Made by a program: the position numbers and the translations under genes
The notes under the pieces: model-generated
What the model was told of the DNA's origin: nothing
The model's database searches: none
Seen by the model: only the letters and a program-made list of their open reading frames with translations
In this document: positions 1 through 52,241 of the stretch, piece by piece
Position numbering within the stretch: position 1 is the first letter of the stretch
Layout of the letters: each line of letters starts with the position of its first letter
Assembly (NCBI GenBank): GCA_016789175.1
Contig: JAEURK010000336.1
Location: forward strand, 1 to 52,241
Direction of reading: 5' to 3'
DNA length: 52,241 bases
DNA from: Anaerolineales bacterium
GTDB lineage: Bacteria > Chloroflexota > Anaerolineae > Anaerolineales > UBA6663

Positions 1-1
1 G

Positions 2-1060
2 ACAGCCTGCCAGCCGGTGTCGGTCACAACACCGACGGCTGCGGCGTTCACAGCCTTGCCGACGGCCAAGGTGGTCGTCGCGCCCACCCAGATCCCGACC
101 AGCACAGTGGCGCCGACAATAACAGCGGTGCCCACGCTCGAGCCGAGCCCCACGGTGCCCGAACCGACGCCAACCCTCTTCTACATCGTCCCGCAGCAGG
201 TCGAGATCGATCCGACGCCGCAATTGCCGGCGGCCGCGCCCTTCCCGACCTCCTGCGACGGACCCGGGCGGATCAACATCCTGCTGATCGGTATCGACGG
301 CTTCAGCAACGACTATACGCGCGCGGCCCGGGCCGACACGGTCATGTTGCTCGGGATCGACTTCGGCGCCAAGGCCGCCGAGCTCGTCTCTTTCCCGCGC
401 GATCTGTGGCTGCCGCTGGCGAACGGCCTGCCCGTCGCCGAAGCCCGGATCAACAGCGCCTATCACTACGGCGAGCTGTATGGCGTCGAGGGCGGCGGCC
501 CGGCCGAGCTGGCGGCCACGCTCTCCCAAAACTTCGGGGTGCGGATCGACCGGCACGTGGTCGTGAGTTTTCTGGCATTCGAGCAGGCTGTCGATGCTTT
601 GGGTGGGATCGAAATCGACATCCCGCAGCCCATCCGAGACCCGAATTACCCGCGCCGCTCGACCGAGGGCACGATCGCCATCGAGTTCCCGGCCGGCCGG
701 GTATTGATGGACGGCGGCACGGCTTTGATTTACGCCCGGATTCGTCACGACAGCAGCGACTTTCAACGTATGCGCCGGCAACAGCAAGTGCTTTTCGCCG
801 TGCGCGATAAACTCCTGTCTCCGGAAGTCCTGCCGCAGATCCCGGCCCTGACCAGTGTGTTGTGGAGCGCAGTGCGCACGGATCTGACTTTCGAGGACAT
901 CGCACTGCTCGGCTGTGCGGGTGTACAGATCCAGGACTCGGCGATCTACAACACGACCATCTCCGAGAAGATGGTGCAGCCGACCAAGCTCCAGGACGGC
1001 GCTCAAGTCTTGATGCCAAACATCGATGCGATCAACGCAGCCCTGGCATCCTTCAAATAA
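2..1060 (+). CDS. LytR-CpsA-Psr (LCP) family protein, 5' partial
   Basis: LCP proteins transfer undecaprenyl-linked polymers onto peptidoglycan outside the membrane. The LCP core runs from about residue 85 (INILLIGIDG) through RADTVMLLGID, the FPRDLWLPL strand, RINSAYHYGE and the RIRHDSSDFQRMRRQQQ helix, which contain the conserved acidic and arginine residues of the family. The frame is open to the window edge, so the true start lies upstream. The first visible residues read T-A-C-Q-P, which looks like a lipobox cysteine, and are followed by about 55 residues rich in Pro and Thr. The protein therefore seems to be a lipoprotein with a wall-spanning linker rather than having the usual transmembrane anchor; this is inferred because the signal peptide itself is not in the window. 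A GTG at 17 is a possible but less likely start. The S41 protease gene follows after 12 bp. Confidence 0.87.
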   Translation, partial: TACQPVSVTTPTAAAFTALPTAKVVVAPTQIPTSTVAPTITAVPTLEPSPTVPEPTPTLFYIVPQQVEIDPTPQLPAAAPFPTSCDGPGRINILLIGIDGFSNDYTRAARADTVMLLGIDFGAKAAELVSFPRDLWLPLANGLPVAEARINSAYHYGELYGVEGGGPAELAATLSQNFGVRIDRHVVVSFLAFEQAVDALGGIEIDIPQPIRDPNYPRRSTEGTIAIEFPAGRVLMDGGTALIYARIRHDSSDFQRMRRQQQVLFAVRDKLLSPEVLPQIPALTSVLWSAVRTDLTFEDIALLGCAGVQIQDSAIYNTTISEKMVQPTKLQDGAQVLMPNIDAINAALASFK

Positions 1061-1072
1061 GCAACGGATCCC

Positions 1073-2272
1073 ATGAACCCACGTGCCGTGCTGGAACAGG
1101 TCGGGCTCTTCCTCGTCGGGCTCGCGATCGTGGTCGTGACGTTTTTGACGGGCTACTACGCGCATGCCTTCAGCGGGCAAATCGCCTTTCTGCGCTGGCC
1201 GTTGCCCGGCTTGCCGGCCGGTCCCGAACAGTACGGCCTGCTGGCCGAGGCGCGAGCCCTGGTGGAACAACACTTCCTGGGAACCCTGCCGGACGCCGCC
1301 AAAGTCGATCAGGCTCTGGCGCGCGGTTACGTCCAATCGCTGGGTGATCCCTACACCGTTTTCATCGACCCGCCTAACGCCGAGCTCGAGAGCAACGCTC
1401 TGTCGGGCGAGTACGGTGGCATCGGGGTCAGCATCGGGCGCGACGAGTCCAATCAGATTGTGCTGGATCCGTTCCCCGACTCGCCCGCCATCCTGGCCGG
1501 CGTAAAACGCGGGGATATTCTGGTCGGCGTTGATGACAAGGCCATCAAACCCGACACGCCGACTGAAGACGTCACCTCGGCGGTACGCGGGCCGGTCGGC
1601 ACGCCGGTCACGATCCGGGTGCGCCGTGGCGAGGACGAGTTGACGTTTACGCTGACCCGGGCCGTGATCGCCCTGCCCTCGGTGCGCGGACAACTGGTCG
1701 ACGGGCAACCCGAGATCGGCTGGATCCGAATCGAGCGTTTCAGCGACAAGACCGCCGAAGAGCTTAAAAACGTCACGCAGGATCTGGCGGGTCAGGGAGC
1801 GACGCAGTACATCCTTGATCTGCGTGACAACGGCGGCGGCCTGGTTGATTCGGCCGTCGAGGCGGCCGGACTGGTCCTGGACGGCGGGGTCGTGCTCTAC
1901 GAGGTCAGCAAATCCGAAGCCGAGCGCACCTACACGGCGCCAGAGAGCGACTCGCCGCTTCAGACGGCCCCCTTGGTGGTCCTGGTCAACCACAACACCG
2001 CGAGTGCAGCCGAGATCCTGGCCGGGGCGGTCGCCGCTCAAGATCGCGCGCCCTTGATCGGGCAGAAGACGTACGGCAAAGGCTCGGTGCAATTCGTCTT
2101 CACCCTCTCGGACGGATCCAGCATCCACATCACAGCCAAGACCTGGCAAACACCCGATCACGAAAACCTGAACGGGAACGGCCTGGATCCATCCATCCCG
2201 ATCGAACCCGACCCCAATGGTGGCGACACCCAGCTACAGGCGGCGATCGAATACCTGCTCGATCGGCGGTAA
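1073..2272 (+). CDS. Carboxy-terminal processing protease, S41 family
   Basis: This is a periplasmic or extracytoplasmic serine protease that trims C-termini of exported proteins. An N-terminal membrane anchor covers about residues 10-32. It is followed by the helical N-domain (YGLLAEARALVEQHF), a PDZ domain around 105-190 (GGIGVSIG to TPVTIRVRRG) and the S41 core. The Ser-Lys dyad is visible: Ser311 in NTASAAEIL and Lys336 in TYGKGSVQ, 25 residues apart as in CtpA/CtpB enzymes. The length of 399 aa is normal. It lies 12 bp after the LCP gene and 68 bp before smpB, so these may be co-transcribed. Family assignment is secure, the substrate is unknown. Confidence 0.95.
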   Translation: MNPRAVLEQVGLFLVGLAIVVVTFLTGYYAHAFSGQIAFLRWPLPGLPAGPEQYGLLAEARALVEQHFLGTLPDAAKVDQALARGYVQSLGDPYTVFIDPPNAELESNALSGEYGGIGVSIGRDESNQIVLDPFPDSPAILAGVKRGDILVGVDDKAIKPDTPTEDVTSAVRGPVGTPVTIRVRRGEDELTFTLTRAVIALPSVRGQLVDGQPEIGWIRIERFSDKTAEELKNVTQDLAGQGATQYILDLRDNGGGLVDSAVEAAGLVLDGGVVLYEVSKSEAERTYTAPESDSPLQTAPLVVLVNHNTASAAEILAGAVAAQDRAPLIGQKTYGKGSVQFVFTLSDGSSIHITAKTWQTPDHENLNGNGLDPSIPIEPDPNGGDTQLQAAIEYLLDRR

Positions 2273-2340
2273 AATAGAGGATTGTGGCGCCGAAGGGGGC
2301 CAGATTTGCGGCCCACAGGCACGCCGCTGGATGCAAGACT

Positions 2341-2805
2341 ATGACGACCAATACCGACGAGGGGCGCGTGCTCGCCAACAATCGGCGCGCGGGCTTCGAC
2401 TACTTCCTCGAACAACGATTTGAGGCCGGCCTCGCGCTGGTCGGCACCGAGATCAAGAGCCTGCGTGAAGGTAAGGCCCAGATCAAAGAAGCCTATGTGC
2501 GCGTCGAGGCGGGCGAGGCCTGGCTGCTCAACAGCCACATCTCGACCTACGATCCGGCCTCGCGCCAGAACCACGATCCGCTACGCCCGCGCAAGCTGCT
2601 GCTCCACAAGAAAGAGATCCGGACGCTGTTCGACGAAGGCAAGCTCAAAGGCTACACGATCGTTCCACTCAGGATCTATCTGAAGAAGGGCCGCGCAAAG
2701 CTCGAGATCGCCCTGGCCCGCGGCAAGAAGAACTTCGACAAGCGCGAATCGATCAAGAAGCGCGAGACCGAGCGCGAGATGGCGCGCGAAATCGGCCGGC
2801 GCTGA
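2341..2805 (+). CDS. smpB: SsrA-binding protein SmpB
   Basis: SmpB binds tmRNA and is needed for rescue of stalled ribosomes. The 154-aa product has the expected beta-barrel: NRRAGFDYFLEQRFEAG at the N-terminus, LVGTEIKSLREGKAQ, then the YDPASRQNHDP segment, RPRKLLLHKKEI and the basic C-terminal tail (RGKKNFDKRESIKKRE) that enters the decoding centre. The ATG at 2341 is chosen because homologues begin just before this point and the length then matches the family (about 150-160 aa); an in-frame upstream start at 2284 would add 19 unconserved residues. No ssrA gene is visible nearby. Confidence 0.96.
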   Translation: MTTNTDEGRVLANNRRAGFDYFLEQRFEAGLALVGTEIKSLREGKAQIKEAYVRVEAGEAWLLNSHISTYDPASRQNHDPLRPRKLLLHKKEIRTLFDEGKLKGYTIVPLRIYLKKGRAKLEIALARGKKNFDKRESIKKRETEREMAREIGRR

Positions 2806-2837
2806 CCTGCGGGCCAGCCCGGGCTGGAATTCGCAGG
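2806..2837. terminator. Hairpin between convergent smpB and rRNA methyltransferase gene
   Basis: CCTGCG (2806-2811) pairs with CGCAGG (2832-2837), enclosing a perfect palindrome CCAGCCCGGGCTGG (2814-2827). It begins right at the smpB stop and lies between two convergent genes, so it could act in both directions. There is no clear T tract, so an intrinsic terminator is only a suggestion. Confidence 0.4.
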
Positions 2838-2850
2838 CCCATCCTTGCAC

Positions 2851-3615
2851 TCATTCGCCAAGTCTCAGAATGGCGACGCGGCGCTTGCCGATCTGAAACC
2901 GTTCCAACCGTTTGTAGGCGGGGTGCAGGGCCTTCTGCCCCTTATCCGAGACAATCCCCACCACACCACCGGGGCGCAAGACACCCCGCAACGATTCGAG
3001 CAAGCGCCCGATCCAGTCTCCATCGGCGATCTCAGACAAATCTCGCCCCTGCCACACGGAGTGCCGACCGTAGGGCACATCGGCAAGAGCGATATCCACG
3101 GACGCCGGGCCGAGCCGGCCCGCCACACGATCGGGCTCCAGTGCGTCCGCCTCAAACACGTCGGTGGCGAGGGTACGGTCGCCCAGGTCACGCGCCAGGG
3201 CGTCACGCAATCGGCGGGCGCTCGCAGCCGCCAGCGCATACGAAGGCCGTTGGTACTCACGCGCGTGCTGCTCGAGCTCTGCAATACGACGATCCAACCC
3301 CTCCCGACTCAACAGATCAAGGTTGCGGCGCGCCGCCTGAGCGAGCGCCGGCTGAATGTCGGAGCCGACGATGCGGCTCACCTCGCGCCCGTGCAGAAGG
3401 CCCAGCACCGTCAGTTGGTATCCCCCGCCGCAGCAGGGGTCATACAAACAGATGGGGTCAGCCGGGCCGGATTCACAACGCGCCGCCAGACAGCGCTGAA
3501 AAAGCTCATCGGCCAGGCGCACCGGCAGCGCCGGTTGTCCGGGGATGGCGTGGAGCACCGCACCGCCGGCCAGGTCCGAATAGTCGTGTCGCTCTGTAGC
3601 GAAGAGATACGGCAT
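2851..3615 (-). CDS. AviRa-like 23S rRNA methyltransferase family protein
   Basis: This is an S-adenosylmethionine-dependent methyltransferase of about 254 aa that closely resembles AviRa, the avilamycin-resistance enzyme methylating a guanosine of 23S rRNA. Shared features as I recall them are the N-terminal RHDYSDLAGGAVLH and IPGQPALPVRLADELFQR segment, SAM motif I as LYDPCCGGGYQLTVLG, a long helical insertion (YALAAASARRLRDAL) and a catalytic ADVPYG motif. The start at 3615 (MPYLF) is chosen because AviRa-type proteins begin close to this block; the frame stays open upstream to 3798 but reads as unconserved sequence. It is convergent with smpB and divergent from glgX. Whether it modifies rRNA as housekeeping or for resistance cannot be told. 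Confidence 0.82.
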   Translation of the reverse strand: MPYLFATERHDYSDLAGGAVLHAIPGQPALPVRLADELFQRCLAARCESGPADPICLYDPCCGGGYQLTVLGLLHGREVSRIVGSDIQPALAQAARRNLDLLSREGLDRRIAELEQHAREYQRPSYALAAASARRLRDALARDLGDRTLATDVFEADALEPDRVAGRLGPASVDIALADVPYGRHSVWQGRDLSEIADGDWIGRLLESLRGVLRPGGVVGIVSDKGQKALHPAYKRLERFQIGKRRVAILRLGE

Positions 3616-3800
3616 GGTGGCGAGTCTAGCGCGGCTTTCTAAAGCCTGCCCGACCACGTAAGATCCGCGTGAATCCAAACCTGAAAGCGAGTGAAAACTA
3701 CAGGCGCAAACCCTGGATGGGCCACGCCCCCACCCAATGGGGTCTTGGGATAGGCGTAGGCTTCTGGTAGGCTGACGGCGCCGGTTTACGGGAAACACTT

Positions 3801-5936
3801 ATGCGAACACACAACATCTGGCCGGGACAGCCGTATCCACTTGGGGCAACCTGGGACGGTGACGGCGTCAATTTCGCGCTCTTCAGCGTCCACGCGTCCG
3901 GCGTCGACCTGTGTCTGTACGACTCGCACGAGCCGGCGCGTGAGACGGCGCGCTACCCACTGCCCGAATACTCCAATCAGGTCTGGCACGGATACGTGCC
4001 TGGATTACGACCCGGCCAGCTCTACGGTTTCCGCGTGCACGGGCCGCATCGGCCGCTGCAGGGCCATTGGTTCAATCCGAACAAGGTGCTGCTCGACCCC
4101 TACGCGCGCGCGATCGCGGGCACCTGGCATTGGAAGGACAGCGACGCGTTGTTCGGATACACCGTCGGGGGCCCCGAGGGCGATCTGGCGCTCGACCGCA
4201 AAGACAGTGCGCCGCATCAGCCCAAGTGCGTGGTCGTCGACCCGGCCTTCGATTGGGAGGGAGATCGACCGCCGCGCACCCCGCTGGCCGAAAGCGTGCT
4301 GTACGAGGTCCATGTAAAGGGGTTCACGGCCCGGCATCCGCAGGTGCCGGCCGCGCTGCGCGGCACGTACGCAGGCCTGGCCAGCGCGCCCGTGATCGAC
4401 CACCTGCGCGCTCTGGGCGTGACTGCGGTGGAACTCCTGCCCGTGCATCAGGCCGTCCCGGATCGAAACCTGGCGGAGCGCGGCCTGACCAACTACTGGG
4501 GTTATCAATCTATCGGATTCTTTGCGCCGGAGGCGCGTTATGCCAGCGCCGGCGTGGGCGGGCAACAGGTGACGGAGTTCAAGCACATGGTCAAGGCCCT
4601 GCACCGAGCCGGGCTCGAGGTCATCCTCGACGTGGTCTACAACCACACCGGGGAGGGCAATCATCTTGGCCCCCTGCTCTCCTTCAAGGGCATCGACAAC
4701 GCCAGCTACTATCGCCTCGTAATGAGCGATCCGCGCTACTACCACGACGTCACGGGCACCGGCAACACGCTCAACGTCGTCGAGCCGAACGTGCTGCAGT
4801 TGATCACCGACAGCTTGCGTTATTGGGTTCAGGAGATGCACGTCGACGGGTTTCGCTTCGATCTGGCCACGGCGCTGGGCCGGGAGACCAACGGCTTCGA
4901 TCCGCGCGCGGCCTTCTTCGACATCATTCGTCAAGACCCGGTCCTGGCGTCCGTCAAGCTTTTTGCCGAACCCTGGGACGTTGGGGAGCACGGCTATCAG
5001 CTCGGCAACTTTCCTGCGGGTTGGAACGAGTGGAATGGCCGATATCGCGACGTCGTGCGCGATTACTGGCGCAGCGCCGAGGGCACGCTGGGCGCGTTCG
5101 CCGGAGCCTTCACCGGCAGCCACGGGTTATTCGGGTCACGGGGTCGTCAGCCGACGGCCAGCCTCAACTTCGTGACGGCCCATGACGGGTTCACCTTGCG
5201 TGATCTGGTCTGCTACAACGAAAAACACAACGACGCGAACGGCGAGGGCAATCAGGATGGCGAGTCGCACAATCGTTCGTGGAATTGCGGGGCTGAGGGG
5301 CCGACCGACGATCCAGTCGTGACGCGCCTGCGCAGCCGTCAACAGCGCAACCTGCTGGCCACACTCCTGCTCTCGCAGGGCGTGCCGATGTTGTTGGGCG
5401 GCGATGAGTTGGGTCGCACCCAAAAAGGCAACAACAACGCTTACTGCCAGGACAATGATCTCTCGTGGTTCGACTGGGAGAACGTCGATACCGACCTGCT
5501 GACGTTCGCGCAACGGCTGATCGCCCTGCGCCGGGCGCATCCCGTCTTGCGTCAGCGCAGCTTTCTACGCGGCCGGGCAGTGCGTGGGCTGGGTTTCCGC
5601 GATATTGACTGGTTCACTCCGGAAGGCGAAGAGATGACCCAGGCACACTGGACCAGTGGAACCACCCAGGCGCTGGCCGTGTTTCTGGACGGGCATGGCA
5701 TCAGCGGGCTCGATCCCAAGGGGCAGCGCCTGACGGACAAGGGGTTCTACCTGCTCTTCAATGCGAGCCCGGCGCCCGTCACCTTCACGCTGCCGGCCTC
5801 GGACTGGCTGGTCCGCTGGGAAAAGGTGCTCGACACCAGCGAGGCGACGCCCGCGACCGAGTTGAGGGTTGTCCACGCGGAAGAGGAGATAACGCTCGCG
5901 GGCCATGCCCTGGCGGTGCTTCGGCAGGCGCCCTGA
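3801..5936 (+). CDS. glgX: Glycogen debranching enzyme GlgX (GH13 isoamylase type)
   Basis: The enzyme hydrolyses alpha-1,6 branches of glycogen or limit dextrin in the cytoplasm. An N-terminal CBM48 domain (about 8-95, starting PYPLGATWDGDGVNFALFS) precedes the TIM barrel. All three GH13 catalytic acids are present: nucleophile Asp354 in VDGFRFDLA, acid/base Glu390 in LFAEPWDVG and Asp462 in TAHDGFTLRD. The motif DVVYNHTGEGN is region I. The length of 711 aa and the YQLGNFPAGWNEWNGRYRD segment are typical of GlgX/TreX. No other glycogen genes are adjacent. A divergent spacer of 185 bp separates it from the methyltransferase gene, and I see no strong promoter in it. Confidence 0.95.
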   Translation: MRTHNIWPGQPYPLGATWDGDGVNFALFSVHASGVDLCLYDSHEPARETARYPLPEYSNQVWHGYVPGLRPGQLYGFRVHGPHRPLQGHWFNPNKVLLDPYARAIAGTWHWKDSDALFGYTVGGPEGDLALDRKDSAPHQPKCVVVDPAFDWEGDRPPRTPLAESVLYEVHVKGFTARHPQVPAALRGTYAGLASAPVIDHLRALGVTAVELLPVHQAVPDRNLAERGLTNYWGYQSIGFFAPEARYASAGVGGQQVTEFKHMVKALHRAGLEVILDVVYNHTGEGNHLGPLLSFKGIDNASYYRLVMSDPRYYHDVTGTGNTLNVVEPNVLQLITDSLRYWVQEMHVDGFRFDLATALGRETNGFDPRAAFFDIIRQDPVLASVKLFAEPWDVGEHGYQLGNFPAGWNEWNGRYRDVVRDYWRSAEGTLGAFAGAFTGSHGLFGSRGRQPTASLNFVTAHDGFTLRDLVCYNEKHNDANGEGNQDGESHNRSWNCGAEGPTDDPVVTRLRSRQQRNLLATLLLSQGVPMLLGGDELGRTQKGNNNAYCQDNDLSWFDWENVDTDLLTFAQRLIALRRAHPVLRQRSFLRGRAVRGLGFRDIDWFTPEGEEMTQAHWTSGTTQALAVFLDGHGISGLDPKGQRLTDKGFYLLFNASPAPVTFTLPASDWLVRWEKVLDTSEATPATELRVVHAEEEITLAGHALAVLRQAP

Positions 5937-5980
5937 ACGACGTGATCAGCCGGGCCAATTCGAGCAGCGGCGATAAATAG

Positions 5981-6012
5981 GGGTCCCGTCACCCGTTAGG
6001 GCGGCGGGACCC
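5981..6012. terminator. Long hairpin in the glgX / kinase convergent gap
   Basis: GGGTCCCG (5981-5988) and CGGGACCC (6005-6012) form a perfect 8-bp stem, with an inner CCC-GTTA-GGG pairing. It lies 45 bp after the glgX stop, between convergent genes. There is no T tract. The rest of the 292-bp gap (6013-6228) shows no gene or repeat that I can recognise. Confidence 0.4.
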
Positions 6013-6228
6013 GGGGCCGCGCAGATCTATCGCTTGGTCGCCGGTGCTCTGGTCAAGCGTCACCGGCGTCGGCCCAAAGGCCGCGATCGCCGTTCGTGTG
6101 TATCAAAAGGTATCTGCCTGCGAGCATAGCGCCGATCGACCGCGAACGCGCTGCGCCGATATGCGAATCTGTGCGCCGACCTCCGGCGACAGAGCTCGCC
6201 GACCGGGTTGGCCCGGTTCCTGACCCTC

Positions 6229-7101
6229 TCAGCGGTAAGGCTCCAGACCGCTCTCATAGGCTTCTTGGTCGCCCACACGCAGGCCATACAGGGCCTCCTG
6301 AAGTGCGAACGTACCCCGGTAGAACACAGCGCGCCCCAGGTGTTGCTCGACGTCGGGATAGGCCGAGCAAATGTCCTCGAAAAACCCCTCTCCCCAACAG
6401 GACGCCGCGGCCAGGTCGACCGCCGGGTCGCCCAGGCCCGCGCCGTCGAAGTCGATGATGCCGCTGATCGTCTGCCGATCGGGGTCGTAGAGCACGTTCG
6501 CAGGACCGAAGTCGCCATGGCGCAGGCTGGGGGTGAATGCCCGGAAGCCTGGGTCCATCAAAAAACGTTCGAAGTGGGTCGTGACCGCCTTCCGCGCGGC
6601 CGGGCGCATCTCAGCGAACAGGCGCGCTTGGATCTCGACGTACAGGTGCCGCCAGGCGTCAACGTCGTCCAACGACGACTCGTCGCGCGACGCGTTCCGG
6701 AGTTCGTGGCCATGCAGTTCGGCCAGAAAGCCGCCGAGCTGACGCGCCAACCCGCGTCGCACCTTGGGATCGGCGATCGCCTCAAGACTCTGAAGCGACA
6801 GCGTCACGCCCTTCAGGTAGTCGTACGCCAGAAAGGCCCGCCCCAACGGCGCCCCATCCGGGCTCGAACAGCGCAGCCGCGGTGTCGGCAGCGAAAGCGC
6901 GCCCTGAAGCCGCGCCAAGATGCGCTTCGTACGGCCGAGAGCCTCCAGGCTGGATCTGTAGCGCGGAAACCGCAAGACCAGACACCCGTCAGCCAGGAGG
7001 AGATCGTTGTATTGGCCCGTGTCATTGAAGGGGACCACTGTCGTGATCCGCAGACTCGGACAGCGGTTCGCGACGACGTTACGAAGTTCGTCAACATCCA
7101 T
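6229..7101 (-). CDS. Aminoglycoside-phosphotransferase/choline-kinase fold protein
   Basis: This is a predicted small-molecule kinase of the APH family. The catalytic loop is SLRHGDFGPANVLYD (HxD...N) and the metal site is SGIIDFDGAGLGDPAVDLA. A degenerate nucleotide-binding half carries LVLRFPRY, where the Lys normally found is replaced by Arg. The substrate is unknown; many such proteins phosphorylate sugars, choline or amino-sugars rather than antibiotics. The start at 7101 (MDVDELRN) has a GAGG Shine-Dalgarno five bases upstream; an in-frame ATG at 7167 without such a site is an alternative. The gene lies 76 bp downstream of the decayed GNAT pseudogene and ends facing glgX. Confidence 0.82.
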   Translation of the reverse strand: MDVDELRNVVANRCPSLRITTVVPFNDTGQYNDLLLADGCLVLRFPRYRSSLEALGRTKRILARLQGALSLPTPRLRCSSPDGAPLGRAFLAYDYLKGVTLSLQSLEAIADPKVRRGLARQLGGFLAELHGHELRNASRDESSLDDVDAWRHLYVEIQARLFAEMRPAARKAVTTHFERFLMDPGFRAFTPSLRHGDFGPANVLYDPDRQTISGIIDFDGAGLGDPAVDLAAASCWGEGFFEDICSAYPDVEQHLGRAVFYRGTFALQEALYGLRVGDQEAYESGLEPYR

Positions 7102-7177
7102 GAGTGCCTCGATCCGGCCGGCCCCCACCCCACGCTCGCCGCCTGGAGGACCAATCCCTTCCGGCATGACCGGCGAG

Positions 7178-7559
7178 TCACGCCGCGTTCGCCTGCTCCC
7201 ACCTCTCCCGCTCCAGGGCGAAGTCAAACCAAAACGATTGCCGACTTTCACTCGTTTTGCGAAAGCCCAGGCGCTCAAGCAAACGCACGGCAGGCTGATT
7301 GACCGCGGCAGTTCCGGTGACCACCCGCTCCGCCTGGAGTGGGCCGAAGGCGCGCGCAAGGATGGCCCGACAGGCCTCGGAGGCATAGCCCCGGCCGTGA
7401 AAGCGGCGATCAAATTGCACCTCACCGGGGTCGGGCGGTCAAGGGTGATCGAAAGCGGCGTACGGAGAGCCCTCAGAATATAACGATCAGCGCGAGCAGA
7501 TCACGCCAATCGTCGGCTCGGAAACGCCTCAGCTTCAACCGCTCTGTGATAAGGGTCAT
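7178..7559 (-). pseudogene. Decayed GNAT acetyltransferase gene
   Basis: Two pieces of one GNAT gene can be read on the minus strand. From an ATG at 7559 the frame gives MTLITERLKLRRFRADDW and a short helix, a typical GNAT N-terminus, and stops at 7473. In another frame, from about 7478, SEGSPYAAFDHP is followed by a stop. From 7420 that same frame continues as a GNAT C-terminus: DRRFHGRGYASEAC (acetyl-CoA loop), VVTGTAAVNQPAVRLLERLGF and a terminal ALERERW helix. The intact family is about 170-185 aa, and only about 115 are present, so a frameshift, a stop and an internal deletion of some 60 residues have accumulated. I see no single frame able to encode the enzyme. Confidence 0.75.
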
Positions 7560-7897
7560 CATCTCGTCGCCCCATGACAGCATTCGGTGCGCTGGCACGC
7601 ATTGTCAGCGAACCATTACCGTGAATGGCGCGAATTCCGCTGAAACAGATCCGACCGATGGACAGGTTCCCGTTCGCGTCATTCGCAAAATCCGCGGCCC
7701 GAATCTGGCCCTGACACCTTGCCCGGGCACACCAGCATTTTATCGAGAGGCCACAACGCAAGTCGACCGAACCGCCCGCGTGCCTGGGGCGGCCGGCTCT
7801 GGTGCGCCAAATCTGGTGACATTTGTCCTGAATCGGCCGACAGATGTCACTCCGGATCACTTTTCGCTTGCCCTATAGTGTCGACTAGGGCATTCTT
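7560..7897. other. Non-coding gap with a repeat fragment
   Basis: This 338-bp gap lies between the start of the GNAT pseudogene and the small membrane protein gene. Open frames here read as low-complexity Arg/Pro/Ala peptides without motifs. It contains one fragment of the intergenic repeat family described at 13331 and 34170. No convincing promoter was found before the GTG at 7898. Confidence 0.5.
7673..7698 (+). repeat. Intergenic repeat family A, partial copy
   Basis: The stretch contains ATTCGCAAAATCCGCGGC, preceded by TTCGCGTC. It matches the AATCCGCGGC core and the spaced CGC-AATC pattern seen at 13331-13380 and 34170-34221, but the A-rich run after the core is missing. Confidence 0.45.
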
Positions 7898-8386
7898 GTG
7901 GACTACCTGGATCGACTCAACCTCACCCTGACGCCAGAGAGGATCAGCCGTCTCAAGTGGATCTTGCCCTTGGGAATGGCCGCGATCGTGATCGGCATCG
8001 AGTTCGCGCAAATGGTGTGGATCGCGAGCCCGGGCGCGCTGATTGAGTTCGTGGCGGATGGTCTGGTGTATGGGACCTTTGGACCAGTACTGGTCTTTTG
8101 GCTGCTCGACGTGCTCCAGCGATGGCTGGCTGAGCGCGAGACGTCGGCCCTGCAAGCCCGTCTGTTAGCCCGGGCCCGTGAACACCTCCACGATAACCAG
8201 TCGCTGAGCGACTCCACGCTGCAATCGTTGTTCGCGACCAGCCTGTACATCAACGATGTCCACGACCACGTCGGCGATCTTCCACCAGAGGCCGTGGCCC
8301 AGCTCGAAGCCGCGCACGATTCGCTCGACGCAGCCATCACGGGCCTGCGCGAGCACCTGCTCAAGATCGATCGCCCGCTGCGCTAA
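7898..8386 (+). CDS. Small two-helix membrane protein with kinase dimerisation-like helices
   Basis: The 162-aa product has two predicted membrane helices (about residues 20-42 and 50-75) followed by a charged helix and a segment AREHLHDNQSLSDSTLQSLF that resembles the dimerisation helix of NarL-type histidine kinases (usual pattern ER...AREHDG..Q.L). The usual phospho-acceptor context is altered, and no ATP-binding domain follows in this or any nearby frame. The last four bases overlap the 3' end of the convergent fusion gene. The start is a GTG without a clear Shine-Dalgarno. I cannot assign a function; a membrane-bound regulator or kinase relic is possible. Confidence 0.6.
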   Translation: MDYLDRLNLTLTPERISRLKWILPLGMAAIVIGIEFAQMVWIASPGALIEFVADGLVYGTFGPVLVFWLLDVLQRWLAERETSALQARLLARAREHLHDNQSLSDSTLQSLFATSLYINDVHDHVGDLPPEAVAQLEAAHDSLDAAITGLREHLLKIDRPLR

Positions 8387-11300
8387 AGCGACTCAAGCAC
8401 CGTCAACAGTTGCTCGCAGAAGAAATCGGCATCCGCACGCGAAAACGCGAGCGGCGGCTTGATTTTGAGTATGTTGTAGTAGTCGCCGGTCGGGTAGACG
8501 ATCACCCCACGTTCGCGCATACGCTCGGCGACCCACATGGCCTCGGCCGCCGCCGGTGCCTTGGTGACACGATCCCTCACCAACTCCACGCCCAGGTACA
8601 TGCCGTAGCCATTCACGGCACCGATCAATGAACGCTCCTCAGCGACGGCCTCGAGCCCGCGTTTGAAGTGCGCGCCGACATCGGCGGCACGCGCCTGCAG
8701 GCCCTCATCGCGAATGACGTCGAGCACGGCCAGCCCCACGGCGCAGGCGACGGGATTGCCGCCGTAGGTGCTGAAGTACGTGGCCTGCCGCCGGAACGAT
8801 TCGGACACTGCGGGTGTGGTCACGACCGCCGACAGCGGATAGCCGTTTCCGATCATCTTTCCCAGCGTGACGATATCGGGCTGGACACCGGCCATCTCGA
8901 ACGCCCAGAAGTGCGAGCCCATTCGCCCGAACCCGACCTGCACTTCATCGGCGATGCACACGGCTCCGGCGGCCCGCGCGAGGTCGTAGACCTGCGCCAG
9001 CCAGCCCTCGGGCGGCAAAACGGCGCCGGGCGAACCCAGCAGCGCCTCGGCGATGAAGACCCCGATCGGCCGCCCATTAGCCGCGCAAGCATCGATCACG
9101 CGGGCCGCGTCTGCCGCGTACTTCCGGGCCGCATCCGGGTCCCTGGCACCGTATGGACCCCGGTACAGGTTGGGCTGGGCGATCGGATGAATGTGCGCGG
9201 GCGGCGTCGAGCCCTCCGGGTTGTCCAGCAGCGACGTCCCGGCCTCGTTGGTCAGGGTCGTGTTGCCGTGATACGCCCCGGAGACCGTGAGGATGTCCTG
9301 GCGCCCGGAATGCGCGCGCGCCAGTCGAAAGGCCAGATCGTTGGCCTCTGAGCCCGAGCTGCAGAAGTAAACGACTCGCAGCGGATCCGGCAAGAGAGCC
9401 GTCAATCGCTCGGCGTACGCGACCATGACATCGTACAGAAAGCGGTTATTCGTGGTCAGCTTGCGGGTCTGCCGATCACTGGCGCGCGCTACAGTCGGGT
9501 GGCAATGCCCGAGGTGGGCGACGTTGTTGATCGCGTCTAAATAGGAACGCCCATCTTGATCGATGAGAAACTGGCGCCAACCGCGCACGATCGTGGGTGG
9601 CGCAACATAGTAGGTTTCTTGCGAGCGCGCCATGACCTGGCCACGGCGGGCGAGCAAACTCGGCCGCGGCGGGCGATAGGCACAGGCGTTGGGCGGCAGA
9701 CCGACCAGCCCGGCCGGGTTTGGGCACAACGCGCGCCAGAGGTCGGCTTCATCGATGCGCGCCAGCGCGGGTAGATCGTCGTCGATCAATAGCAGGCCGG
9801 CCTGCACGTGGAGGTGCGCGGGCAAGGCCACATCGTCGTCGACCTCAGCCACGCGACCGAGCACGGCCCCGGCAGCGACGGCCTGGCCCCTGGCAAACGC
9901 CGGCTCCAGACCCGACCAGCGGGTGTAGAGCGGGCCCGCTTCGGTTTCGTGCTCAAGCACCAGCAGCGCCGCATCGGAGTTGCGAACCCGGCCAGGCAGC
10001 GGTGTGCGCACGTTCGTCCCGGCCGGAACGAATACATCGAGGCCGAGATGAACCGTGTGCGGAAAATCGACACCCGGCCACAGGGCGTGAATCAGGCGCG
10101 GCTCACCCCAGCGCCCCACCCCAACCAGGCGCTCGGCCTGCAGGTGCTCCAACTCAGAAGCCAGGGTCGCCTGAATGGCCGCCTCGGTCTCCCAATTGCC
10201 ATCGAAGTACATTTCTGAATCGACGCTGAGATCCAGGGCCTGAACCGGGCGTTCAGGCCCTTCTATTACGATTTGCTCGGGTCGGAAGCGGGCCAGTGCC
10301 GCTGCCTGTTGATGGCTATGCGCAACGGGCTCAAAGCCGGCGGCATGGCGCAGGGCGGCGCGGCCCAGATCAGGGTCGATGGCCGCCAGCTTGCGGAGCG
10401 TGGGCCAGTCGACGTCGTTGAGTTCGGCCACGTACGGGTTGTCTGGGTCAAGCGCAGCCTGCTGGGCGGCACTGACCGCCGTCACACAGACCCGCATCCC
10501 CACCATGGCGAAGAGCACATCCGCCTCGGCCTCTTCCAACGGGTACTCGGCGCAAAAGGCCCGCACCGCCTGGCAAAACGCCCCAAGCGGCCGCTCGGTG
10601 TGCAGAGCGACATCGGCCAGCACCACCGCCAACTCGGCCACGCTGTACGATCGGGCCGTGTCGCCGAAATCGATGAAGCCCACGATGCGATCGGGGTCGT
10701 GCTCGATCCCAGCGCCCGTTACCGTGAGCTCGGCCCCGGTCGCCGCAGACCCGGCCTCGCCTTGGGGCGGGCTCGCGACGATCACGTTCCAGCCGACCAG
10801 GTCGCCATGTATGATGCTGCGCCGCAGGCGCTCAAGCTGCGGCACGGCCTGGCGCTCATAGCGCGCCACCATTCGCTGTAGCAGGTCCTGACGTTCCGAA
10901 TCGGTGACATGCCGCGCAAACGCGCCGATGACGTCGCGCGCGACTTGCAGGTCCCATTGCAAAAGCCGGTCCGCGCTGGCGTGGCTGAAATCCGACAGGC
11001 CGCGCACGATCCGGGCCGCGCCGCGTGCTAACGTTTCGATCAAGGGCGGTGCATACAGCGGACGATCCGCCAGGATCCGGCCCGGTGTGAACGTGAGCAA
11101 CCGCGCGAAGTGAAGCGCATCGCCCGCCCGCAGTTCGACCATCACGTTCCCGTCGCGATCGGGCTGCAGTCGCGGCGCCGGGAGTTCCGGCGCGACTCGC
11201 CTCAGCAACGCCAGGGCGCTGTTCTCCAGATCCAATGAGCCAAACGGCTCCATGCTGTTGGCGATCTTGAGGACGAACTGGCGCCCGTCGGCCAGATCCA

Positions 11301-11454
11301 CCCGATAGTTTTGATCGCGAAAGCTGTCGAGTTGTTTGAGGCGCGCGGGCCGCAGCCCGAAGCGCGCGTCGAGGAGCGCGCGCGCCTGGTCGGGCGTGAC
11401 GGCCGGCCGCTTCAATGCCTGGCGCTCGAACGGGTTCGTTGGGGAATCGCTCAT
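8383..11454 (-). CDS. APH kinase - M23-like - class III aminotransferase fusion
   Basis: This single 1023-aa chain has three parts. Residues about 25-340 are an APH-fold kinase (IIHGDLVGWNVIV catalytic loop, VGFIDFGDTARSYSVAEL metal site). Residues about 430-570 are a LytM/M23-like domain with HLGLDVFVPAGT and a final HLHVQ, so the zinc-ligand pattern (H, D, HxH) is kept. Residues about 605-1020 are a class III PLP aminotransferase or lyase (YLDAINNVAHLGHCHP, SGSEANDLAFRLAR, IADEVQVGFGRMG), with Lys866 in TLGKMIGNGYP as the PLP lysine. The last domain resembles ethanolamine-phosphate and phosphohydroxylysine phospho-lyases (AGXT2L type). Kinase plus phospho-lyase in one chain suggests phosphorylation of an amino alcohol, then elimination of phosphate and ammonia. 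The role of the M23 part is unknown. Substrate is inferred, not seen. Confidence 0.88.
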   Translation of the reverse strand: MSDSPTNPFERQALKRPAVTPDQARALLDARFGLRPARLKQLDSFRDQNYRVDLADGRQFVLKIANSMEPFGSLDLENSALALLRRVAPELPAPRLQPDRDGNVMVELRAGDALHFARLLTFTPGRILADRPLYAPPLIETLARGAARIVRGLSDFSHASADRLLQWDLQVARDVIGAFARHVTDSERQDLLQRMVARYERQAVPQLERLRRSIIHGDLVGWNVIVASPPQGEAGSAATGAELTVTGAGIEHDPDRIVGFIDFGDTARSYSVAELAVVLADVALHTERPLGAFCQAVRAFCAEYPLEEAEADVLFAMVGMRVCVTAVSAAQQAALDPDNPYVAELNDVDWPTLRKLAAIDPDLGRAALRHAAGFEPVAHSHQQAAALARFRPEQIVIEGPERPVQALDLSVDSEMYFDGNWETEAAIQATLASELEHLQAERLVGVGRWGEPRLIHALWPGVDFPHTVHLGLDVFVPAGTNVRTPLPGRVRNSDAALLVLEHETEAGPLYTRWSGLEPAFARGQAVAAGAVLGRVAEVDDDVALPAHLHVQAGLLLIDDDLPALARIDEADLWRALCPNPAGLVGLPPNACAYRPPRPSLLARRGQVMARSQETYYVAPPTIVRGWRQFLIDQDGRSYLDAINNVAHLGHCHPTVARASDRQTRKLTTNNRFLYDVMVAYAERLTALLPDPLRVVYFCSSGSEANDLAFRLARAHSGRQDILTVSGAYHGNTTLTNEAGTSLLDNPEGSTPPAHIHPIAQPNLYRGPYGARDPDAARKYAADAARVIDACAANGRPIGVFIAEALLGSPGAVLPPEGWLAQVYDLARAAGAVCIADEVQVGFGRMGSHFWAFEMAGVQPDIVTLGKMIGNGYPLSAVVTTPAVSESFRRQATYFSTYGGNPVACAVGLAVLDVIRDEGLQARAADVGAHFKRGLEAVAEERSLIGAVNGYGMYLGVELVRDRVTKAPAAAEAMWVAERMRERGVIVYPTGDYYNILKIKPPLAFSRADADFFCEQLLTVLESL

Positions 11455-11477
11455 AGGCTCCGTGAACGGCGGCGCGA

Positions 11478-11497
11478 CGGTCCGGGCACCCGGACCG
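11478..11497 (-). terminator. Perfect GC hairpin between the small membrane gene and the fusion gene
   Basis: CGGTCCGGG (11478-11486) and CCCGGACCG (11489-11497) are perfect inverted arms with only CA between them. The hairpin sits directly after the stop of the small membrane protein gene and 24 bp before the fusion-gene start on the minus strand. It has no T tract; it may stop or attenuate transcription from the hflX side. Confidence 0.45.
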
Positions 11498-11498
11498 C

Positions 11499-11702
11499 TC
11501 AGCCGAGCGCGTCAGCCAGGAGGACGCCCAGCAGACCGACGCCGGCCCCGAGGTACAGCAGGATGTGCGTATCGGCCACCCAGCCCAGCGGGCCCAGCGG
11601 CACGAACTGGGCTGCCAGCCCCAGCACGATCAGGCCGATTCCGCTCAGGATCGGGAGGCCTTTGTAGCGCGCAAAAAAGGCGGAAACGCGGTTGATCCAC
11701 AT
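11499..11702 (-). CDS. Small two-helix membrane protein
   Basis: The 67-aa product starts MWINRVSAFFARYKG, with a basic N-terminus and two hydrophobic helices (about 17-36 and 44-64) joined by a short GPLGWVADTH loop. It begins 9 bp after the hflX stop on the same strand, so it is probably translated from the hflX transcript. I recognise no family. The composition and positioning argue for a real gene, but the function is unknown. Confidence 0.6.
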   Translation of the reverse strand: MWINRVSAFFARYKGLPILSGIGLIVLGLAAQFVPLGPLGWVADTHILLYLGAGVGLLGVLLADALG

Positions 11703-11711
11703 GGTGACTTC

Positions 11712-13070
11712 TCAGGCGGTCGACGATTTGCGGGTCGCACGACGCACCGGGATATAGGCGCGCAGATGCGCAGCCACCCGCTCGGGTGCGCGCCCTCGCA
11801 TCCGTAGCCCTTGCGCCATCGGCTCAGTGGATTCGACCAGCCCTTGTTCGTGAAACATGGTGATGAACTGGCCGGCGGAATACGGCACAACAATGTCGAG
11901 CGCAATCAGACCGGCATACAGCCTTTCCTCAATCGCCTCGAGCAGCGCCGGGATCCCCTCGCTGGTGCGCGCTGAGATCACGCTGGCGTTTTCCATCAAT
12001 TCTGCCAATCGGACCTCGGCCTCGCGGCGCAGTTCATCGGTAAGGGCATCGGCTTTATTGAGCACGAGCAACACCGGGATGTCGGTGACCTCGAGCTCGG
12101 CCAGCACCTCTTCGACCGCCTCGATATGCTGTCGGGCGTTGACGTGCGTGGCGTCCACGACATGCAGGATCAGGTCCGCCTCGCCGATCTCCTCCAGGGT
12201 CGCCCGAAAGGCCGCCACCAGAGTCGTGGGCAGCTTTTGGATGAAGCCGACGGTGTCGGTGAAGAGCGCGGGTCGTTTATGCGGCAACGTCACACGCCGC
12301 GTGGTGGGATCGAGTGTCGCAAAGAGCTGGTCGGCGGTCAACACCCCTTCAGCCTCTCCGGTGAGCGCATTGAGGAGCGTACTCTTGCCGGCATTGGTGT
12401 ATCCGACGATGGCGATCACGGGCACGGCCGTACGCTGCCGCTGTCGGCGATGACGCTCGCGATGCGCACGCACCTTCTCGATCTCGCGCTTGAGATGCGC
12501 AATCTTGTGCCCGATCTCGCGGCGGTCGGCCTCGAGCTGGGTCTCACCGGGGCCGCGCAGACCGACCCCGCCGTTGCCCGATCGCCCGCCCCCGCCACCG
12601 GCCTGACGGGCAAGATGCGTCCACGCCCGCGTCAGCCGCGGCAAGCGATACTGCAATTGCGCCAGCTCGACCTGCAAGGCGCCCTCACGCGTGTGCGCGT
12701 GCTGGGCGAAGATATCGAGGATCAGGGCGGTGCGATCGAGCACTTTGACCTTCTCCCCGAACAGGGTCTCCAACTCGCGCTGATGTCGCGGCGAGAGCTC
12801 GGTGTCGAAAATGACGACAGTCGCCAGCGTCTCCTCGACAAAGTCCTTGATGTCTTTGGCTTTGCCCGAACCGATCAAGGTGTTTGGGTCCGGTCGCGAG
12901 ACCTTCTGGTAGGTCTCGCCGACGACCTCCAAACCGGCCGTGTCGGCCAACAGGCTCAGCTCCTCGAGGGAATCCTCCAGGCCCAGGATGTGCGGGTCCG
13001 CGTGGATCTCCAGGCCGACCAGGAAAGCACGCTCGATCGGCGAGGCAGTAGGGTTCGGAATACGGCTCAC
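11712..13070 (-). CDS. hflX: GTPase HflX
   Basis: HflX is a ribosome-associated GTPase that splits stalled or hibernating 70S ribosomes. The 452-aa protein has the N-terminal HflX domain (SLLADTAGLEVVGET, NTLIGSGKAKDI, FDTELSPRHQRELE), the glycine-rich linker GGGGGRSGNGGVGLRGPGET and the G domain. G-motifs seen are GYTNAGKSTL (G1), DTVGFIQKLP (G3) and NKAD (G4). The start is a GTG at 13070, placed where family members begin; no earlier conserved sequence exists. A minus-strand TACAAT lies at 13220-13215, about 145 bp upstream, but without a good -35. The small membrane protein gene follows after 9 bp. Confidence 0.95.
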   Translation of the reverse strand: MSRIPNPTASPIERAFLVGLEIHADPHILGLEDSLEELSLLADTAGLEVVGETYQKVSRPDPNTLIGSGKAKDIKDFVEETLATVVIFDTELSPRHQRELETLFGEKVKVLDRTALILDIFAQHAHTREGALQVELAQLQYRLPRLTRAWTHLARQAGGGGGRSGNGGVGLRGPGETQLEADRREIGHKIAHLKREIEKVRAHRERHRRQRQRTAVPVIAIVGYTNAGKSTLLNALTGEAEGVLTADQLFATLDPTTRRVTLPHKRPALFTDTVGFIQKLPTTLVAAFRATLEEIGEADLILHVVDATHVNARQHIEAVEEVLAELEVTDIPVLLVLNKADALTDELRREAEVRLAELMENASVISARTSEGIPALLEAIEERLYAGLIALDIVVPYSAGQFITMFHEQGLVESTEPMAQGLRMRGRAPERVAAHLRAYIPVRRATRKSSTA

Positions 13071-13409
13071 AAAGGCTCTCTTTCACGCGCCACGGAGTTG
13101 TAGCGCAGCGCACCGAGGTAAGCGCGGCGAAAAAAGGGGTGACGCGAGACGGGCACTGGCCCCCTGCGCCAGCTCTCGGTCGCCCGGTGCAGCGCCGATC
13201 GGACTGTGGACATGATTGTACAGAAGAACAGGAAAGTCGGAGTGTGGCCGTGGGCAATCGCACCCCGGGTTGCCTCGTCGTTTTTGCCGCGGCCCGCGCG
13301 GAAGACGCGCTACGCGGGGACACGCAGGCCATCTGCGCAATCAGGCCAATCCGCGGCAAAAAACGCACTGACAAGCCGTGAAGCCACTCCGGCCGGGCCG
13401 ATCGAACAG
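13071..13409. other. Intergenic region upstream of hflX with repeat A
   Basis: This 339-bp gap separates hflX from the 3' end of the aminotransferase/ATP-grasp/DUF4139 operon. It holds a full copy of repeat A (13331-13380) and a possible minus-strand TACAAT box. Open frames on both strands give unconserved Arg-rich peptides. Confidence 0.5.
13331..13380 (+). repeat. Intergenic repeat family A, full copy
   Basis: The core is CCAATCCGCGGCAAAAAA preceded by ATCTGCGCAATCAGG and followed by CACTGACAAGCCGTG. The first 33 bases match the copy at 34170 at 28 positions, and the CTGACAA..CGTG tail is shared as well. Confidence 0.6.
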
Positions 13410-14972
13410 CTAGGCGGGCAGACCCGTAATCGACATGCCCCGCGGGTGCTCAACCGTGAAGGCGAGCTGGACCACGCGCTTGGCGCCGGCCGGGAGCTCA
13501 AGCTCCCACGTCAGAAGACCAAGGTCGTCTTGCCGGGCCGGTCGCGGATCGGCCGAGTCGATCTTGACCGAAATCAGTTCGTGGGCCGGATTCGGGATGT
13601 GATCACGCACCTGGATAGCCACAGGGATGTCGCGCAGGTTCTCGATCGTGTAGCGTATCCCGAATTTCAGCCGGCGCTTGTCGCCCAGCAACGTCTTCTC
13701 GACATCGCGCTGGGTCGGCTCAGCCTCCACCCTGATCCGGTCGTCGACGCCCAGGTACAGTTCGGCCTCCTGACCGCGGGCGACCAGGTCGAACGCGGTC
13801 GGGCCAAGGTAGGTATCGCCCTCGAACAGGCTGACCGGCCCCGCAAGCCAGGTGTAAGCGGTGGCGTTGACCACCCGCGCCCGTCGGAAGGCGGCCGGCG
13901 TGCGCCGCGGCGCGGTCGCGTAGTCCCAACGCGGCTCCAGGGGCAACTCCGCGATCGTGACGATCCGGGGCGTGCCACCGCCCGGCACATCCACCCGGCT
14001 CGGGAGCTTGAAGTTGACCGCGACGCCGGCGTCCTCCACCACGGCAACCTCGGCCGTCATGGGTGCCGGGGCCGGCAACGCCTGCGCCATCATCGCCACA
14101 TCAGCCACGCGGGCCCGCGACGCGGCACCTTTTGCAGCCTGAAACACAACCGGCGGTTGGAGAGGCTGGATCGGCCACGGGTCCAGCTCAGGAACGCGCA
14201 GCGAGAGCGCCGGCTGTGCTGTGGACAGCGTCAGAGCTACATCCTTCCAATCCTCTCCGGTGGACTGATGAACGGACGCCAGGTAACGCAACTCGAGCGC
14301 CGCGCCCAGGATCCGCAAGTCGTAGCGGGGCTCCCAGCCGATATCGCCGATCACATAGCTCACCGCGAGCCCTAGGCGACCCGGCTCAGCCACTTCTAGT
14401 TCGATGACGGCAACCCGGCGCTGGCGGCGACCGCCGGTTGAAGCCTGGGACAGCAAACGTTGGGCGTGGTCGACCCAGCGCTCGGCCTCGCGCTGCTCAC
14501 GCCGAGCTTCACCGATACGCGCGCTCAGGTCGAGCCGACGGGTCTGCAGGAAATCGAAGATCGCGGCCTGCTGCTCGACACTGCGCTCGCGCAAGGCCAG
14601 ACCGCGCGCAAAGGTCTCGGCCTGAGCAGCCAAAGCATCCAGGTGCTGGACGTCGCGCTCGAACACCGCCAGTCGGGCCGCACAGAGCCCGACGGCGTCC
14701 TTGGCAGCTTCAAGGTCGAGTGTCAGCGCGGCCACTCGCTCCGAGGGCGTTTCAGCGTATTCCTCGATCTCGGCCCGCACGCCGAGCAAGCGCGCCACGG
14801 CCGCACCACTTCCGGCCGCGCGCAGCGTGTCGGTCTGGACCGACATTGGCAGACCGGAAACGCGCACGGCGTAGCGCCCCGCGACCACGTCGGCCTCGCC
14901 GGCGCGTGTGACCCGAGCCCGATCGGTATAGACCTCGGCCGCAACAACCTGTGTCTTCAGTTCAAGATCCAT
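13410..14972 (-). CDS. DUF4139/DUF4140 (MuiA-like) protein
   Basis: The 520-aa protein matches the so-called mucoidy inhibitor MuiA family. It starts with the DUF4140 region (VVAAEVYTDRARVTRAGE, VSGLPMSVQTDTLR), continues as a long coiled coil (about 85-190) and ends with the DUF4139 beta-rich part (SYVIGDIGWEPRYDLRI, HQSTGEDWKDVALTLSTA, RYTIENLRDIPVAIQVRDHIP). It has no signal peptide. The biochemical role of this family is not established. It begins 14 bp after the ATP-grasp stop and so is the last gene of a three-gene operon. A GGGGGAA Shine-Dalgarno sits before the ATG. Confidence 0.88.
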   Translation of the reverse strand: MDLELKTQVVAAEVYTDRARVTRAGEADVVAGRYAVRVSGLPMSVQTDTLRAAGSGAAVARLLGVRAEIEEYAETPSERVAALTLDLEAAKDAVGLCAARLAVFERDVQHLDALAAQAETFARGLALRERSVEQQAAIFDFLQTRRLDLSARIGEARREQREAERWVDHAQRLLSQASTGGRRQRRVAVIELEVAEPGRLGLAVSYVIGDIGWEPRYDLRILGAALELRYLASVHQSTGEDWKDVALTLSTAQPALSLRVPELDPWPIQPLQPPVVFQAAKGAASRARVADVAMMAQALPAPAPMTAEVAVVEDAGVAVNFKLPSRVDVPGGGTPRIVTIAELPLEPRWDYATAPRRTPAAFRRARVVNATAYTWLAGPVSLFEGDTYLGPTAFDLVARGQEAELYLGVDDRIRVEAEPTQRDVEKTLLGDKRRLKFGIRYTIENLRDIPVAIQVRDHIPNPAHELISVKIDSADPRPARQDDLGLLTWELELPAGAKRVVQLAFTVEHPRGMSITGLPA

Positions 14973-14986
14973 AGGTTCCCCCGTTT

Positions 14987-16057
14987 TTATACGACGGCGA
15001 CGATGGATTCGGCCGCCGCTTCCCGGGTCGACCGCCCGCGACGCACCACATCCCCCGACAGGCGCTGCAAAGCGCCACCCAGAATGCGACCGATCACGTC
15101 GGTGTAGCCTAAGCCGCGGGCGGCGGCGCCGCGCATGACGACTGAAGTGGCGTCCAGATCGCAGTTGACGTTGACATCCAGGATCATGGGCTCGTCCCCG
15201 TCGAGCCGGATATCGATCCGGCCGTAGTCGCGCGCGCCCAGCGCCACCAGGGCGGCAGCTGCCAGCTGGCGCAGTCGACGCCCCAGGCGAACACTGACGT
15301 CGGCCGGGACCTGCACCTTCACCGCATGGTAGCCAAAATTGGTTTCGTCGTGCTTGTAGCCGTAGGAATACAGGCGATCCTCCGCCTGTTCGAACGCGGA
15401 GTAGTCGATCTCACCCGGCGGCAGGCCCTCCAGTCGCCCGGTCGGCCCGGCCAACGCGCCGACGTGAAACTCGCGCGAGTCCAGGAACTTCTCGACCTGT
15501 CCATCGCAGCCCAGATTCTCGCGCAACCAGCTCAGGCGCTCGGCCAATTCGTCCGGATTGTGCACGACTGAGGCATGATCGATCCCGAAGCTCCCGTGTT
15601 GCGTGGCGCCTTTGACGATGGCCGGGTAGATCTTCCAGCGCGGCGCAAGCCGGGGCTGTCCCAGCCGGATGCCCGGCAAGGTCGGAAGCCCGGCCCGCAT
15701 GAGGCGCTGCTTGATCTGCATGCGATCGACCGAGCCAGTCAGGGCCTGGCTCGAGGCGCCGGTGAAGGCAAAACCGCGCCGCTCGAAAGCGCGCGCCGCG
15801 ACCGCATCGGTCCAGGGCTTGCCGCCGAGTTCCTCCACCCAATTCCAGACGATCCACTCGCGCGGGTCAAATCGATCGAGCAACTTGAGATCGGCGTAGA
15901 CCTTGTGAACCTCGTGGCGAAAGCCGAGGTGATCGAGCGCGGCCGACATGTGGGCCAACATGCGATCGTTCCATTGCTTGTCGTCTTCGGGCCATTCCGG
16001 GTTCTCGTTGGTGAGGACCAGGACACCGGGCCTCGCTGCGGGCTTGGAAAGACGCAT
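14987..16057 (-). CDS. ATP-grasp ligase, D-Ala-D-Ala ligase-like
   Basis: ATP-grasp enzymes join a carboxylate to an amine through an acyl phosphate. Visible elements are LVLTNENPEWPEDDKQWNDRM at the N-terminus, a TGSVDRMQIKQRLMRAGLPT segment typical of D-Ala-D-Ala ligases, PAIVKGATQHGSFGID (ATP-binding loop), EFHVGAL, and the metal site YGRIDIRLDGDEPMILDVNVNCDLD. The start at 16057 (MRLSKP) is set by a strong AGGAGGT Shine-Dalgarno just upstream, giving 356 aa; an upstream in-frame extension lacks conservation. The gene lies 29 bp after the aminotransferase and 14 bp before the DUF4139 gene. The substrate is unknown; the context suggests an amino acid or peptide-like product. Confidence 0.85.
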   Translation of the reverse strand: MRLSKPAARPGVLVLTNENPEWPEDDKQWNDRMLAHMSAALDHLGFRHEVHKVYADLKLLDRFDPREWIVWNWVEELGGKPWTDAVAARAFERRGFAFTGASSQALTGSVDRMQIKQRLMRAGLPTLPGIRLGQPRLAPRWKIYPAIVKGATQHGSFGIDHASVVHNPDELAERLSWLRENLGCDGQVEKFLDSREFHVGALAGPTGRLEGLPPGEIDYSAFEQAEDRLYSYGYKHDETNFGYHAVKVQVPADVSVRLGRRLRQLAAAALVALGARDYGRIDIRLDGDEPMILDVNVNCDLDATSVVMRGAAARGLGYTDVIGRILGGALQRLSGDVVRRGRSTREAAAESIVAVV

Positions 16058-16086
16058 GCGACCTCCTTGGGGGTGTGGCGCGGCGC

Positions 16087-17292
16087 TCAAGGGCCTGCGC
16101 TGCCGTATTGCGCGATACGATCGGCCGCCTCCTGCAGCCGGGTGTCTGCCAGACACAGTGACAAACGCACGTAGCCGCGACCCGCCGGCCCGAAGATCGA
16201 GCCGGGCGTCAGGCTGACGAAGTGCCCCTCCAGCAAGCCGTCCACCCAGGCCACATCGTCGACGCCCTCAGGCAGACGGGCCCAGACATAGATCGCGGCC
16301 TTGGGTTCGGAGACGACCAGCCCGGCGGCCCGCAGGGCCTTGACGGCCAGGTCACGGCGGCGACGGTAATGCAGGTTGCGTTCTGCCGTCCAGGCCTGAT
16401 CGCCGGTCAGGGCCGCGATCGCGGCATCCATCAGGCCGCGAAAGGTCCCCGAGTCGACGTTGCTCTTGAGCCTGCTGAGCGTACCGACGGCCTCCGCGTT
16501 TCCGGCCGCGATGCCCAGGCGCCAGCCGCCCATGTTGTACGTCTTCGACACCGAATGGAACTCGATCGCCACGTCCTTCGCGCCGGGCACCTGGAGGATG
16601 CTGGGCGCGACATAGCCGTCGTAAGTGACTTCGGTGTACGGCGCGTCATGGGCGACCAGGATGCCGTGCTCGGCGGCAAAGCCCACAGCGCGCGCCAGAA
16701 ACTCGGGCGTCGCCACCGCGCCGGTCGGGTTGTTCGGGTAGTTCAACCACATCAGCTTGGCACGGCGCACCACATCGGCCGGAATCGCATCGAAGTCGGG
16801 CAGATACGCATCCGTCTCGCGCAGCGGCATGTAGTAAACGTCGGCGCCGGCGAACCGGGCGCCCGCCGAGTACGGCGCATAACCCGGATCCGGCACGAGC
16901 GAAACGTCGCCCGGATCGAGGTACGCCTGACTGAGGTTGAACACGCCCTCCTTGGCCCCGATCACCAGCGTCGTCTCGCGGTCGTCGAGTTGAACCCCAA
17001 AGCGCTCGGCATAGAAGTCGCGCCAGGCGGCCCGGTACTCGGGTGTGCCGTTGTACGACTGATAGCCATGGTTGTGCGGATCACGCGCGGAGCGCTCGAG
17101 TGCGCTCAGGATGTGCGCCGCCGGCGGTAGATCCGGCGATCCGGCATCCATGCGAATCACTTCGCGCCCGGCAGCGCGCAACTCGGTGATGCGCGTATTC
17201 AGCTTGTGAAAGAAGTAGGGCGGCAACTGCGCCATGCGCTTCGACGGCAGCGGACGCTTTGTATCCGGTCGTGATGGCTTTGAAGGAGTCAT
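16087..17292 (-). CDS. Class I/II aminotransferase, DapL-like
   Basis: This is a PLP-dependent aminotransferase of 401 aa resembling LL-diaminopimelate aminotransferase. Motifs include MDAGSPDLPPAAHI, HGYQSYNGTPEYRAAW, the YPNNPTGA signature, AHDAPYTEVTYDG and the PLP lysine Lys250 in HSVSKTYNMGGWRLG. DapL makes LL-diaminopimelate from tetrahydrodipicolinate for lysine and peptidoglycan, but the operon partners (ATP-grasp ligase, DUF4139 protein) are not lysine genes, so another amino donor/acceptor pair is possible. A promoter (TTGCAA-N17-TATGAT) lies just upstream, and no Shine-Dalgarno is evident. Confidence 0.88.
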   Translation of the reverse strand: MTPSKPSRPDTKRPLPSKRMAQLPPYFFHKLNTRITELRAAGREVIRMDAGSPDLPPAAHILSALERSARDPHNHGYQSYNGTPEYRAAWRDFYAERFGVQLDDRETTLVIGAKEGVFNLSQAYLDPGDVSLVPDPGYAPYSAGARFAGADVYYMPLRETDAYLPDFDAIPADVVRRAKLMWLNYPNNPTGAVATPEFLARAVGFAAEHGILVAHDAPYTEVTYDGYVAPSILQVPGAKDVAIEFHSVSKTYNMGGWRLGIAAGNAEAVGTLSRLKSNVDSGTFRGLMDAAIAALTGDQAWTAERNLHYRRRRDLAVKALRAAGLVVSEPKAAIYVWARLPEGVDDVAWVDGLLEGHFVSLTPGSIFGPAGRGYVRLSLCLADTRLQEAADRIAQYGSAGP

Positions 17293-17315
17293 GTGTGATT
17301 GATTGTGTTCAGGTC

Positions 17316-17344
17316 ATCATAGATCGCCTCTGGTTGAATTGCAA
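17316..17344 (-). promoter_or_regulatory. Promoter of the aminotransferase/ATP-grasp/DUF4139 operon
   Basis: On the minus strand TTGCAA (17344-17339) and TATGAT (17321-17316) are separated by exactly 17 bp. Transcription would start near 17309, leaving a leader of about 17 bases before the ATG at 17292. Confidence 0.5.
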
Positions 17345-17746
17345 CCGAACGCCACGGCGCAACGTGTTGAAGAGCCGCGGGCTAGACGGACAGTGTTCGC
17401 CTCGCAATGAGATGAATCACCACGTCGGCGTCGCTGTGTCCTATTCGAATCCTCAGTGGTCCATTGTCGGCGCGTGGCCTGACGTCGCCAGGCTGTCGCA
17501 AACACAGCCCGCGTGCCGCAGAGGGCCGGAGCAGGCGCTGGGCCACGGGTCCCGGTGGTTTACGCGGGTTTTACGCAGCCTTAATGCCGATTTTATGGCG
17601 ATTTATGCGGGATTTACACATAATCACGCCCAGCACAGCCTGACCACAACACAAATACAAGGGGGCGATCTCAGACGCAATCGAGACGACCTCACCGGGC
17701 GTGTTCGGGCTGACGCCCGTTCGAAATCGATAAGGGAACTGCCATC
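17345..17746. other. Divergent intergenic region with AT-rich repeats
   Basis: About 400 bp without a credible gene, between two divergent genes. It includes an AT-rich patch with a 16-bp repeat (17559-17617) and, next to the downstream gene, a GGGCGT...ACGCCC hairpin (about 17698-17719). Confidence 0.5.
17559..17617 (+). repeat. 16-bp direct repeat in an AT-rich patch
   Basis: TTTACGCGGGTTTTAC (17559-17574) recurs as TTTATGCGGGATTTAC (17602-17617), 14 of 16 identical, start to start 43 bp. Between them lies TTTTATGGCGATTTA, a further partial copy. The patch is markedly less GC-rich than its surroundings. Confidence 0.5.
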
Positions 17747-18115
17747 ATGCGTCGTTACATACAATTCAATCCGAACGCCGAGGCAACACTGACGATCTAT
17801 CCCGACTGGACGCGCCAGCTTTATTTGTCTGACGACGCGACCACGATCACGCTTGACACCGTTCAGGTGCAGGGTCTGATCGATCGTATGATCCCGGGCA
17901 GCGCGCTCGATCTCGCGCCGCGACCCGGCAGCGCCTGCGGGTCGCTCACAGTGCGTTGGGAAGGCGACGACTTGCGTTTCTCGGCGCGCGATGGACGCAT
18001 GATTCGCTGGAAGCGCGGGGCACGCTTGCTGATCGAGTGGCTGCGCGAGCTAGAGCCGCGCCGGGCACTGAGCGCGCGCACCAAGCTGCCCACGCGACGG
18101 TTGGCGCTCGTCTGA
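17747..18115 (+). CDS. Hypothetical 122-aa protein
   Basis: The product begins MRRYIQFNPNAEATLTIYPD and appears to be mostly beta strands with a short basic C-terminal helix (GARLLIEWLRELEPRR). No membrane segment, signal peptide or known motif is seen. An AAGGGA sequence about 8 bases before the ATG is an acceptable Shine-Dalgarno, and a strong terminator follows the stop, so the gene looks like a complete single-gene unit. I do not recognise its family. Confidence 0.6.
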   Translation: MRRYIQFNPNAEATLTIYPDWTRQLYLSDDATTITLDTVQVQGLIDRMIPGSALDLAPRPGSACGSLTVRWEGDDLRFSARDGRMIRWKRGARLLIEWLRELEPRRALSARTKLPTRRLALV

Positions 18116-18147
18116 CCGAGCGCTGCGGCGCGATGTGTGCACTCACC

Positions 18148-18174
18148 AAACCGGGAGCCTGCCGCTCCCGGTTT
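18148..18174 (+). terminator. Rho-independent terminator
   Basis: AAACCGGGAG (18148-18157) and CTCCCGGTTT (18165-18174) form a perfect 10-bp stem with a 7-base loop, followed by CGCTTTTC. It ends the 17747-18115 gene and lies just past the stop of the convergent hydrolase gene. Confidence 0.8.
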
Positions 18175-18180
18175 CGCTTT

Positions 18181-20223
18181 TCACTCAGGGGGCACATCGA
18201 TCTTCAGGTCTCGGCGCCACGATCGCTCGAAGAGCAATCGCCCCTCTTCCATCACAGTCAGGCGATTTTCCAACACGAAAGCGTCGCGCTCGGAGGCCAG
18301 AGCCAGTCGACCGATCGCCTCGATCGCCAATCGCCAATCGCCTCGACCCATCTGCAACTGTCGACGGCACTCGATCGTCGGCGATCCGGAAGCAGAGACG
18401 GGCGTGCGATAGGTATCATGCGACACGGCGTCGAATTCGAGGCCGGCCAGGCCAAGCCCCTGGTCATCGAATCCGCCGGGCGCATCGAGTCGGGTCCAGC
18501 CGTCGTCCTGCTGATCGACCAACACCAGAGTGCCATCCGCCTCGTTGGTTGAGCGCCGAGACCGTTCGCCGACCCGCAGCACCGTGTGCGCCATCCGCGG
18601 CGTGGTCTCAGCCGTGTCAAAGACCACCTGAGCCCCGGCGTCCTCCCGCTGCAGAGGCAGTTCCAGTCTGGCGGTGAGCAGTCTGAGCGACGCAGGCTGC
18701 GACACCGGCCAGACCCGCGGCCACCAGGTCTGGCTCAGCGCCAGCCGCCAGCGATGACCCGGCAAGAGGCGGTGCCCGATGGCATCGAGCTGCAGGCTTA
18801 CCGTGAACGGACGGCCGACAGGGACTGCGGTGGGCAGCGCAGCGCTCTCACGCTGGGAGAGATTGAGGATCCCGTTGCTCACCAGGGTCGAGGTTCCATC
18901 CGGCCCAACGTCGCACAGGCGCGCCACCAGGTGCGCCTGCGGCCGATCGCAGATCAGTGTCGCCGCGAGCACCGGGAGGCCCAGGTACTCACGGACTCGA
19001 TCTCCCGGCGCCAGATCGCGCGTCAGACACAGTTCATCTTCTGCGCTCTGCTCGCCTGGAGGATCATCGGGCTGGCCGTAGGCGCACCACATCCCGGCCG
19101 CCTGCCCATGCGCCAGGGAGGCCGGGATCTCAGCCGGCCCCGACACGGCCATCACTTCGGGTTCGACTTCCAAAGCGGGCGGCCATTCGGCGTGCGCGGC
19201 CCAGCGCCCTGCCCGCACGTCATAGACCGGCGCCGGCGGCGCCGAGTCTTGCAGAAACGCGCGCAGCCTGGGCTCGCGCAGGATGCCGGTGTCCAGGCCC
19301 TTGAGCCAGTGATCCCACCAGCGCAGGCTCTCTTGCAGAAAACCGATTCGGCCCGGTCTGGCGTCCTGCGGGTTCGCAGTGCTTGCGGCCGGCGCCCACG
19401 GCGACACCACGAGCAGCGGATCCGCCACCTCGGGAAATTCATGGACCCACGGACCGATCAGGCCAAGGCGTGGGCCCTTCAGCCCGGCCAGCATCCGCAG
19501 GACGGGGTTGGTGTAACCGTCGGCCCAGCCGCCGACGGCGAAGACCGGGATGTCGATTGCATCGAAGTCTTCGCAGACGGAGCCATGACGCCAGTATCCG
19601 TCGCGGCGTTGGTGAGCGAACCAGGTCTCAGCGAAAGGCGGCGTGTGATCGAGCCGCGCCTGCCACAGCGCGCGCCAATCGTCGGGCCGGCGCAGCGGAT
19701 CCGGCGGGCGGGCGTTGTAGGCCAGCATGGTGGTGGCCCAGTTCAGGGCCTCAGACGCCAGCACCGCTCCGCCACGGTAGTGCACATCGTCGGCGTAGCG
19801 ATCGTCGGTGGAGTAGATCGTGATGATCGCGCGCAGCGCCGGCGGTCGTCGCGCCGCGACCTGCAGGGCATTGAAGCCGCCCCACGACTTGCCGAACATG
19901 CCGACCGCGCCCGTGCACCACGGTTGCGCCGCGATCCAGGCGATGACGTCGCAGGCATCATCCTGCTCGAGGGCCAGATACTCGTCGAGCAGCAACCCAT
20001 CGGAGTCGCCGCTGCCGCGCATATCCACCCGAACGCAGACGTAGCCGTGCGCGGCGAACCAGGGGTGACGTAGCGAGTCGCGCAGCGCTGTGAAGTCGTT
20101 CTTGCGATAAGGGATGTACTCGAGCAGCGCCGGCCACGGGCCGGGCCCATCCGGCAGCCAGAGTCGCGCGCTCAAGCGTGCGCCGTCGCGGACCGGGATG
20201 AAGGCGTCGCGCGCCGGCTGCAT
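18181..20223 (-). CDS. CocE/NonD family alpha/beta hydrolase
   Basis: This is a 680-aa serine hydrolase of the CocE / X-Pro dipeptidyl-peptidase (S15) group. The alpha/beta core begins VRDGARLSARLWLP and shows VRVDMRGSGDSDG. The catalytic triad is visible as Ser113 (FGKSWGG), Asp235 (GGWADGYTN) and His261 (GPWVHEFPE). A C-terminal jelly-roll (about 420-680) carries PVGRPFTVSLQLDAIGHRLLPGHRWRLALSQTWWP, as in CocE. No signal peptide is present. It starts 2 bp after the FHA-regulator stop, so both are probably on one transcript. Substrates of this family are esters or acyl-amides; which one here is unknown. Confidence 0.9.
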   Translation of the reverse strand: MQPARDAFIPVRDGARLSARLWLPDGPGPWPALLEYIPYRKNDFTALRDSLRHPWFAAHGYVCVRVDMRGSGDSDGLLLDEYLALEQDDACDVIAWIAAQPWCTGAVGMFGKSWGGFNALQVAARRPPALRAIITIYSTDDRYADDVHYRGGAVLASEALNWATTMLAYNARPPDPLRRPDDWRALWQARLDHTPPFAETWFAHQRRDGYWRHGSVCEDFDAIDIPVFAVGGWADGYTNPVLRMLAGLKGPRLGLIGPWVHEFPEVADPLLVVSPWAPAASTANPQDARPGRIGFLQESLRWWDHWLKGLDTGILREPRLRAFLQDSAPPAPVYDVRAGRWAAHAEWPPALEVEPEVMAVSGPAEIPASLAHGQAAGMWCAYGQPDDPPGEQSAEDELCLTRDLAPGDRVREYLGLPVLAATLICDRPQAHLVARLCDVGPDGTSTLVSNGILNLSQRESAALPTAVPVGRPFTVSLQLDAIGHRLLPGHRWRLALSQTWWPRVWPVSQPASLRLLTARLELPLQREDAGAQVVFDTAETTPRMAHTVLRVGERSRRSTNEADGTLVLVDQQDDGWTRLDAPGGFDDQGLGLAGLEFDAVSHDTYRTPVSASGSPTIECRRQLQMGRGDWRLAIEAIGRLALASERDAFVLENRLTVMEEGRLLFERSWRRDLKIDVPPE

Positions 20224-20225
20224 GG

Positions 20226-20915
20226 TCAGCGGTTCTGCAGACGGAAGCCGTGACCGCGGACGGTCAGAAGATAGGCGTGCCCGTCGTCGAGCTCGGCGAT
20301 GCGTTCACGCAACCGGCGGGCCAGCGCATCGACGGCCTGCTCGGTGACGCCGGCATCGGCATCCTCAGGCCAGACCCGCGCCACGATGGCGTCGCGGCTG
20401 ACGACCTGGCCGTCGTTTTCGAACAGCAATTCGATCAGGCGAAATTGCGGCAACGACAGCGGCGGATTGATCTCGTGTTCGCCGACCCAGACGCGGCGCG
20501 ACGCGCTGTCCACGTAAAGCGTCCGACCGCCGCGGGCCGCCTCAGCCTCAGCCACGCGGGCCGCCAGTTCGTCGCCGCCGGCCAACGGCATGGTGGCGTC
20601 GGAGTCGACATACGCCAGCTTGGCCACCAACGCGACCTGGATCAGATCTCCGTCTCGCAGTCGGATCCGTCCCGCCACCGGCGCGCCGTTGACGTGTGTG
20701 CCGTTCTTGCTGCCCAGATCCTCAAGCGTAAAACCCTCCGGATCCCGCTCGAGTTTGGCATGCACCCGACTGACCTGGCGATCGGGAATGACGATATCGC
20801 AGGTCGGCTCGCGCCCGATCGTCAGGATCTCCTGGCGCAAAGGCCAGTGCCGGCCGGCCGCGGGCCCAGCCTGGGCGATCAACATGGGGACTTTGTCGTC
20901 GGTTTCCACGCTCAT
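20226..20915 (-). CDS. FHA domain - winged-helix transcriptional regulator
   Basis: Of 229 aa, residues about 12-100 form an FHA domain (LTIGREPTCDIVIPDRQVSRVHA, LEDLGSKNGTHVNG), which binds phosphothreonine. Residues about 135-229 form an OmpR-type winged helix (PLSLPQFRLIELLFENDGQVVSRDAIVARVWPE, YLLTVRGHGFRLQN). It is divergent from a Ser/Thr kinase with only 33 bp between, so the kinase probably phosphorylates this regulator or a partner it reads. This parallels the EmbR/PknH pair, though domain order is reversed and the BTAD domain is missing. A GATAAT box abuts the ATG at 20915, so leaderless starts at the in-frame GTG two codons on or the ATG at codon 11 are alternatives. Confidence 0.85.
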   Translation of the reverse strand: MSVETDDKVPMLIAQAGPAAGRHWPLRQEILTIGREPTCDIVIPDRQVSRVHAKLERDPEGFTLEDLGSKNGTHVNGAPVAGRIRLRDGDLIQVALVAKLAYVDSDATMPLAGGDELAARVAEAEAARGGRTLYVDSASRRVWVGEHEINPPLSLPQFRLIELLFENDGQVVSRDAIVARVWPEDADAGVTEQAVDALARRLRERIAELDDGHAYLLTVRGHGFRLQNR

Positions 20916-20933
20916 ATTATCCGCCGATTTGGT

Positions 20934-20939
20934 TACAAT
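20934..20939 (+). promoter_or_regulatory. -10 box of the Ser/Thr kinase gene, leaderless type
   Basis: TACAAT ends 9 bases before the ATG at 20949 and there is no Shine-Dalgarno, so transcription likely starts at or within a few bases of the start codon. No good -35 is seen. Confidence 0.4.
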
Positions 20940-20948
20940 CAGCCTGCG

Positions 20949-21950
20949 ATGTTTTCCACTCTCGTGCCCGGCGACGTCCTGCGCGGACGTTATACGATCG
21001 TCCGTACCATCGGCCAGGGCGGCATGGGCAGCATTCTGCTGGCTGAGGACCAGCGCCTTACCGGACGTCTGTGTGCGGTCAAGGAAGTCCAGCACGATCC
21101 GGGGCTCCCAGAGCGCACCCGCCAGCAGGCCCGCGACCAGTTTTACCGCGAAGCCTCGGTCCTCGCCAGGCTCGATCACCCCAACCTGCCCAAGGTCTCG
21201 GATTTCTTCGCCGACGAGGGTCGCGACTATCTCGTCATGGACTATGTGCCCGGGCGCGACCTCAAGGAACTGATCGACGAGGCCCGTCAGAACGGGCGGT
21301 TTATCGCCGAGGCCGACGCGCTCGCCTGGTCGGCCCAGGTGCTGGCCGCGCTCCAGTACCTGCACGAGCAACCGCAGCCGATCGTGCATCGCGACATCAA
21401 GCCGTCGAACCTAAAGCTCACCCCGAGCGGCCTGATCAAACTGGTGGACTTCGGGCTCGTCAAGGTGCTAGCCCCCGACGAGCGCACCGTCACCATCGTC
21501 CAGGGCGTGGGCACCGTCTTCTACACGCCGCTCGAGCAATACGGCGCCGACACCGGCTCCTCGGACGCTCGGGCCGACTTGTACTCGTTCGGCGCCACCC
21601 TCTACCACCTGTTGTGCAACGAGCCTCCGCCCGAAGCCAAGCAACGCTTTCTCCGGCCCGAATCGCTCAAAGCGCCGCGCGCCTTCAACCCCAACGTCAG
21701 CCCGCGCACCGAGAAGGCCATGCTCTGGGCGATGGCCATGCACCCCGACGGACGTCCGGCCAGCGCCGCGATCCTGGCCGAAGCGCTCCGACCCGACTCA
21801 ACCGGGCCAAACATGATCGACACCGGTGATCTGATCGTCATGCAACCGACGATCAGGCTGCCCTCCCTCGTCACCGGGCTGGAGCGCATCCTGACGATCA
21901 GCGCCGGGTTGCTGCTCCTGCTGGCCTTCATCCTCACCTTCCGCAGTTGA
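20949..21950 (+). CDS. Membrane-anchored Ser/Thr protein kinase
   Basis: The 333-aa product has a complete Hanks-type kinase domain: IGQGGMGS glycine loop (22-28), Lys45 in CAVKEV, catalytic Asp149 in VHRDIKPSNLKL, Asp167 in VDFGLVK, and DLYSFGATLYHLL. The activation-loop end reads VGTVFYTPLEQY, so the usual APE motif is replaced, as in many bacterial Chloroflexota-type kinases with PLEQY. A C-terminal membrane helix (about 308-330) follows a short linker, with almost no extracellular part. It is divergent from the FHA regulator, its probable partner. The ATG at 20949 is chosen since the frame upstream is unconserved and overlaps the FHA gene. Confidence 0.92.
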   Translation: MFSTLVPGDVLRGRYTIVRTIGQGGMGSILLAEDQRLTGRLCAVKEVQHDPGLPERTRQQARDQFYREASVLARLDHPNLPKVSDFFADEGRDYLVMDYVPGRDLKELIDEARQNGRFIAEADALAWSAQVLAALQYLHEQPQPIVHRDIKPSNLKLTPSGLIKLVDFGLVKVLAPDERTVTIVQGVGTVFYTPLEQYGADTGSSDARADLYSFGATLYHLLCNEPPPEAKQRFLRPESLKAPRAFNPNVSPRTEKAMLWAMAMHPDGRPASAAILAEALRPDSTGPNMIDTGDLIVMQPTIRLPSLVTGLERILTISAGLLLLLAFILTFRS

Positions 21951-21959
21951 CGCCGGCCG

Positions 21960-24722
21960 TCACGGCCGTTTGCGGAAGATCAGCCAGCCGGCGAACAAGC
22001 CAAGCCCCATCCCGAACAACACCCAGAGCGACCCACCCCATTGGCCAAACAGGCCGCGCGCCTCATCGAAGCCCGGAAGCTGTAAGGCAAACCAGTTGTA
22101 GCCCAGCAGCGCGCCGATAACCGCCACCAACGCCATGCGCATGGCGCGACGCGGGCTTTGCTCCGGTCCGCCCAGACGATACCCGGTGACCATCCCCAGC
22201 GCCACGAACACCAACATCAAGGCGAAGTCGATGCTGTTGGCGCCCTCGAAAGGCTCTGGCTCCGGTTCCTCGGTCGCCTGCGGCGTAGGCGTCACGGTCG
22301 GCGTCGCAGGCGGCGTCGGGGTCGGTGTCGCCGTTGGGGGCAGCACGGTCGCGGGCCGGCCGAAACCCTCGGGCGGCACATCGATGGTGAACTCGGCCTG
22401 CGAGAGGCCCGAGGCGGTGCGCACGCGAACGGAGTAGAAGCCCACCTGTCTGAGGATAAAGCTCGCCGCCGCGATCCCGCCTTCGGTCGTGTCCTCAATC
22501 TGGGAGGTCGAAGTGCCGGCCTCGGTCCGCACGGCGACCTCGAACGTCACGGGTGTGCCGTCGGGGACCGCGTTGTCGTTGCGGTCGCGGATAATGTCGG
22601 TGCTGAGGTTGACCTGCGTATTGAGCGCGTAAGTGGTCGACACGGTCTCGGTCGAGGTCAACCCCGGTGCGTCGCTGAACAGCTTGATGACCTGGGACGG
22701 GTCGGGTTGAAGCTGGTTCAAGAGGTCATAGGTGATGCTCGGCACACTGACCGGAGAATCGCCCCGCGGGTTGACGTCTTGAAACAGCAGCCGGGCCGCG
22801 GTATCGACAAATGCCGGCCCGCGACTGTAGAGCGCGTAGTAAGCGCCCGTGACATTGCTCAAATCGGTCGTGTCAAGATAATACGGGGCCCCGAAACTAA
22901 AGATGATCACGCGCTTGTTGCGGGCCAGATCCTGACGCTGGGTCAAGAAGCGCGATACTGCGCCGGTCTCGGGCAGGCCGGATCGGATGTCCTGAATGCC
23001 AAACACGATCCAATCGGTCTGGCGCAACCAGACGTCGATCGCGGGCGGCTCGGGCGTCGGTTGGCCCTCGACCGCGGTCTGGGTCAGGCGCCCATCCAGA
23101 TAATCGTTCAGGTCCTCGAGCGTGAAGCTCTGCAGATTACGGCCCTGCACCTGCCCACTGGCGTTTGGCCCATACAGCGACAGGACCGCATTCTCGAGCG
23201 CACGCGCATCCATCGCCGGCACCGGCAGACACACCGGACACTGGCGAACCGTACGTCCGTCGGTGATAAAGACGATCCGATCGCCCGCGCTCGGCGGGTC
23301 ATTGAGTCGGGCATCGAGTTCGGTCGTGGTCGGGTAGATCAAGGTCGCGCCGGCCCGGGCCACGGCCAGGGCCTGGGCGCGGCCCTGGCTGAGCGAGGTC
23401 GTCAGATCCGGCGTCGGGCGTTGCGCGGCCGCGGGATCGAACACGCCGCCGGATGTGCGCAATTTGAGCGCCAGGATTCGCAGGACCGACTGATCGACCT
23501 GTTGGGCGAAGATGGGGTCGGAGGCATACTGATCGCGGAAGTACTGGATCGCGTCGATGATGTTGGCGGTCTGGGCGGAGCGCACGCCGAAGTCGGACAG
23601 GACGAGGACATCGTGCCCGGCCCGAAAGGCATCCCGCGCCAGGCCGCGCCCGTTAAACGTCGCTTCGGTCGAGTCGAGGAAACGTCGGATCGCGCGCGAG
23701 CCGAGCGAGTCGCTGATCAACACGCCACCGGCGGCGCGCCACTCGGCCAGATCGCCCTGCCCCAGAAGCGCGCTCAACGAGGCTGCGTCGAGCGTGATCG
23801 GGTTGGTGGTTTGACGCTCGAGCAGGCCCTGAAAACGCACGTGGGCTGTGACGAACGCATCCACCCGAGTGCCCAAGACACCGCCAGCGCCGGCGAGCCG
23901 CGAATACGGCAGCAGGTCGACGCGGATCAACTGCTCGAGCGAGCGTCGCACGGTCGGTATTTCTTGTTCCCAATCGCGATTCGAGGCGCCGTGGCCAGGA
24001 AAATGGGGAGCGGCCACCGCGAGGAGGCCGTCGCCGCCGACCTGCGCGCCGCGATAATACGCTTCGGCCATCAATCCCACCCAATAGGGGTCGCCGCCGA
24101 AAACCTGGGTGCCGTCATCTCGGGCACCGTTGACTCGGGCCATATCGAGCACATCCGGCGCGGGGCCGATCAAGAGCGTAACCCCAAGCGCCGAGAGTTC
24201 GTTGCCCGCCACCCGCCCGATGGCCTCGGCCTGCTCCGGATCCCAGGTTGCGCCGATCGCCAGAGGCGAGGGCAATTCCGTCAGGCCCGAGAGGATTTGA
24301 TCGTCAGGCGATCCGCCGCCGCTCTGTTCGATCGCGATGGTCAGCGGCACAAACGGCGCCGCCCGAGCGGCCCCGGCCGTGGGACCCTGGCGCGGCGCTT
24401 CGGCGGCCGAAGCGGCTGTGGCCTGGAGCTGATTTGTCAGGGCCAACACCTGAGCCGGGGCATTGCTCTCGTCCGTGATGTTGCCGCCCGCGGCGCGCAA
24501 CAAAACCCCGCCGACTTTGTACTCGCGGATCAGGCGGTCGATGTCGCTGCCCGGTTCGGCCGTCGCCCCGTCAAACGTGACGAGAAACAGCTGGCCCACG
24601 CGCTCCTCGGCCGTCATGCCTGCCAACACCGCCTCGGGCGTCACGGTCTGTTGCGCGCCGGCCGGCCGCTCCAGGCCCAGCAGCAACCCAACGACCAGAA
24701 TGAATCGGACGAGTTGTTTCAC
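21960..24722 (-). CDS. Secreted NagZ-like GH3 protein with membrane tail
   Basis: The 920-aa protein has a signal peptide (1-23, ends AGA), a GH3 N-acetylhexosaminidase-like barrel (about 30-430), a second alpha/beta region (about 450-680), an Ig/invasin-like beta domain (LSTDIIRDRNDNAVPDGTPVTFEV), a Pro/Thr linker and three C-terminal membrane helices. The barrel keeps HFPGHG (His240) and a nucleophile-like Asp338 in ISDSLGS. In NagZ the motif is KHFPGHG followed by DSH, whose Asp-His pair is the acid/base. Here the Lys is Pro239 and the DSH position reads DWE, so the acid/base His is missing. It may be a changed hydrolase or a glycan-binding relic. The stop faces the kinase gene 9 bp away. 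Confidence 0.85.
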   Translation of the reverse strand: MKQLVRFILVVGLLLGLERPAGAQQTVTPEAVLAGMTAEERVGQLFLVTFDGATAEPGSDIDRLIREYKVGGVLLRAAGGNITDESNAPAQVLALTNQLQATAASAAEAPRQGPTAGAARAAPFVPLTIAIEQSGGGSPDDQILSGLTELPSPLAIGATWDPEQAEAIGRVAGNELSALGVTLLIGPAPDVLDMARVNGARDDGTQVFGGDPYWVGLMAEAYYRGAQVGGDGLLAVAAPHFPGHGASNRDWEQEIPTVRRSLEQLIRVDLLPYSRLAGAGGVLGTRVDAFVTAHVRFQGLLERQTTNPITLDAASLSALLGQGDLAEWRAAGGVLISDSLGSRAIRRFLDSTEATFNGRGLARDAFRAGHDVLVLSDFGVRSAQTANIIDAIQYFRDQYASDPIFAQQVDQSVLRILALKLRTSGGVFDPAAAQRPTPDLTTSLSQGRAQALAVARAGATLIYPTTTELDARLNDPPSAGDRIVFITDGRTVRQCPVCLPVPAMDARALENAVLSLYGPNASGQVQGRNLQSFTLEDLNDYLDGRLTQTAVEGQPTPEPPAIDVWLRQTDWIVFGIQDIRSGLPETGAVSRFLTQRQDLARNKRVIIFSFGAPYYLDTTDLSNVTGAYYALYSRGPAFVDTAARLLFQDVNPRGDSPVSVPSITYDLLNQLQPDPSQVIKLFSDAPGLTSTETVSTTYALNTQVNLSTDIIRDRNDNAVPDGTPVTFEVAVRTEAGTSTSQIEDTTEGGIAAASFILRQVGFYSVRVRTASGLSQAEFTIDVPPEGFGRPATVLPPTATPTPTPPATPTVTPTPQATEEPEPEPFEGANSIDFALMLVFVALGMVTGYRLGGPEQSPRRAMRMALVAVIGALLGYNWFALQLPGFDEARGLFGQWGGSLWVLFGMGLGLFAGWLIFRKRP

Positions 24723-24779
24723 GGCGAGGATTATACCGATTGCATGTCACCGGGCGAGGAGGCGGCACACCACGGTCCG

Positions 24780-25712
24780 TCAACGCGAAAGGCGCTGGCG
24801 AAGGGCTGCCGCGAGTTCATCGGCGAAGACGCGGCTGACGTCGTGCCACTCGATACTCGGATCGTCAGGCTTGAACCAGTTGGCCTGGCGCCGGACAAAG
24901 ACGCGGGTGTCACGCTGGATGCGCTCGGTTGCCTCGGCCAGCGAGCACTCGCCCCGCAGGAACTGGCCGATCTGGCGATAGCCGATGGCAGACATGGCGG
25001 GCAGATCCCAGCCGTACCCGCGCGCGACCAGGCCGCGCACTTCCTCCAGAAGACCGCTGGCCAACATGGCGTCGATCCGCTGATCGATGCGCGCATAAAG
25101 CAGCTGACGCGGCAGGCTCAACCCAACAAAATGGATAGACAGGCGCGGCGGCAGCTTTCGCCGTTGCCCGACGAAGGAGCGCCCGGTGCTGAGCACCACC
25201 TCGAGCGCCCGAATCACGCGCCGCGGGTTGAGCAGGTCGATGCTGCGCGCCGACTCAGGGTCAAGCTCGCGCAGCTGGCTCACAAGCCCGGTCAGGCCCT
25301 CCGAGCTGAAACGCGCCTCCAGTTCCGCCCGTAACTCCGGGGTCTGAGCATGCGGAGGCGGTTGCCACCCCTCCACGACCGCGCGGATGTATTGACCCGA
25401 CCCGCCGACCAGGATGGGTAATCGTCCGCGGTCATGAATGGCGGAGATGGCGGCGAACGCCGCAGTCTGATACTGCGCGAGCGACCAGGTCTGGTCGGGC
25501 GTGGTCACGTCGATCAGATGGTGCGGCACACGCGCGCGCTCGGACGGGCCGGGCTTGGCGGTGCCGATGTCCATGTAGCGGTAGAGATAGCGGGAATCGG
25601 CCGAGACGATCTCGGCCTCGAGGCGCTCGGCGAGCTGGATCGCCAGAGCCGTCTTACCGACGGCCGTCGGCCCCACCAGCACCAATACGGGAGGAAGCGG
25701 CGCGCGGGTCAC
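24780..25712 (-). CDS. miaA: tRNA dimethylallyltransferase MiaA
   Basis: MiaA adds a dimethylallyl group to A37 of tRNAs reading UNN codons. The 310-aa protein shows the P-loop GPTAVGKTALA, the ADSRYLYRYMDIGTAKP block, HHLIDVTTPDQ, FAAISAIHDRGRLPILVGGSGQYI, NPRRVIRALEV and WDLPAMSAIGYRQ. The length is normal. The start codon overlaps the yraN stop by 4 bp, so translation is coupled. Confidence 0.96.
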   Translation of the reverse strand: MTRAPLPPVLVLVGPTAVGKTALAIQLAERLEAEIVSADSRYLYRYMDIGTAKPGPSERARVPHHLIDVTTPDQTWSLAQYQTAAFAAISAIHDRGRLPILVGGSGQYIRAVVEGWQPPPHAQTPELRAELEARFSSEGLTGLVSQLRELDPESARSIDLLNPRRVIRALEVVLSTGRSFVGQRRKLPPRLSIHFVGLSLPRQLLYARIDQRIDAMLASGLLEEVRGLVARGYGWDLPAMSAIGYRQIGQFLRGECSLAEATERIQRDTRVFVRRQANWFKPDDPSIEWHDVSRVFADELAAALRQRLSR

Positions 25713-26086
25713 AGATCGGCCCCCGTGACGACATGCGGGATGAGGTCGAGCCGGATCAGCACGCCTTGGGGCGAAAGCTCGACGGCTGCCAGGTCGACCC
25801 GCCAGGGCTCATTGAGGGCCTCGCGCGTGGCCAGATACGCTTGCGCGGCGGCCGCCAGATGGCGACGCTTGGTTGGGGTCAAGGATTCCTCGGGCGTGCC
25901 GAAATGCCGGCCCCGGCGGGTGCGGACTTCGACGAAGACCCAGCCCTCGCGGTCGCGTGCGATCACGTCGATCTCACCGGACGCACACCGCCAGTTGCGG
26001 GCCACGATCTCGAAACCGGCCGCCTCCAGTTGGGCGACGGCCAAGGCTTCCCCGCGACGGCCCAGGCCCTGGCGGGCGTCACTCAT
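25709..26086 (-). CDS. UPF0102 (YraN) family protein
   Basis: The 125-aa product carries the full UPF0102 pattern: GRRGEALAVAQLEAAGFEIVARNWR, GEIDVIARDREGWVFVEVRTRRG (endonuclease-like D...E.K fold, with Arg where Lys is usual), TPTKRRHLAAAAQAYLA and a C-terminal RVDLAAVEL. Its fold is nuclease-like and its role in the cell is not settled. It overlaps both neighbours by 4 bp, between a GT4 gene and miaA. Confidence 0.93.
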   Translation of the reverse strand: MSDARQGLGRRGEALAVAQLEAAGFEIVARNWRCASGEIDVIARDREGWVFVEVRTRRGRHFGTPEESLTPTKRRHLAAAAQAYLATREALNEPWRVDLAAVELSPQGVLIRLDLIPHVVTGADL

Positions 26087-27288
26087 TCATCGACCCCCGG
26101 CCGGGTCCACCAGCGCTTGAAACGCTGCCAGTAGGTCAGCCTTTGCTCGACCGACGCCGCCAGGCGCTCGTACTCGACCAAGACCGCCGGGGCCGTCTGC
26201 TCGATATCGAAGCGACGGACTGACTCGCGCGCCGCAGCGCCCAGGCGGATTCGCAAGTCGCGGTCCAACACAAGGCGCGTGAAAGCAGCCGTGAAGGAAG
26301 CAACGTCCGGATGAGAGAGCAGCCCATCGACCTCAGGAGTGATCGTGTCACTGATCCCCGACGCATCCATCCCCAGCGCCGGCAGACCAGAGGCCATCGC
26401 CTCGATCAGCGAAAACGGATGCACCTCGGTGGTCGAAGCCGTGACAAACAAATCAGCCAATAAGAGGTGGCTTGGCACGCGCTCGGGCAGCACCTTGCCG
26501 AAGAAATGGATGCGATCGGCATACGGCGACCGCCCGACCAACTCGAGCAGATCGTCCTCCTCCGAGCCGCCGCCGATGATAACCAGGTGGGCTTGCGGAC
26601 AGACCGCGGCCACCCCAAAGAAGGAACGCACCATCAAGCCGAGGTTCTTCTCCGGGCTCAACCGCCCGACGTACATCGCCACCACGGCGTCCTCAGGCAG
26701 GCCGACCTCCGCGCGCGCGATCCGTGGCGGGTCTGCATACGGCGCGAAGTCGATCCCGTTCGGAATGACCTTGACCGGATCCTTGACGCCGAGATCCTTC
26801 ATCACGACCGCAACGCTGGGCGACGGCGCGATGACCAGGTCGCAGCGGTGGCACAGGTTCGGGATGAACGTGCGCACGAAGGTCTCGCCGATCGCCTCCG
26901 GCATGATCGGCATCCAGTGCTGAAAGTACAGGTCAAAGCGGGTGTGGTTGGTGAAGACGACCGGGATATTGGCGGGCTTGCAATAGCGTAGCGCCAACGG
27001 ACCGCTCAGATAGGCGTGGTGCACATGGACAACGTCCATCGTGCGAAGCTTGCGCTCCGCGACCGTGTTGTAGCGAAAAGATAGTTGGAAACCGCTATCG
27101 TTGACGTTGAGCGGCAGCCCCGGCGACCGCATGATATACAGCTCATCGTCCTCGTAGTCGAGGTTTCCAAACGTGAACACGAATACCTTGTGGCCGCGCG
27201 CCTCAAGCCAGCGCTTGTTCAGCGAGACATAGGCGGTGATACCACTGATATTCGGTTTGTACATGTCGACCAGCATGCCGATTCGCAT
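26083..27288 (-). CDS. Glycosyltransferase family 4
   Basis: This is a GT-B retaining glycosyltransferase of 401 aa. The N-terminal half opens MRIGMLVDMYKPNISGITAYV (glycine loop) and has DVVHVHHAYLSGPLAL. The C-terminal half has AMYVGRLSPEKNLGLMVR, and the EX7E nucleotide-sugar motif as EVHPFSLIEAMASGLPALG. The opening and the FTNHTRFDLYFQHW segment recall diacylglycerol glucosyltransferases and mannosyltransferases acting at the membrane; the acceptor is unknown. It is the first gene of a GT4-yraN-miaA operon and is divergent from cinA with 111 bp between. Confidence 0.9.
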   Translation of the reverse strand: MRIGMLVDMYKPNISGITAYVSLNKRWLEARGHKVFVFTFGNLDYEDDELYIMRSPGLPLNVNDSGFQLSFRYNTVAERKLRTMDVVHVHHAYLSGPLALRYCKPANIPVVFTNHTRFDLYFQHWMPIMPEAIGETFVRTFIPNLCHRCDLVIAPSPSVAVVMKDLGVKDPVKVIPNGIDFAPYADPPRIARAEVGLPEDAVVAMYVGRLSPEKNLGLMVRSFFGVAAVCPQAHLVIIGGGSEEDDLLELVGRSPYADRIHFFGKVLPERVPSHLLLADLFVTASTTEVHPFSLIEAMASGLPALGMDASGISDTITPEVDGLLSHPDVASFTAAFTRLVLDRDLRIRLGAAARESVRRFDIEQTAPAVLVEYERLAASVEQRLTYWQRFKRWWTRPGVDE

Positions 27289-27399
27289 GCGGACAGCCTC
27301 CGTGGGACAACCCGATCGTCCGGCTATGTTACACTAGTTCATCACGTTGTTCCGACCCCATTCCACCCGACACGCTCACACCCCCTTTTATCTCCAACC

Positions 27400-28566
27400 A
27401 TGCATGCCGAATTGATCGCTATTGGATCCGAGCTCGTACTCGGCGAGATCGTTGACACCAATTCCGCCCATATCGCCCGCGCTTTGCGGGGAATCGGTCT
27501 GTCGGTCGAGCGCAGCACGACCATCGCCGACGACCTGCCAAAGATCACGGCTTTGATGCGCGAGGCCTGCGCCCGCACACCGATCGTGATAACGACGGGC
27601 GGGCTTGGTCCCACGGTAGACGACCCGACCCGGGCGGCCGTCGCCGCCGCCTTTGACCGCGAACTCGATTTTCATCCGGAGCTCTGGCGACAGATCAAGG
27701 AGCGATTCGGGCGTTTCGGCCGGATCCCGGGCGACAACAACCGGCAACAGGCTTTCATCCCGGCCGGAGGCACTCCGGTGGAGAACCCGGTCGGCACCGC
27801 GCCGGCATTTTGGGTCGAGCACACAGCCGCCTACGGCGACGGCGTCATCATCAGCCTGCCGGGGGTGCCACGGGAGATGGAACACCTGCTGCAAGCACGG
27901 GTGCTGCCCTATCTGCGCGAGCGCTTCAACCTGACCGGCGTGATCAAAGCGCGCGTCCTGCGAACCATCGGGATCGGTGAGAGCAATATCGACGCCCTGA
28001 TCGGTGAGCTCGAGAAGTTGACAAACCCCACGGTCGGGCTCAACGCCCATGCCGGCAATGTCGACATCCGCATCACGGCCACCGCCGAAAGCGAGGCCGA
28101 TGCGGACGCCTTGATCGCACCAGTCGAGGCCCAGGTGCGGGCCGCGCTCGCCGACCACATCTACGGCCAAAACGGGGAGACCATCGACCAGGTCGTCGGA
28201 CGGGCGCTGCAAGCGCGGGGGTATCGCCTGGGCATCGCCGAATCCGGCGCCGCCGGTCAGCTCAACGCCCGTCTGGCGGTGCTGCCGATGGCCGCGGACG
28301 TATACGCCGGGGCAGCGCCCCTCGGCACCGACGAGGACCTGGCGCTGGCGGCAGAGCGCATCCGGGCCTCCCAGCAGGCGCACGTCGGCGTGGCATTGCG
28401 GGTCTATCAGGGCGCCGGCCCAATGGACCCGCGCGGTCTCGAACTGGCGATCAGCGACTCGACCGGCACAGACACCCAAAGATCCGGCTACGGCGGCCCG
28501 CCGGCCAGCCTGCCGCTTTGGTCGAGCACCTTGATCCTGAACCTGCTCTGGCGACGATTGCGATGA
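27400..28566 (+). CDS. cinA: CinA family protein with degenerate PncC domain
   Basis: The N-terminal half (about 1-170) is an intact MoCF/COG1058 domain: IAIGSELVLGEIVDTNSAHI, VITTGGLGPTVDDPTRAA, LPGVPREMEH. In CinA it hydrolyses ADP-ribose or pyrophosphates. The C-terminal half corresponds to the PncC nicotinamide-nucleotide deamidase. Here the AESCTGG signature reads AESGAAG, the VSYSNEAK-like segment has become ADVYAGAAPLG, and the GxAGPxGG-like loop is GPMDPRG. That domain is therefore probably inactive. The ATG at 27400 is chosen where family members start; the upstream frame overlaps the GT4 gene. The stop overlaps the next gene by 4 bp. Confidence 0.9.
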   Translation: MHAELIAIGSELVLGEIVDTNSAHIARALRGIGLSVERSTTIADDLPKITALMREACARTPIVITTGGLGPTVDDPTRAAVAAAFDRELDFHPELWRQIKERFGRFGRIPGDNNRQQAFIPAGGTPVENPVGTAPAFWVEHTAAYGDGVIISLPGVPREMEHLLQARVLPYLRERFNLTGVIKARVLRTIGIGESNIDALIGELEKLTNPTVGLNAHAGNVDIRITATAESEADADALIAPVEAQVRAALADHIYGQNGETIDQVVGRALQARGYRLGIAESGAAGQLNARLAVLPMAADVYAGAAPLGTDEDLALAAERIRASQQAHVGVALRVYQGAGPMDPRGLELAISDSTGTDTQRSGYGGPPASLPLWSSTLILNLLWRRLR

Positions 28567-29045
28567 GCCCGACAACCCCGGCCGTCGACACGTGGCGGCA
28601 AAACGATTACGAAATCAGCACTGATCCGGCCCGACTCCAGCGGGACGCGATCACGGCCGCACTGAATGCCACTTATTGGGCAGCCGGGCGGCCGCCGGAG
28701 GTCATCGCGCGCTCGCTCGACCACTCGTTGTGCTTTGGGCTGTACCATGCGAACGCCCAGATCGGGCTGGCACGGGTGGTCACTGATCGCGCGACATTTG
28801 CCTATCTGTGCGACGTCTACGTGCTCGAGGCCTACCGTGGTCATGGACTGGGCAAGTGGCTGATCGGGACAGTCCGCAACCACCCCGAACTTCAAGGTCT
28901 GCGCCGCTGGTCGCTGGCTACCCGCAACGCCCACGGGCTGTACCGCCACTTCGGGTTTACTGGCCTGGCCGCCCCGGATAACTGGATGGAGATCGTCACG
29001 CCAACCGGCCGACCGCCGGCGCCGCGCGGCCCTGGCGAGGGCTGA
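28563..29045 (+). CDS. GNAT family N-acetyltransferase
   Basis: The 160-aa product has the GNAT fold: YEISTDPARLQRDAITAALN, IGLARVVTDRATFAYLCDVYV (strands 3-4) and the acetyl-CoA loop as YRGHGLGKWLIG (variant of RxxGxG), followed by WSLATRNAHGLYRHFGF. The ATG overlaps the cinA stop as ATGA, so the two are translationally coupled. The acyl acceptor is unknown. Confidence 0.88.
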   Translation: MSPTTPAVDTWRQNDYEISTDPARLQRDAITAALNATYWAAGRPPEVIARSLDHSLCFGLYHANAQIGLARVVTDRATFAYLCDVYVLEAYRGHGLGKWLIGTVRNHPELQGLRRWSLATRNAHGLYRHFGFTGLAAPDNWMEIVTPTGRPPAPRGPGEG

Positions 29046-29210
29046 CCCATTGTCTTCGCTCCTTTCCGCATATTCCCCGGCTGACAACTTGCTCAGCCCA
29101 ACCTCGGGCCTGTCCATGGCACCCAAAGCAAGGCAGAAGGGTATTGCCTCGCGTTTCTGGGATCGAAAGTACTACTCAGCGCCCAGCAGGAAACGCCGCA
29201 AAATACGGGG

Positions 29211-29259
29211 CTCTCGGGGGGATTGGGCGAAGCCCAGACACCCGGAGAACCCCTTTTTT
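29211..29259 (+). terminator. Terminator-like structure after the cinA-GNAT operon
   Basis: An inner hairpin TGGGC-GAA-GCCCA (29224-29236) is enclosed by partly paired CTCTCGGG and CCCGGAGA arms, and a run of six T (29254-29259) follows. It is about 165 bp beyond the GNAT stop, so it would be a late terminator. Confidence 0.45.
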
Positions 29260-29312
29260 GGCGCACCCTTCCGCCTACCTGGGCTGTTCGACACTGTCGA
29301 TACCGTTACGAA

Positions 29313-29339
29313 CCGAAACGAATCGGCACGAACGATCCC
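29313..29339 (-). repeat. Repeat family B, inverted partial copy
   Basis: The minus strand reads GGGATCGTTCGTGCCGATTC and continues; 24 of 27 bases are identical to 43246-43272. It is an isolated fragment of the palindromic element at 43216-43289. Confidence 0.65.
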
Positions 29340-29539
29340 ACTATGCGGAAATGCGTCTCAGTTCCTGGCCAGACAATCGATCTTCGGGAATAGGTGCGAT
29401 CGCCCTGACCATCGGCGTTTTCGGGGCAACGCTAAGCCTATCTTGAAGTACACTTCGATCGATCGGGCGCCGACAAGCGCCCGGTACGCCATCATACGCT
29501 GAGCCGGTTTGGGCCTGGCGATGCTCCTCGGAGGAACCC

Positions 29540-30190
29540 ATGCTCGTTCGAGAAAAGATGACAGTCAATCCGATCACTGTGTCCCCGGACCTGTCGGTCC
29601 CGGAAGCCCTACGCTTGATGCGTGACAAGAAGGTGCGGCGCTTCCCGGTCGTCGATAGCCACGGGAAACTGGTCGGCATCGTCTCCGACAAAGACCTGTT
29701 GCAGGCCGGCCCGTCGGCGGCCACGACCCTCGCGATCTGGGAGATCACGGAGCTGCTCGGCAAGCTCAAGGTCTCGGAGGTGATGAGCCGCGAGCTCATC
29801 ACGGTTCCCGATGACACGCCCCTCGAAGAAGCTGCACGCATCATGGCCGACGGGCGCATCGGCGGTTTACTGGTGATGAAGGGCGAAAGCCTGGCGGGAA
29901 TCATCACCGAAACCGACCTGTTCAAATCGCTGCTCGAACTCCTGGGTGGACGCCGTTCCGGCGTGCGAGTCACGGTCTCGACCCCCGGCGGCAAGGGCGA
30001 GCTGGCCGCGATCACGAACGCGATCTTCGGCGCGGGCGGGAACATCGTCGGTCTGGCAGCCCGCGAAATCGAAGCGGGCGCCCAAACGCATTGGGAAGTC
30101 ACGTTCAAGGTTCAAGACGTGTCGCCCGACAGTTTGGTGGCGGCCCTCAAGCCCGTGACGGCCGAGATCCACGACGTTCGCCAGGCCTGA
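29540..30190 (+). CDS. CBS-pair and ACT domain protein
   Basis: The 216-aa protein has two CBS motifs (about 1-60, MTVNPITVSPDLSVPEALRLM; about 75-135, VMSRELITVPDDTPLEEAARIM) that commonly bind adenine nucleotides. It ends in an ACT-like domain (about 145-216, VRVTVSTPGGKGELAAITNAIFGAGGNIV) that commonly binds amino acids. This is the AcuB-like arrangement. The likely role is a nucleotide- and amino-acid-sensing regulator; targets are not indicated by the neighbours. A GGAGG site five bases before the ATG fixes the start. Confidence 0.9.
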   Translation: MLVREKMTVNPITVSPDLSVPEALRLMRDKKVRRFPVVDSHGKLVGIVSDKDLLQAGPSAATTLAIWEITELLGKLKVSEVMSRELITVPDDTPLEEAARIMADGRIGGLLVMKGESLAGIITETDLFKSLLELLGGRRSGVRVTVSTPGGKGELAAITNAIFGAGGNIVGLAAREIEAGAQTHWEVTFKVQDVSPDSLVAALKPVTAEIHDVRQA

Positions 30191-30204
30191 CAGACGTAAG
30201 ATTT

Positions 30205-30243
30205 CGAGGCCGAGGGTTGGCTGCCCGTCAACCTTCGGCCTCG
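30205..30243 (+). terminator. Long hairpin after the CBS-ACT gene
   Basis: CGAGGCCGAGGGTTG (30205-30219) pairs with CAACCTTCGGCCTCG (30229-30243) over 15 bp with one G-T wobble and a 9-base loop. There is no T tract, but position and strength suggest a transcription stop before the photolyase gene. Confidence 0.55.
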
Positions 30244-30322
30244 GCCCGGTGCGTGTGCCTCGCCTTCGACAAACCCTATACCCGTGATCGCCACCGGGTC
30301 GGACGCCTGCTAGAGTGTGGGC

Positions 30323-31774
30323 ATGCCAACCGCGATCTGGTGGATCCGGCGCGATCTGCGCCTCCACGACAATCCCGCACTGCTTGCCTCCCTAACCCAC
30401 GGCCGGGTTGTGCCCCTATTCATCCTGGACCCGGCCCTTTTGCAGGGTCGTCAACACATGGCCGCCCAACGCCGGCGAGACTTCCTGTTCAGCGCCCTGG
30501 CGTCGCTGAACGCAGACCTCGAGGCGCGAGGATCCCGGCTGACCATCCGCGTTGGCAAGCCGATCGAGGTCCTGCGCGATGTGTTGGCCGAAGCGGGCGC
30601 CGACGTGATCATCGCCGGCGAGGATTACGGCCCCTATGCTCGTCGCCGCGACGGCGAGATCCAGTCCCAACTTACCTTGCGACTCGTTGCCGGCCCGACG
30701 GTGCATCACCCCGAAGCGGTCAAGAAATCTGACGGCTCCCCGTACACGGTCTTCACACCCTTCAGCAAAGCCTGGTTGGCATTGCCACGCCCCGCTGGTG
30801 CTCCGGTGGCGACGCCGCCGACCCACATCCTCGGCCCAGACCGGGCCGTGGTCAGCGCACGGCTGCCCGAAGCGGCCGCGCCGGCCGGGTTCCCGGCCAC
30901 TGAGAATGAAGCCCGACGACGGCTGACCCTTTTTGCAACCGGTTCAGACGCGGCGATCGACGCCTATCGGGCACGGCGCGACCTCCTGGCGGCCGCCGGG
31001 ACGTCGACCCTATCGCCCTATCTGCGGTTCGGCCTGGTGTCTGCCACCGAGGCTGCAGCCCTGGCGACGCGCCGGATGACGACCGCGTCGACGCCCACGG
31101 CCTCTCAGGGCGCAGCCACCTGGCTCAACGAACTGATCTGGCGTGAGTTCTACCAGAGCATCCTGTTTCATTTCCCGAATGTGCTGCAGACCGCCTTCAA
31201 CCCGGCCCTGCGCAGCATCGCCTGGCGCGATGACCCGGAGGGCCTGGCGGCCTGGCAACTCGGTCGCACCGGTGTGCCGGTTGTCGACGCCGCCATGCGC
31301 CAATTGAATACCACCGGTTGGATGCATAACCGCGCCCGAATGATCGTCGCCTCGTTCCTGGTAAAGGATCTCTTGATTGATTGGCGCCAGGGCGAGCAAT
31401 GGTTCATGGATCGGTTGGTCGACGGCGATCCAGCCGCCAACAACGGAGGCTGGCAGTGGACGGCCGGGGTGGGCACCGACGCCGCCCCGTACTTCCGGAT
31501 CTTCAACCCGATCCTGCAAAGCAGGAAGTTCGACCCAACTGGAGACTACATCCGGCGATTCGTGCCGGAGCTGGCGGCCTTGCCCGATGCGCACATCCAT
31601 GACCCTGCGGCTCTGACACCGATCGAACTGGGCGGCTATGGCGTGATCCTGGGCGAGACCTATCCCGCCCCGATCGTCGATCGGGCCCAGGCGCGGGCGC
31701 GCACCCTGGCCGCATACCAGGCCGCCCGAACGCGGTTCGACCACGAGCGCATGGATCGATCACCGGCGCCCTGA
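30323..31774 (+). CDS. Deoxyribodipyrimidine photolyase, class I
   Basis: This enzyme repairs UV-induced cyclobutane dimers in DNA using light, with FADH- and an antenna chromophore. The N-terminal Rossmann domain starts AIWWIRRDLRLHDNPAL. The FAD domain contains LSPYLRFGLVSATEAA, WLNELIWREFYQSILFHFP, GRTGVPVVDAAMRQLNTTGWMHNRARM, and the NNGGWQWTAGVGTDAAPYFRIFNP signature. The product is about 483 aa, as expected. The ATG at 30323 is preferred over a GTG two codons upstream. It lies 5 kb from the B12/MerR regulator, but I see no operator-like repeats in front of it. Confidence 0.94.
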   Translation: MPTAIWWIRRDLRLHDNPALLASLTHGRVVPLFILDPALLQGRQHMAAQRRRDFLFSALASLNADLEARGSRLTIRVGKPIEVLRDVLAEAGADVIIAGEDYGPYARRRDGEIQSQLTLRLVAGPTVHHPEAVKKSDGSPYTVFTPFSKAWLALPRPAGAPVATPPTHILGPDRAVVSARLPEAAAPAGFPATENEARRRLTLFATGSDAAIDAYRARRDLLAAAGTSTLSPYLRFGLVSATEAAALATRRMTTASTPTASQGAATWLNELIWREFYQSILFHFPNVLQTAFNPALRSIAWRDDPEGLAAWQLGRTGVPVVDAAMRQLNTTGWMHNRARMIVASFLVKDLLIDWRQGEQWFMDRLVDGDPAANNGGWQWTAGVGTDAAPYFRIFNPILQSRKFDPTGDYIRRFVPELAALPDAHIHDPAALTPIELGGYGVILGETYPAPIVDRAQARARTLAAYQAARTRFDHERMDRSPAP

Positions 31775-31950
31775 ACCTCGAAAGAAGACCCACCGCCGAA
31801 CGTGCGACCCTCGCCCTATTGCGCCGAACGTCACGGGACTATTCCGCCAGGTGTCACGATTCGCCGGCCTTCTTGTCGGCGTGGTCGGCTTCGGAAGTAC
31901 CATGCCTCAAGAGCGAGCCCGCCGCTGGCGGGCTGGCAGGAGGCCCGGAT

Positions 31951-32961
31951 ATGCGACGATCCGCGCGGCGCACTCGAACGCTGATCGGCCTGCTAATGGT
32001 TGTGACCTTGAGCCCGGCTTGCGGGGGGCAAGGCCCGGCCAGACAGACCCAGCTCTCCCGGCCGGAAGTCCCGCGTACGGCCACACCCGCGGCGGGCATA
32101 ATGAACCCCACCCCGCCCACCAGCCCGGTGCGCCTGATCTTCATCCACCACTCGACCGGCGAGGCGTGGCTCTCCGACACGCACGGCGGGCTTGGCCTCG
32201 CGCTGCGCGACAACAATTACGTGGTAAGTGACACCAACTACGGATGGGGCCCAGGCTCGATCGGCGACACAACCGACATCGGGCACTGGTACGACTGGTT
32301 CGGTGACGGGCGCGACACGGCTGTGCTGGAGGCGCTGTATGGCGAGACCGGGCAGAACAGCAGTTATTCGCGGCTGAACGTCAACCCGGGGGGCCAGAAC
32401 GAGATCATCCTGTTCAAGTCGTGCTTCCCGAACTCGGCGCTTGGGGGCAATGCCGACGCGCCGGCCCCGGCGATCCTGAACAACCCGCTTCGTAGCCAGA
32501 GCGCCGGCTCAGCCGCCCACACAGTGGCCAATGCCAGGGGTATTTACATCAACCTCTTGAGCTACTTCCAGACGCGGCCCGATAAGCTCTTTATCGTGGT
32601 CACCGCCCCACCCCTCCAGGACGCAACCCATTCGTCCAACGCGCGCGTGTTAAACGAGTGGTTGGTGAATGAGTGGCTGATCGGTTATCCGCTGCACAAC
32701 GTGGCCGTCTTCGACTTCTACAATGTGCTGACAACTAACGGGGGAGACGCCAACACCAACGACCTGGCTGCGGTGTCCGGAAACCACCACCGTTTCGCAG
32801 ATGGAAGGATCGAGCACATCTCCGACGGAGACGACGATGCCAACGCAAACGTGCTGGAATATCCGACGGGAGATGATCATCCGTCGGCGGCCGGCGATCT
32901 CAAGGCGACCGGCGAGTTCGTGCCGCTGCTCAACTTCTACTACCACCTATGGAAGCCATAG
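31951..32961 (+). CDS. SGNH-hydrolase-like lipoprotein
   Basis: The 336-aa product begins with a lipoprotein signal (basic MRRSARRTRT, hydrophobic stretch, lipobox SPAC). The mature part opens RLIFIHHSTGEAWL and ends with DDHPSAAGD, which fits the last block (DxxH) of SGNH/GDSL hydrolases; the first block is unusual, HHSTGE instead of GDS. A surface esterase or deacetylase of glycans is possible. The start is fixed by AGGAGG seven bases before the ATG; the frame extends upstream without conserved sequence. The 3' end overlaps the convergent hydrolase gene by 15 bp. Confidence 0.75.
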   Translation: MRRSARRTRTLIGLLMVVTLSPACGGQGPARQTQLSRPEVPRTATPAAGIMNPTPPTSPVRLIFIHHSTGEAWLSDTHGGLGLALRDNNYVVSDTNYGWGPGSIGDTTDIGHWYDWFGDGRDTAVLEALYGETGQNSSYSRLNVNPGGQNEIILFKSCFPNSALGGNADAPAPAILNNPLRSQSAGSAAHTVANARGIYINLLSYFQTRPDKLFIVVTAPPLQDATHSSNARVLNEWLVNEWLIGYPLHNVAVFDFYNVLTTNGGDANTNDLAAVSGNHHRFADGRIEHISDGDDDANANVLEYPTGDDHPSAAGDLKATGEFVPLLNFYYHLWKP

Positions 32962-33762
32962 GCGGGTGCCACGCACGAGATCGCGGCGGCCGGCGGCAGC
33001 CTCGACCGCTTCGAGCAATTCCACTGTGGCAGCCACGATCTGGGCCTGCTGGTCGGCTCGGGTGATCTCCGCCACGGGGTCGTTGGCCTGGCCAGTGTAG
33101 TACCCAAACTGCTCGTGATTGCCGCCCGGGATCTCGACGAAACGCGTGTCAGCCGGCAGGCGGGCCCGGGTTTGGGCCGAGTCCATCGAGTCGCGCGCCG
33201 AATCGAGCGCGCCCCAGACTGATAGCACCTGCAGGTCACGCTGCGACAAATCGTCGTTTGGGAAACTAGCCCACAGCGCCAGGCCGTGGATGCTGTCGGG
33301 GTGTTGGGCCGCAAATTGCGCCGCGGCCACCCCACCCAACGAGTGGCCGGCGATGACCCAATGGGCGACATCTGCATGAGCGGTTTGGACGGCCAGCGCC
33401 CGTTCGACGGCCAGCAGCGCGAAGTTTCCCGGCATAGGCACCAGGAAGACCCGAAAGCCGTGTTCAGCAATCGAACGGGCGAGTGGTGCGTAGCCCTCGA
33501 CGGGCACCTTGGCGCCCGGGTAGACGATCAAGGCCGTGTTGCGGGTATCGACTGACGGGGTAAAGCTGATCTCGGCTTCAGAGGGCACAACCGTCACGGT
33601 CTGGTCGGAGACCATGGCGGCCGTGGCTTCCGGCAGGAGCACCTGCGGGGTCAACAGCCAGATCACACCCGCAGAAAGTCCAAGCAAGGCGACGATGAAG
33701 ATCAGCGCAATGCCGCGCAACAACCATTCTCGAAAGCGAATCGCTCGTCTTTGCGCCGCCAT
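32947..33762 (-). CDS. Membrane-anchored alpha/beta hydrolase
   Basis: A basic N-terminus and one membrane helix (about residues 14-38) anchor a 271-aa hydrolase facing outward. The core shows VYPGAKVPVEGYAPLARSIAEHGFRVFLV, the nucleophile elbow Ser141 in GHSLGG, an Asp in WGALDSARDS and a His in GGNHEQFG. This is the compact Abhydrolase_5 type. The GGGAGGTGGGGT before the ATG at 33762 sets the start; a longer frame exists upstream. It is convergent with the SGNH lipoprotein gene and shares its last 15 bp. Confidence 0.88.
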   Translation of the reverse strand: MAAQRRAIRFREWLLRGIALIFIVALLGLSAGVIWLLTPQVLLPEATAAMVSDQTVTVVPSEAEISFTPSVDTRNTALIVYPGAKVPVEGYAPLARSIAEHGFRVFLVPMPGNFALLAVERALAVQTAHADVAHWVIAGHSLGGVAAAQFAAQHPDSIHGLALWASFPNDDLSQRDLQVLSVWGALDSARDSMDSAQTRARLPADTRFVEIPGGNHEQFGYYTGQANDPVAEITRADQQAQIVAATVELLEAVEAAAGRRDLVRGTRLWLP

Positions 33763-34110
33763 ACCCCACCTCCCCCTTCGCCGATCGCCAGCTGCCCGAA
33801 CACCCATGTTATCAGGGCTTGCCGGATATTGGAGCCTTGTCACGTGAGAAAATCCTCAAACCATTCGAAAGAATCGTGTGTTAACGGAAAGCACAGAGTG
33901 CTTGCACAGCGTCTCGGCAGGCGCGTATCCGGCATCGCACGCGGCGGGCAGCGCGGGATCTCGATTGCGATGGAAATGACCTCAGGCGAACGGGATCTTT
34001 CACACCTGTTCGATTGACGTCATGACCTGCGCGGCAAAACGGGCGCCGGACCACTTCCGATTCGATTACCCCGGTGCAGTGTGCACGGGCGCGTTGTTAG
34101 GCCCGGATTC

Positions 34111-34129
34111 TGGCCGCGGATGACGCAGA
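34111..34129 (-). repeat. Intergenic repeat family A, inverted fragment
   Basis: The minus strand reads TCTGCGTCATCCGCGGCCA, which resembles the TTCGCGTCATTCGC and ATCCGCGGCC parts of the copy at 7673. It lies 40 bp from the full copy in opposite orientation. Confidence 0.4.
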
Positions 34130-34169
34130 AAGAAGCGGGACCGTTGCCAGTAGGGCTCCCGTTGTTCAA

Positions 34170-34221
34170 ATCCGCGCAATCGGCGAAATCCGCGGCAAAA
34201 AAATACCTCTGACAACTCGTG
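34170..34221 (+). repeat. Intergenic repeat family A, full copy
   Basis: The copy contains ATCCGCGCAATCGG, the core AAATCCGCGGCAAAAAAA and the tail CTCTGACAACTCGTG. It matches 13331-13380 over almost its entire length. Confidence 0.6.
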
Positions 34222-34264
34222 CTTGCACACCCCATGCGACAAAACGTCAGGCGCGGGCGATCCT

Positions 34265-34273
34265 TGTTACAAT
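34265..34273 (+). promoter_or_regulatory. Extended -10 promoter of the DinB-like gene
   Basis: TGT directly followed by TACAAT (34268-34273) forms an extended -10; the -35 region is poor. The predicted leader is about 25 bases and contains CGGAG before the ATG at 34305. Confidence 0.4.
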
Positions 34274-34304
34274 GATGAGATTGCGTCCTTCCATCGGAGC
34301 CCCT

Positions 34305-34880
34305 ATGCTTGACTACAATCGCGTCATCTGCAAAGAAATCACGGTTCAGCAACTGGCCGAGGGCGTCACACCCGACGTGCTGCGGCGTGAGACCAACCAC
34401 ATGATCGACCGCGTCCTTGGTCTGATCGCCGACTGTGAGGATGGCGACGTCGTCTTCCAGCCGGTCGATCCCACAGCTCACGATGAACATGCGACTGACC
34501 CGAGCGCGACCGACCTCGCCTGGACCCTCGGGCACGTGATCGTCCATGCCACCGCCTCGTCGGAGGAAGCGGCCTTCACCGCTGCTGAACTGGCGCGAGG
34601 CGTGGCCAATCACGGGCGCTCACGTTTTGAGACCGAATGGACGAGCGTAACGACCATTGCTCAGTGCCGCCAGCGGTTGCACGAGAGCCGGCGCATGCGG
34701 CTGGCCACGCTCGAAATCTGGCCCGATAGGCCGGATCTGACCAACGTGTACGCCATCTGGGAAAACGGGCCAGTCGTCAATGCCATCAGCCGCTTCTTGT
34801 TCGGGCTGGTCCACGAAGCCGGGCACGTCGATCAGATCGCCGAGATCGTGCGACAGGCGCGGCTGAAGACGACAGCCTGA
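34305..34880 (+). CDS. DinB-like four-helix protein
   Basis: The 191-aa protein looks like the DinB/YfiT superfamily, metal-binding four-helix bundles often acting as thiol-dependent transferases. Candidate metal His residues are in LGHVIVHATASSEE and in VHEAGHVDQIAEI, at the ends of helices 2 and 4. The CGGAG site five bases before the ATG at 34305 sets the start. It is convergent with the carotenoid-type oxidoreductase gene (20 bp between stops). The true substrate is unknown. Confidence 0.78.
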   Translation: MLDYNRVICKEITVQQLAEGVTPDVLRRETNHMIDRVLGLIADCEDGDVVFQPVDPTAHDEHATDPSATDLAWTLGHVIVHATASSEEAAFTAAELARGVANHGRSRFETEWTSVTTIAQCRQRLHESRRMRLATLEIWPDRPDLTNVYAIWENGPVVNAISRFLFGLVHEAGHVDQIAEIVRQARLKTTA

Positions 34881-34900
34881 TGCCTTGACCAATCTCGCCA

Positions 34901-36397
34901 CTAGCGAACCGCGCCGTGCACCAACGGCACGGTTCGTTTTTCGGCGCCGGCCAGGATCGCGCCGGCGACGCGCAATGCGCCCAACGTCACACTGGCCGTG
35001 GATTGGCCCGGGAAGATCGAGTCGCCGACCAACCACAATCCGCGCACACCGGTGCCCGGGCCGCGGGCGGACCAGAGCGAGGTCTGAGCGAAGCCGCCGA
35101 CCATGCCCCCGGGCCGCCCGGTGAACCGCTCGAACGTGGCCGGGCTGGCCGTCAACCGGAAGCGGATCGCCTGCGCCAGCTCGGGCAAAGCGCGCGTCGC
35201 GCCCTGGATCATTCGTTGGCTGTACCGATCCTTCTGGCGTTGGTACTCGCCCGGGTCCTCACGCTTGAGTCGTACCCACGGCGCGATCGCGGTGTGTGTG
35301 GAGAGCGTCACGGCGCGCGCGCCGGTCGGCGCGCGCCCGGTCTCACCCGGCCCGGAGACCGAGATGAAGATCGAGTTGCCTTCGCCGAGTGGTCGACCCG
35401 GATCGACAACCACCTGATGATGACCGGGCGTCCCGGCAACGGCGGTCTCGGCCACGCCAAGATACACCATGAACGCGCCCCAGGTCGGCGCCCGGAGGTC
35501 TGTCTCGCGGATCAGGCCGGCCGGCGCGGCATCACCCAGCAGACGCGCCAGAGCCCACGGCGTGAGGTTACCGATGACGACATCGGCTTCGGCGGTCAGG
35601 CCCCGGATCGTCTGCACGCCAATTGCCCGACCGTTGCGAACCAGGATAGACGCGACCCGCTGGCGAGTCAGCACCTGCGCCCCGCGTTTGCGCAACCAGT
35701 TCACCAACGTCGCCGCCAGGCCCCCAACACCACCCTGCACCTGATTCACGCCCCGGCGCGGCAGGTCGAGCGCGGCGCTGCCATAGAGTGCGTTGGCGTG
35801 AGCGGCCGTCGTCTGGGCCGAGATCAGGAGCTGCGAGTCGAGGAAAGCACGCAGGGCCGGGTCGCGCCAGGCCGGTCCGGCCAGGTCGCGCACGGTTCGA
35901 AAGGCCTGAGGCGCAGCCGCGATCACATCCGGGCGCACCGCCCGCGCCAGGCGGATCCAGTCCTCCAGTGACTCCGGCGGCCACGGCAGCCCGCGCGCAC
36001 TGAGCGACCAGGCCGTCGCGGCCAGACGCTCTTGCGCCAACCAGAAGGCCTCGGCGCCCGTGAACGCGGCCCGCCGCTCGTCGTGCCAGGCTGGGCGGCT
36101 CGCCCATTGCGTGATGGCGCGATCCGGCAGATGTGTCACCCAGGCCGGGTCGACCCGCTCGACCGGCCAGCTGAGGCCAAGCAGCGCCCCGAGGCGCTCG
36201 TGCGGGCCACCGGGGTCGAAGCCCCCCACCAGAGTAGCGCCGGCGTCAAAGCGGTAATCGCGGTGAAAGAACGTGCCGGCGCACCCGCCGGGATAGACGT
36301 GGGCCTCGAGCACTGTCACGTCCCAGCCGGCCTGCGCCAGGAGCGCCGCCGCCGACAACCCGCCGATCCCGGCCCCGATCACGACCGCCGAGGGCAT
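34901..36397 (-). CDS. Phytoene desaturase/carotenoid isomerase-family FAD oxidoreductase
   Basis: The 498-aa protein begins with the FAD dinucleotide loop VVIGAGIGGLSAAALLAQAG followed by VLEAHVYPGGCAGTF, the CrtI-family opening. The middle has QVQGGVGGLAATLVNWLRKRGAQVLT, and the C-terminus has WLVGDSIFPGQSTASVTLGALRVAGAI, closer to carotenoid isomerases (CrtISO) and CrtD-type desaturases than to classic phytoene desaturase. It is co-transcribed with the SRPBCC gene (2 bp gap) and lies beside a B12/MerR photoreceptor-type regulator, which supports a carotenoid or other light-linked isoprenoid role. No phytoene synthase is in the window, so the substrate is open. Confidence 0.85.
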   Translation of the reverse strand: MPSAVVIGAGIGGLSAAALLAQAGWDVTVLEAHVYPGGCAGTFFHRDYRFDAGATLVGGFDPGGPHERLGALLGLSWPVERVDPAWVTHLPDRAITQWASRPAWHDERRAAFTGAEAFWLAQERLAATAWSLSARGLPWPPESLEDWIRLARAVRPDVIAAAPQAFRTVRDLAGPAWRDPALRAFLDSQLLISAQTTAAHANALYGSAALDLPRRGVNQVQGGVGGLAATLVNWLRKRGAQVLTRQRVASILVRNGRAIGVQTIRGLTAEADVVIGNLTPWALARLLGDAAPAGLIRETDLRAPTWGAFMVYLGVAETAVAGTPGHHQVVVDPGRPLGEGNSIFISVSGPGETGRAPTGARAVTLSTHTAIAPWVRLKREDPGEYQRQKDRYSQRMIQGATRALPELAQAIRFRLTASPATFERFTGRPGGMVGGFAQTSLWSARGPGTGVRGLWLVGDSIFPGQSTASVTLGALRVAGAILAGAEKRTVPLVHGAVR

Positions 36398-36399
36398 GG

Positions 36400-36876
36400 T
36401 CAGGCCGCACCCTGCGCGGGTCGGCGGTTCAGCGCGCGGCGTGTGGCCCACCGCCGATAGGCAAACAGCAACCACAGGCCCGGCGGATTGAACAGCAACC
36501 GGCTGAACCACCCGCGCGGGCCTGGGTGATAGGCATACGCGATGTGCTCGTGAACTGCGGTGCGGTCGGCCGCGAGGGCTGTGAAGCGATGCGTATGTTG
36601 CCAACGCTGCATTGGGCTCCGAACCGCCGTATCGCGAAAGCCCGTCAGCGGTTCGACCCGGTCATGCACGGCTGTCCATGCCACCGGGATCGGGCCGAAC
36701 CACATGGTCATGTCGACCCGCGAACCCTCGGCCAGGGCTTCGGCCCGGTGGAGTTGGATAAAGATCGGTGGCGGGGTCAGGCGCGGCAAGGCTTTTGCGT
36801 CACGGTGAAATGCAGCAACCGCGCTCAGCGGTGCGGCGACCTCGAAGTGAAAGGTGAAAGTAGGCATCTCCGGCAT
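36400..36876 (-). CDS. SRPBCC (START-like) family protein
   Basis: The product of about 158 aa starts with FTFHFEVAAPLSAVAAFHRD, then PRLTPPPIFIQLH, TMWFGPIPVAWTAVHDRVEP, FRDTAVRSPMQRWQHTHRF and AYHPGPRGWFSRLLFNPPGLWLLFAYR. This is the hydrophobic-cavity SRPBCC fold usually binding lipids. A start three codons later (36867) is possible. The stop is 2 bp before the oxidoreductase start, so the pair is an operon. Two TTGTACA-type half-sites with 11-bp spacing lie 20 bp upstream of the start codon, suggesting control by the adjacent MerR/B12 protein. Confidence 0.82.
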   Translation of the reverse strand: MPEMPTFTFHFEVAAPLSAVAAFHRDAKALPRLTPPPIFIQLHRAEALAEGSRVDMTMWFGPIPVAWTAVHDRVEPLTGFRDTAVRSPMQRWQHTHRFTALAADRTAVHEHIAYAYHPGPRGWFSRLLFNPPGLWLLFAYRRWATRRALNRRPAQGAA

Positions 36877-36895
36877 CGTAGCAAACCGCCGGGAC

Positions 36896-36913
36896 TCTAC
36901 AAGGCTTGTACAA
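36896..36913 (-). promoter_or_regulatory. Putative CarH-type operator before the SRPBCC operon
   Basis: On the minus strand TTGTACA (36913-36907) is followed exactly 11 bp later by TTGTAGA (36902-36896). The first matches nTnTACAn, the half-site I recall for the Thermus CarH photoreceptor, which binds direct repeats of 11 bp. No convincing -35/-10 pair overlaps them. Confidence 0.5.
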
Positions 36914-36966
36914 AGCAAGCCGACAGCGGGGCCCGCTTTTCCGCGAGATTCGAGATGAGGATTGAA

Positions 36967-36990
36967 TGAGCGCGTGTCGCAGCGCGCTCA
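36967..36990 (-). terminator. Hairpin at the end of the MerR/B12 regulator gene
   Basis: TGAGCGCG (36967-36974) and CGCGCTCA (36983-36990) form a perfect 8-bp stem overlapping the regulator stop codon. It may separate the regulator from the SRPBCC operon downstream; no T tract is seen. Confidence 0.4.
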
Positions 36991-37974
36991 GGCGCCCAAG
37001 AGCTGCCGAACGCGGGTGACCCCGGCCGAGAGGGTGTCGCCTAGATAGACTCCGGGCACCGATTCGCGCAGCGAAGGGCTGATAATGCAGGCCCGCCCGC
37101 CGAAACCGAACTTCGGTTTGGGCCGCATCGCGTTGAGGCCGACATGGACTCGCTGCAACTCGTGCGCCGACTGTAGCGAGTTCGCGGTCAGGATCACCAT
37201 CGCCGGGCGCTCGATGCGCGTGTAGTCAAGCAGGTCGTCGACGTTGACATCCTGACCCAGGTACTCGACCCGGTAGCCTTCGCGGCGGAGAAAGATCGAA
37301 AGGATCAGGGCCGGGATCTCATGCAACTCGCCCGGGGCGCAGCCGATGATGATCCGGCTGTGGAGGCGGCCATGCGGCATCTGCTGGTAATACGTCATCA
37401 AACGACCGCGCAAGTAGCTGCTGGCGAAGTGCTCGGTCGCGATCCGGATCCGGCCGGCAGACCAGGCGTCGCCGATCTTGTGCAGACAGGGCGTGATGAC
37501 GTCGTTGCACACGGCGACGATATCGTACTGCCCGATCACGTCATTTATGATCAGGTTCGCAGACTGCTCGTCGTGCCGGAGCAGGACCTCGTACAGACGC
37601 GTGGCGTAGCCGTCCGGAGCGGAACCCGGCAGGCGCGTGATCGGCGCCTGCGGCGTTGCCACGATGGCGGGCCACAGCCCGGCCCGACGCAGATCGAGCA
37701 ACTCGCCGGCCGCCGTGCTGATCGATTGGCCGCTGTCGACGCGCGACTTGAGCCAATGCAGGATCGCGACATCACGCTCGGAATACAGGCGATAGTTGCT
37801 GCGGGTCCGATGCGGCACAAGCAACTGGTAGCGGCGCTCCCAGGCTCGCAATGTCACGGGCCGGATGCCGACTTCGCCGCAGACGGTTTTGATACTGAAC
37901 TTTGGCACATCCGGCAGGTCGCCGATGTTGGTCTTGGCTTCGACCGCCTCCGGGGCGGAAAGTGGTTGTATCAT
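36988..37974 (-). CDS. MerR-type regulator with B12-binding domain (CarH/LitR-like)
   Basis: The 328-aa protein has a MerR helix-turn-helix (about 24-95: KTVCGEVGIRPVTLRAWERRYQ, RLYSERDVAILHWLK), a four-helix cap and a Rossmann-like cobalamin domain. The cap shows the W-x9-E-H motif of CarH (Trp171, Glu181, His182), which shields the adenosyl group. His218 in the GELHE loop is the likely lower cobalt ligand, 36 residues after His182, much as in Thermus CarH. Such proteins are tetrameric repressors in the dark and release DNA in light. The ATG at 37974 is chosen because the promoter at 38047-38020 would start transcription below the GTG at 38019. The carotenoid-type operon is downstream and a histidine kinase is divergent. 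Confidence 0.9.
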   Translation of the reverse strand: MIQPLSAPEAVEAKTNIGDLPDVPKFSIKTVCGEVGIRPVTLRAWERRYQLLVPHRTRSNYRLYSERDVAILHWLKSRVDSGQSISTAAGELLDLRRAGLWPAIVATPQAPITRLPGSAPDGYATRLYEVLLRHDEQSANLIINDVIGQYDIVAVCNDVITPCLHKIGDAWSAGRIRIATEHFASSYLRGRLMTYYQQMPHGRLHSRIIIGCAPGELHEIPALILSIFLRREGYRVEYLGQDVNVDDLLDYTRIERPAMVILTANSLQSAHELQRVHVGLNAMRPKPKFGFGGRACIISPSLRESVPGVYLGDTLSAGVTRVRQLLGA

Positions 37975-38019
37975 CGCACTGCTCTGGGAACGGGCGGCCA
38001 ATTGCTGTGCCGCCCGCAC

Positions 38020-38047
38020 ATAAAATGCATCTTGTCCAAGCTGTCAA
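38020..38047 (-). promoter_or_regulatory. Promoter of the MerR/B12 regulator gene
   Basis: On the minus strand a perfect TTGACA (38047-38042) and TTTTAT (38025-38020) are 16 bp apart. Transcription would start near 38013, about 40 bases before the ATG at 37974. Confidence 0.5.
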
Positions 38048-38073
38048 GTCATTGTACACCCTTTGTGCAATGC
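38041..38073 (+). promoter_or_regulatory. Putative CarH-type operator with 11-bp direct repeats
   Basis: TTGTACA (38052-38058) and TTGTGCA (38063-38069) are exactly 11 bp apart, and a weaker CTGTCAA (38041-38047) sits 11 bp before the first. The weak copy is the complement of the regulator's own -35 box, so binding would block it. The inner part also reads as the inverted repeat ATTGTACA/TGTGCAAT. This fits autoregulation by a CarH-like repressor; it also lies upstream of the divergent kinase gene. Confidence 0.55.
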
Positions 38074-38101
38074 TCGACAACGGGACCCGGGTACATCTTG
38101 C

Positions 38102-39721
38102 ATGCCTGAACCCATCTTTCTCGACGCTGGCCACGCCTGGGAGGGGTTGCGCGAGATCGCGCGGTCGCTCTCGGGCGCTCACGACCTCGGCACGACCCTT
38201 GACCTGATTGCAGCCAAGACCGCGCAGGTCCTTGGGGTCGACTCGTGTTCGATCTATCTGCTGGATGACGAAACCCTCTGGCTGCGCGCCTCGACCGGCC
38301 TCTCACGCCAGGCGGTCGGACGCGGCTCACTTCAGATCGGCGAGGGACTGACCGGTTGGGCGGCCGCCAACAATCAGCCGGTGGCTGTCGCGGATGCCCA
38401 GACCGATCCGCGCTTCAAATTCGTGCCCTACACCGGTGAGCGTGCCTTCCATTCGCTCCTGGCTGTCCCCCTGGTCTCTGAAGGGCGCGTGACCGGAGCC
38501 ATGAACGTCCAGACCTATGCGGCGCACGCCTTCACCGGGCCCGAGATCGGGCTGCTCAGCCTGATCGCCGATCTGGCGGCGGGTGTGCTCAAGCGGGCCA
38601 GCCTGACCGATAACCTCAACCGCCAGCTGGCCGAGCTCAAGACGCTCGCCCGCGTCAGTCAGACCATCAACCAGCCGCTGTATCTCGATGACATGCTCAA
38701 CGTGGTCGTCGAGATGGCCGCCAAGGTCATGGGCGCCGCGGTCTGCACGCTGCGCCTGGTCGACGAGGCGCAGGAGGGGTTGGTGGTGCGGGCTGCGGCC
38801 ACCCGGATCGAGGGCTACGAGCCCAAGCCGGCCCTGCGCCTGGACGAAGGCATCAACGGCCTGGTGCTGAGCGAGCGCAAGCCTTACACGGTGCTCGACG
38901 TCCGCACAGACCCGCGTTTTCCGTTTCGCGAAGCTGCCCAACGCGAGGGCCTGGTCAGCATGCTGGCCGTGCCCCTGATCGTGCGCGACCGCGCGATCGG
39001 CGTGCTCAATGCCTTTACCACGCAGACCCATGTGTACACCGAGGCCGAGATCGGTCTGCTCTCGACCCTGGCCAACCAGACGGCGTTAGCGATCGAGAAC
39101 GCGCAGCTCGTCACCAGCGCCTCCATCGTGCGCGAGATGCACCACCGCGTCCGAAATAACCTGCAGCAAGTGGCGATGCTGCTTCGCCTGCAGGCCCAAC
39201 AGTCGGGCGATTCGAAAGGGCACCTGCAGATCGCGGTCAACCGCGTCCAGGCGATCGCGGCCGTCCACGAGGTGCTGGCCCAGGAAGGCTACCGGCTCGT
39301 CAACGTGCGCGAAGTCGCCGACCGGATCGTGCGGCTGCGCGGCCAGCACCTATCGCAGCCCAACCTGAGCGTGCAGGTGCAGGTCGACGGCGAAGACGTG
39401 TTGCTGCCCTCGCGCGCGGCCACGTCGCTAGCCCTGGTGATCAATGAGCTGCTGGAGAACGCCATGGAGCATGCCTTCAGCGGCCGGACGGAGGGCCGGG
39501 TACGGATCCACTGTGCCCAGGCGGGCGGTGATTATCGAATCGACGTGACCGATGACGGCGTGGGGATGCCGGTCAAACCGATCGACAGCCTGGGGCTGGA
39601 GATCGTCACGGCCCTGGTGCGCGATGACTTGCACGGCACCTTGAGCTTCCAGTCCCCCATCGGCGGCGGCACCCAGGCGATCGTCCAGCTCCCACGCCCG
39701 GCGCAGTTGGATCTCGAGTAG
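38102..39721 (+). CDS. GAF-GAF histidine kinase, HisKA_2 type
   Basis: The 539-aa soluble kinase has two GAF domains (about 25-165 and 185-330), then a HisKA_2 dimerisation helix VREMHHRVRNNLQQVAML with the phospho-acceptor at His347/348, and an HATPase domain (ALVINELLENAMEHAF, DDGVGMPVKPIDSLGLEIV). This is the PdtaS/EutW class, whose partners are ANTAR response regulators, and such a gene follows 110 bp downstream. The start at 38102 (MPEPIF) follows the divergent promoter region shared with the MerR/B12 gene; an upstream in-frame start lies inside the operator. Confidence 0.9.
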   Translation: MPEPIFLDAGHAWEGLREIARSLSGAHDLGTTLDLIAAKTAQVLGVDSCSIYLLDDETLWLRASTGLSRQAVGRGSLQIGEGLTGWAAANNQPVAVADAQTDPRFKFVPYTGERAFHSLLAVPLVSEGRVTGAMNVQTYAAHAFTGPEIGLLSLIADLAAGVLKRASLTDNLNRQLAELKTLARVSQTINQPLYLDDMLNVVVEMAAKVMGAAVCTLRLVDEAQEGLVVRAAATRIEGYEPKPALRLDEGINGLVLSERKPYTVLDVRTDPRFPFREAAQREGLVSMLAVPLIVRDRAIGVLNAFTTQTHVYTEAEIGLLSTLANQTALAIENAQLVTSASIVREMHHRVRNNLQQVAMLLRLQAQQSGDSKGHLQIAVNRVQAIAAVHEVLAQEGYRLVNVREVADRIVRLRGQHLSQPNLSVQVQVDGEDVLLPSRAATSLALVINELLENAMEHAFSGRTEGRVRIHCAQAGGDYRIDVTDDGVGMPVKPIDSLGLEIVTALVRDDLHGTLSFQSPIGGGTQAIVQLPRPAQLDLE

Positions 39722-39831
39722 GCGCCCGGCGCCCGTTTGCCTGAGGCCGCTTCGCCATTTGGGGGATTGTCCCGGTCGGGCCGGCTGTGCCACAATCCCG
39801 GGTTGAACAGACCACTTCTCGAGGTGTTGCA

Positions 39832-40407
39832 TTGGACAAACTACGCATTCTGGTTGCCGACGACGAAGCCATCATCCGCCTGGGTTTGCGCGGCATGCTG
39901 GCGCAGATGGGCCATGAGGTCCTGCTGGCGGCCGACGGGCGTGAAGCTCTCAACATCGCCCGCACGTCACGGCCGGACCTGGCGCTGCTCGACATCCGCA
40001 TGCCGCAGGTGGACGGCCTCGACGTCGCGCGCGCGCTGAACGAGCGCCAGCCGATGCCCATCATCTTCCTGACCGCGTACAGCGAACAGGATCTGATTGC
40101 CGAAGCGGCCGAGCTCAAGGTCCAGAACTATCTGATCAAACCGGTCGACGAGCGCGACCTGGTGGCCGCTATCCCGATCGCGGTCGCCAAGTTCCGCGAG
40201 GGCCAGGCCGCTCAAAACCGGATCGATGAACTCGAAGAGACGATCGAGACGCGCAAGCTGGTCGACCGCGCGAAAGGCATCCTGATGCAGGCCGGGTCGA
40301 GCGAGGATCAGGCCTATCACACCCTGCAGAAGCGGGCCCGCGACGAGCGCATCTCAATGCGGCAGGTGGCCGAAGACATCCTGCGCAAGGCCGGGCGCCT
40401 CAAGTAA
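39832..40407 (+). CDS. ANTAR-domain response regulator (PdtaR-like)
   Basis: The 191-aa protein joins a receiver (ILVADDEAIIRLGLRGML; phospho-acceptor Asp54 in LALLDIRMP; LTAYSEQD; YLIKPVDE) to an ANTAR domain (about 135-190: ETRKLVDRAKGILMQAGSSEDQAYHTLQKRARDERISMRQVAEDIL). ANTAR proteins bind paired hexaloop hairpins in mRNA leaders and prevent termination. The TTG at 39832 is chosen because GAGGTG lies five bases upstream; a GTG at 39787 is an alternative but lies before a possible promoter (TTGTCC-N18-CACAAT, ending 39796). The HAD gene follows after 11 bp. Confidence 0.9.
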   Translation: MDKLRILVADDEAIIRLGLRGMLAQMGHEVLLAADGREALNIARTSRPDLALLDIRMPQVDGLDVARALNERQPMPIIFLTAYSEQDLIAEAAELKVQNYLIKPVDERDLVAAIPIAVAKFREGQAAQNRIDELEETIETRKLVDRAKGILMQAGSSEDQAYHTLQKRARDERISMRQVAEDILRKAGRLK

Positions 40408-40418
40408 GCGCGTCAGCC

Positions 40419-41270
40419 ATGCCGTATGCCCAGGATTGGTCTCCGTTCGAGACCGTGATCTTCGACTGTGACTCGACGCTGTCGACCGTCGAAGGCATCG
40501 ACGAGCTCGCCCGCTGGGCGGGCAAGGAAGCCGAGGTCGCGGCGTTGACCGACCGCGCCATGAACGGGGAGCTGCCGCTCGAGCAGGTCTACACGCGCCG
40601 GCTCGAGATGATCAACGCCACGCGCGAGAACGTCGAGCGCCTGGCTCAGTTGTATCGCGACACGCTCGTCGCCGACGCCCGTGACGTAATTGGAGCGCTC
40701 CAGGCCGATGGCCGGCAGGTCTTCATCGTCAGCGGCGGCCTGGCCAAGGGCGTGCGCGACTTCGGCGTCTGGTTGGGCGTGCCCGAAGAGCGGATCCACG
40801 CCGTCGAGCTTGAGTACAACCAGCTGGCCGGAAACTGGTGGGAGACCTGGCGGCACCCGGCCGGGCGCAACCTGAACGAGCAGATCCTGGGGCACGACGG
40901 GGGTCCGCTGACCATCGGGCGCGGTAAAGCCGAAATCATCCGGCGCCTGCGAGGCTCTGCGCCCGGGCGCGCAATGCTGATCGGCGACGGTGGAAGCGAT
41001 CTCGAAGCCAGCGAGGCGGTCGACCTGTTTGTCGGGTTCGGGGGCGTGGTCGCGCGGCCAAAAGTTGCGGCCGGCGCGCGGGTGTTTGTCCGGGCAGCAA
41101 CACTGGCGCCGATCCTGCCGTTGGCCCTGGCGCGGCCGGAGGGACCGACCGGGTATTCCGAACTATTTGCGCGCGGCGTCGCAGCAGTGGCGGACCCGGC
41201 CAGAGTAGTCTTCCAACACGCCGAACTGCGCGCCGCAGCGTTGCGGCGGATGGGTCTCGCGGCGGCATAG
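40419..41270 (+). CDS. Phosphoserine phosphatase-like HAD hydrolase
   Basis: The 283-aa protein has all HAD motifs: FDCDSTLSTVEGIDELA (nucleophile Asp16, acid/base Asp18), VSGG (motif II), Lys in GRGKAEII (motif III) and GDGGSDLEASEA (motif IV). The cap follows motif I as in SerB. It starts 11 bp after the ANTAR regulator and is followed by a SerA homologue, so a serine-pathway role is plausible. The 60-residue C-terminal tail (LARPEGPTGYSELFARGV) is extra. Phosphoserine as substrate is likely but not proven. Confidence 0.82.
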   Translation: MPYAQDWSPFETVIFDCDSTLSTVEGIDELARWAGKEAEVAALTDRAMNGELPLEQVYTRRLEMINATRENVERLAQLYRDTLVADARDVIGALQADGRQVFIVSGGLAKGVRDFGVWLGVPEERIHAVELEYNQLAGNWWETWRHPAGRNLNEQILGHDGGPLTIGRGKAEIIRRLRGSAPGRAMLIGDGGSDLEASEAVDLFVGFGGVVARPKVAAGARVFVRAATLAPILPLALARPEGPTGYSELFARGVAAVADPARVVFQHAELRAAALRRMGLAAA

Positions 41271-41293
41271 CAGAGATCGGGCGTTCGCCGCTG

Positions 41294-41312
41294 TCGGCGC
41301 GAAAAGCGCCGA
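41294..41312 (+). terminator. Hairpin after the HAD phosphatase gene
   Basis: TCGGCGC (41294-41300) and GCGCCGA (41306-41312) enclose a GAAAA loop, 24 bp after the stop codon. No T tract follows. It may separate the kinase-regulator-phosphatase unit from the SerA-like gene. Confidence 0.45.
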
Positions 41313-41340
41313 TAACGGGGCATTCCCGGTATCTATACTG

Positions 41341-41346
41341 TACAAT
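41341..41346 (+). promoter_or_regulatory. -10 box of the SerA-like gene, leaderless type
   Basis: TACAAT ends seven bases before the ATG at 41354 and there is no Shine-Dalgarno, so the transcript probably begins at the start codon. A second box, TATACT, lies just upstream (41334-41339). Confidence 0.45.
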
Positions 41347-41353
41347 CGCGCCC

Positions 41354-42982
41354 ATGATGGCGCTTGGCTCCTCGCTCTCCGAACCCCAAACCTACCGTAT
41401 CCTGATTACCGATCCGTTGCCTGAAGCCGGCATCGCGATCCTGCGTGACGCGCCGGACGTCAGCCTGGTGGTCAGCGACCTGCACGGCGAGCCGTTGCGG
41501 GCCGCGATCGGGGACTACGACGCCCTGATCGTGCGCTCAGGCACTGCGGTCGACCGCGCCCTGATCGATCGCGCGACCCGTCTCAAGCTGATCGGTCGCG
41601 CCGGCCAGGCGGTCGACAACATCGATATCCCGGCTGCCACAGCCCGGGGGGTCATGGTGATGAACACCCCTGAGGCCGTGGCGATCGCGACCGCCGAACA
41701 CACCTGGGCCTTGCTGCTTGGGCTATGCCGGCATGTCCCGACAGCCGACCGCTCGGTGCGCGTGGGCAACTGGGATCGCGGCCGCTATCTCGGGATCGAA
41801 CTGAGCGGCAAGACCCTGGGCCTGATCGGTTTCGGCCGCGTCGGGCAACTCGTGGCCGCCCGTGCGCACGCATTCGGATTGCGTGTGGTCGTGTGCGACC
41901 CCTATATCGACGAAGACATCGCCCGCAAAGCCGGCGTGACTCTGATGCCGCTCGATGAGTTGCTTCCCCGCGCCGACATCATCAGCCTGCACGCCTCGCT
42001 CACCGGCGCCCGGCCGGGCCTGATCGGCACGGGCGAGCTGGCCCGCTGCAAGGCGGGTGCGCGGCTGATCAACACGGCCCAGGGCGCGCTGGTCGACGAG
42101 CCGGCCCTGGTCGCGGCCTTACAGAGCGGGCGCCTGGCGGGTGCAGCGTTGGACGTGTTTGCTCAGGAGCCGCCGATCGGATCGCCGCTGCTGACGCTCC
42201 CGAACGTCGTCCTCTCGCCTCGCCTGGGCACATCGACCCAGGAGGCGCAAGGCGTTGTCGCCCGGCAAATCGCCGAGCAGGTACTGGACGCCCTGCGCGG
42301 CCACAACTACCGCAACGTGCTCAATCTGCCCTTCGCTGTCGGGCCTGACTTCCGTTTGATCGGCCCTTATCTGACTCTGGCGGAGAAGCTCGGTTCGTTG
42401 TTGGCGCAGCTTGGCGACCTACCCCCGCGCCGTCTCGAACTTGAAGTCCGGGGCTCAGGGTTGCAGGACATGGTGCGCCCGATCGCCGTCGCAGTCTTGA
42501 CCGGCGTGATGCGTCACCTGACCGACGATACGATCAACTACGTCAACGCGCCGGCTCTGGCAGCGGAGCGCGGGATCCAAATCACCCAGACCCGCGGCTT
42601 CGAGCTGGTCGACTACCCAAACCTGATCTCCGTGCGCGCGCAATGGGACGACGAGGGCGACGACCGAGAGCGTCTTCTGGCCGGCACGATCTTCGGCGGT
42701 AGCGATATCCGATTGGTGCAGATCGACCACATCCGCATGGATGCCCGCCCGTTCGGTCCGGCCTTGATCATGCAAAGCCGAGACGTGCCGGGCTTGATGG
42801 GCGGGGTCGGCTCGCTCCTCGCGCGCCACGACATCAACATCGCCGAATGGCGCCTGGGCCGCGACACCCCGGGCGGGATCGCGCTCTCGGTGCTCAACCT
42901 CGACAGCGTGCCCGCAGACGAGGTTCTCGAGCAACTCCGGGCCCTGCCCCAGGTCGTGGCCGTGCGTCTGGTTTCGCTGTGA
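41354..42982 (+). CDS. SerA-family dehydrogenase with altered catalytic residues
   Basis: The 542-aa protein has the long SerA layout: NAD-dependent 2-hydroxyacid dehydrogenase domain (about 10-325), ASB intervening domain and C-terminal ACT domain (LIMQSRDVPGLMGGVGSLLARHDINIAEW). The nucleotide loop LGLIGFGRVG and substrate-side VRSGT and RAGQAVDNID are present. The catalytic set Arg-Glu-His is broken. The usual NxARGG motif reads INTAQGA (Gln243 for Arg), Glu272 is kept in DVFAQEPP, and the PHLGAST motif reads SPRLGTST (Arg290 for His). Spacings of 29 and 18 residues equal those of human PHGDH. It is therefore either not a normal 3-phosphoglycerate dehydrogenase or not an enzyme. A terminator follows. 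Confidence 0.85.
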   Translation: MMALGSSLSEPQTYRILITDPLPEAGIAILRDAPDVSLVVSDLHGEPLRAAIGDYDALIVRSGTAVDRALIDRATRLKLIGRAGQAVDNIDIPAATARGVMVMNTPEAVAIATAEHTWALLLGLCRHVPTADRSVRVGNWDRGRYLGIELSGKTLGLIGFGRVGQLVAARAHAFGLRVVVCDPYIDEDIARKAGVTLMPLDELLPRADIISLHASLTGARPGLIGTGELARCKAGARLINTAQGALVDEPALVAALQSGRLAGAALDVFAQEPPIGSPLLTLPNVVLSPRLGTSTQEAQGVVARQIAEQVLDALRGHNYRNVLNLPFAVGPDFRLIGPYLTLAEKLGSLLAQLGDLPPRRLELEVRGSGLQDMVRPIAVAVLTGVMRHLTDDTINYVNAPALAAERGIQITQTRGFELVDYPNLISVRAQWDDEGDDRERLLAGTIFGGSDIRLVQIDHIRMDARPFGPALIMQSRDVPGLMGGVGSLLARHDINIAEWRLGRDTPGGIALSVLNLDSVPADEVLEQLRALPQVVAVRLVSL

Positions 42983-43014
42983 CGCGTTCTCGCTCAAGGT
43001 AAAGGCCATTGCAG

Positions 43015-43038
43015 CTCCGGTGAACAACCGGGGGTTTT
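43015..43038 (+). terminator. Rho-independent terminator of the SerA-like gene
   Basis: CTCCGGT (43015-43021) and ACCGGGG (43027-43033) form a 7-bp stem with one wobble and a GAACA loop, followed by GTTTTG. It lies 33 bp after the stop. Confidence 0.6.
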
Positions 43039-43162
43039 GCCACGTCGTTGACCAGCTCAGCACGAACCATCTCAAATCGCGCAAACTCCCTTCGATTCGG
43101 TAAATCCGTGTAACTGATTGCCCTGTGGGAGAAGACTGGCCCACGAGGTCAAGACGCGAATG

Positions 43163-43339
43163 CCTGTGCTCATGGCCAGGGCTATCGCGTCTTATTCGCG
43201 AGGACCGGGTTCTTGGCCACGAATTGATACGAATTCTCACGAAAGGGGATCGTTCGTGCCAATTCGTTTCAATTCGTGAAATTCGTGGCGTAAATCGCGC
43301 CGTTTCACGTTAGATGCGTTAGCCCTGTGCTCATGGCCA
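43163..43339. repeat. 16-bp direct repeats flanking the palindromic element
   Basis: CCTGTGCTCATGGCCA occurs identically at 43163-43178 and 43324-43339, start to start 161 bp. The segment between them contains the nested palindrome 43216-43289. The layout resembles a short non-autonomous insertion, although 16 bp is long for a target duplication. Confidence 0.55.
43216..43289. repeat. Repeat family B, nested palindromic element
   Basis: GCCACGAATT (43216-43225) and AATTCGTGGC (43280-43289) are perfect inverted arms. Inside, GATACGAATT (43226-43235) faces AATTCGTTTC (43261-43270), 9 of 10 complementary. The inner part (43246-43272) recurs inverted at 29313-29339. The AT content is higher than in the surrounding genes. 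Confidence 0.6.
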
Positions 43340-43369
43340 CCAACGGACGGCGCGGCCGATCACGGCGTC

Positions 43370-43375
43370 TATAAT
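43370..43375 (+). promoter_or_regulatory. TATAAT box before the membrane glycosyltransferase gene
   Basis: A perfect TATAAT lies at 43370-43375, about 90 bp before the chosen ATG at 43467. No good -35 is seen 16-18 bp upstream. Confidence 0.35.
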
Positions 43376-43466
43376 GCATAGGCCTAACCAGCACAATAAC
43401 ATTATCAGGGGGTGCTCCGTAGTCCAGATCCGGGCGGAACACGGACTACCTCGAGTGCCTGTCTTC

Positions 43467-45974
43467 ATGCCTCCTCGCGCAACCCAGACTGCCCGCGTTC
43501 GGCCAACTTGTTATTGGCCACTGGCAGTCCTGATCCTGGTCGTGGCCTTTGGGCTCCGGACCTATCAACTCGACACATTGCCGCCGGCTCTGTACTTCGA
43601 CGAAGGGTATTACGGGCTAGATGCGCTCCGCAGCCTGCAGGACGGCCAATGGCGGGTGTTCTACGGCGCCAACAATGGCCGAGAACCGCTCTTCATCTAT
43701 CTCCTGGCCGCAAGTTATTCCGCACTGGGCGTAAGCCTCTGGTCGCAACACCTCGTGTCGGCCTTCGCCGGTGTCATCGCTGTGGCCGCAACTTATCGGT
43801 TGACTCGGACCCTCTTGTCCGATGACATTGATCGGGCCTGGGTTGCCTGGCTGGCGGCCGCGGCCCTCGCCACGCAACTGTGGCCGGTGTTGCTGTCGCG
43901 CGACGGTTTTCGGGCGTTTTTGGCGGTGCCGGCCAGCGGCCTCACGGTCTGGCTCCTGTGGCGAAGCTGGATCGCGCCTTCGCCTCGTCGAGCGCTCGTG
44001 GCCGGCATCGCGATGGGTCTGAGTCTGTACACCTATCTGACAGCGCGCGTGCTGCCGGTGGTCTGGGCCCTCTTCGTCGTCCTCGAAATCGTACTGACGC
44101 TGTCGCGCAAGGGCGACGGCCACCGGGCCATCGGGGCCCGTTTGCGAGATTTATTGATCATCGCTGCCACAGCCCTGGTTGTGTTCGGGCCGCTGGCCTT
44201 GTTCTTTGTCGAGAACCCCGCGCTCTTCGCCCAGCGTGCCGGCGACGTCAGCATCCTCAACGGGAGGGAGGGCGTTCCCGGCTGGCGCGCCATGCTCGAC
44301 AATGCGGTCCTGGTGGCCCGGATGTTTGTCGATCACGGGGATCTCAACCCCCGCCATAATTTCCCGGGTCGACCTGCGCTCGATGCACTTTGGGCCGTGG
44401 GCTTTTGGATCGGCCTGGCCGTGTGCGCTTTTGAATGGCGCCGACCGATACACCGTTGGCTGTTGCTCTGGCTGGGAGCGATGTTGGCGCCCACCTTGAT
44501 CTCGACCGAGGCGCCGCACTTCCTGCGCAGCGTCGGCGCGATGCCGCCGGTCATGGTCGTATCGGCCATTGGACTATGGCGACTGGCACTTCGTCTCAAC
44601 CGCGTCGCGCGCTTCGCCCCGTTCCGGGTAGGCTTGGCAATGGTCCTGCTTGGTCTGACAGTCAGCGGCGTCTGGACCAGTGTTGACTACTTTGGTCGCT
44701 GGGCGACCGATCCGGCGCTGAACTCCGGCCTCGGATTCGAGACCCCCGTCAGCCGCGCTGCCGAAGAGACCCTCCGATTGGCCGGCGAAGGCGACGTGAT
44801 CGTCTCGTCTCGGCTCTTCCATCACCCGGCCTTTCGACTGGCCCTGGAAGCCGGCCTGCGTCCGACACCCGGGCTCTGGGCCGACCGCGATGCGGCCCGT
44901 TCGCTCAGCCGAATCCGGCTGGCCCCGGCGCTGACCTCCGGCCAATCGGATCTCGGGTGGGTGGCCCTTTGGCTGCAATCCGATGGCACCTGGCGGACGG
45001 CGCCGGTCGATGCCGGGGTCTCCCTATCGACGGAGGCAGGGGCCGCCGACGGACCCTTCTTCGAGACGATCACGACAGACAGCAGACTCTATCGAGATGT
45101 CACCCCCCCCACCGTGGTCGACATCCCCGTCGGCGATGATGTGCTGCTGTGGGGCTACGAGGCCCCGGCTGTCCAAGCGGTATCCGGTGGCACGGTCACC
45201 GTTCGCCTCTTCTGGAAGAGCCTGGCGTTCTCAAACCGCGATCACGTCGTGTTCGCTCAACTCCAATCGGTGCCCGATTTCGGAGTGCTTGGGCAATTCG
45301 ACCGACAACCTCTGGAGGGCGTCTCCCGGATCACACTCTGGCGCCCCGACGAAGTTGTCGTCGAGTCCTATACGTTTGTTGTGCCACCCGAGGCCACACC
45401 CGGTAAGCTCATTGTGATAACCGGGCTCTATGAGCCCACCACCCTCGTCCGTCTCCCGGTAACCCTGCCCGACGGTTCGACCGGGGACCATGTCCGAGTC
45501 GGGGTCACCCTGGTGGGCGAGCCAGCAGCCGCTCCACAGCCGGCTGAAGCGCTGACGTATGTATCAAGCGATGTGACCCAAATCCGGCTCGAAGGCGCAG
45601 GCCTGCCCAACACGCCTCTGTATCCGGGTGACTTCCTGGATCTGATGCTCATGTGGCGCACCGGGCAGACACCCGCCATTGACTACACGGTCTTCGTGCA
45701 CCTACTCAACGCCCAGGGCGAACTCGTGGCGCAAGCCGACTCTCAGCCGATGGGTGGTCGAGCCCCCACGTCACTCTGGCAGCCGCTGGAGCGCATCCGC
45801 GATCCGCATGCCCTGAACCTGCCCGCCGATTTGGCGACGGGGGAGTATCGGGTCGCCATCGGCCTGTACAATTCGGCGACGGGCGAGCGATTGGCCTGGC
45901 TCGATGAGGCGGGGAGCCTGCAGGCTGACAATCGTATTGTGCTCCCCACGCCGGTCCTTGTCACTACACCATGA
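43467..45974 (+). CDS. ArnT/GT39-like membrane glycosyltransferase with beta-sandwich tail
   Basis: The protein of about 835 aa has some ten membrane helices in its first 450 residues and a large outward soluble tail. The first external loop holds FDEGYYGLDAL with Asp45-Glu46, the acidic pair of polyprenyl-phosphate-sugar transferases (PMT/ArnT type), and NNGREPLFIYLLA follows. The tail has two beta-sandwich modules (VLLWGYEAPAVQAVSGGTVTVRLFWKS; IRLEGAGLPNTPLYPGDFLDLMLMWR) ending in GEYRVAIGLYNSATGERL. A longer frame starts at 43374, but that ATG overlaps a TATAAT box, so a later start is preferred. The stop overlaps the next start as ATGA. The sugar and acceptor are unknown. Confidence 0.82.
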   Translation: MPPRATQTARVRPTCYWPLAVLILVVAFGLRTYQLDTLPPALYFDEGYYGLDALRSLQDGQWRVFYGANNGREPLFIYLLAASYSALGVSLWSQHLVSAFAGVIAVAATYRLTRTLLSDDIDRAWVAWLAAAALATQLWPVLLSRDGFRAFLAVPASGLTVWLLWRSWIAPSPRRALVAGIAMGLSLYTYLTARVLPVVWALFVVLEIVLTLSRKGDGHRAIGARLRDLLIIAATALVVFGPLALFFVENPALFAQRAGDVSILNGREGVPGWRAMLDNAVLVARMFVDHGDLNPRHNFPGRPALDALWAVGFWIGLAVCAFEWRRPIHRWLLLWLGAMLAPTLISTEAPHFLRSVGAMPPVMVVSAIGLWRLALRLNRVARFAPFRVGLAMVLLGLTVSGVWTSVDYFGRWATDPALNSGLGFETPVSRAAEETLRLAGEGDVIVSSRLFHHPAFRLALEAGLRPTPGLWADRDAARSLSRIRLAPALTSGQSDLGWVALWLQSDGTWRTAPVDAGVSLSTEAGAADGPFFETITTDSRLYRDVTPPTVVDIPVGDDVLLWGYEAPAVQAVSGGTVTVRLFWKSLAFSNRDHVVFAQLQSVPDFGVLGQFDRQPLEGVSRITLWRPDEVVVESYTFVVPPEATPGKLIVITGLYEPTTLVRLPVTLPDGSTGDHVRVGVTLVGEPAAAPQPAEALTYVSSDVTQIRLEGAGLPNTPLYPGDFLDLMLMWRTGQTPAIDYTVFVHLLNAQGELVAQADSQPMGGRAPTSLWQPLERIRDPHALNLPADLATGEYRVAIGLYNSATGERLAWLDEAGSLQADNRIVLPTPVLVTTP

Positions 45975-48900
45975 CCTCACGCCGACGATCACCCGCAACA
46001 GCAACAGCACGCCGACCCGGCGTGATGCAATCCCATTGGGACACCGTTATCCTGGCGCTGGCATTGGTGCCGATGCTTTGGCCGTTGATCGAACACGGTC
46101 TGTCGGTGTCGGCCGATGGCGCCTTGCATGTGATGCGGCTGCTGGCCCTGGATACCTATGTGCGCCAGGGCGAGTTGCTGCCGCGCTGGGCCCCGGACCT
46201 GGTTGGAGGCTTCGGCTACCCCGTCTTCAACTTCTATGGCCCGGCCAGCTATTATCTGGCCGAGATCCCCAGGCTGCTGGGCTTTGACGCGTTTCAAAGC
46301 GTCGCGATCGCCTTCGGTTTGATGCTGATCGGTGCTGCGTTAGGCATGCGCGCCTTCGTGCGCGCAGTCGTGGCCGACGGGCTATCGGATGAGGCCGCTC
46401 GCTGGGCCGGATTGGTCGGCGCCGTCGCTTACGGCTATACGCCCTATCTGCTTCAGAACGCCTACCTGAGAAGCGCTATCGGCGAGGTGGCCGCGCAGGC
46501 GCTCCTCCCCTGGATCTTGTGGGCTTATCACAACCTGGCCTGCGCACCACGACCGGCTCGATACTTTGTGCCCGCCACCTTGCTGCTGGGCGGCCTCGCG
46601 ATCGCGCACAATATCACCCTCATCCTGTTCCCGCCGGTGCTGGTCGCCTATGTCGGCGTGATCTGGTGGCGCCAGGGGCGTCAACCGGCGCGGGCGCTCT
46701 GGTTGTCAACGGCCGGGCTGGCTGCGGTCGCTGTGAGCGCCTTCTTCTGGGTTCCGTTGCTGACTGAGCGCGGCCTGCTGTCCAGCTATGCCTATGGGCT
46801 CTCCGCCAGCTTGCTCATCCCGGAGAACATCTGGACCTGGACGAACTTCATCGATCTCAACCTGGCCTTCCGCTACAACCTGACCGACATCCCCTTCAAA
46901 ATGGGCCTCCTACAGCTGGGGTTGGCGGTCGCGGGCGGTCTGGCGCTGGTTCGGCGACGCGTGGAGTGGGGCTTCTGGATCGTCATAGCGATCATCTATG
47001 CGCTCTTCGCCGGTCAATGGCTCCAGGGCGTGTGGACCCAGACCGAGGTCCTGCAGGTCATCCAATTCCCGTGGCGGGTGTTGGTGGTGACGTCGCTGGC
47101 ATTCGCGTTCCTGGCCACGGGTCTGGTGGTTTTGGTGGCCCATCGGCCCGGTCAGGCCACCGCCGTTGGCGCGTTGATCATCGGCGCGGTCATGGTCTGC
47201 CAGGCCCCGCGAGTCACAGCCGCCCCCTTGGCGCCGCCGCTGGCAGAGCGATTGCTGGTAAGCAGCGTCAACACCTTTGAGGTCAACACGGGCGCCTGGG
47301 GCACAGGCTCTGCCCGCGAGTTCATGCCGCGTTGGGTGGTCGACCTGGCCCTCGATCGTGCGACGGTCCCGGCCACGCGCGTGCCCGACCGGGTCGTCGT
47401 CGAAAGCGCCGGCCTGTGGTCGACACGTCTGCACGTGGAAGCTACCGAGCCTTCGACCCTGTTACTCACCGACTTCTATTTTCCGGGTTGGACCGCCACG
47501 ACCGAACAAGGGCAGGAGCTGCCCGTGCGGGCGTCGACCACGCTGGGTCTGCTGACAGTCGATGTGCCGGCCGGCGATTACGCGTTGGACGTCACCTGGG
47601 CGGCCACGGCCTCCCGGCGCTGGGCCGACTGGACGAGCCTGGCGGCGCTGATCCTATTGATCGCCTGGGGCTTTGGATATGGGCGCCGAGACCGCGCCGT
47701 CACCTCCACGGCAGCGGTCCTGCTGGCGATCGGGCTGCTTGGCACCCTCGTGACCTCATTGCCTCGCAGACAACTCCAACTGGGTCCACCACCGGTGGCG
47801 GATGTGATGCCTGGCGCACTTCGGCTGGCCGGGTTCGGCGCGGAGCGCGCGCGGGATGACACCGTGATCTTGCACCCGTACTGGTTCGTCACGTCCCCGT
47901 TGCCGGATCTACTCATGACCTGGGCGTTGCAAACTCCTGAGGGAGTGCCGGTGGCGACCATTCAGGCGACTCCGGTGTATGGCAGCCGACAGACAACGGA
48001 CTGGCCCGCCGGCACGCTGGTAGACGATCGCTATCAGGTCCAATTGCCGGGCGGGCTGGCGGAGGGCGATTACCAGGTCGTCCTGAGCCTCTCTGCGATT
48101 GCGGAGCCAACAGAAGTGCTGGTCGAAGCCCAACGGGTCGCCACCATCCACCTGGCCGCGTCCTCCGCACCGGTGCCTGAGGCGCTCGAGCCTGTCGCGT
48201 TGCTGAACAACGCCATCGATCTGGGGCCGATCGGGCTGGAGATCAACGGCCGGCGTGTCGAAGCAGCCGCAGGCGAATGGATCGTGGCCCGGGCCGGCGA
48301 CGCGCTTCGGCTGGATCTGGCGTGGCGCCCGGTTCGCGGACTGTTTGAACGCGTCAAAAGTTTCGCGCATCTCGTGAACGGATCGCTTTCCACTGCCAAA
48401 AGCGACCAGACCATGGGCACCCACTTTGCCCCGGCCAACCTCTGGAACATCGGATTGTGGCAGCACGATATCCATGAGATGTGGATCAGCCGCGATCCAC
48501 GCGGCGGCGTGTATGAGATGATCGTCGGCGCCTACGTCATCACGGACGTCACGCGCAATGAACTGGCAATGTGGACACCGGCGGACACGCAACTGCCGCT
48601 GCGCGGCGACTCCGTGGTCATGCTGCGGATCAAGGTATTGAGCGGAGAGGCGCCAAGTCGTGCCCCCGCGATCGCGGCTCTGGGCGATTTCGCCGATCTG
48701 ATCTCGGCAGACGTGGCGCCCCCGACCACGCCGATCCGTGCTGGGTCATCCATCGTGATTCGGCTGACCTACCGCGCTCGGGCCGGAACACCGGCGGATC
48801 TCACGCAGTTCGTTCACGTCTATGACCCCGCCGCCGGGCTGATTGGTCAGGCTGATGGCCCGCCAGTCGGTGGACTCAACCCGACCACCTCGTGGCAACC

Positions 48901-49084
48901 CGGCGAGATGATCCAGGATCAACTGACTGTCACCCTTTCACCGACCGCGCCGCCCGGTTCGTATGCGATCCTCTTTGGTTTGTACGACCCCGTCACGGGA
49001 GCCCGGGCACCCGTGACAGCTCCCGACGGCACGCCCTCGCCCGAGCAGACCGTCCAGATCGGTGTCATTGACTTGCAGCCCTGA
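45971..49084 (+). CDS. Giant polytopic membrane protein, PTPS-related type, with beta-sandwich tail
   Basis: The 1037-aa protein has about twelve membrane helices (residues 20-440 plus one near 570) and a C-terminal soluble part. The opening SADGALHVMRLLALDTYVRQGELLPRWAPDLVGGFGYPVFNFYGP fits membrane proteins annotated as 6-pyruvoyl-tetrahydropterin synthase-related, probably GT-C glycosyltransferases with the acidic residue in ADGALH. The tail carries modules like those of the upstream protein (PADLTQFVHVYDPAAGLIGQAD, PPGSYAILFGLYDPVTGAR). Translation is coupled to that gene by a 4-bp overlap, so the two probably work on the same surface glycan. No pterin role is implied. Confidence 0.8.
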   Translation: MTSRRRSPATATARRPGVMQSHWDTVILALALVPMLWPLIEHGLSVSADGALHVMRLLALDTYVRQGELLPRWAPDLVGGFGYPVFNFYGPASYYLAEIPRLLGFDAFQSVAIAFGLMLIGAALGMRAFVRAVVADGLSDEAARWAGLVGAVAYGYTPYLLQNAYLRSAIGEVAAQALLPWILWAYHNLACAPRPARYFVPATLLLGGLAIAHNITLILFPPVLVAYVGVIWWRQGRQPARALWLSTAGLAAVAVSAFFWVPLLTERGLLSSYAYGLSASLLIPENIWTWTNFIDLNLAFRYNLTDIPFKMGLLQLGLAVAGGLALVRRRVEWGFWIVIAIIYALFAGQWLQGVWTQTEVLQVIQFPWRVLVVTSLAFAFLATGLVVLVAHRPGQATAVGALIIGAVMVCQAPRVTAAPLAPPLAERLLVSSVNTFEVNTGAWGTGSAREFMPRWVVDLALDRATVPATRVPDRVVVESAGLWSTRLHVEATEPSTLLLTDFYFPGWTATTEQGQELPVRASTTLGLLTVDVPAGDYALDVTWAATASRRWADWTSLAALILLIAWGFGYGRRDRAVTSTAAVLLAIGLLGTLVTSLPRRQLQLGPPPVADVMPGALRLAGFGAERARDDTVILHPYWFVTSPLPDLLMTWALQTPEGVPVATIQATPVYGSRQTTDWPAGTLVDDRYQVQLPGGLAEGDYQVVLSLSAIAEPTEVLVEAQRVATIHLAASSAPVPEALEPVALLNNAIDLGPIGLEINGRRVEAAAGEWIVARAGDALRLDLAWRPVRGLFERVKSFAHLVNGSLSTAKSDQTMGTHFAPANLWNIGLWQHDIHEMWISRDPRGGVYEMIVGAYVITDVTRNELAMWTPADTQLPLRGDSVVMLRIKVLSGEAPSRAPAIAALGDFADLISADVAPPTTPIRAGSSIVIRLTYRARAGTPADLTQFVHVYDPAAGLIGQADGPPVGGLNPTTSWQPGEMIQDQLTVTLSPTAPPGSYAILFGLYDPVTGARAPVTAPDGTPSPEQTVQIGVIDLQP

Positions 49085-49152
49085 GTGGGTAATGTGGACT
49101 TTCGGAGTCGAGATTGTGCAGGCTGAACGATTTTAAGGTGATCACCTCCGGG

Positions 49153-49181
49153 TTGACAGTCCTCACCCGTTCGTGTAACAT
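49153..49181 (+). promoter_or_regulatory. Promoter of the GNAT-kinase-regulator operon
   Basis: A perfect TTGACA (49153-49158) and TAACAT (49176-49181) are separated by 17 bp. Transcription would start near 49188, giving a leader of about 70 bases. Confidence 0.65.
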
Positions 49182-49187
49182 CCTTTA

Positions 49188-49258
49188 TTGGTTGAACAGC
49201 ATACCCATATTGGGCCACGAAGCCCTGATCACCAACGTGGTCAGGGCTTTATTTTGTC
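49188..49258 (+). promoter_or_regulatory. Structured leader: attenuator or short RNA
   Basis: The predicted 70-base leader ends with an intrinsic terminator-like hairpin (49221-49248 plus T-rich tail) touching the GNAT start codon. A competing pairing is possible between GGCCACG (49213-49219) and CGTGGTC (49236-49242), which would break the terminator's right arm. This looks like an attenuation switch; alternatively the promoter and terminator delimit a small RNA of about 68 bases. Confidence 0.45.
49221..49255 (+). terminator. Intrinsic terminator directly upstream of a start codon
   Basis: AGCCCTGATCAC (49221-49232) pairs with GTGGTCAGGGCT (49237-49248) over 12 bp with one wobble and a CAAC loop, followed by TTATTTTGT. 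The ATG of the GNAT gene is at 49259. Confidence 0.65.
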
Positions 49259-49825
49259 ATGATCAGGACGCGCGAAGTCACTGTCACCTATCTCGAGATG
49301 TTGAGCCCGGCCGATTTGCGCCCGTCTCAGCGCCGAGTAATCGATTTCAACGTGGTTCGAGTCGCTGAACCCGCCCCGGAGTTCGCGCGCTTTTTGTATA
49401 CGGCGATCGGCTCGAAGTGGTATTGGATCGACCGCCTGCCCTGGGCGTTGGCCGAATGGCAGGCCCATGTCGCCCGTCCAGAGGTCGAAACCTGGGTCGG
49501 CTACGTTAACGGAACGCCGTGTGGTTACTTCGAACTGGAGTGCGAACCCGGGCCTGAGGTGCAGGTGACGTACTTTGGACTCCTGGCTTCCTACATCGGG
49601 CGCGGCCTGGGCGGGCAGTTGTTGACGGCCGCCGTCCAGCGCGCCTGGGCGTTGAGTCCCCGACGCGTGTGGGTGCACACCTGTACGCTCGACGGTCCGA
49701 CTGCGTTGGCCAACTACCAGGCCCGCGGCTTCCGGGTGTATAAACGAGAGACTGCCAACCGCGAGCTCGACGAGACGCCGCCCGAGCCCTGGCCGGGGGC
49801 AGTGCGGAACGGCGGGTCAGCATGA
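49259..49825 (+). CDS. GNAT family N-acetyltransferase
   Basis: The 188-aa protein has WVGYVNGTPCGYFELE (strands 2-3), VQVTYFGLLASYIGRGLGGQLL (strand 4 and the acetyl-CoA loop, GRGLGG) and VHTCTLDGPTALANYQARGF. It resembles GNATs of the YP_ Rhodospirillum/Anaerolineae type with an N-terminal EMLSPADLRP segment, but I cannot name the substrate. The start codon directly follows a terminator-like hairpin. The stop overlaps the histidine kinase start by 4 bp, so both are coupled. Confidence 0.85.
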   Translation: MIRTREVTVTYLEMLSPADLRPSQRRVIDFNVVRVAEPAPEFARFLYTAIGSKWYWIDRLPWALAEWQAHVARPEVETWVGYVNGTPCGYFELECEPGPEVQVTYFGLLASYIGRGLGGQLLTAAVQRAWALSPRRVWVHTCTLDGPTALANYQARGFRVYKRETANRELDETPPEPWPGAVRNGGSA

Positions 49826-52137
49826 CACAACAGCCTGTAACCCACGAGAACGAACAGGCCGCTCATGACTGGCGCGCGGCGCTTGACCTGATTCGTCAGG
49901 CCGGGTCGCGCTTCAACCGACTCGGGGCGCAGACCTCGCTGCCCGAGGCCCTCCAGCTGATCGCCGAGACCGCCGTGCAGCTCATCGGGCCCGGTGCTTC
50001 GGCTGTTATTTACCTCTTCGATTCAGAGCGCAACGCCTTCGATCGGCGCTCGCGGGTCTCGGTGGGCGAGGCGCAATCGCCCAGTCGGGAATCGAGCCGC
50101 GGGGGCGCGGCCTCCGGCGACGACTACCCGCGACCCAACGGGGTCGGAATGGCGGCCATTCGGTCGCGCGAGCGGGTCCTGTCGTATGAGAGCGGCCGAC
50201 CGTTTCATCCGCTCAAACTGGCGGCCGGCATCCGCACCGCTGCCTGCTACCCGCTTCTGGTGGGTGAACAGGCCGTCGGCGCGCTCTACCTTGACCTGCG
50301 CGACGAACGCCGCTTCACCGAAGACGAGTTGCGGCTGCTCGATACCCTCGTGGCCCTGGCGGCTGTCGCGATCTACAACACCCGGCAGTTCGAGGGCGTC
50401 AACCGCGCGCTCGAGCGCAAGGTGGCGGAGCTCGAACGGCTGCAAGCGGCTGCGGCGCTAATCAGCTCGCGGCGCAACCTGGACGACACCCTGGCCCAGA
50501 TCCTGGATAGCGCTCTGGCCCTGATCGGGGCAGAGTTTGGCTCGTTCCGGTTGATGGAGCGAAAGACCAACACGCTGCGCCTGGTGACGGTCAGCCCGCC
50601 GGCCAGCACCGACGGTGATCAGCCCTTGCTGGCCAACGAATCCGATAGCGTGATGGGTTGGGTCGCCTTCCACCGGCATACGGCCCGCATCGGCGACCTC
50701 TCGGTCGAGCCGTGGCGCGACATCTATCGGCCGCTACTGCCCGACCGCGTGATGCGCTCCGAACTGGCAGTGCCGATCTTTGGCCCGGGCAAGTCCATGC
50801 TGGGCGTGCTTAACGTTGAAAGCCCGCGCCCGCACGCGTTCAGCACCGACGACCAGAGCGCGCTGGAGGCGTTTGCGTCTCAGGCCAGCATCGCGATTCA
50901 GGAAGCGCAACTGCTGCTCGCCATCGTGGAGATCACGGACGAACTGGCGCGGCGCTCACCCAGTCAACTGCTTGATCTGTTGATCGAACGCGCCTGTGAT
51001 CTGCTCAATGTGGCCCATGCGGCGGTCTGGGAGGTTGATCGGGCCCAGGCCGACATGCTGGTGCTGCGTTCTGCCAATTTCGATTCGTTCGCGCAGTATC
51101 GGGTGCCGATCCGCGGCAGCCTGCTCGGCGAGGCCCTGCAGACCCGCAAGCCCGTATACACGGCCGACATGGCCAATGAGCCGTTGGTCACGCGGCGGAA
51201 ACTCTCCGTGCAGTTGCGCTGGGTTGCGGCAGTCGTGATGCCACTGATCGGCCGCGATGGTGTGCCGCGCGGGGCGTTCGGTGTTTACAGTCAGACACCG
51301 CGTAATTTCAACGACTGGGAGATGCGCCTGTTGACGGCGTTGGCCAACCATGCCGCGGTCGCGTTCCAGCAGGCCGAGGCCTTGGCCCAGGTCAAGCTGG
51401 CGCAGGAACGGCAGGCCGTGGCCGAGACCTTTGCGGTACTCGGCGATGTTGCCGCCAACCTGATCCATCGGGTCAACAACATGGTCGGCGTGATCCCGGC
51501 CCTGACCCAGAGCCTGACCGAGAAGCGGCCCGACCTGCTCAGCGATCCGGTGGCGGCCAAGAAGCTGGCCGACATCGCCAGCAGCGCGCGCCAGGCCATG
51601 ACCACCGCGCGTGAAAGCGTTGCCTATCTGCGACCCTTCCAGATCGGGCCGATCAGCGTCAAGGTCGCCTACACGACGGCGGTGCAGCGCATCGAGCGCC
51701 CCGACCACATCCAGATCGCGAGTGTCGGGCTTGGCCGGCTCCCGCTGGTCTTGGCAGGCGAAGAGCAACTGCGACTGGTGCTGGTCAACCTGATCGAAAA
51801 CGCGATCGAGGCCCTGGGCGAGACCCCCGGCCGGATCGTGACCCGCGGCCAGGTCGTGAGTGACATTCTCGACCCGACCACGCGCTGGGTGGAGCTTGTG
51901 ATCTCCGACACCGGGCCGGGCGTGCCCGCCGAGGTGCGTGATCGGATCTTCGACGCCACCTTCTCGACACGCGGGGCCGGCCGAAAGCTCGGCTTCGGTT
52001 TGTGGTGGGTCAAGTCGTGGGTTCAACGGTTTGGCGGCAGCATCGTGCTGGCCGAACCTTCGCCAAACAGCCGCCAGCAGGCAGTCGGCTGCACCTTTGT
52101 GGTTCGCCTGCCGCCGGCCAAGGCTGACGCAGAATAA
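49822..52137 (+). CDS. Soluble histidine kinase with three GAF domains
   Basis: The 771-aa kinase has GAF domains at about 35-195, 215-365 and 380-530, a phospho-acceptor helix with His549 in NLIHRVNNMVG, and an HATPase domain (LRLVLVNLIENAIEAL, ISDTGPGVPAEVRDRIFD, STRGAGRKLGFGLWWVKSWVQRFGG). No membrane helix is present, so it senses a cytoplasmic signal or redox/ligand state through the GAF domains. A response regulator gene begins 47 bp downstream. Confidence 0.92.
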   Translation: MTQQPVTHENEQAAHDWRAALDLIRQAGSRFNRLGAQTSLPEALQLIAETAVQLIGPGASAVIYLFDSERNAFDRRSRVSVGEAQSPSRESSRGGAASGDDYPRPNGVGMAAIRSRERVLSYESGRPFHPLKLAAGIRTAACYPLLVGEQAVGALYLDLRDERRFTEDELRLLDTLVALAAVAIYNTRQFEGVNRALERKVAELERLQAAAALISSRRNLDDTLAQILDSALALIGAEFGSFRLMERKTNTLRLVTVSPPASTDGDQPLLANESDSVMGWVAFHRHTARIGDLSVEPWRDIYRPLLPDRVMRSELAVPIFGPGKSMLGVLNVESPRPHAFSTDDQSALEAFASQASIAIQEAQLLLAIVEITDELARRSPSQLLDLLIERACDLLNVAHAAVWEVDRAQADMLVLRSANFDSFAQYRVPIRGSLLGEALQTRKPVYTADMANEPLVTRRKLSVQLRWVAAVVMPLIGRDGVPRGAFGVYSQTPRNFNDWEMRLLTALANHAAVAFQQAEALAQVKLAQERQAVAETFAVLGDVAANLIHRVNNMVGVIPALTQSLTEKRPDLLSDPVAAKKLADIASSARQAMTTARESVAYLRPFQIGPISVKVAYTTAVQRIERPDHIQIASVGLGRLPLVLAGEEQLRLVLVNLIENAIEALGETPGRIVTRGQVVSDILDPTTRWVELVISDTGPGVPAEVRDRIFDATFSTRGAGRKLGFGLWWVKSWVQRFGGSIVLAEPSPNSRQQAVGCTFVVRLPPAKADAE

Positions 52138-52184
52138 CGACACTCTCTATTGCGGAAGTCCCGCAGAAGGTTAGCGTAAGCACT

Positions 52185-52241
52185 ATGGATAACCAGATCG
52201 TCATCGTATTCGAAGATAACGCCCAGTGGCGCGAGATGTAC
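52185..52241 (+). CDS. Response regulator, 3' truncated by the window end
   Basis: Only 19 codons are visible: MDNQIVIVFEDNAQWREMY. The short hydrophobic strand followed by E-D-N and WRE is the beginning of a receiver domain (acidic pair that binds magnesium). Its position right after a histidine kinase makes it the likely cognate partner. An AGAAGG lies 15 bases upstream, rather far for a Shine-Dalgarno. Confidence 0.7.
   Translation, partial: MDNQIVIVFEDNAQWREMY

Follow-up and report, generated by a model that had tools for sequence, protein, structure and literature searches.

Does the MerR-type gene in this DNA encode a B12-dependent photoreceptor, and does it control both itself and the oxidoreductase pair next to it? 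The stretch analysed (the window, 52,241 bases) comes from a Chloroflexota-like host, as the original prediction proposed; of the named records, Anaerolineales bacterium UBA6663 is the nearest. The candidate regulator lies as follows.

36988..37974, minus strand: CarH/LitR-type regulator, 328 aa, ATG at 37974 (from Pfam, motif and structural model)
36988-38019, minus strand: longest carH open reading frame, beginning at GTG 38019; ATG 37974 is its residue 16

The regulator is ordered as a MerR DNA-binding domain, a helical B12-binding_2 domain and a Rossmann B12-binding domain, and Pfam MerR_1, B12-binding_2 and B12-binding each score above cut-off. We infer translation from ATG 37974 because the start site implied by the predicted -10 falls at GTG 38019 or downstream of it, and because the sister species keeps MIQP; residues are numbered from this ATG, not from the longest frame. 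Counted so, the predicted W171-x9-E181-H182 motif and H218 are all in place, and they do not vary across 20 aligned relatives. The cobalamin-contact role of Wx9EH and the lower-ligand His is described in PMC11796333. In a second alignment, which includes Thermus CarH, the positions W131/E141/H142/H177 are retained in 27 of 29 rows, the exceptions being a peroxiredoxin fusion (G056b) and a faultily extracted Exiguobacterium row. By sequence, Thermus CarH/LitR entries match best in the PDB. Likewise, the B12 half of the predicted model matches CarH 5c8e with Z 24.1 and an rmsd of 2.0 over 199 residues, and the model also matches Thermus CarH 5c8d; photocobilins (Z 25) fall within about 1 Z of CarH among its fold matches. 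The regulator scores 129.6 bits against NF052513, the narrow equivalog "CarH repressor" (cut-off 400), and is thus not filed under that model. The genome carries two ATP:cob(I)alamin adenosyltransferase genes. Domains, four cobalamin-contact residues and predicted fold support membership of the CarH/LitR family, as had been proposed.

Upstream of carH lie the candidate operator and promoter.

38042..38069, minus strand: carH operator, made up of three TnnACA repeats in direct orientation, 11 bp apart: TGCACA (38069-38064), TGTACA (38058-38053) and TTGACA (38047-38042) (from genome scan and sister alignment)
38020..38047, minus strand: predicted carH promoter, read from sequence; -35 TTGACA (38047-38042), identical with the third repeat, and a weak -10 TTTTAT at 16 bp spacing

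TTGTACA at 38052 and TTGTGCA at 38063 were found where the original prediction put them, 11 bp apart, but the repeats are perfect only on the minus strand and number three. The copy over TTGACA, previously called weaker, does overlap that hexamer, but is a full TnnACA match. A pattern modelled on the finding itself, TTNTACA-N4-TTNTACA with at most one mismatch, gave 3 matches at 2 sites in the 52,241 bases, both as reported, against a mean of 0.00 in 100 dinucleotide shuffles of the window; because of its origin this result is partly circular. A more independent pattern is three tandem copies of the published CarH repeat nnnnTnnACAn (PMC9304148). This triple occurs once in the window, at the carH promoter, and in 0 of 100 shuffles; that is also its single occurrence in the whole 5.6 Mb genome. 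The sister genome likewise holds one, at carH, and a backwards-read control found none across all 8 genomes searched. The operator is identical to that of the sister at 27 of 28 bases, while outside a 24-base perfect block 51 of 101 aligned positions agree; no counterpart of the weak TTTTAT was seen in the sister sequence. Published repeat logic, present in triplicate and covering carH's own predicted -35, thus favours the proposed 11-bp operator and suggests self-control.

Conservation in relatives was the check that had been called for, and its outcome is divided: the repeats are kept in the sister species but, outside the genus, not in 10 of the 12 tree members that belong to this CarH clade, where no triple upstream of carH does better than 6-8 of 12 (G003, G004a, G046, G058, G054, G030, G056a, HGW-8, Ardenticatenales and UBA3924). 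Only 4 of 40 rows of the Anaerolineales set, which includes the cut fragment L158, attain 11/12 at spacing 11, two of them being the window and its sister. As a positive control we used upstream regions of loci L009 and L011-L083, nearly all from Bacilli by record title; of these 50 regions, 25 show a score of 11 of 12 when the spacing is 11, compared with 8 at spacing 9, 1 at 16, and 0 at 7, 8, 10 and 12-15. G002 (one) and G010 (three) have TnnACA triples at sites other than carH, so that a single exact triple is no proof by itself. By eye, the open reading frames near these triples include no light- or pigment-type gene; the triples were not retained as CarH sites and are treated as chance or unknown. 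One of the triples precedes a sigma-factor-like open reading frame.

Beyond the two sites, the TTNTACA-N4-TTNTACA pattern (at most one mismatch) has further matches in the window genome (G000) at C280:774 (exact), C38:3338 and C155:5840; read backwards it gives 5 matches in four genomes (0, 2, 2 and 1), so single matches to it are weak. C280:774 was rejected as a CarH site, as it overlaps a TATAAT-like -10; it has a counterpart in the sister at C389:12834, upstream of a similar LysM-type gene. No array was found at the window genome's own crtB/crtI (C423), which was dropped as a target. In G004, a two-repeat site lies upstream of crtI/crtB (C551:3807-3824).

The second putative target of the regulator is the oxidoreductase pair.

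36400..36867, minus strand: SRPBCC (helix-grip) protein, 155 aa, inferred start ATG 36867 (MPTF...)
34901..36397, minus strand: CrtD/CrtI-type FAD-dependent carotenoid desaturase-like oxidoreductase (NCBIfam, below cut-off)
36896..36912, plus strand: second putative operator, two perfect repeats, TCTACA and TGTACA, set 11 bp apart
36875..36902, minus strand: predicted SRPBCC promoter, read from sequence; -35 TTGTAG (36902-36897), inside the operator, and -10 TACGAT (36880-36875), 16 bp apart

An alternative SRPBCC start, ATG 36876, overlaps the predicted -10, and the protein of the relative G003 begins MPTF. Pfam Polyketide_cyc2 hits the SRPBCC protein at only E 0.0012, below cut-off; its AlphaFold model (pLDDT 89) matches helix-grip (Bet v 1-like) structures. 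The CrtD-like protein scores 341.8 bits against TIGR02733 desat_CrtD and 114.6 against crtI_fam, missing the cut-offs of 549.7 and 238.1. SRPBCC and CrtD-like genes are found close to carH in five of the 13 regions inspected (window, sister, G003, G004 and G010), several of the other 8 being short contigs. As to control of carotenoid-type genes, a CrtD-like gene stands near carH, though scoring below the equivalog cut-off, and the core crtB/crtI genes carry no operator array.

The minus-strand pair described at 36913 and 36902 was correctly placed, except that the two perfect repeats read on the plus strand. Lying over the predicted SRPBCC -35, they support a candidate CarH site before the pair. 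Could the carH array nevertheless be the sole real operator, serving autoregulation, and the two-repeat site a promoter-like coincidence? Only two repeats are present, a third not being seen, and we estimate that TnnACA pairs are expected about 1-2 times per window (8 fixed bases, 52 kb, two strands). The stricter TNTACA pair, however, has 1 match in the window and 0 in 100 shuffles. The sister carries TATACA/TCTACA at the same place before its SRPBCC gene, as that genome's only exact TTNTACA-N4-TTNTACA match and at equal spacing from a TACGAT -10. These lie on the opposite strand, so repeat orientation is not retained, and no such site was found before the SRPBCC gene of G003; CarH is nonetheless reported to bind operators that contain one full repeat or two (PMC9304148). 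Weighing these points, we consider a coincidence unlikely.

Three further genes belong to the setting.

38102..39721, plus strand: divergent GAF-GAF-HisKA_2-HATPase sensor kinase; its upstream DNA is the carH operator region
39832..40407, plus strand: ANTAR-domain response regulator, downstream of the kinase; the TTG 39832 start is a guess
30317..31774, plus strand: DNA photolyase of the cryptochrome/photolyase family; synteny kept in sister

The locus as first delimited (34901-38102) holds the genes above but leaves out the divergent kinase (38102-39721), although it shares the operator-bearing intergenic DNA. Its divergent arrangement is kept in the sister; by eye, the kinase has no clear promoter of its own. 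Kinase and ANTAR regulator form a PdtaS/PdtaR-like arrangement. The photolyase gene was considered as a CarH target and set aside, the window scan finding no such operator before it.

Relatives show how this regulator type varies. Tandem carH-type paralogues occur in at least nine of those listed, and both partners keep Wx9EH in the two pairs read (G004 and G276). Some relatives carry a UGA-encoded peroxiredoxin-like gene beside carH, the UGA probably standing for selenocysteine. In one genus (G056, G019 and G098) the CarH-type DNA-binding domain is fused to a CxxC peroxiredoxin domain, and in G019 the fusion gene precedes the SRPBCC/CrtD-like pair. No peroxiredoxin gene of the CarH-associated kind was found in the window genome. 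On a reading somewhat less likely than not, one CarH-type DNA-binding domain may serve Anaerolineales as a shared platform for a B12/light sensor and a thiol-redox sensor, both acting on 11-bp-repeat promoters beside UGA-encoded peroxiredoxin-like genes and both controlling the SRPBCC/CrtD-like pair; the window organism would then be a reduced case with the light branch only.

The same observations bear on whether the regulator binds B12 and the repeats but naturally senses B12 level or redox state, not light, in a largely dark habitat. Many Anaerolineales live in the dark, and the host is their kin; the peroxiredoxin-type neighbours, and the genus in which peroxiredoxin replaces the B12 part, point the same way. 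Against this, every residue linked with AdoCbl binding and with the photochemistry is retained, and the neighbours are the usual light-protection ones, a carotenoid-type desaturase and, some kilobases off, a photolyase. We regard a non-light role as improbable. A B12-independent CarA-type repressor requiring an antirepressor, which the tandem paralogues recall (compare carA/carH of Myxococcus), is very improbable, since CarA, according to PMC9304148, has lost the Wx9EH that is intact here and no second full CarH-type gene was found in this 94%-complete genome.

We therefore favour, with a probability of roughly 0.8, an AdoCbl-dependent, light-released repressor of carH and the SRPBCC/CrtD-like pair. 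In the dark, AdoCbl would be held by the helix bundle with W171, E181 and H182 and by H218, and the regulator would oligomerise on the three 11-bp repeats that include the carH -35 and on the two that include the SRPBCC/CrtD-like -35, excluding RNA polymerase from both promoters. Light would break the cobalt-carbon bond, the oligomer would fall apart, and carH and the pair would be expressed, probably altering a carotenoid-type pigment. The divergent genes for the GAF histidine kinase and the ANTAR regulator may likewise be under the control of the carH array.

On this reading, light control by CarH would reach into an uncultured lineage of Anaerolineales, where its operator can be read clearly. 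It offers SRPBCC and CrtD-like genes as a candidate target pair recurring beside the regulator in some relatives, in which a swap of sensors on one DNA-binding domain, light (B12) against redox (peroxiredoxin), could be put to the test. Among the open-access papers listed, no title or abstract opening treats Chloroflexota/Anaerolineae CarH or a MerR-peroxiredoxin fusion, and there was no match for B12-dependent photoreceptor with Chloroflexota or for selenoprotein with peroxiredoxin and Anaerolineae; "chlorofle" occurs 0 times in the main text of the SignatureFinder paper.

Of the systems already described, Thermus thermophilus HB8 CarH/LitR (5c8d, 5c8e, 3whp) shares the domain order, the W/E/H/H residues and the fold of the B12 half, at 31.7% identity. 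Its carH operator, TGTACA/TTGACA/TATACA, likewise consists of three tandem 11-bp TnnACA repeats with the -35 TTGACA inside one, the middle repeat in Thermus but the third in the window. Thermus R176, a salt-bridge residue of the CarH tetramer, corresponds to Leu here, so the oligomer may differ. The partners differ as well: phytoene/squalene synthase, phr and ldrP in Thermus, the SRPBCC/CrtD-like pair and a divergent GAF kinase in the window. PdtaS/PdtaR-type systems have the same GAF-containing HisKA_2 kinase and adjoining ANTAR response regulator, whereas the window kinase has two GAF domains and diverges from a carH operator. Bacillus megaterium CarH and its Bacilli relatives also use 11-bp repeat operators, as in half of the Bacilli-set regions above; CarHBm is reported to have four repeats and other oligomer transitions (PMC9304148). 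Finally, CarA and CarH of Myxococcus xanthus are side-by-side paralogues of one DNA-binding domain, as in Anaerolineales relatives, whereas the window genome is single-copy and one genus has, as the alternative partner, a peroxiredoxin fusion in place of CarA.

The minus-strand ORF at 36988-38019 carries MerR, B12-binding_2 and B12-binding domains, each scoring over its Pfam cut-off. The cobalamin residues named in the original prediction, W171, E181, H182 and H218, are all present when numbering starts from the ATG at 37974, and they are invariant in a 20-row alignment. Thermus CarH/LitR ranks top among the solved-structure sequence matches to this regulator. The genome of the window (G000) holds two cobalamin adenosyltransferase genes. 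A search of it for CarH-type genes gave one full gene, window carH, and two further weak matches that cover the B12 domain only.

The published CarH repeat reads nnnnTnnACAn (PMC9304148). The 11-bp repeats sit at the predicted positions. Read with the published repeat, the array upstream of carH proved cleaner than first described: the carH strand bears three full copies, TGCACA-N5-TGTACA-N5-TTGACA, with 11-bp spacing, the third copy being the predicted carH -35 box. The 5.6 Mb of G000 and the sister genome G001 each contain a single such triple, in both cases at carH. A backwards-read control gave no match in any of the eight genomes searched, but the forward pattern also occurs away from carH in the related genomes G002 (n = 1) and G010 (n = 3). 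Together the data provide good support for placing the window regulator in the CarH/LitR family as a new member, one whose operator can be read from the sequence.

We examined how far the operator is conserved. The nearest named record, Anaerolineales bacterium UBA6663 (sister locus L004), shows the gene matches of G001 contig C46 and is syntenic with the window from the photolyase through the phosphatase gene. Its carH operator is identical at 27/28 positions, and beyond a 24-base perfect block the intergenic DNA agrees at 51/101 aligned positions. The expected conservation held in the sister but not across the window's own CarH clade in the tree, where 10 of 12 rows do not show the array at their carH, scoring 6-8 of 12 against three tandem TnnACA repeats. 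Among 40 Anaerolineales regions upstream of CarH-type genes, including one cut fragment (L158), four score at least 11 of 12 with repeats 11 bp apart, window and sister among them; elsewhere in the 7-16 range no spacing has more than one such region. The scan works, since 25 of 50 Bacilli regions attain that score with 11-bp spacing; 8 do so at spacing 9, 1 at 16 and none at the remaining spacings within 7-16. In G004 (carH2) and G010, the other carH type is preceded by two full repeats 11 bp apart.

The second site (36896-36912), TCTACA-N5-TGTACA, overlaps a predicted -35 box, with a TACGAT -10 box 16 bp off, directly 5' of the SRPBCC gene. In the sister, the minus strand carries TATACA/TCTACA with location and distance to TACGAT unchanged, and in its genome TTNTACA-N4-TTNTACA matches exactly at the SRPBCC site only. 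Core crtB/crtI of G000 lie on a separate contig without an array. The window CarH regulon is likely small. The SRPBCC label is weak from sequence (Pfam E 0.0012, under the cut-off), but the AlphaFold model (4 sequences, pLDDT 89) matches helix-grip proteins. The adjacent CrtD-like oxidoreductase is a predicted carotenoid desaturase relative; it reaches 341.8 bits with TIGR02733, under the cut-off of 549.7, and 114.6 bits with crtI_fam. Both genes also lie near carH in the sister genome and in G003, G004 and G010; neither was found near carH in the regions, some short, of G046, G058, G054, G030, G056, L005, L006 and L007.

Elsewhere, G004, which has tandem carH genes, carries a two-repeat CarH-type site 5' of crtI-crtB (C551; L162:3807-3824). 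Several CrtI/CrtD-like matches, fragments or paralogues, run together in G000:C22:8317-11443 and G001:C266. TTATACA-N4-TTnTAC is conserved before a LysM-type gene (G000:C280:774-791; G001:C389:12834-12851) and may be a plain promoter.

Divergent from carH lies a GAF-GAF-HisKA_2 kinase gene, then an ANTAR regulator; no clear kinase promoter was seen in the operator-bearing intergenic DNA. The kinase is retained in the sister, and in G003 only a short match is left. This match by carH (L113:1872-2108) adjoins the conserved phosphatase gene and is probably a gene remnant.

Between the CarH-type gene and SRPBCC, both G003 and G004 have a peroxiredoxin-like gene (AhpC-TSA_2 in G004) in which UGA is the first of the active-site codons (RHFG-U-xFCREW). 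UGA occupies the same codon in G056, G019 and G098, preceded by RHFG or RHYG, making five distinct loci.

UGA (UxxC) peroxiredoxin-like genes beside a CarH-type gene.
L113:3338-3856 (G003)
L114:4080-4574 (G004)
L119:9915-10436 (G056)
L181:10821-11339 (G019)
L184 (G098)

G008, G046 and G199 also have rows with one UGA each, counted at any position in the row. Predicted folds place a putative AGUU-loop hairpin ~20 bases after the UGA in G056, G019 and G098, and a weaker similar one in G003 and G004. Strong SelA (best match 246-444 bits) is found in G004, G008, G019, G046, G056 and G098, and thus in 4/5 genomes with located UGA genes, the exception being the incomplete G003 (63% complete), where, as in G001, none was found. 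The active-site UGA, the hairpin and the SelA distribution make selenocysteine the likely encoded residue and the genes probable selenoproteins. G000 has a 34.8-bit SelA match, formally above the cut-off, plus a weaker one, and no peroxiredoxin gene like these was found there at E 1e-15.

Of the 301 genomes searched, 3, all of one genus, encode a protein that joins a CarH-type MerR domain with a CxxC peroxiredoxin-like domain.

MerR + CxxC AhpC/TSA fusions.
L119:8999-9856 (G056)
L181:9899-10750 (G019)
L184:1486-2442 (G098)

For the G056 fusion Pfam identifies both parts; for that of G019 it reports only MerR, at 0.001. G019, in which no full carH was found, has the order fusion, UGA gene, transporter-like ORF, SRPBCC/CrtD; the fusion occupies the place held by carH in other genomes, before the SRPBCC/CrtD-like pair. 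This order was seen in G019; the G056 contig ends shortly downstream. Upstream of the fusions the repeats are poorer than in the window: one full repeat together with near repeats scores 9-10 of 12. The region before the full carH of G056 scores 8 of 12 and shows no array. Gene fusion and gene order suggest that light and redox sensors may share a CarH-type DNA-binding domain in Anaerolineales.

Tandem CarH-type pairs occur in at least nine genomes (G004, G236, G244, G262, G276, G286, G292, G296 and G112). The paralogues lie about 1 kb apart, the G004 pair at L114:4598-6601.

In the AlphaFold model of the window regulator (20 sequences, pLDDT 85.5), residues about 117-326 match photocobilins (Z 25) and Thermus CarH (Z 24), a tie. 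At the position of Thermus R176, an interface residue, the rows of the window, the sister, G003 and G004a carry Leu, and their oligomer may therefore not be the same as in Thermus. By analogy, the mechanism of window CarH would be that of its family.

Follow-up and report, generated by a model that had tools for sequence, protein, structure and literature searches.

Phosphoglycerate dehydrogenase (PGDH, SerA) catalyses the committed step of serine synthesis and is a textbook allosteric enzyme. The locus described here raises the question of what a full-length PGDH homologue does once two of its three catalytic residues have been replaced. The gene, which we call serA' (41354..42982, + strand, 542 aa), lies in the 52,241-nt contig JAEURK010000336.1 of an Anaerolineales bacterium (GTDB Anaerolineales; UBA6663; assembly GCA_016789175.1), and the whole of this stretch is referred to below as the window. 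A profile search with TIGR01327 (phosphoglycerate dehydrogenase) matched residues 15-542 with 548 bits, the cut-off being 454, and the protein scored above the Pfam cut-offs for 2-Hacid_dh, 2-Hacid_dh_C, PGDH_inter and ACT. This curated score and full-length match, together with the catalytic-ASB-ACT domain order found by Pfam and fold search, place serA' in the type I PGDH sequence family. The NAD-binding loop IGFGRVGQ (residues 157-164, 41822..41845, +) is kept, and it is followed by the intervening or ASB domain (residues 331-467, 42344..42754, +), assigned by PGDH_inter and by a fold match to Mycobacterium tuberculosis SerA, and by the ACT domain (residues 468-542, 42755..42979, +), which Pfam and alignment identify and which keeps the serine-site residues Asp477 and Asn495. 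The AlphaFold2 model has a mean pLDDT of 90.3, and its top fold matches are M. tuberculosis PGDH structures, the serine-bound 3dc2 included. Its whole-chain TM-score is low (0.57), which in the model is probably a matter of domain orientation, and its catalytic domains match those of human PHGDH at 1.3-1.4 Å.

The active site was read at the codon level and by alignment. Codon CAG (42080..42082, +) encodes Gln243, GAG (42167..42169, +) encodes the retained catalytic Glu272, and CGC (42221..42223, +) encodes Arg290; in the alignment with M. tuberculosis SerA (1ygy), Gln243 and Arg290 occupy the columns of the ARGG Arg, which binds the substrate carboxylate, and of the PHLG His, the acid/base. 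The corresponding residues of the E. coli enzyme are Arg240 and His292. The serA' protein thus shares with the M. tuberculosis type I enzyme the domain order, the fold, the NAD loop, the equivalents of Arg61 and Arg142 and the Asp and Asn of the ACT serine site, and differs from it in having Gln243 and Arg290 where that enzyme has Arg233 and His280 (PMC6300728). In the PGDH mechanism the substrate carboxylate is bound by the Arg, with the His as proton acceptor (PMC6300728), and type IIIK PGDHs carry Lys instead of His at the catalytic position (PMC6300728, PMC6303947). Of the residues of a functional PGDH, serA' retains the Glu and lacks both the Arg and a His or Lys. Since Arg and His are both gone, the established mechanism predicts that the ordinary PGDH reaction should be abolished, and serA' very probably lacks it; the loss of PGDH chemistry is well supported, and the lack of activity itself is what we infer from it.

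Outside these sites the protein is little changed. Among 85 near-invariant positions (at least 95% conserved among 59 intact long PGDHs) serA' differs at 5, namely G86A, M176L, R243Q, H290R and V481L. The stretch GRAGVGVDN reads GRAGQAVDN, a change that is not specific to serA' because two intact members of the same family also vary there. The position of M. tuberculosis Tyr461 is Ser475 in serA', as it is likewise in 16 of the 59 intact relatives.

An initial sequence-only reading of the window had reported the loss of Arg and His with retention of Glu272, the NAD loop and the ACT domain, and had seen in the well-kept sequence a sign of selection for a changed function; it had also allowed that a sequencing error at the two codons could explain the pattern. 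The codons, the alignment and the retained NAD- and serine-site residues bear out the description, and the error did not materialise. Gln and Arg stand at both sites in the congeneric genome G001 (UBA6663) as well, encoded there by CAA and CGG, and because the same residues occur with different third bases we rejected sequencing error. The substitutions are therefore fixed in both genomes of the genus, G001 being the only other one in our set, so that fixation rests on two genomes. Between these two genomes serA' has a dN/dS of 0.090; the adjacent serB gave 0.091, the short serA described below 0.084-0.107 and PSAT 0.126, values that are rough as synonymous sites are near saturation. At 0.09, on par with enzyme genes, serA' is under strong purifying selection and is not a pseudogene.

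In G001 we also came across a full-length copy (C434, loci L010 and L043, DKKP01000287.1) in which the N half of a short serA, with PSAT upstream, is fused to the C half of a long serA'. It could be taken for a hybrid SerA, but an assembly chimera is more likely: the complementary halves fall precisely on contig ends, those of C46 and C250, and we therefore read the copy as most likely a misassembly joined at the shared GKTLGLIGFGR stretch. Its N-terminal half was excluded from the trees, and the C46 piece was substituted in the dN/dS calculation.

The genome of the window encodes a second, canonical SerA. This protein, of 315 aa and encoded on contig C283, has Arg, Glu and His intact and has neither ASB nor ACT (type III form); type III PGDHs, being devoid of both domains, have no built-in regulatory domain. 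Its gene lies downstream of the PSAT (serC) gene on the same contig and strand, and in G001 the PSAT gene abuts the start of the short serA. The two genes, serA' and short serA, are on separate contigs of the window genome and do not form one operon. Immediately before serA' the window carries a SerB-like HAD phosphatase (40419..41270, +) with intact-looking DCDST, VSGG, GK and GDGGSD motifs, the only one found in the genome, which scores below the serB equivalog cut-off with the usual motifs present. As short SerA, PSAT and SerB are all encoded, serine synthesis looks complete at the level of gene content. Loss of the serine operon altogether was ruled out, with serB in the window and PSAT and the short serA on C283.

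Gene order among the relatives indicates where the serB-serA' pair comes from. Most long PGDHs, intact or altered, have a SerB-like HAD gene directly upstream or one gene upstream, and Thermoflexus, Promineifilum and others have genes for a HAD phosphatase, an aminotransferase and an intact long PGDH in this order, a set that looks like the whole phosphorylated pathway to serine. Judged by this order, the window pair is a remnant of an ancestral serB-aminotransferase-serA operon. Within the family the genomes form a series, with the long intact form only (G005), long and short forms both intact (G002), and a long altered with a short intact form (G000 and G001). Further upstream lie genes for an ANTAR response regulator (39787..40407, +; 11 bp before serB) and a GAF-GAF-HisKA_2 histidine kinase (38063..39721, +), both conserved neighbours in the family, where the pair is kept upstream of serB-serA (L045, L047, L131). 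The sequence-only reading had drawn attention to this two-component pair beside serA', and the adjacency stands; the pair, seen beside SerA in this family only, is not specific to the altered protein, because it adjoins intact SerA too (L045, L047). A link to the serine genes through ANTAR antitermination is possible.

To place serA' among its relatives we used a survey of 165 non-redundant long PGDHs, mainly from Chloroflexota, with Acidimicrobiia, Gammaproteobacteria, Gemmatimonadota and a few others, for which taxonomy was taken from record titles and most data were metagenome bins. The catalytic Arg was lost in 40 of the 165, being replaced by His in 27, Phe in 4, Gln, Asp and Tyr in 2 each and Lys, Ser and Val in 1 each; His290 was lost in 10 of these altered proteins and Glu272 in 4. 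In a tree built with the three catalytic columns removed, supported branches force at least 4 origins or changes of the Arg loss, and parsimony gives 6. A single altered clade of 22 sampled genomes has H, F, Y, D and V at the Arg site, so that the conserved feature is the absence of Arg and not one new residue. That the losses exceed chance agrees with the presence of R/E/H in every short SerA copy readable at the three sites (some copies are cut by contig ends); the 125 intact long forms have R/E/H by definition.

Several other arrangements were noticed in the survey. Five altered SerA from two clades (L091, L092, L096, L116 and L275) have Arg and His exchanged, reading His...Glu...Arg, and a swapped catalytic pair is conceivable in these HER proteins. 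At L222:4664-6409 (G079:C8) a 582-aa protein encoded beside an aminotransferase and a short SerA resembles SerA in its N-terminal part, though with other losses in the active site (GNATPYLNNID, NTAHAA, TPGIAA), while its C-terminal part is unrelated and replaces ASB/ACT; from its sequence it is apparently another dead SerA with a different fusion. Locus L254 (G336:C804:9900-13400) carries two intact long PGDH genes in tandem.

The altered long form goes together with the short one. A short canonical SerA was present in 37 of 40 genomes with an altered long form versus 17 of 125 with an intact one (Fisher p = 3e-20), and in Chloroflexota alone, in the first sample, in 24 of 25 versus 6 of 20 (p = 3e-6); these p values ignore kinship, the genomes being related and the co-occurrence phylogenetically clustered. 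Phylogenetically independent pairs number only 4-6, too few for a sign test to reach significance. Three altered genomes (L106, L278 and L280) yielded no short SerA, possibly because the bins are incomplete. The strongest single case of co-occurrence is SS36427bin_1 (L092/L223), where serB, an AGX-like aminotransferase, a short SerA (REH) and a long SerA' (HER) follow one another in a row on one strand.

We then asked which sites the 40 altered proteins retain. In contrast to Arg243, kept in none, the NAD-loop residues G159 and G161, Asp182 (NAD specificity) and the ACT residues Asp477 and Asn495 are kept in all 40, Trp140 in 38, Arg or Lys at 142 in 37 and Arg61 in 35. Asp463 and Asn481 of the M. 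tuberculosis enzyme, the equivalents of Asp477 and Asn495, bind serine (PMC6300728), and its Arg132', to which position 142 of serA' corresponds by alignment, reaches into the active site of the neighbouring subunit (PMC6300728). A conserved residue of this kind would be needless in a dead homodimer and needed in a mixed dimer with a live partner, which is suggestive only, as a structural role may instead explain the conservation of Arg142 and Trp140. The retention of the phosphate-binding Arg61 in most altered proteins suggests that some substrate binding may persist. Features of a regulatory pseudoenzyme are thus found together in serA': loss of catalytic residues under purifying selection, a paralogue in the same genome that is intact by its residues, and retained effector-site residues.

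Because of the purifying selection, the fixation of both changes in the genus and the second canonical serA, serA' is best read as having a changed role other than that of a PGDH, and of the three forms of such a role offered by the sequence-only reading that of an NAD/serine sensor has the best support, in line with the complete retention of the NAD- and ACT-site residues checked. We propose, with a probability of about 0.5, that serA' has no catalytic function but binds serine and, as a partner of the short SerA, gives that enzyme back its feedback control. In the proposed course of events the ancestor of serA' would be the long type I SerA, with catalytic domains, ASB and ACT, of the ancestral serB-aminotransferase-serA operon; a short type III SerA with intact Arg/Glu/His would have assumed the initial reaction of serine synthesis, after which serA' would have lost Arg and His. 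Serine would bind the ACT domains of serA', which would dimerise with the short SerA across the interface that their catalytic domains have in common, where Trp140 and Arg142 are kept, and relay the serine signal to it as HisZ does for short HisG. The inactivity of serA', its binding of serine, its physical pairing with the short SerA and the feedback are all points that we infer from sequence. More tentatively, the arrangement may amount to a two-subunit serine-regulated PGDH, in which a short catalytic SerA receives ACT/ASB regulation, and perhaps a trans Arg, from a dead long paralogue, with several parallel origins in Chloroflexota.

The retained NAD and ACT residues would equally suit a stand-alone NAD(H)/serine sensor, or a transcriptional or metabolic regulator resembling CtBP, acting on SerB, the ANTAR regulator or some other partner. 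The neighbours at first seem to favour this, serB adjoining most loci and the GAF kinase and ANTAR regulator being kept upstream in the family. However, the serB adjacency is that of the old serine operon and is equally present with intact SerA, so that regulation of the adjacent phosphatase, another of the earlier proposals, is not needed to explain it; the ANTAR pair was seen beside it in this family only and also stands beside intact SerA; and Arg142 and Trp140, whose role in PGDHs is at the active site of an adjoining subunit, are conserved. A stand-alone role is unlikely on this evidence, and the short SerA is a likelier target than SerB because it has no regulatory domain of its own. A changed reaction or substrate, with Gln243, Glu272 and Arg290 as a new active site, had been proposed too. 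Glu272 is kept in 36 of the 40 altered proteins, both genomes of the genus have Gln and Arg although the codons differ synonymously, the HER exchange appears in two clades, and the site evidently tolerates change in the type IIIK PGDHs with Lys for His (PMC6300728, PMC6303947). This reading is weakened by the variety of the replacing residue, which may be H, F, Q, D, Y, K, S or V and differs among clades and even inside single ones; moreover, serA' has no His left at either position, and Asn89 is also lost in most of the largest altered clade. We consider a new reaction decidedly unlikely.

Two further readings give serA' less of a new role. It might be a relict, made redundant by the gain of a short SerA, drifting towards loss and kept as part of the serB transcript. 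Altered forms do occur where a short SerA exists, as redundancy would allow, but the open frame, a dN/dS equal to that of the enzyme genes, the ACT and NAD residues kept in 40 of 40 and an altered clade of 22 genomes without general decay make such a relict improbable. Alternatively, serA' could still be a PGDH of reduced or altered kinetics that works through unconventional residues or residues of a partner subunit. The phosphate-binding Arg61 and Arg142, Glu272 and the NAD site are all retained; nevertheless, the carboxylate-binding Arg and the proton-acceptor His (PMC6300728) are both gone and an intact SerA is encoded elsewhere in the genome, and residual PGDH catalysis is the most improbable of the explanations considered.

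The preferred reading, serA' as a serine-binding partner of the short SerA, has parallels in other pathways. The logic is that of HisZ and short HisG, where the catalytic subunit is short, has no regulatory domain and is joined by a non-catalytic subunit carrying the end-product site (PMC9734150), although that family is unrelated, serA' is paralogous to the very enzyme it would regulate and its pairing with the short SerA is only proposed. In trypanosomatids, prozyme of AdoMetDC and the deoxyhypusine synthase paralogue are likewise dead paralogues of biosynthetic enzymes under selection, and they bind and activate the live enzyme (PMC5201418, PMC3663545); enzymes and organisms are others there, and in our case it is the dead protein that bears regulatory domains absent from the live one. 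Plant ANGUSTIFOLIA also has a 2-hydroxyacid dehydrogenase fold without catalytic residues (PMC6303947), but it is CtBP-like rather than SerA-like, eukaryotic, without ASB/ACT and unconnected to serine synthesis. Neither a PGDH pseudoenzyme nor a heteromeric PGDH turned up in the open-access literature searched, which leaves out most subscription journals. The dead paralogue as regulator is a known kind; its repeated occurrence in the SerA family, tied to a live partner lacking the domains, appears to be new. If the proposal is right, some short SerA enzymes would be regulated through a separate subunit, and the natural series from long intact only, through both intact, to long dead with short intact would trace the birth of a pseudoenzyme regulator. 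For annotation, TIGR01327 and similar models name such proteins phosphoglycerate dehydrogenase with two of the three catalytic residues missing.

Finally, some features of the non-coding and flanking sequence were observed. A divergent MerR/B12-type regulator gene adjoins the GAF-GAF-HisKA_2 kinase and ANTAR regulator genes (window 36988-40407). Rfam gave no credible match on the sequence, only one miRNA hit below threshold. Between serB and serA' there is a gap of 83 bp with a hairpin-forming sequence (window 41265-41360, z = -2.4), which is absent from the corresponding 44-bp gap in G001. Immediately 5' of the serA' ATG, the stretch GTACAATCGCGC is common to the window genome and G001; it may be part of a promoter, in which case the leader would be very short.
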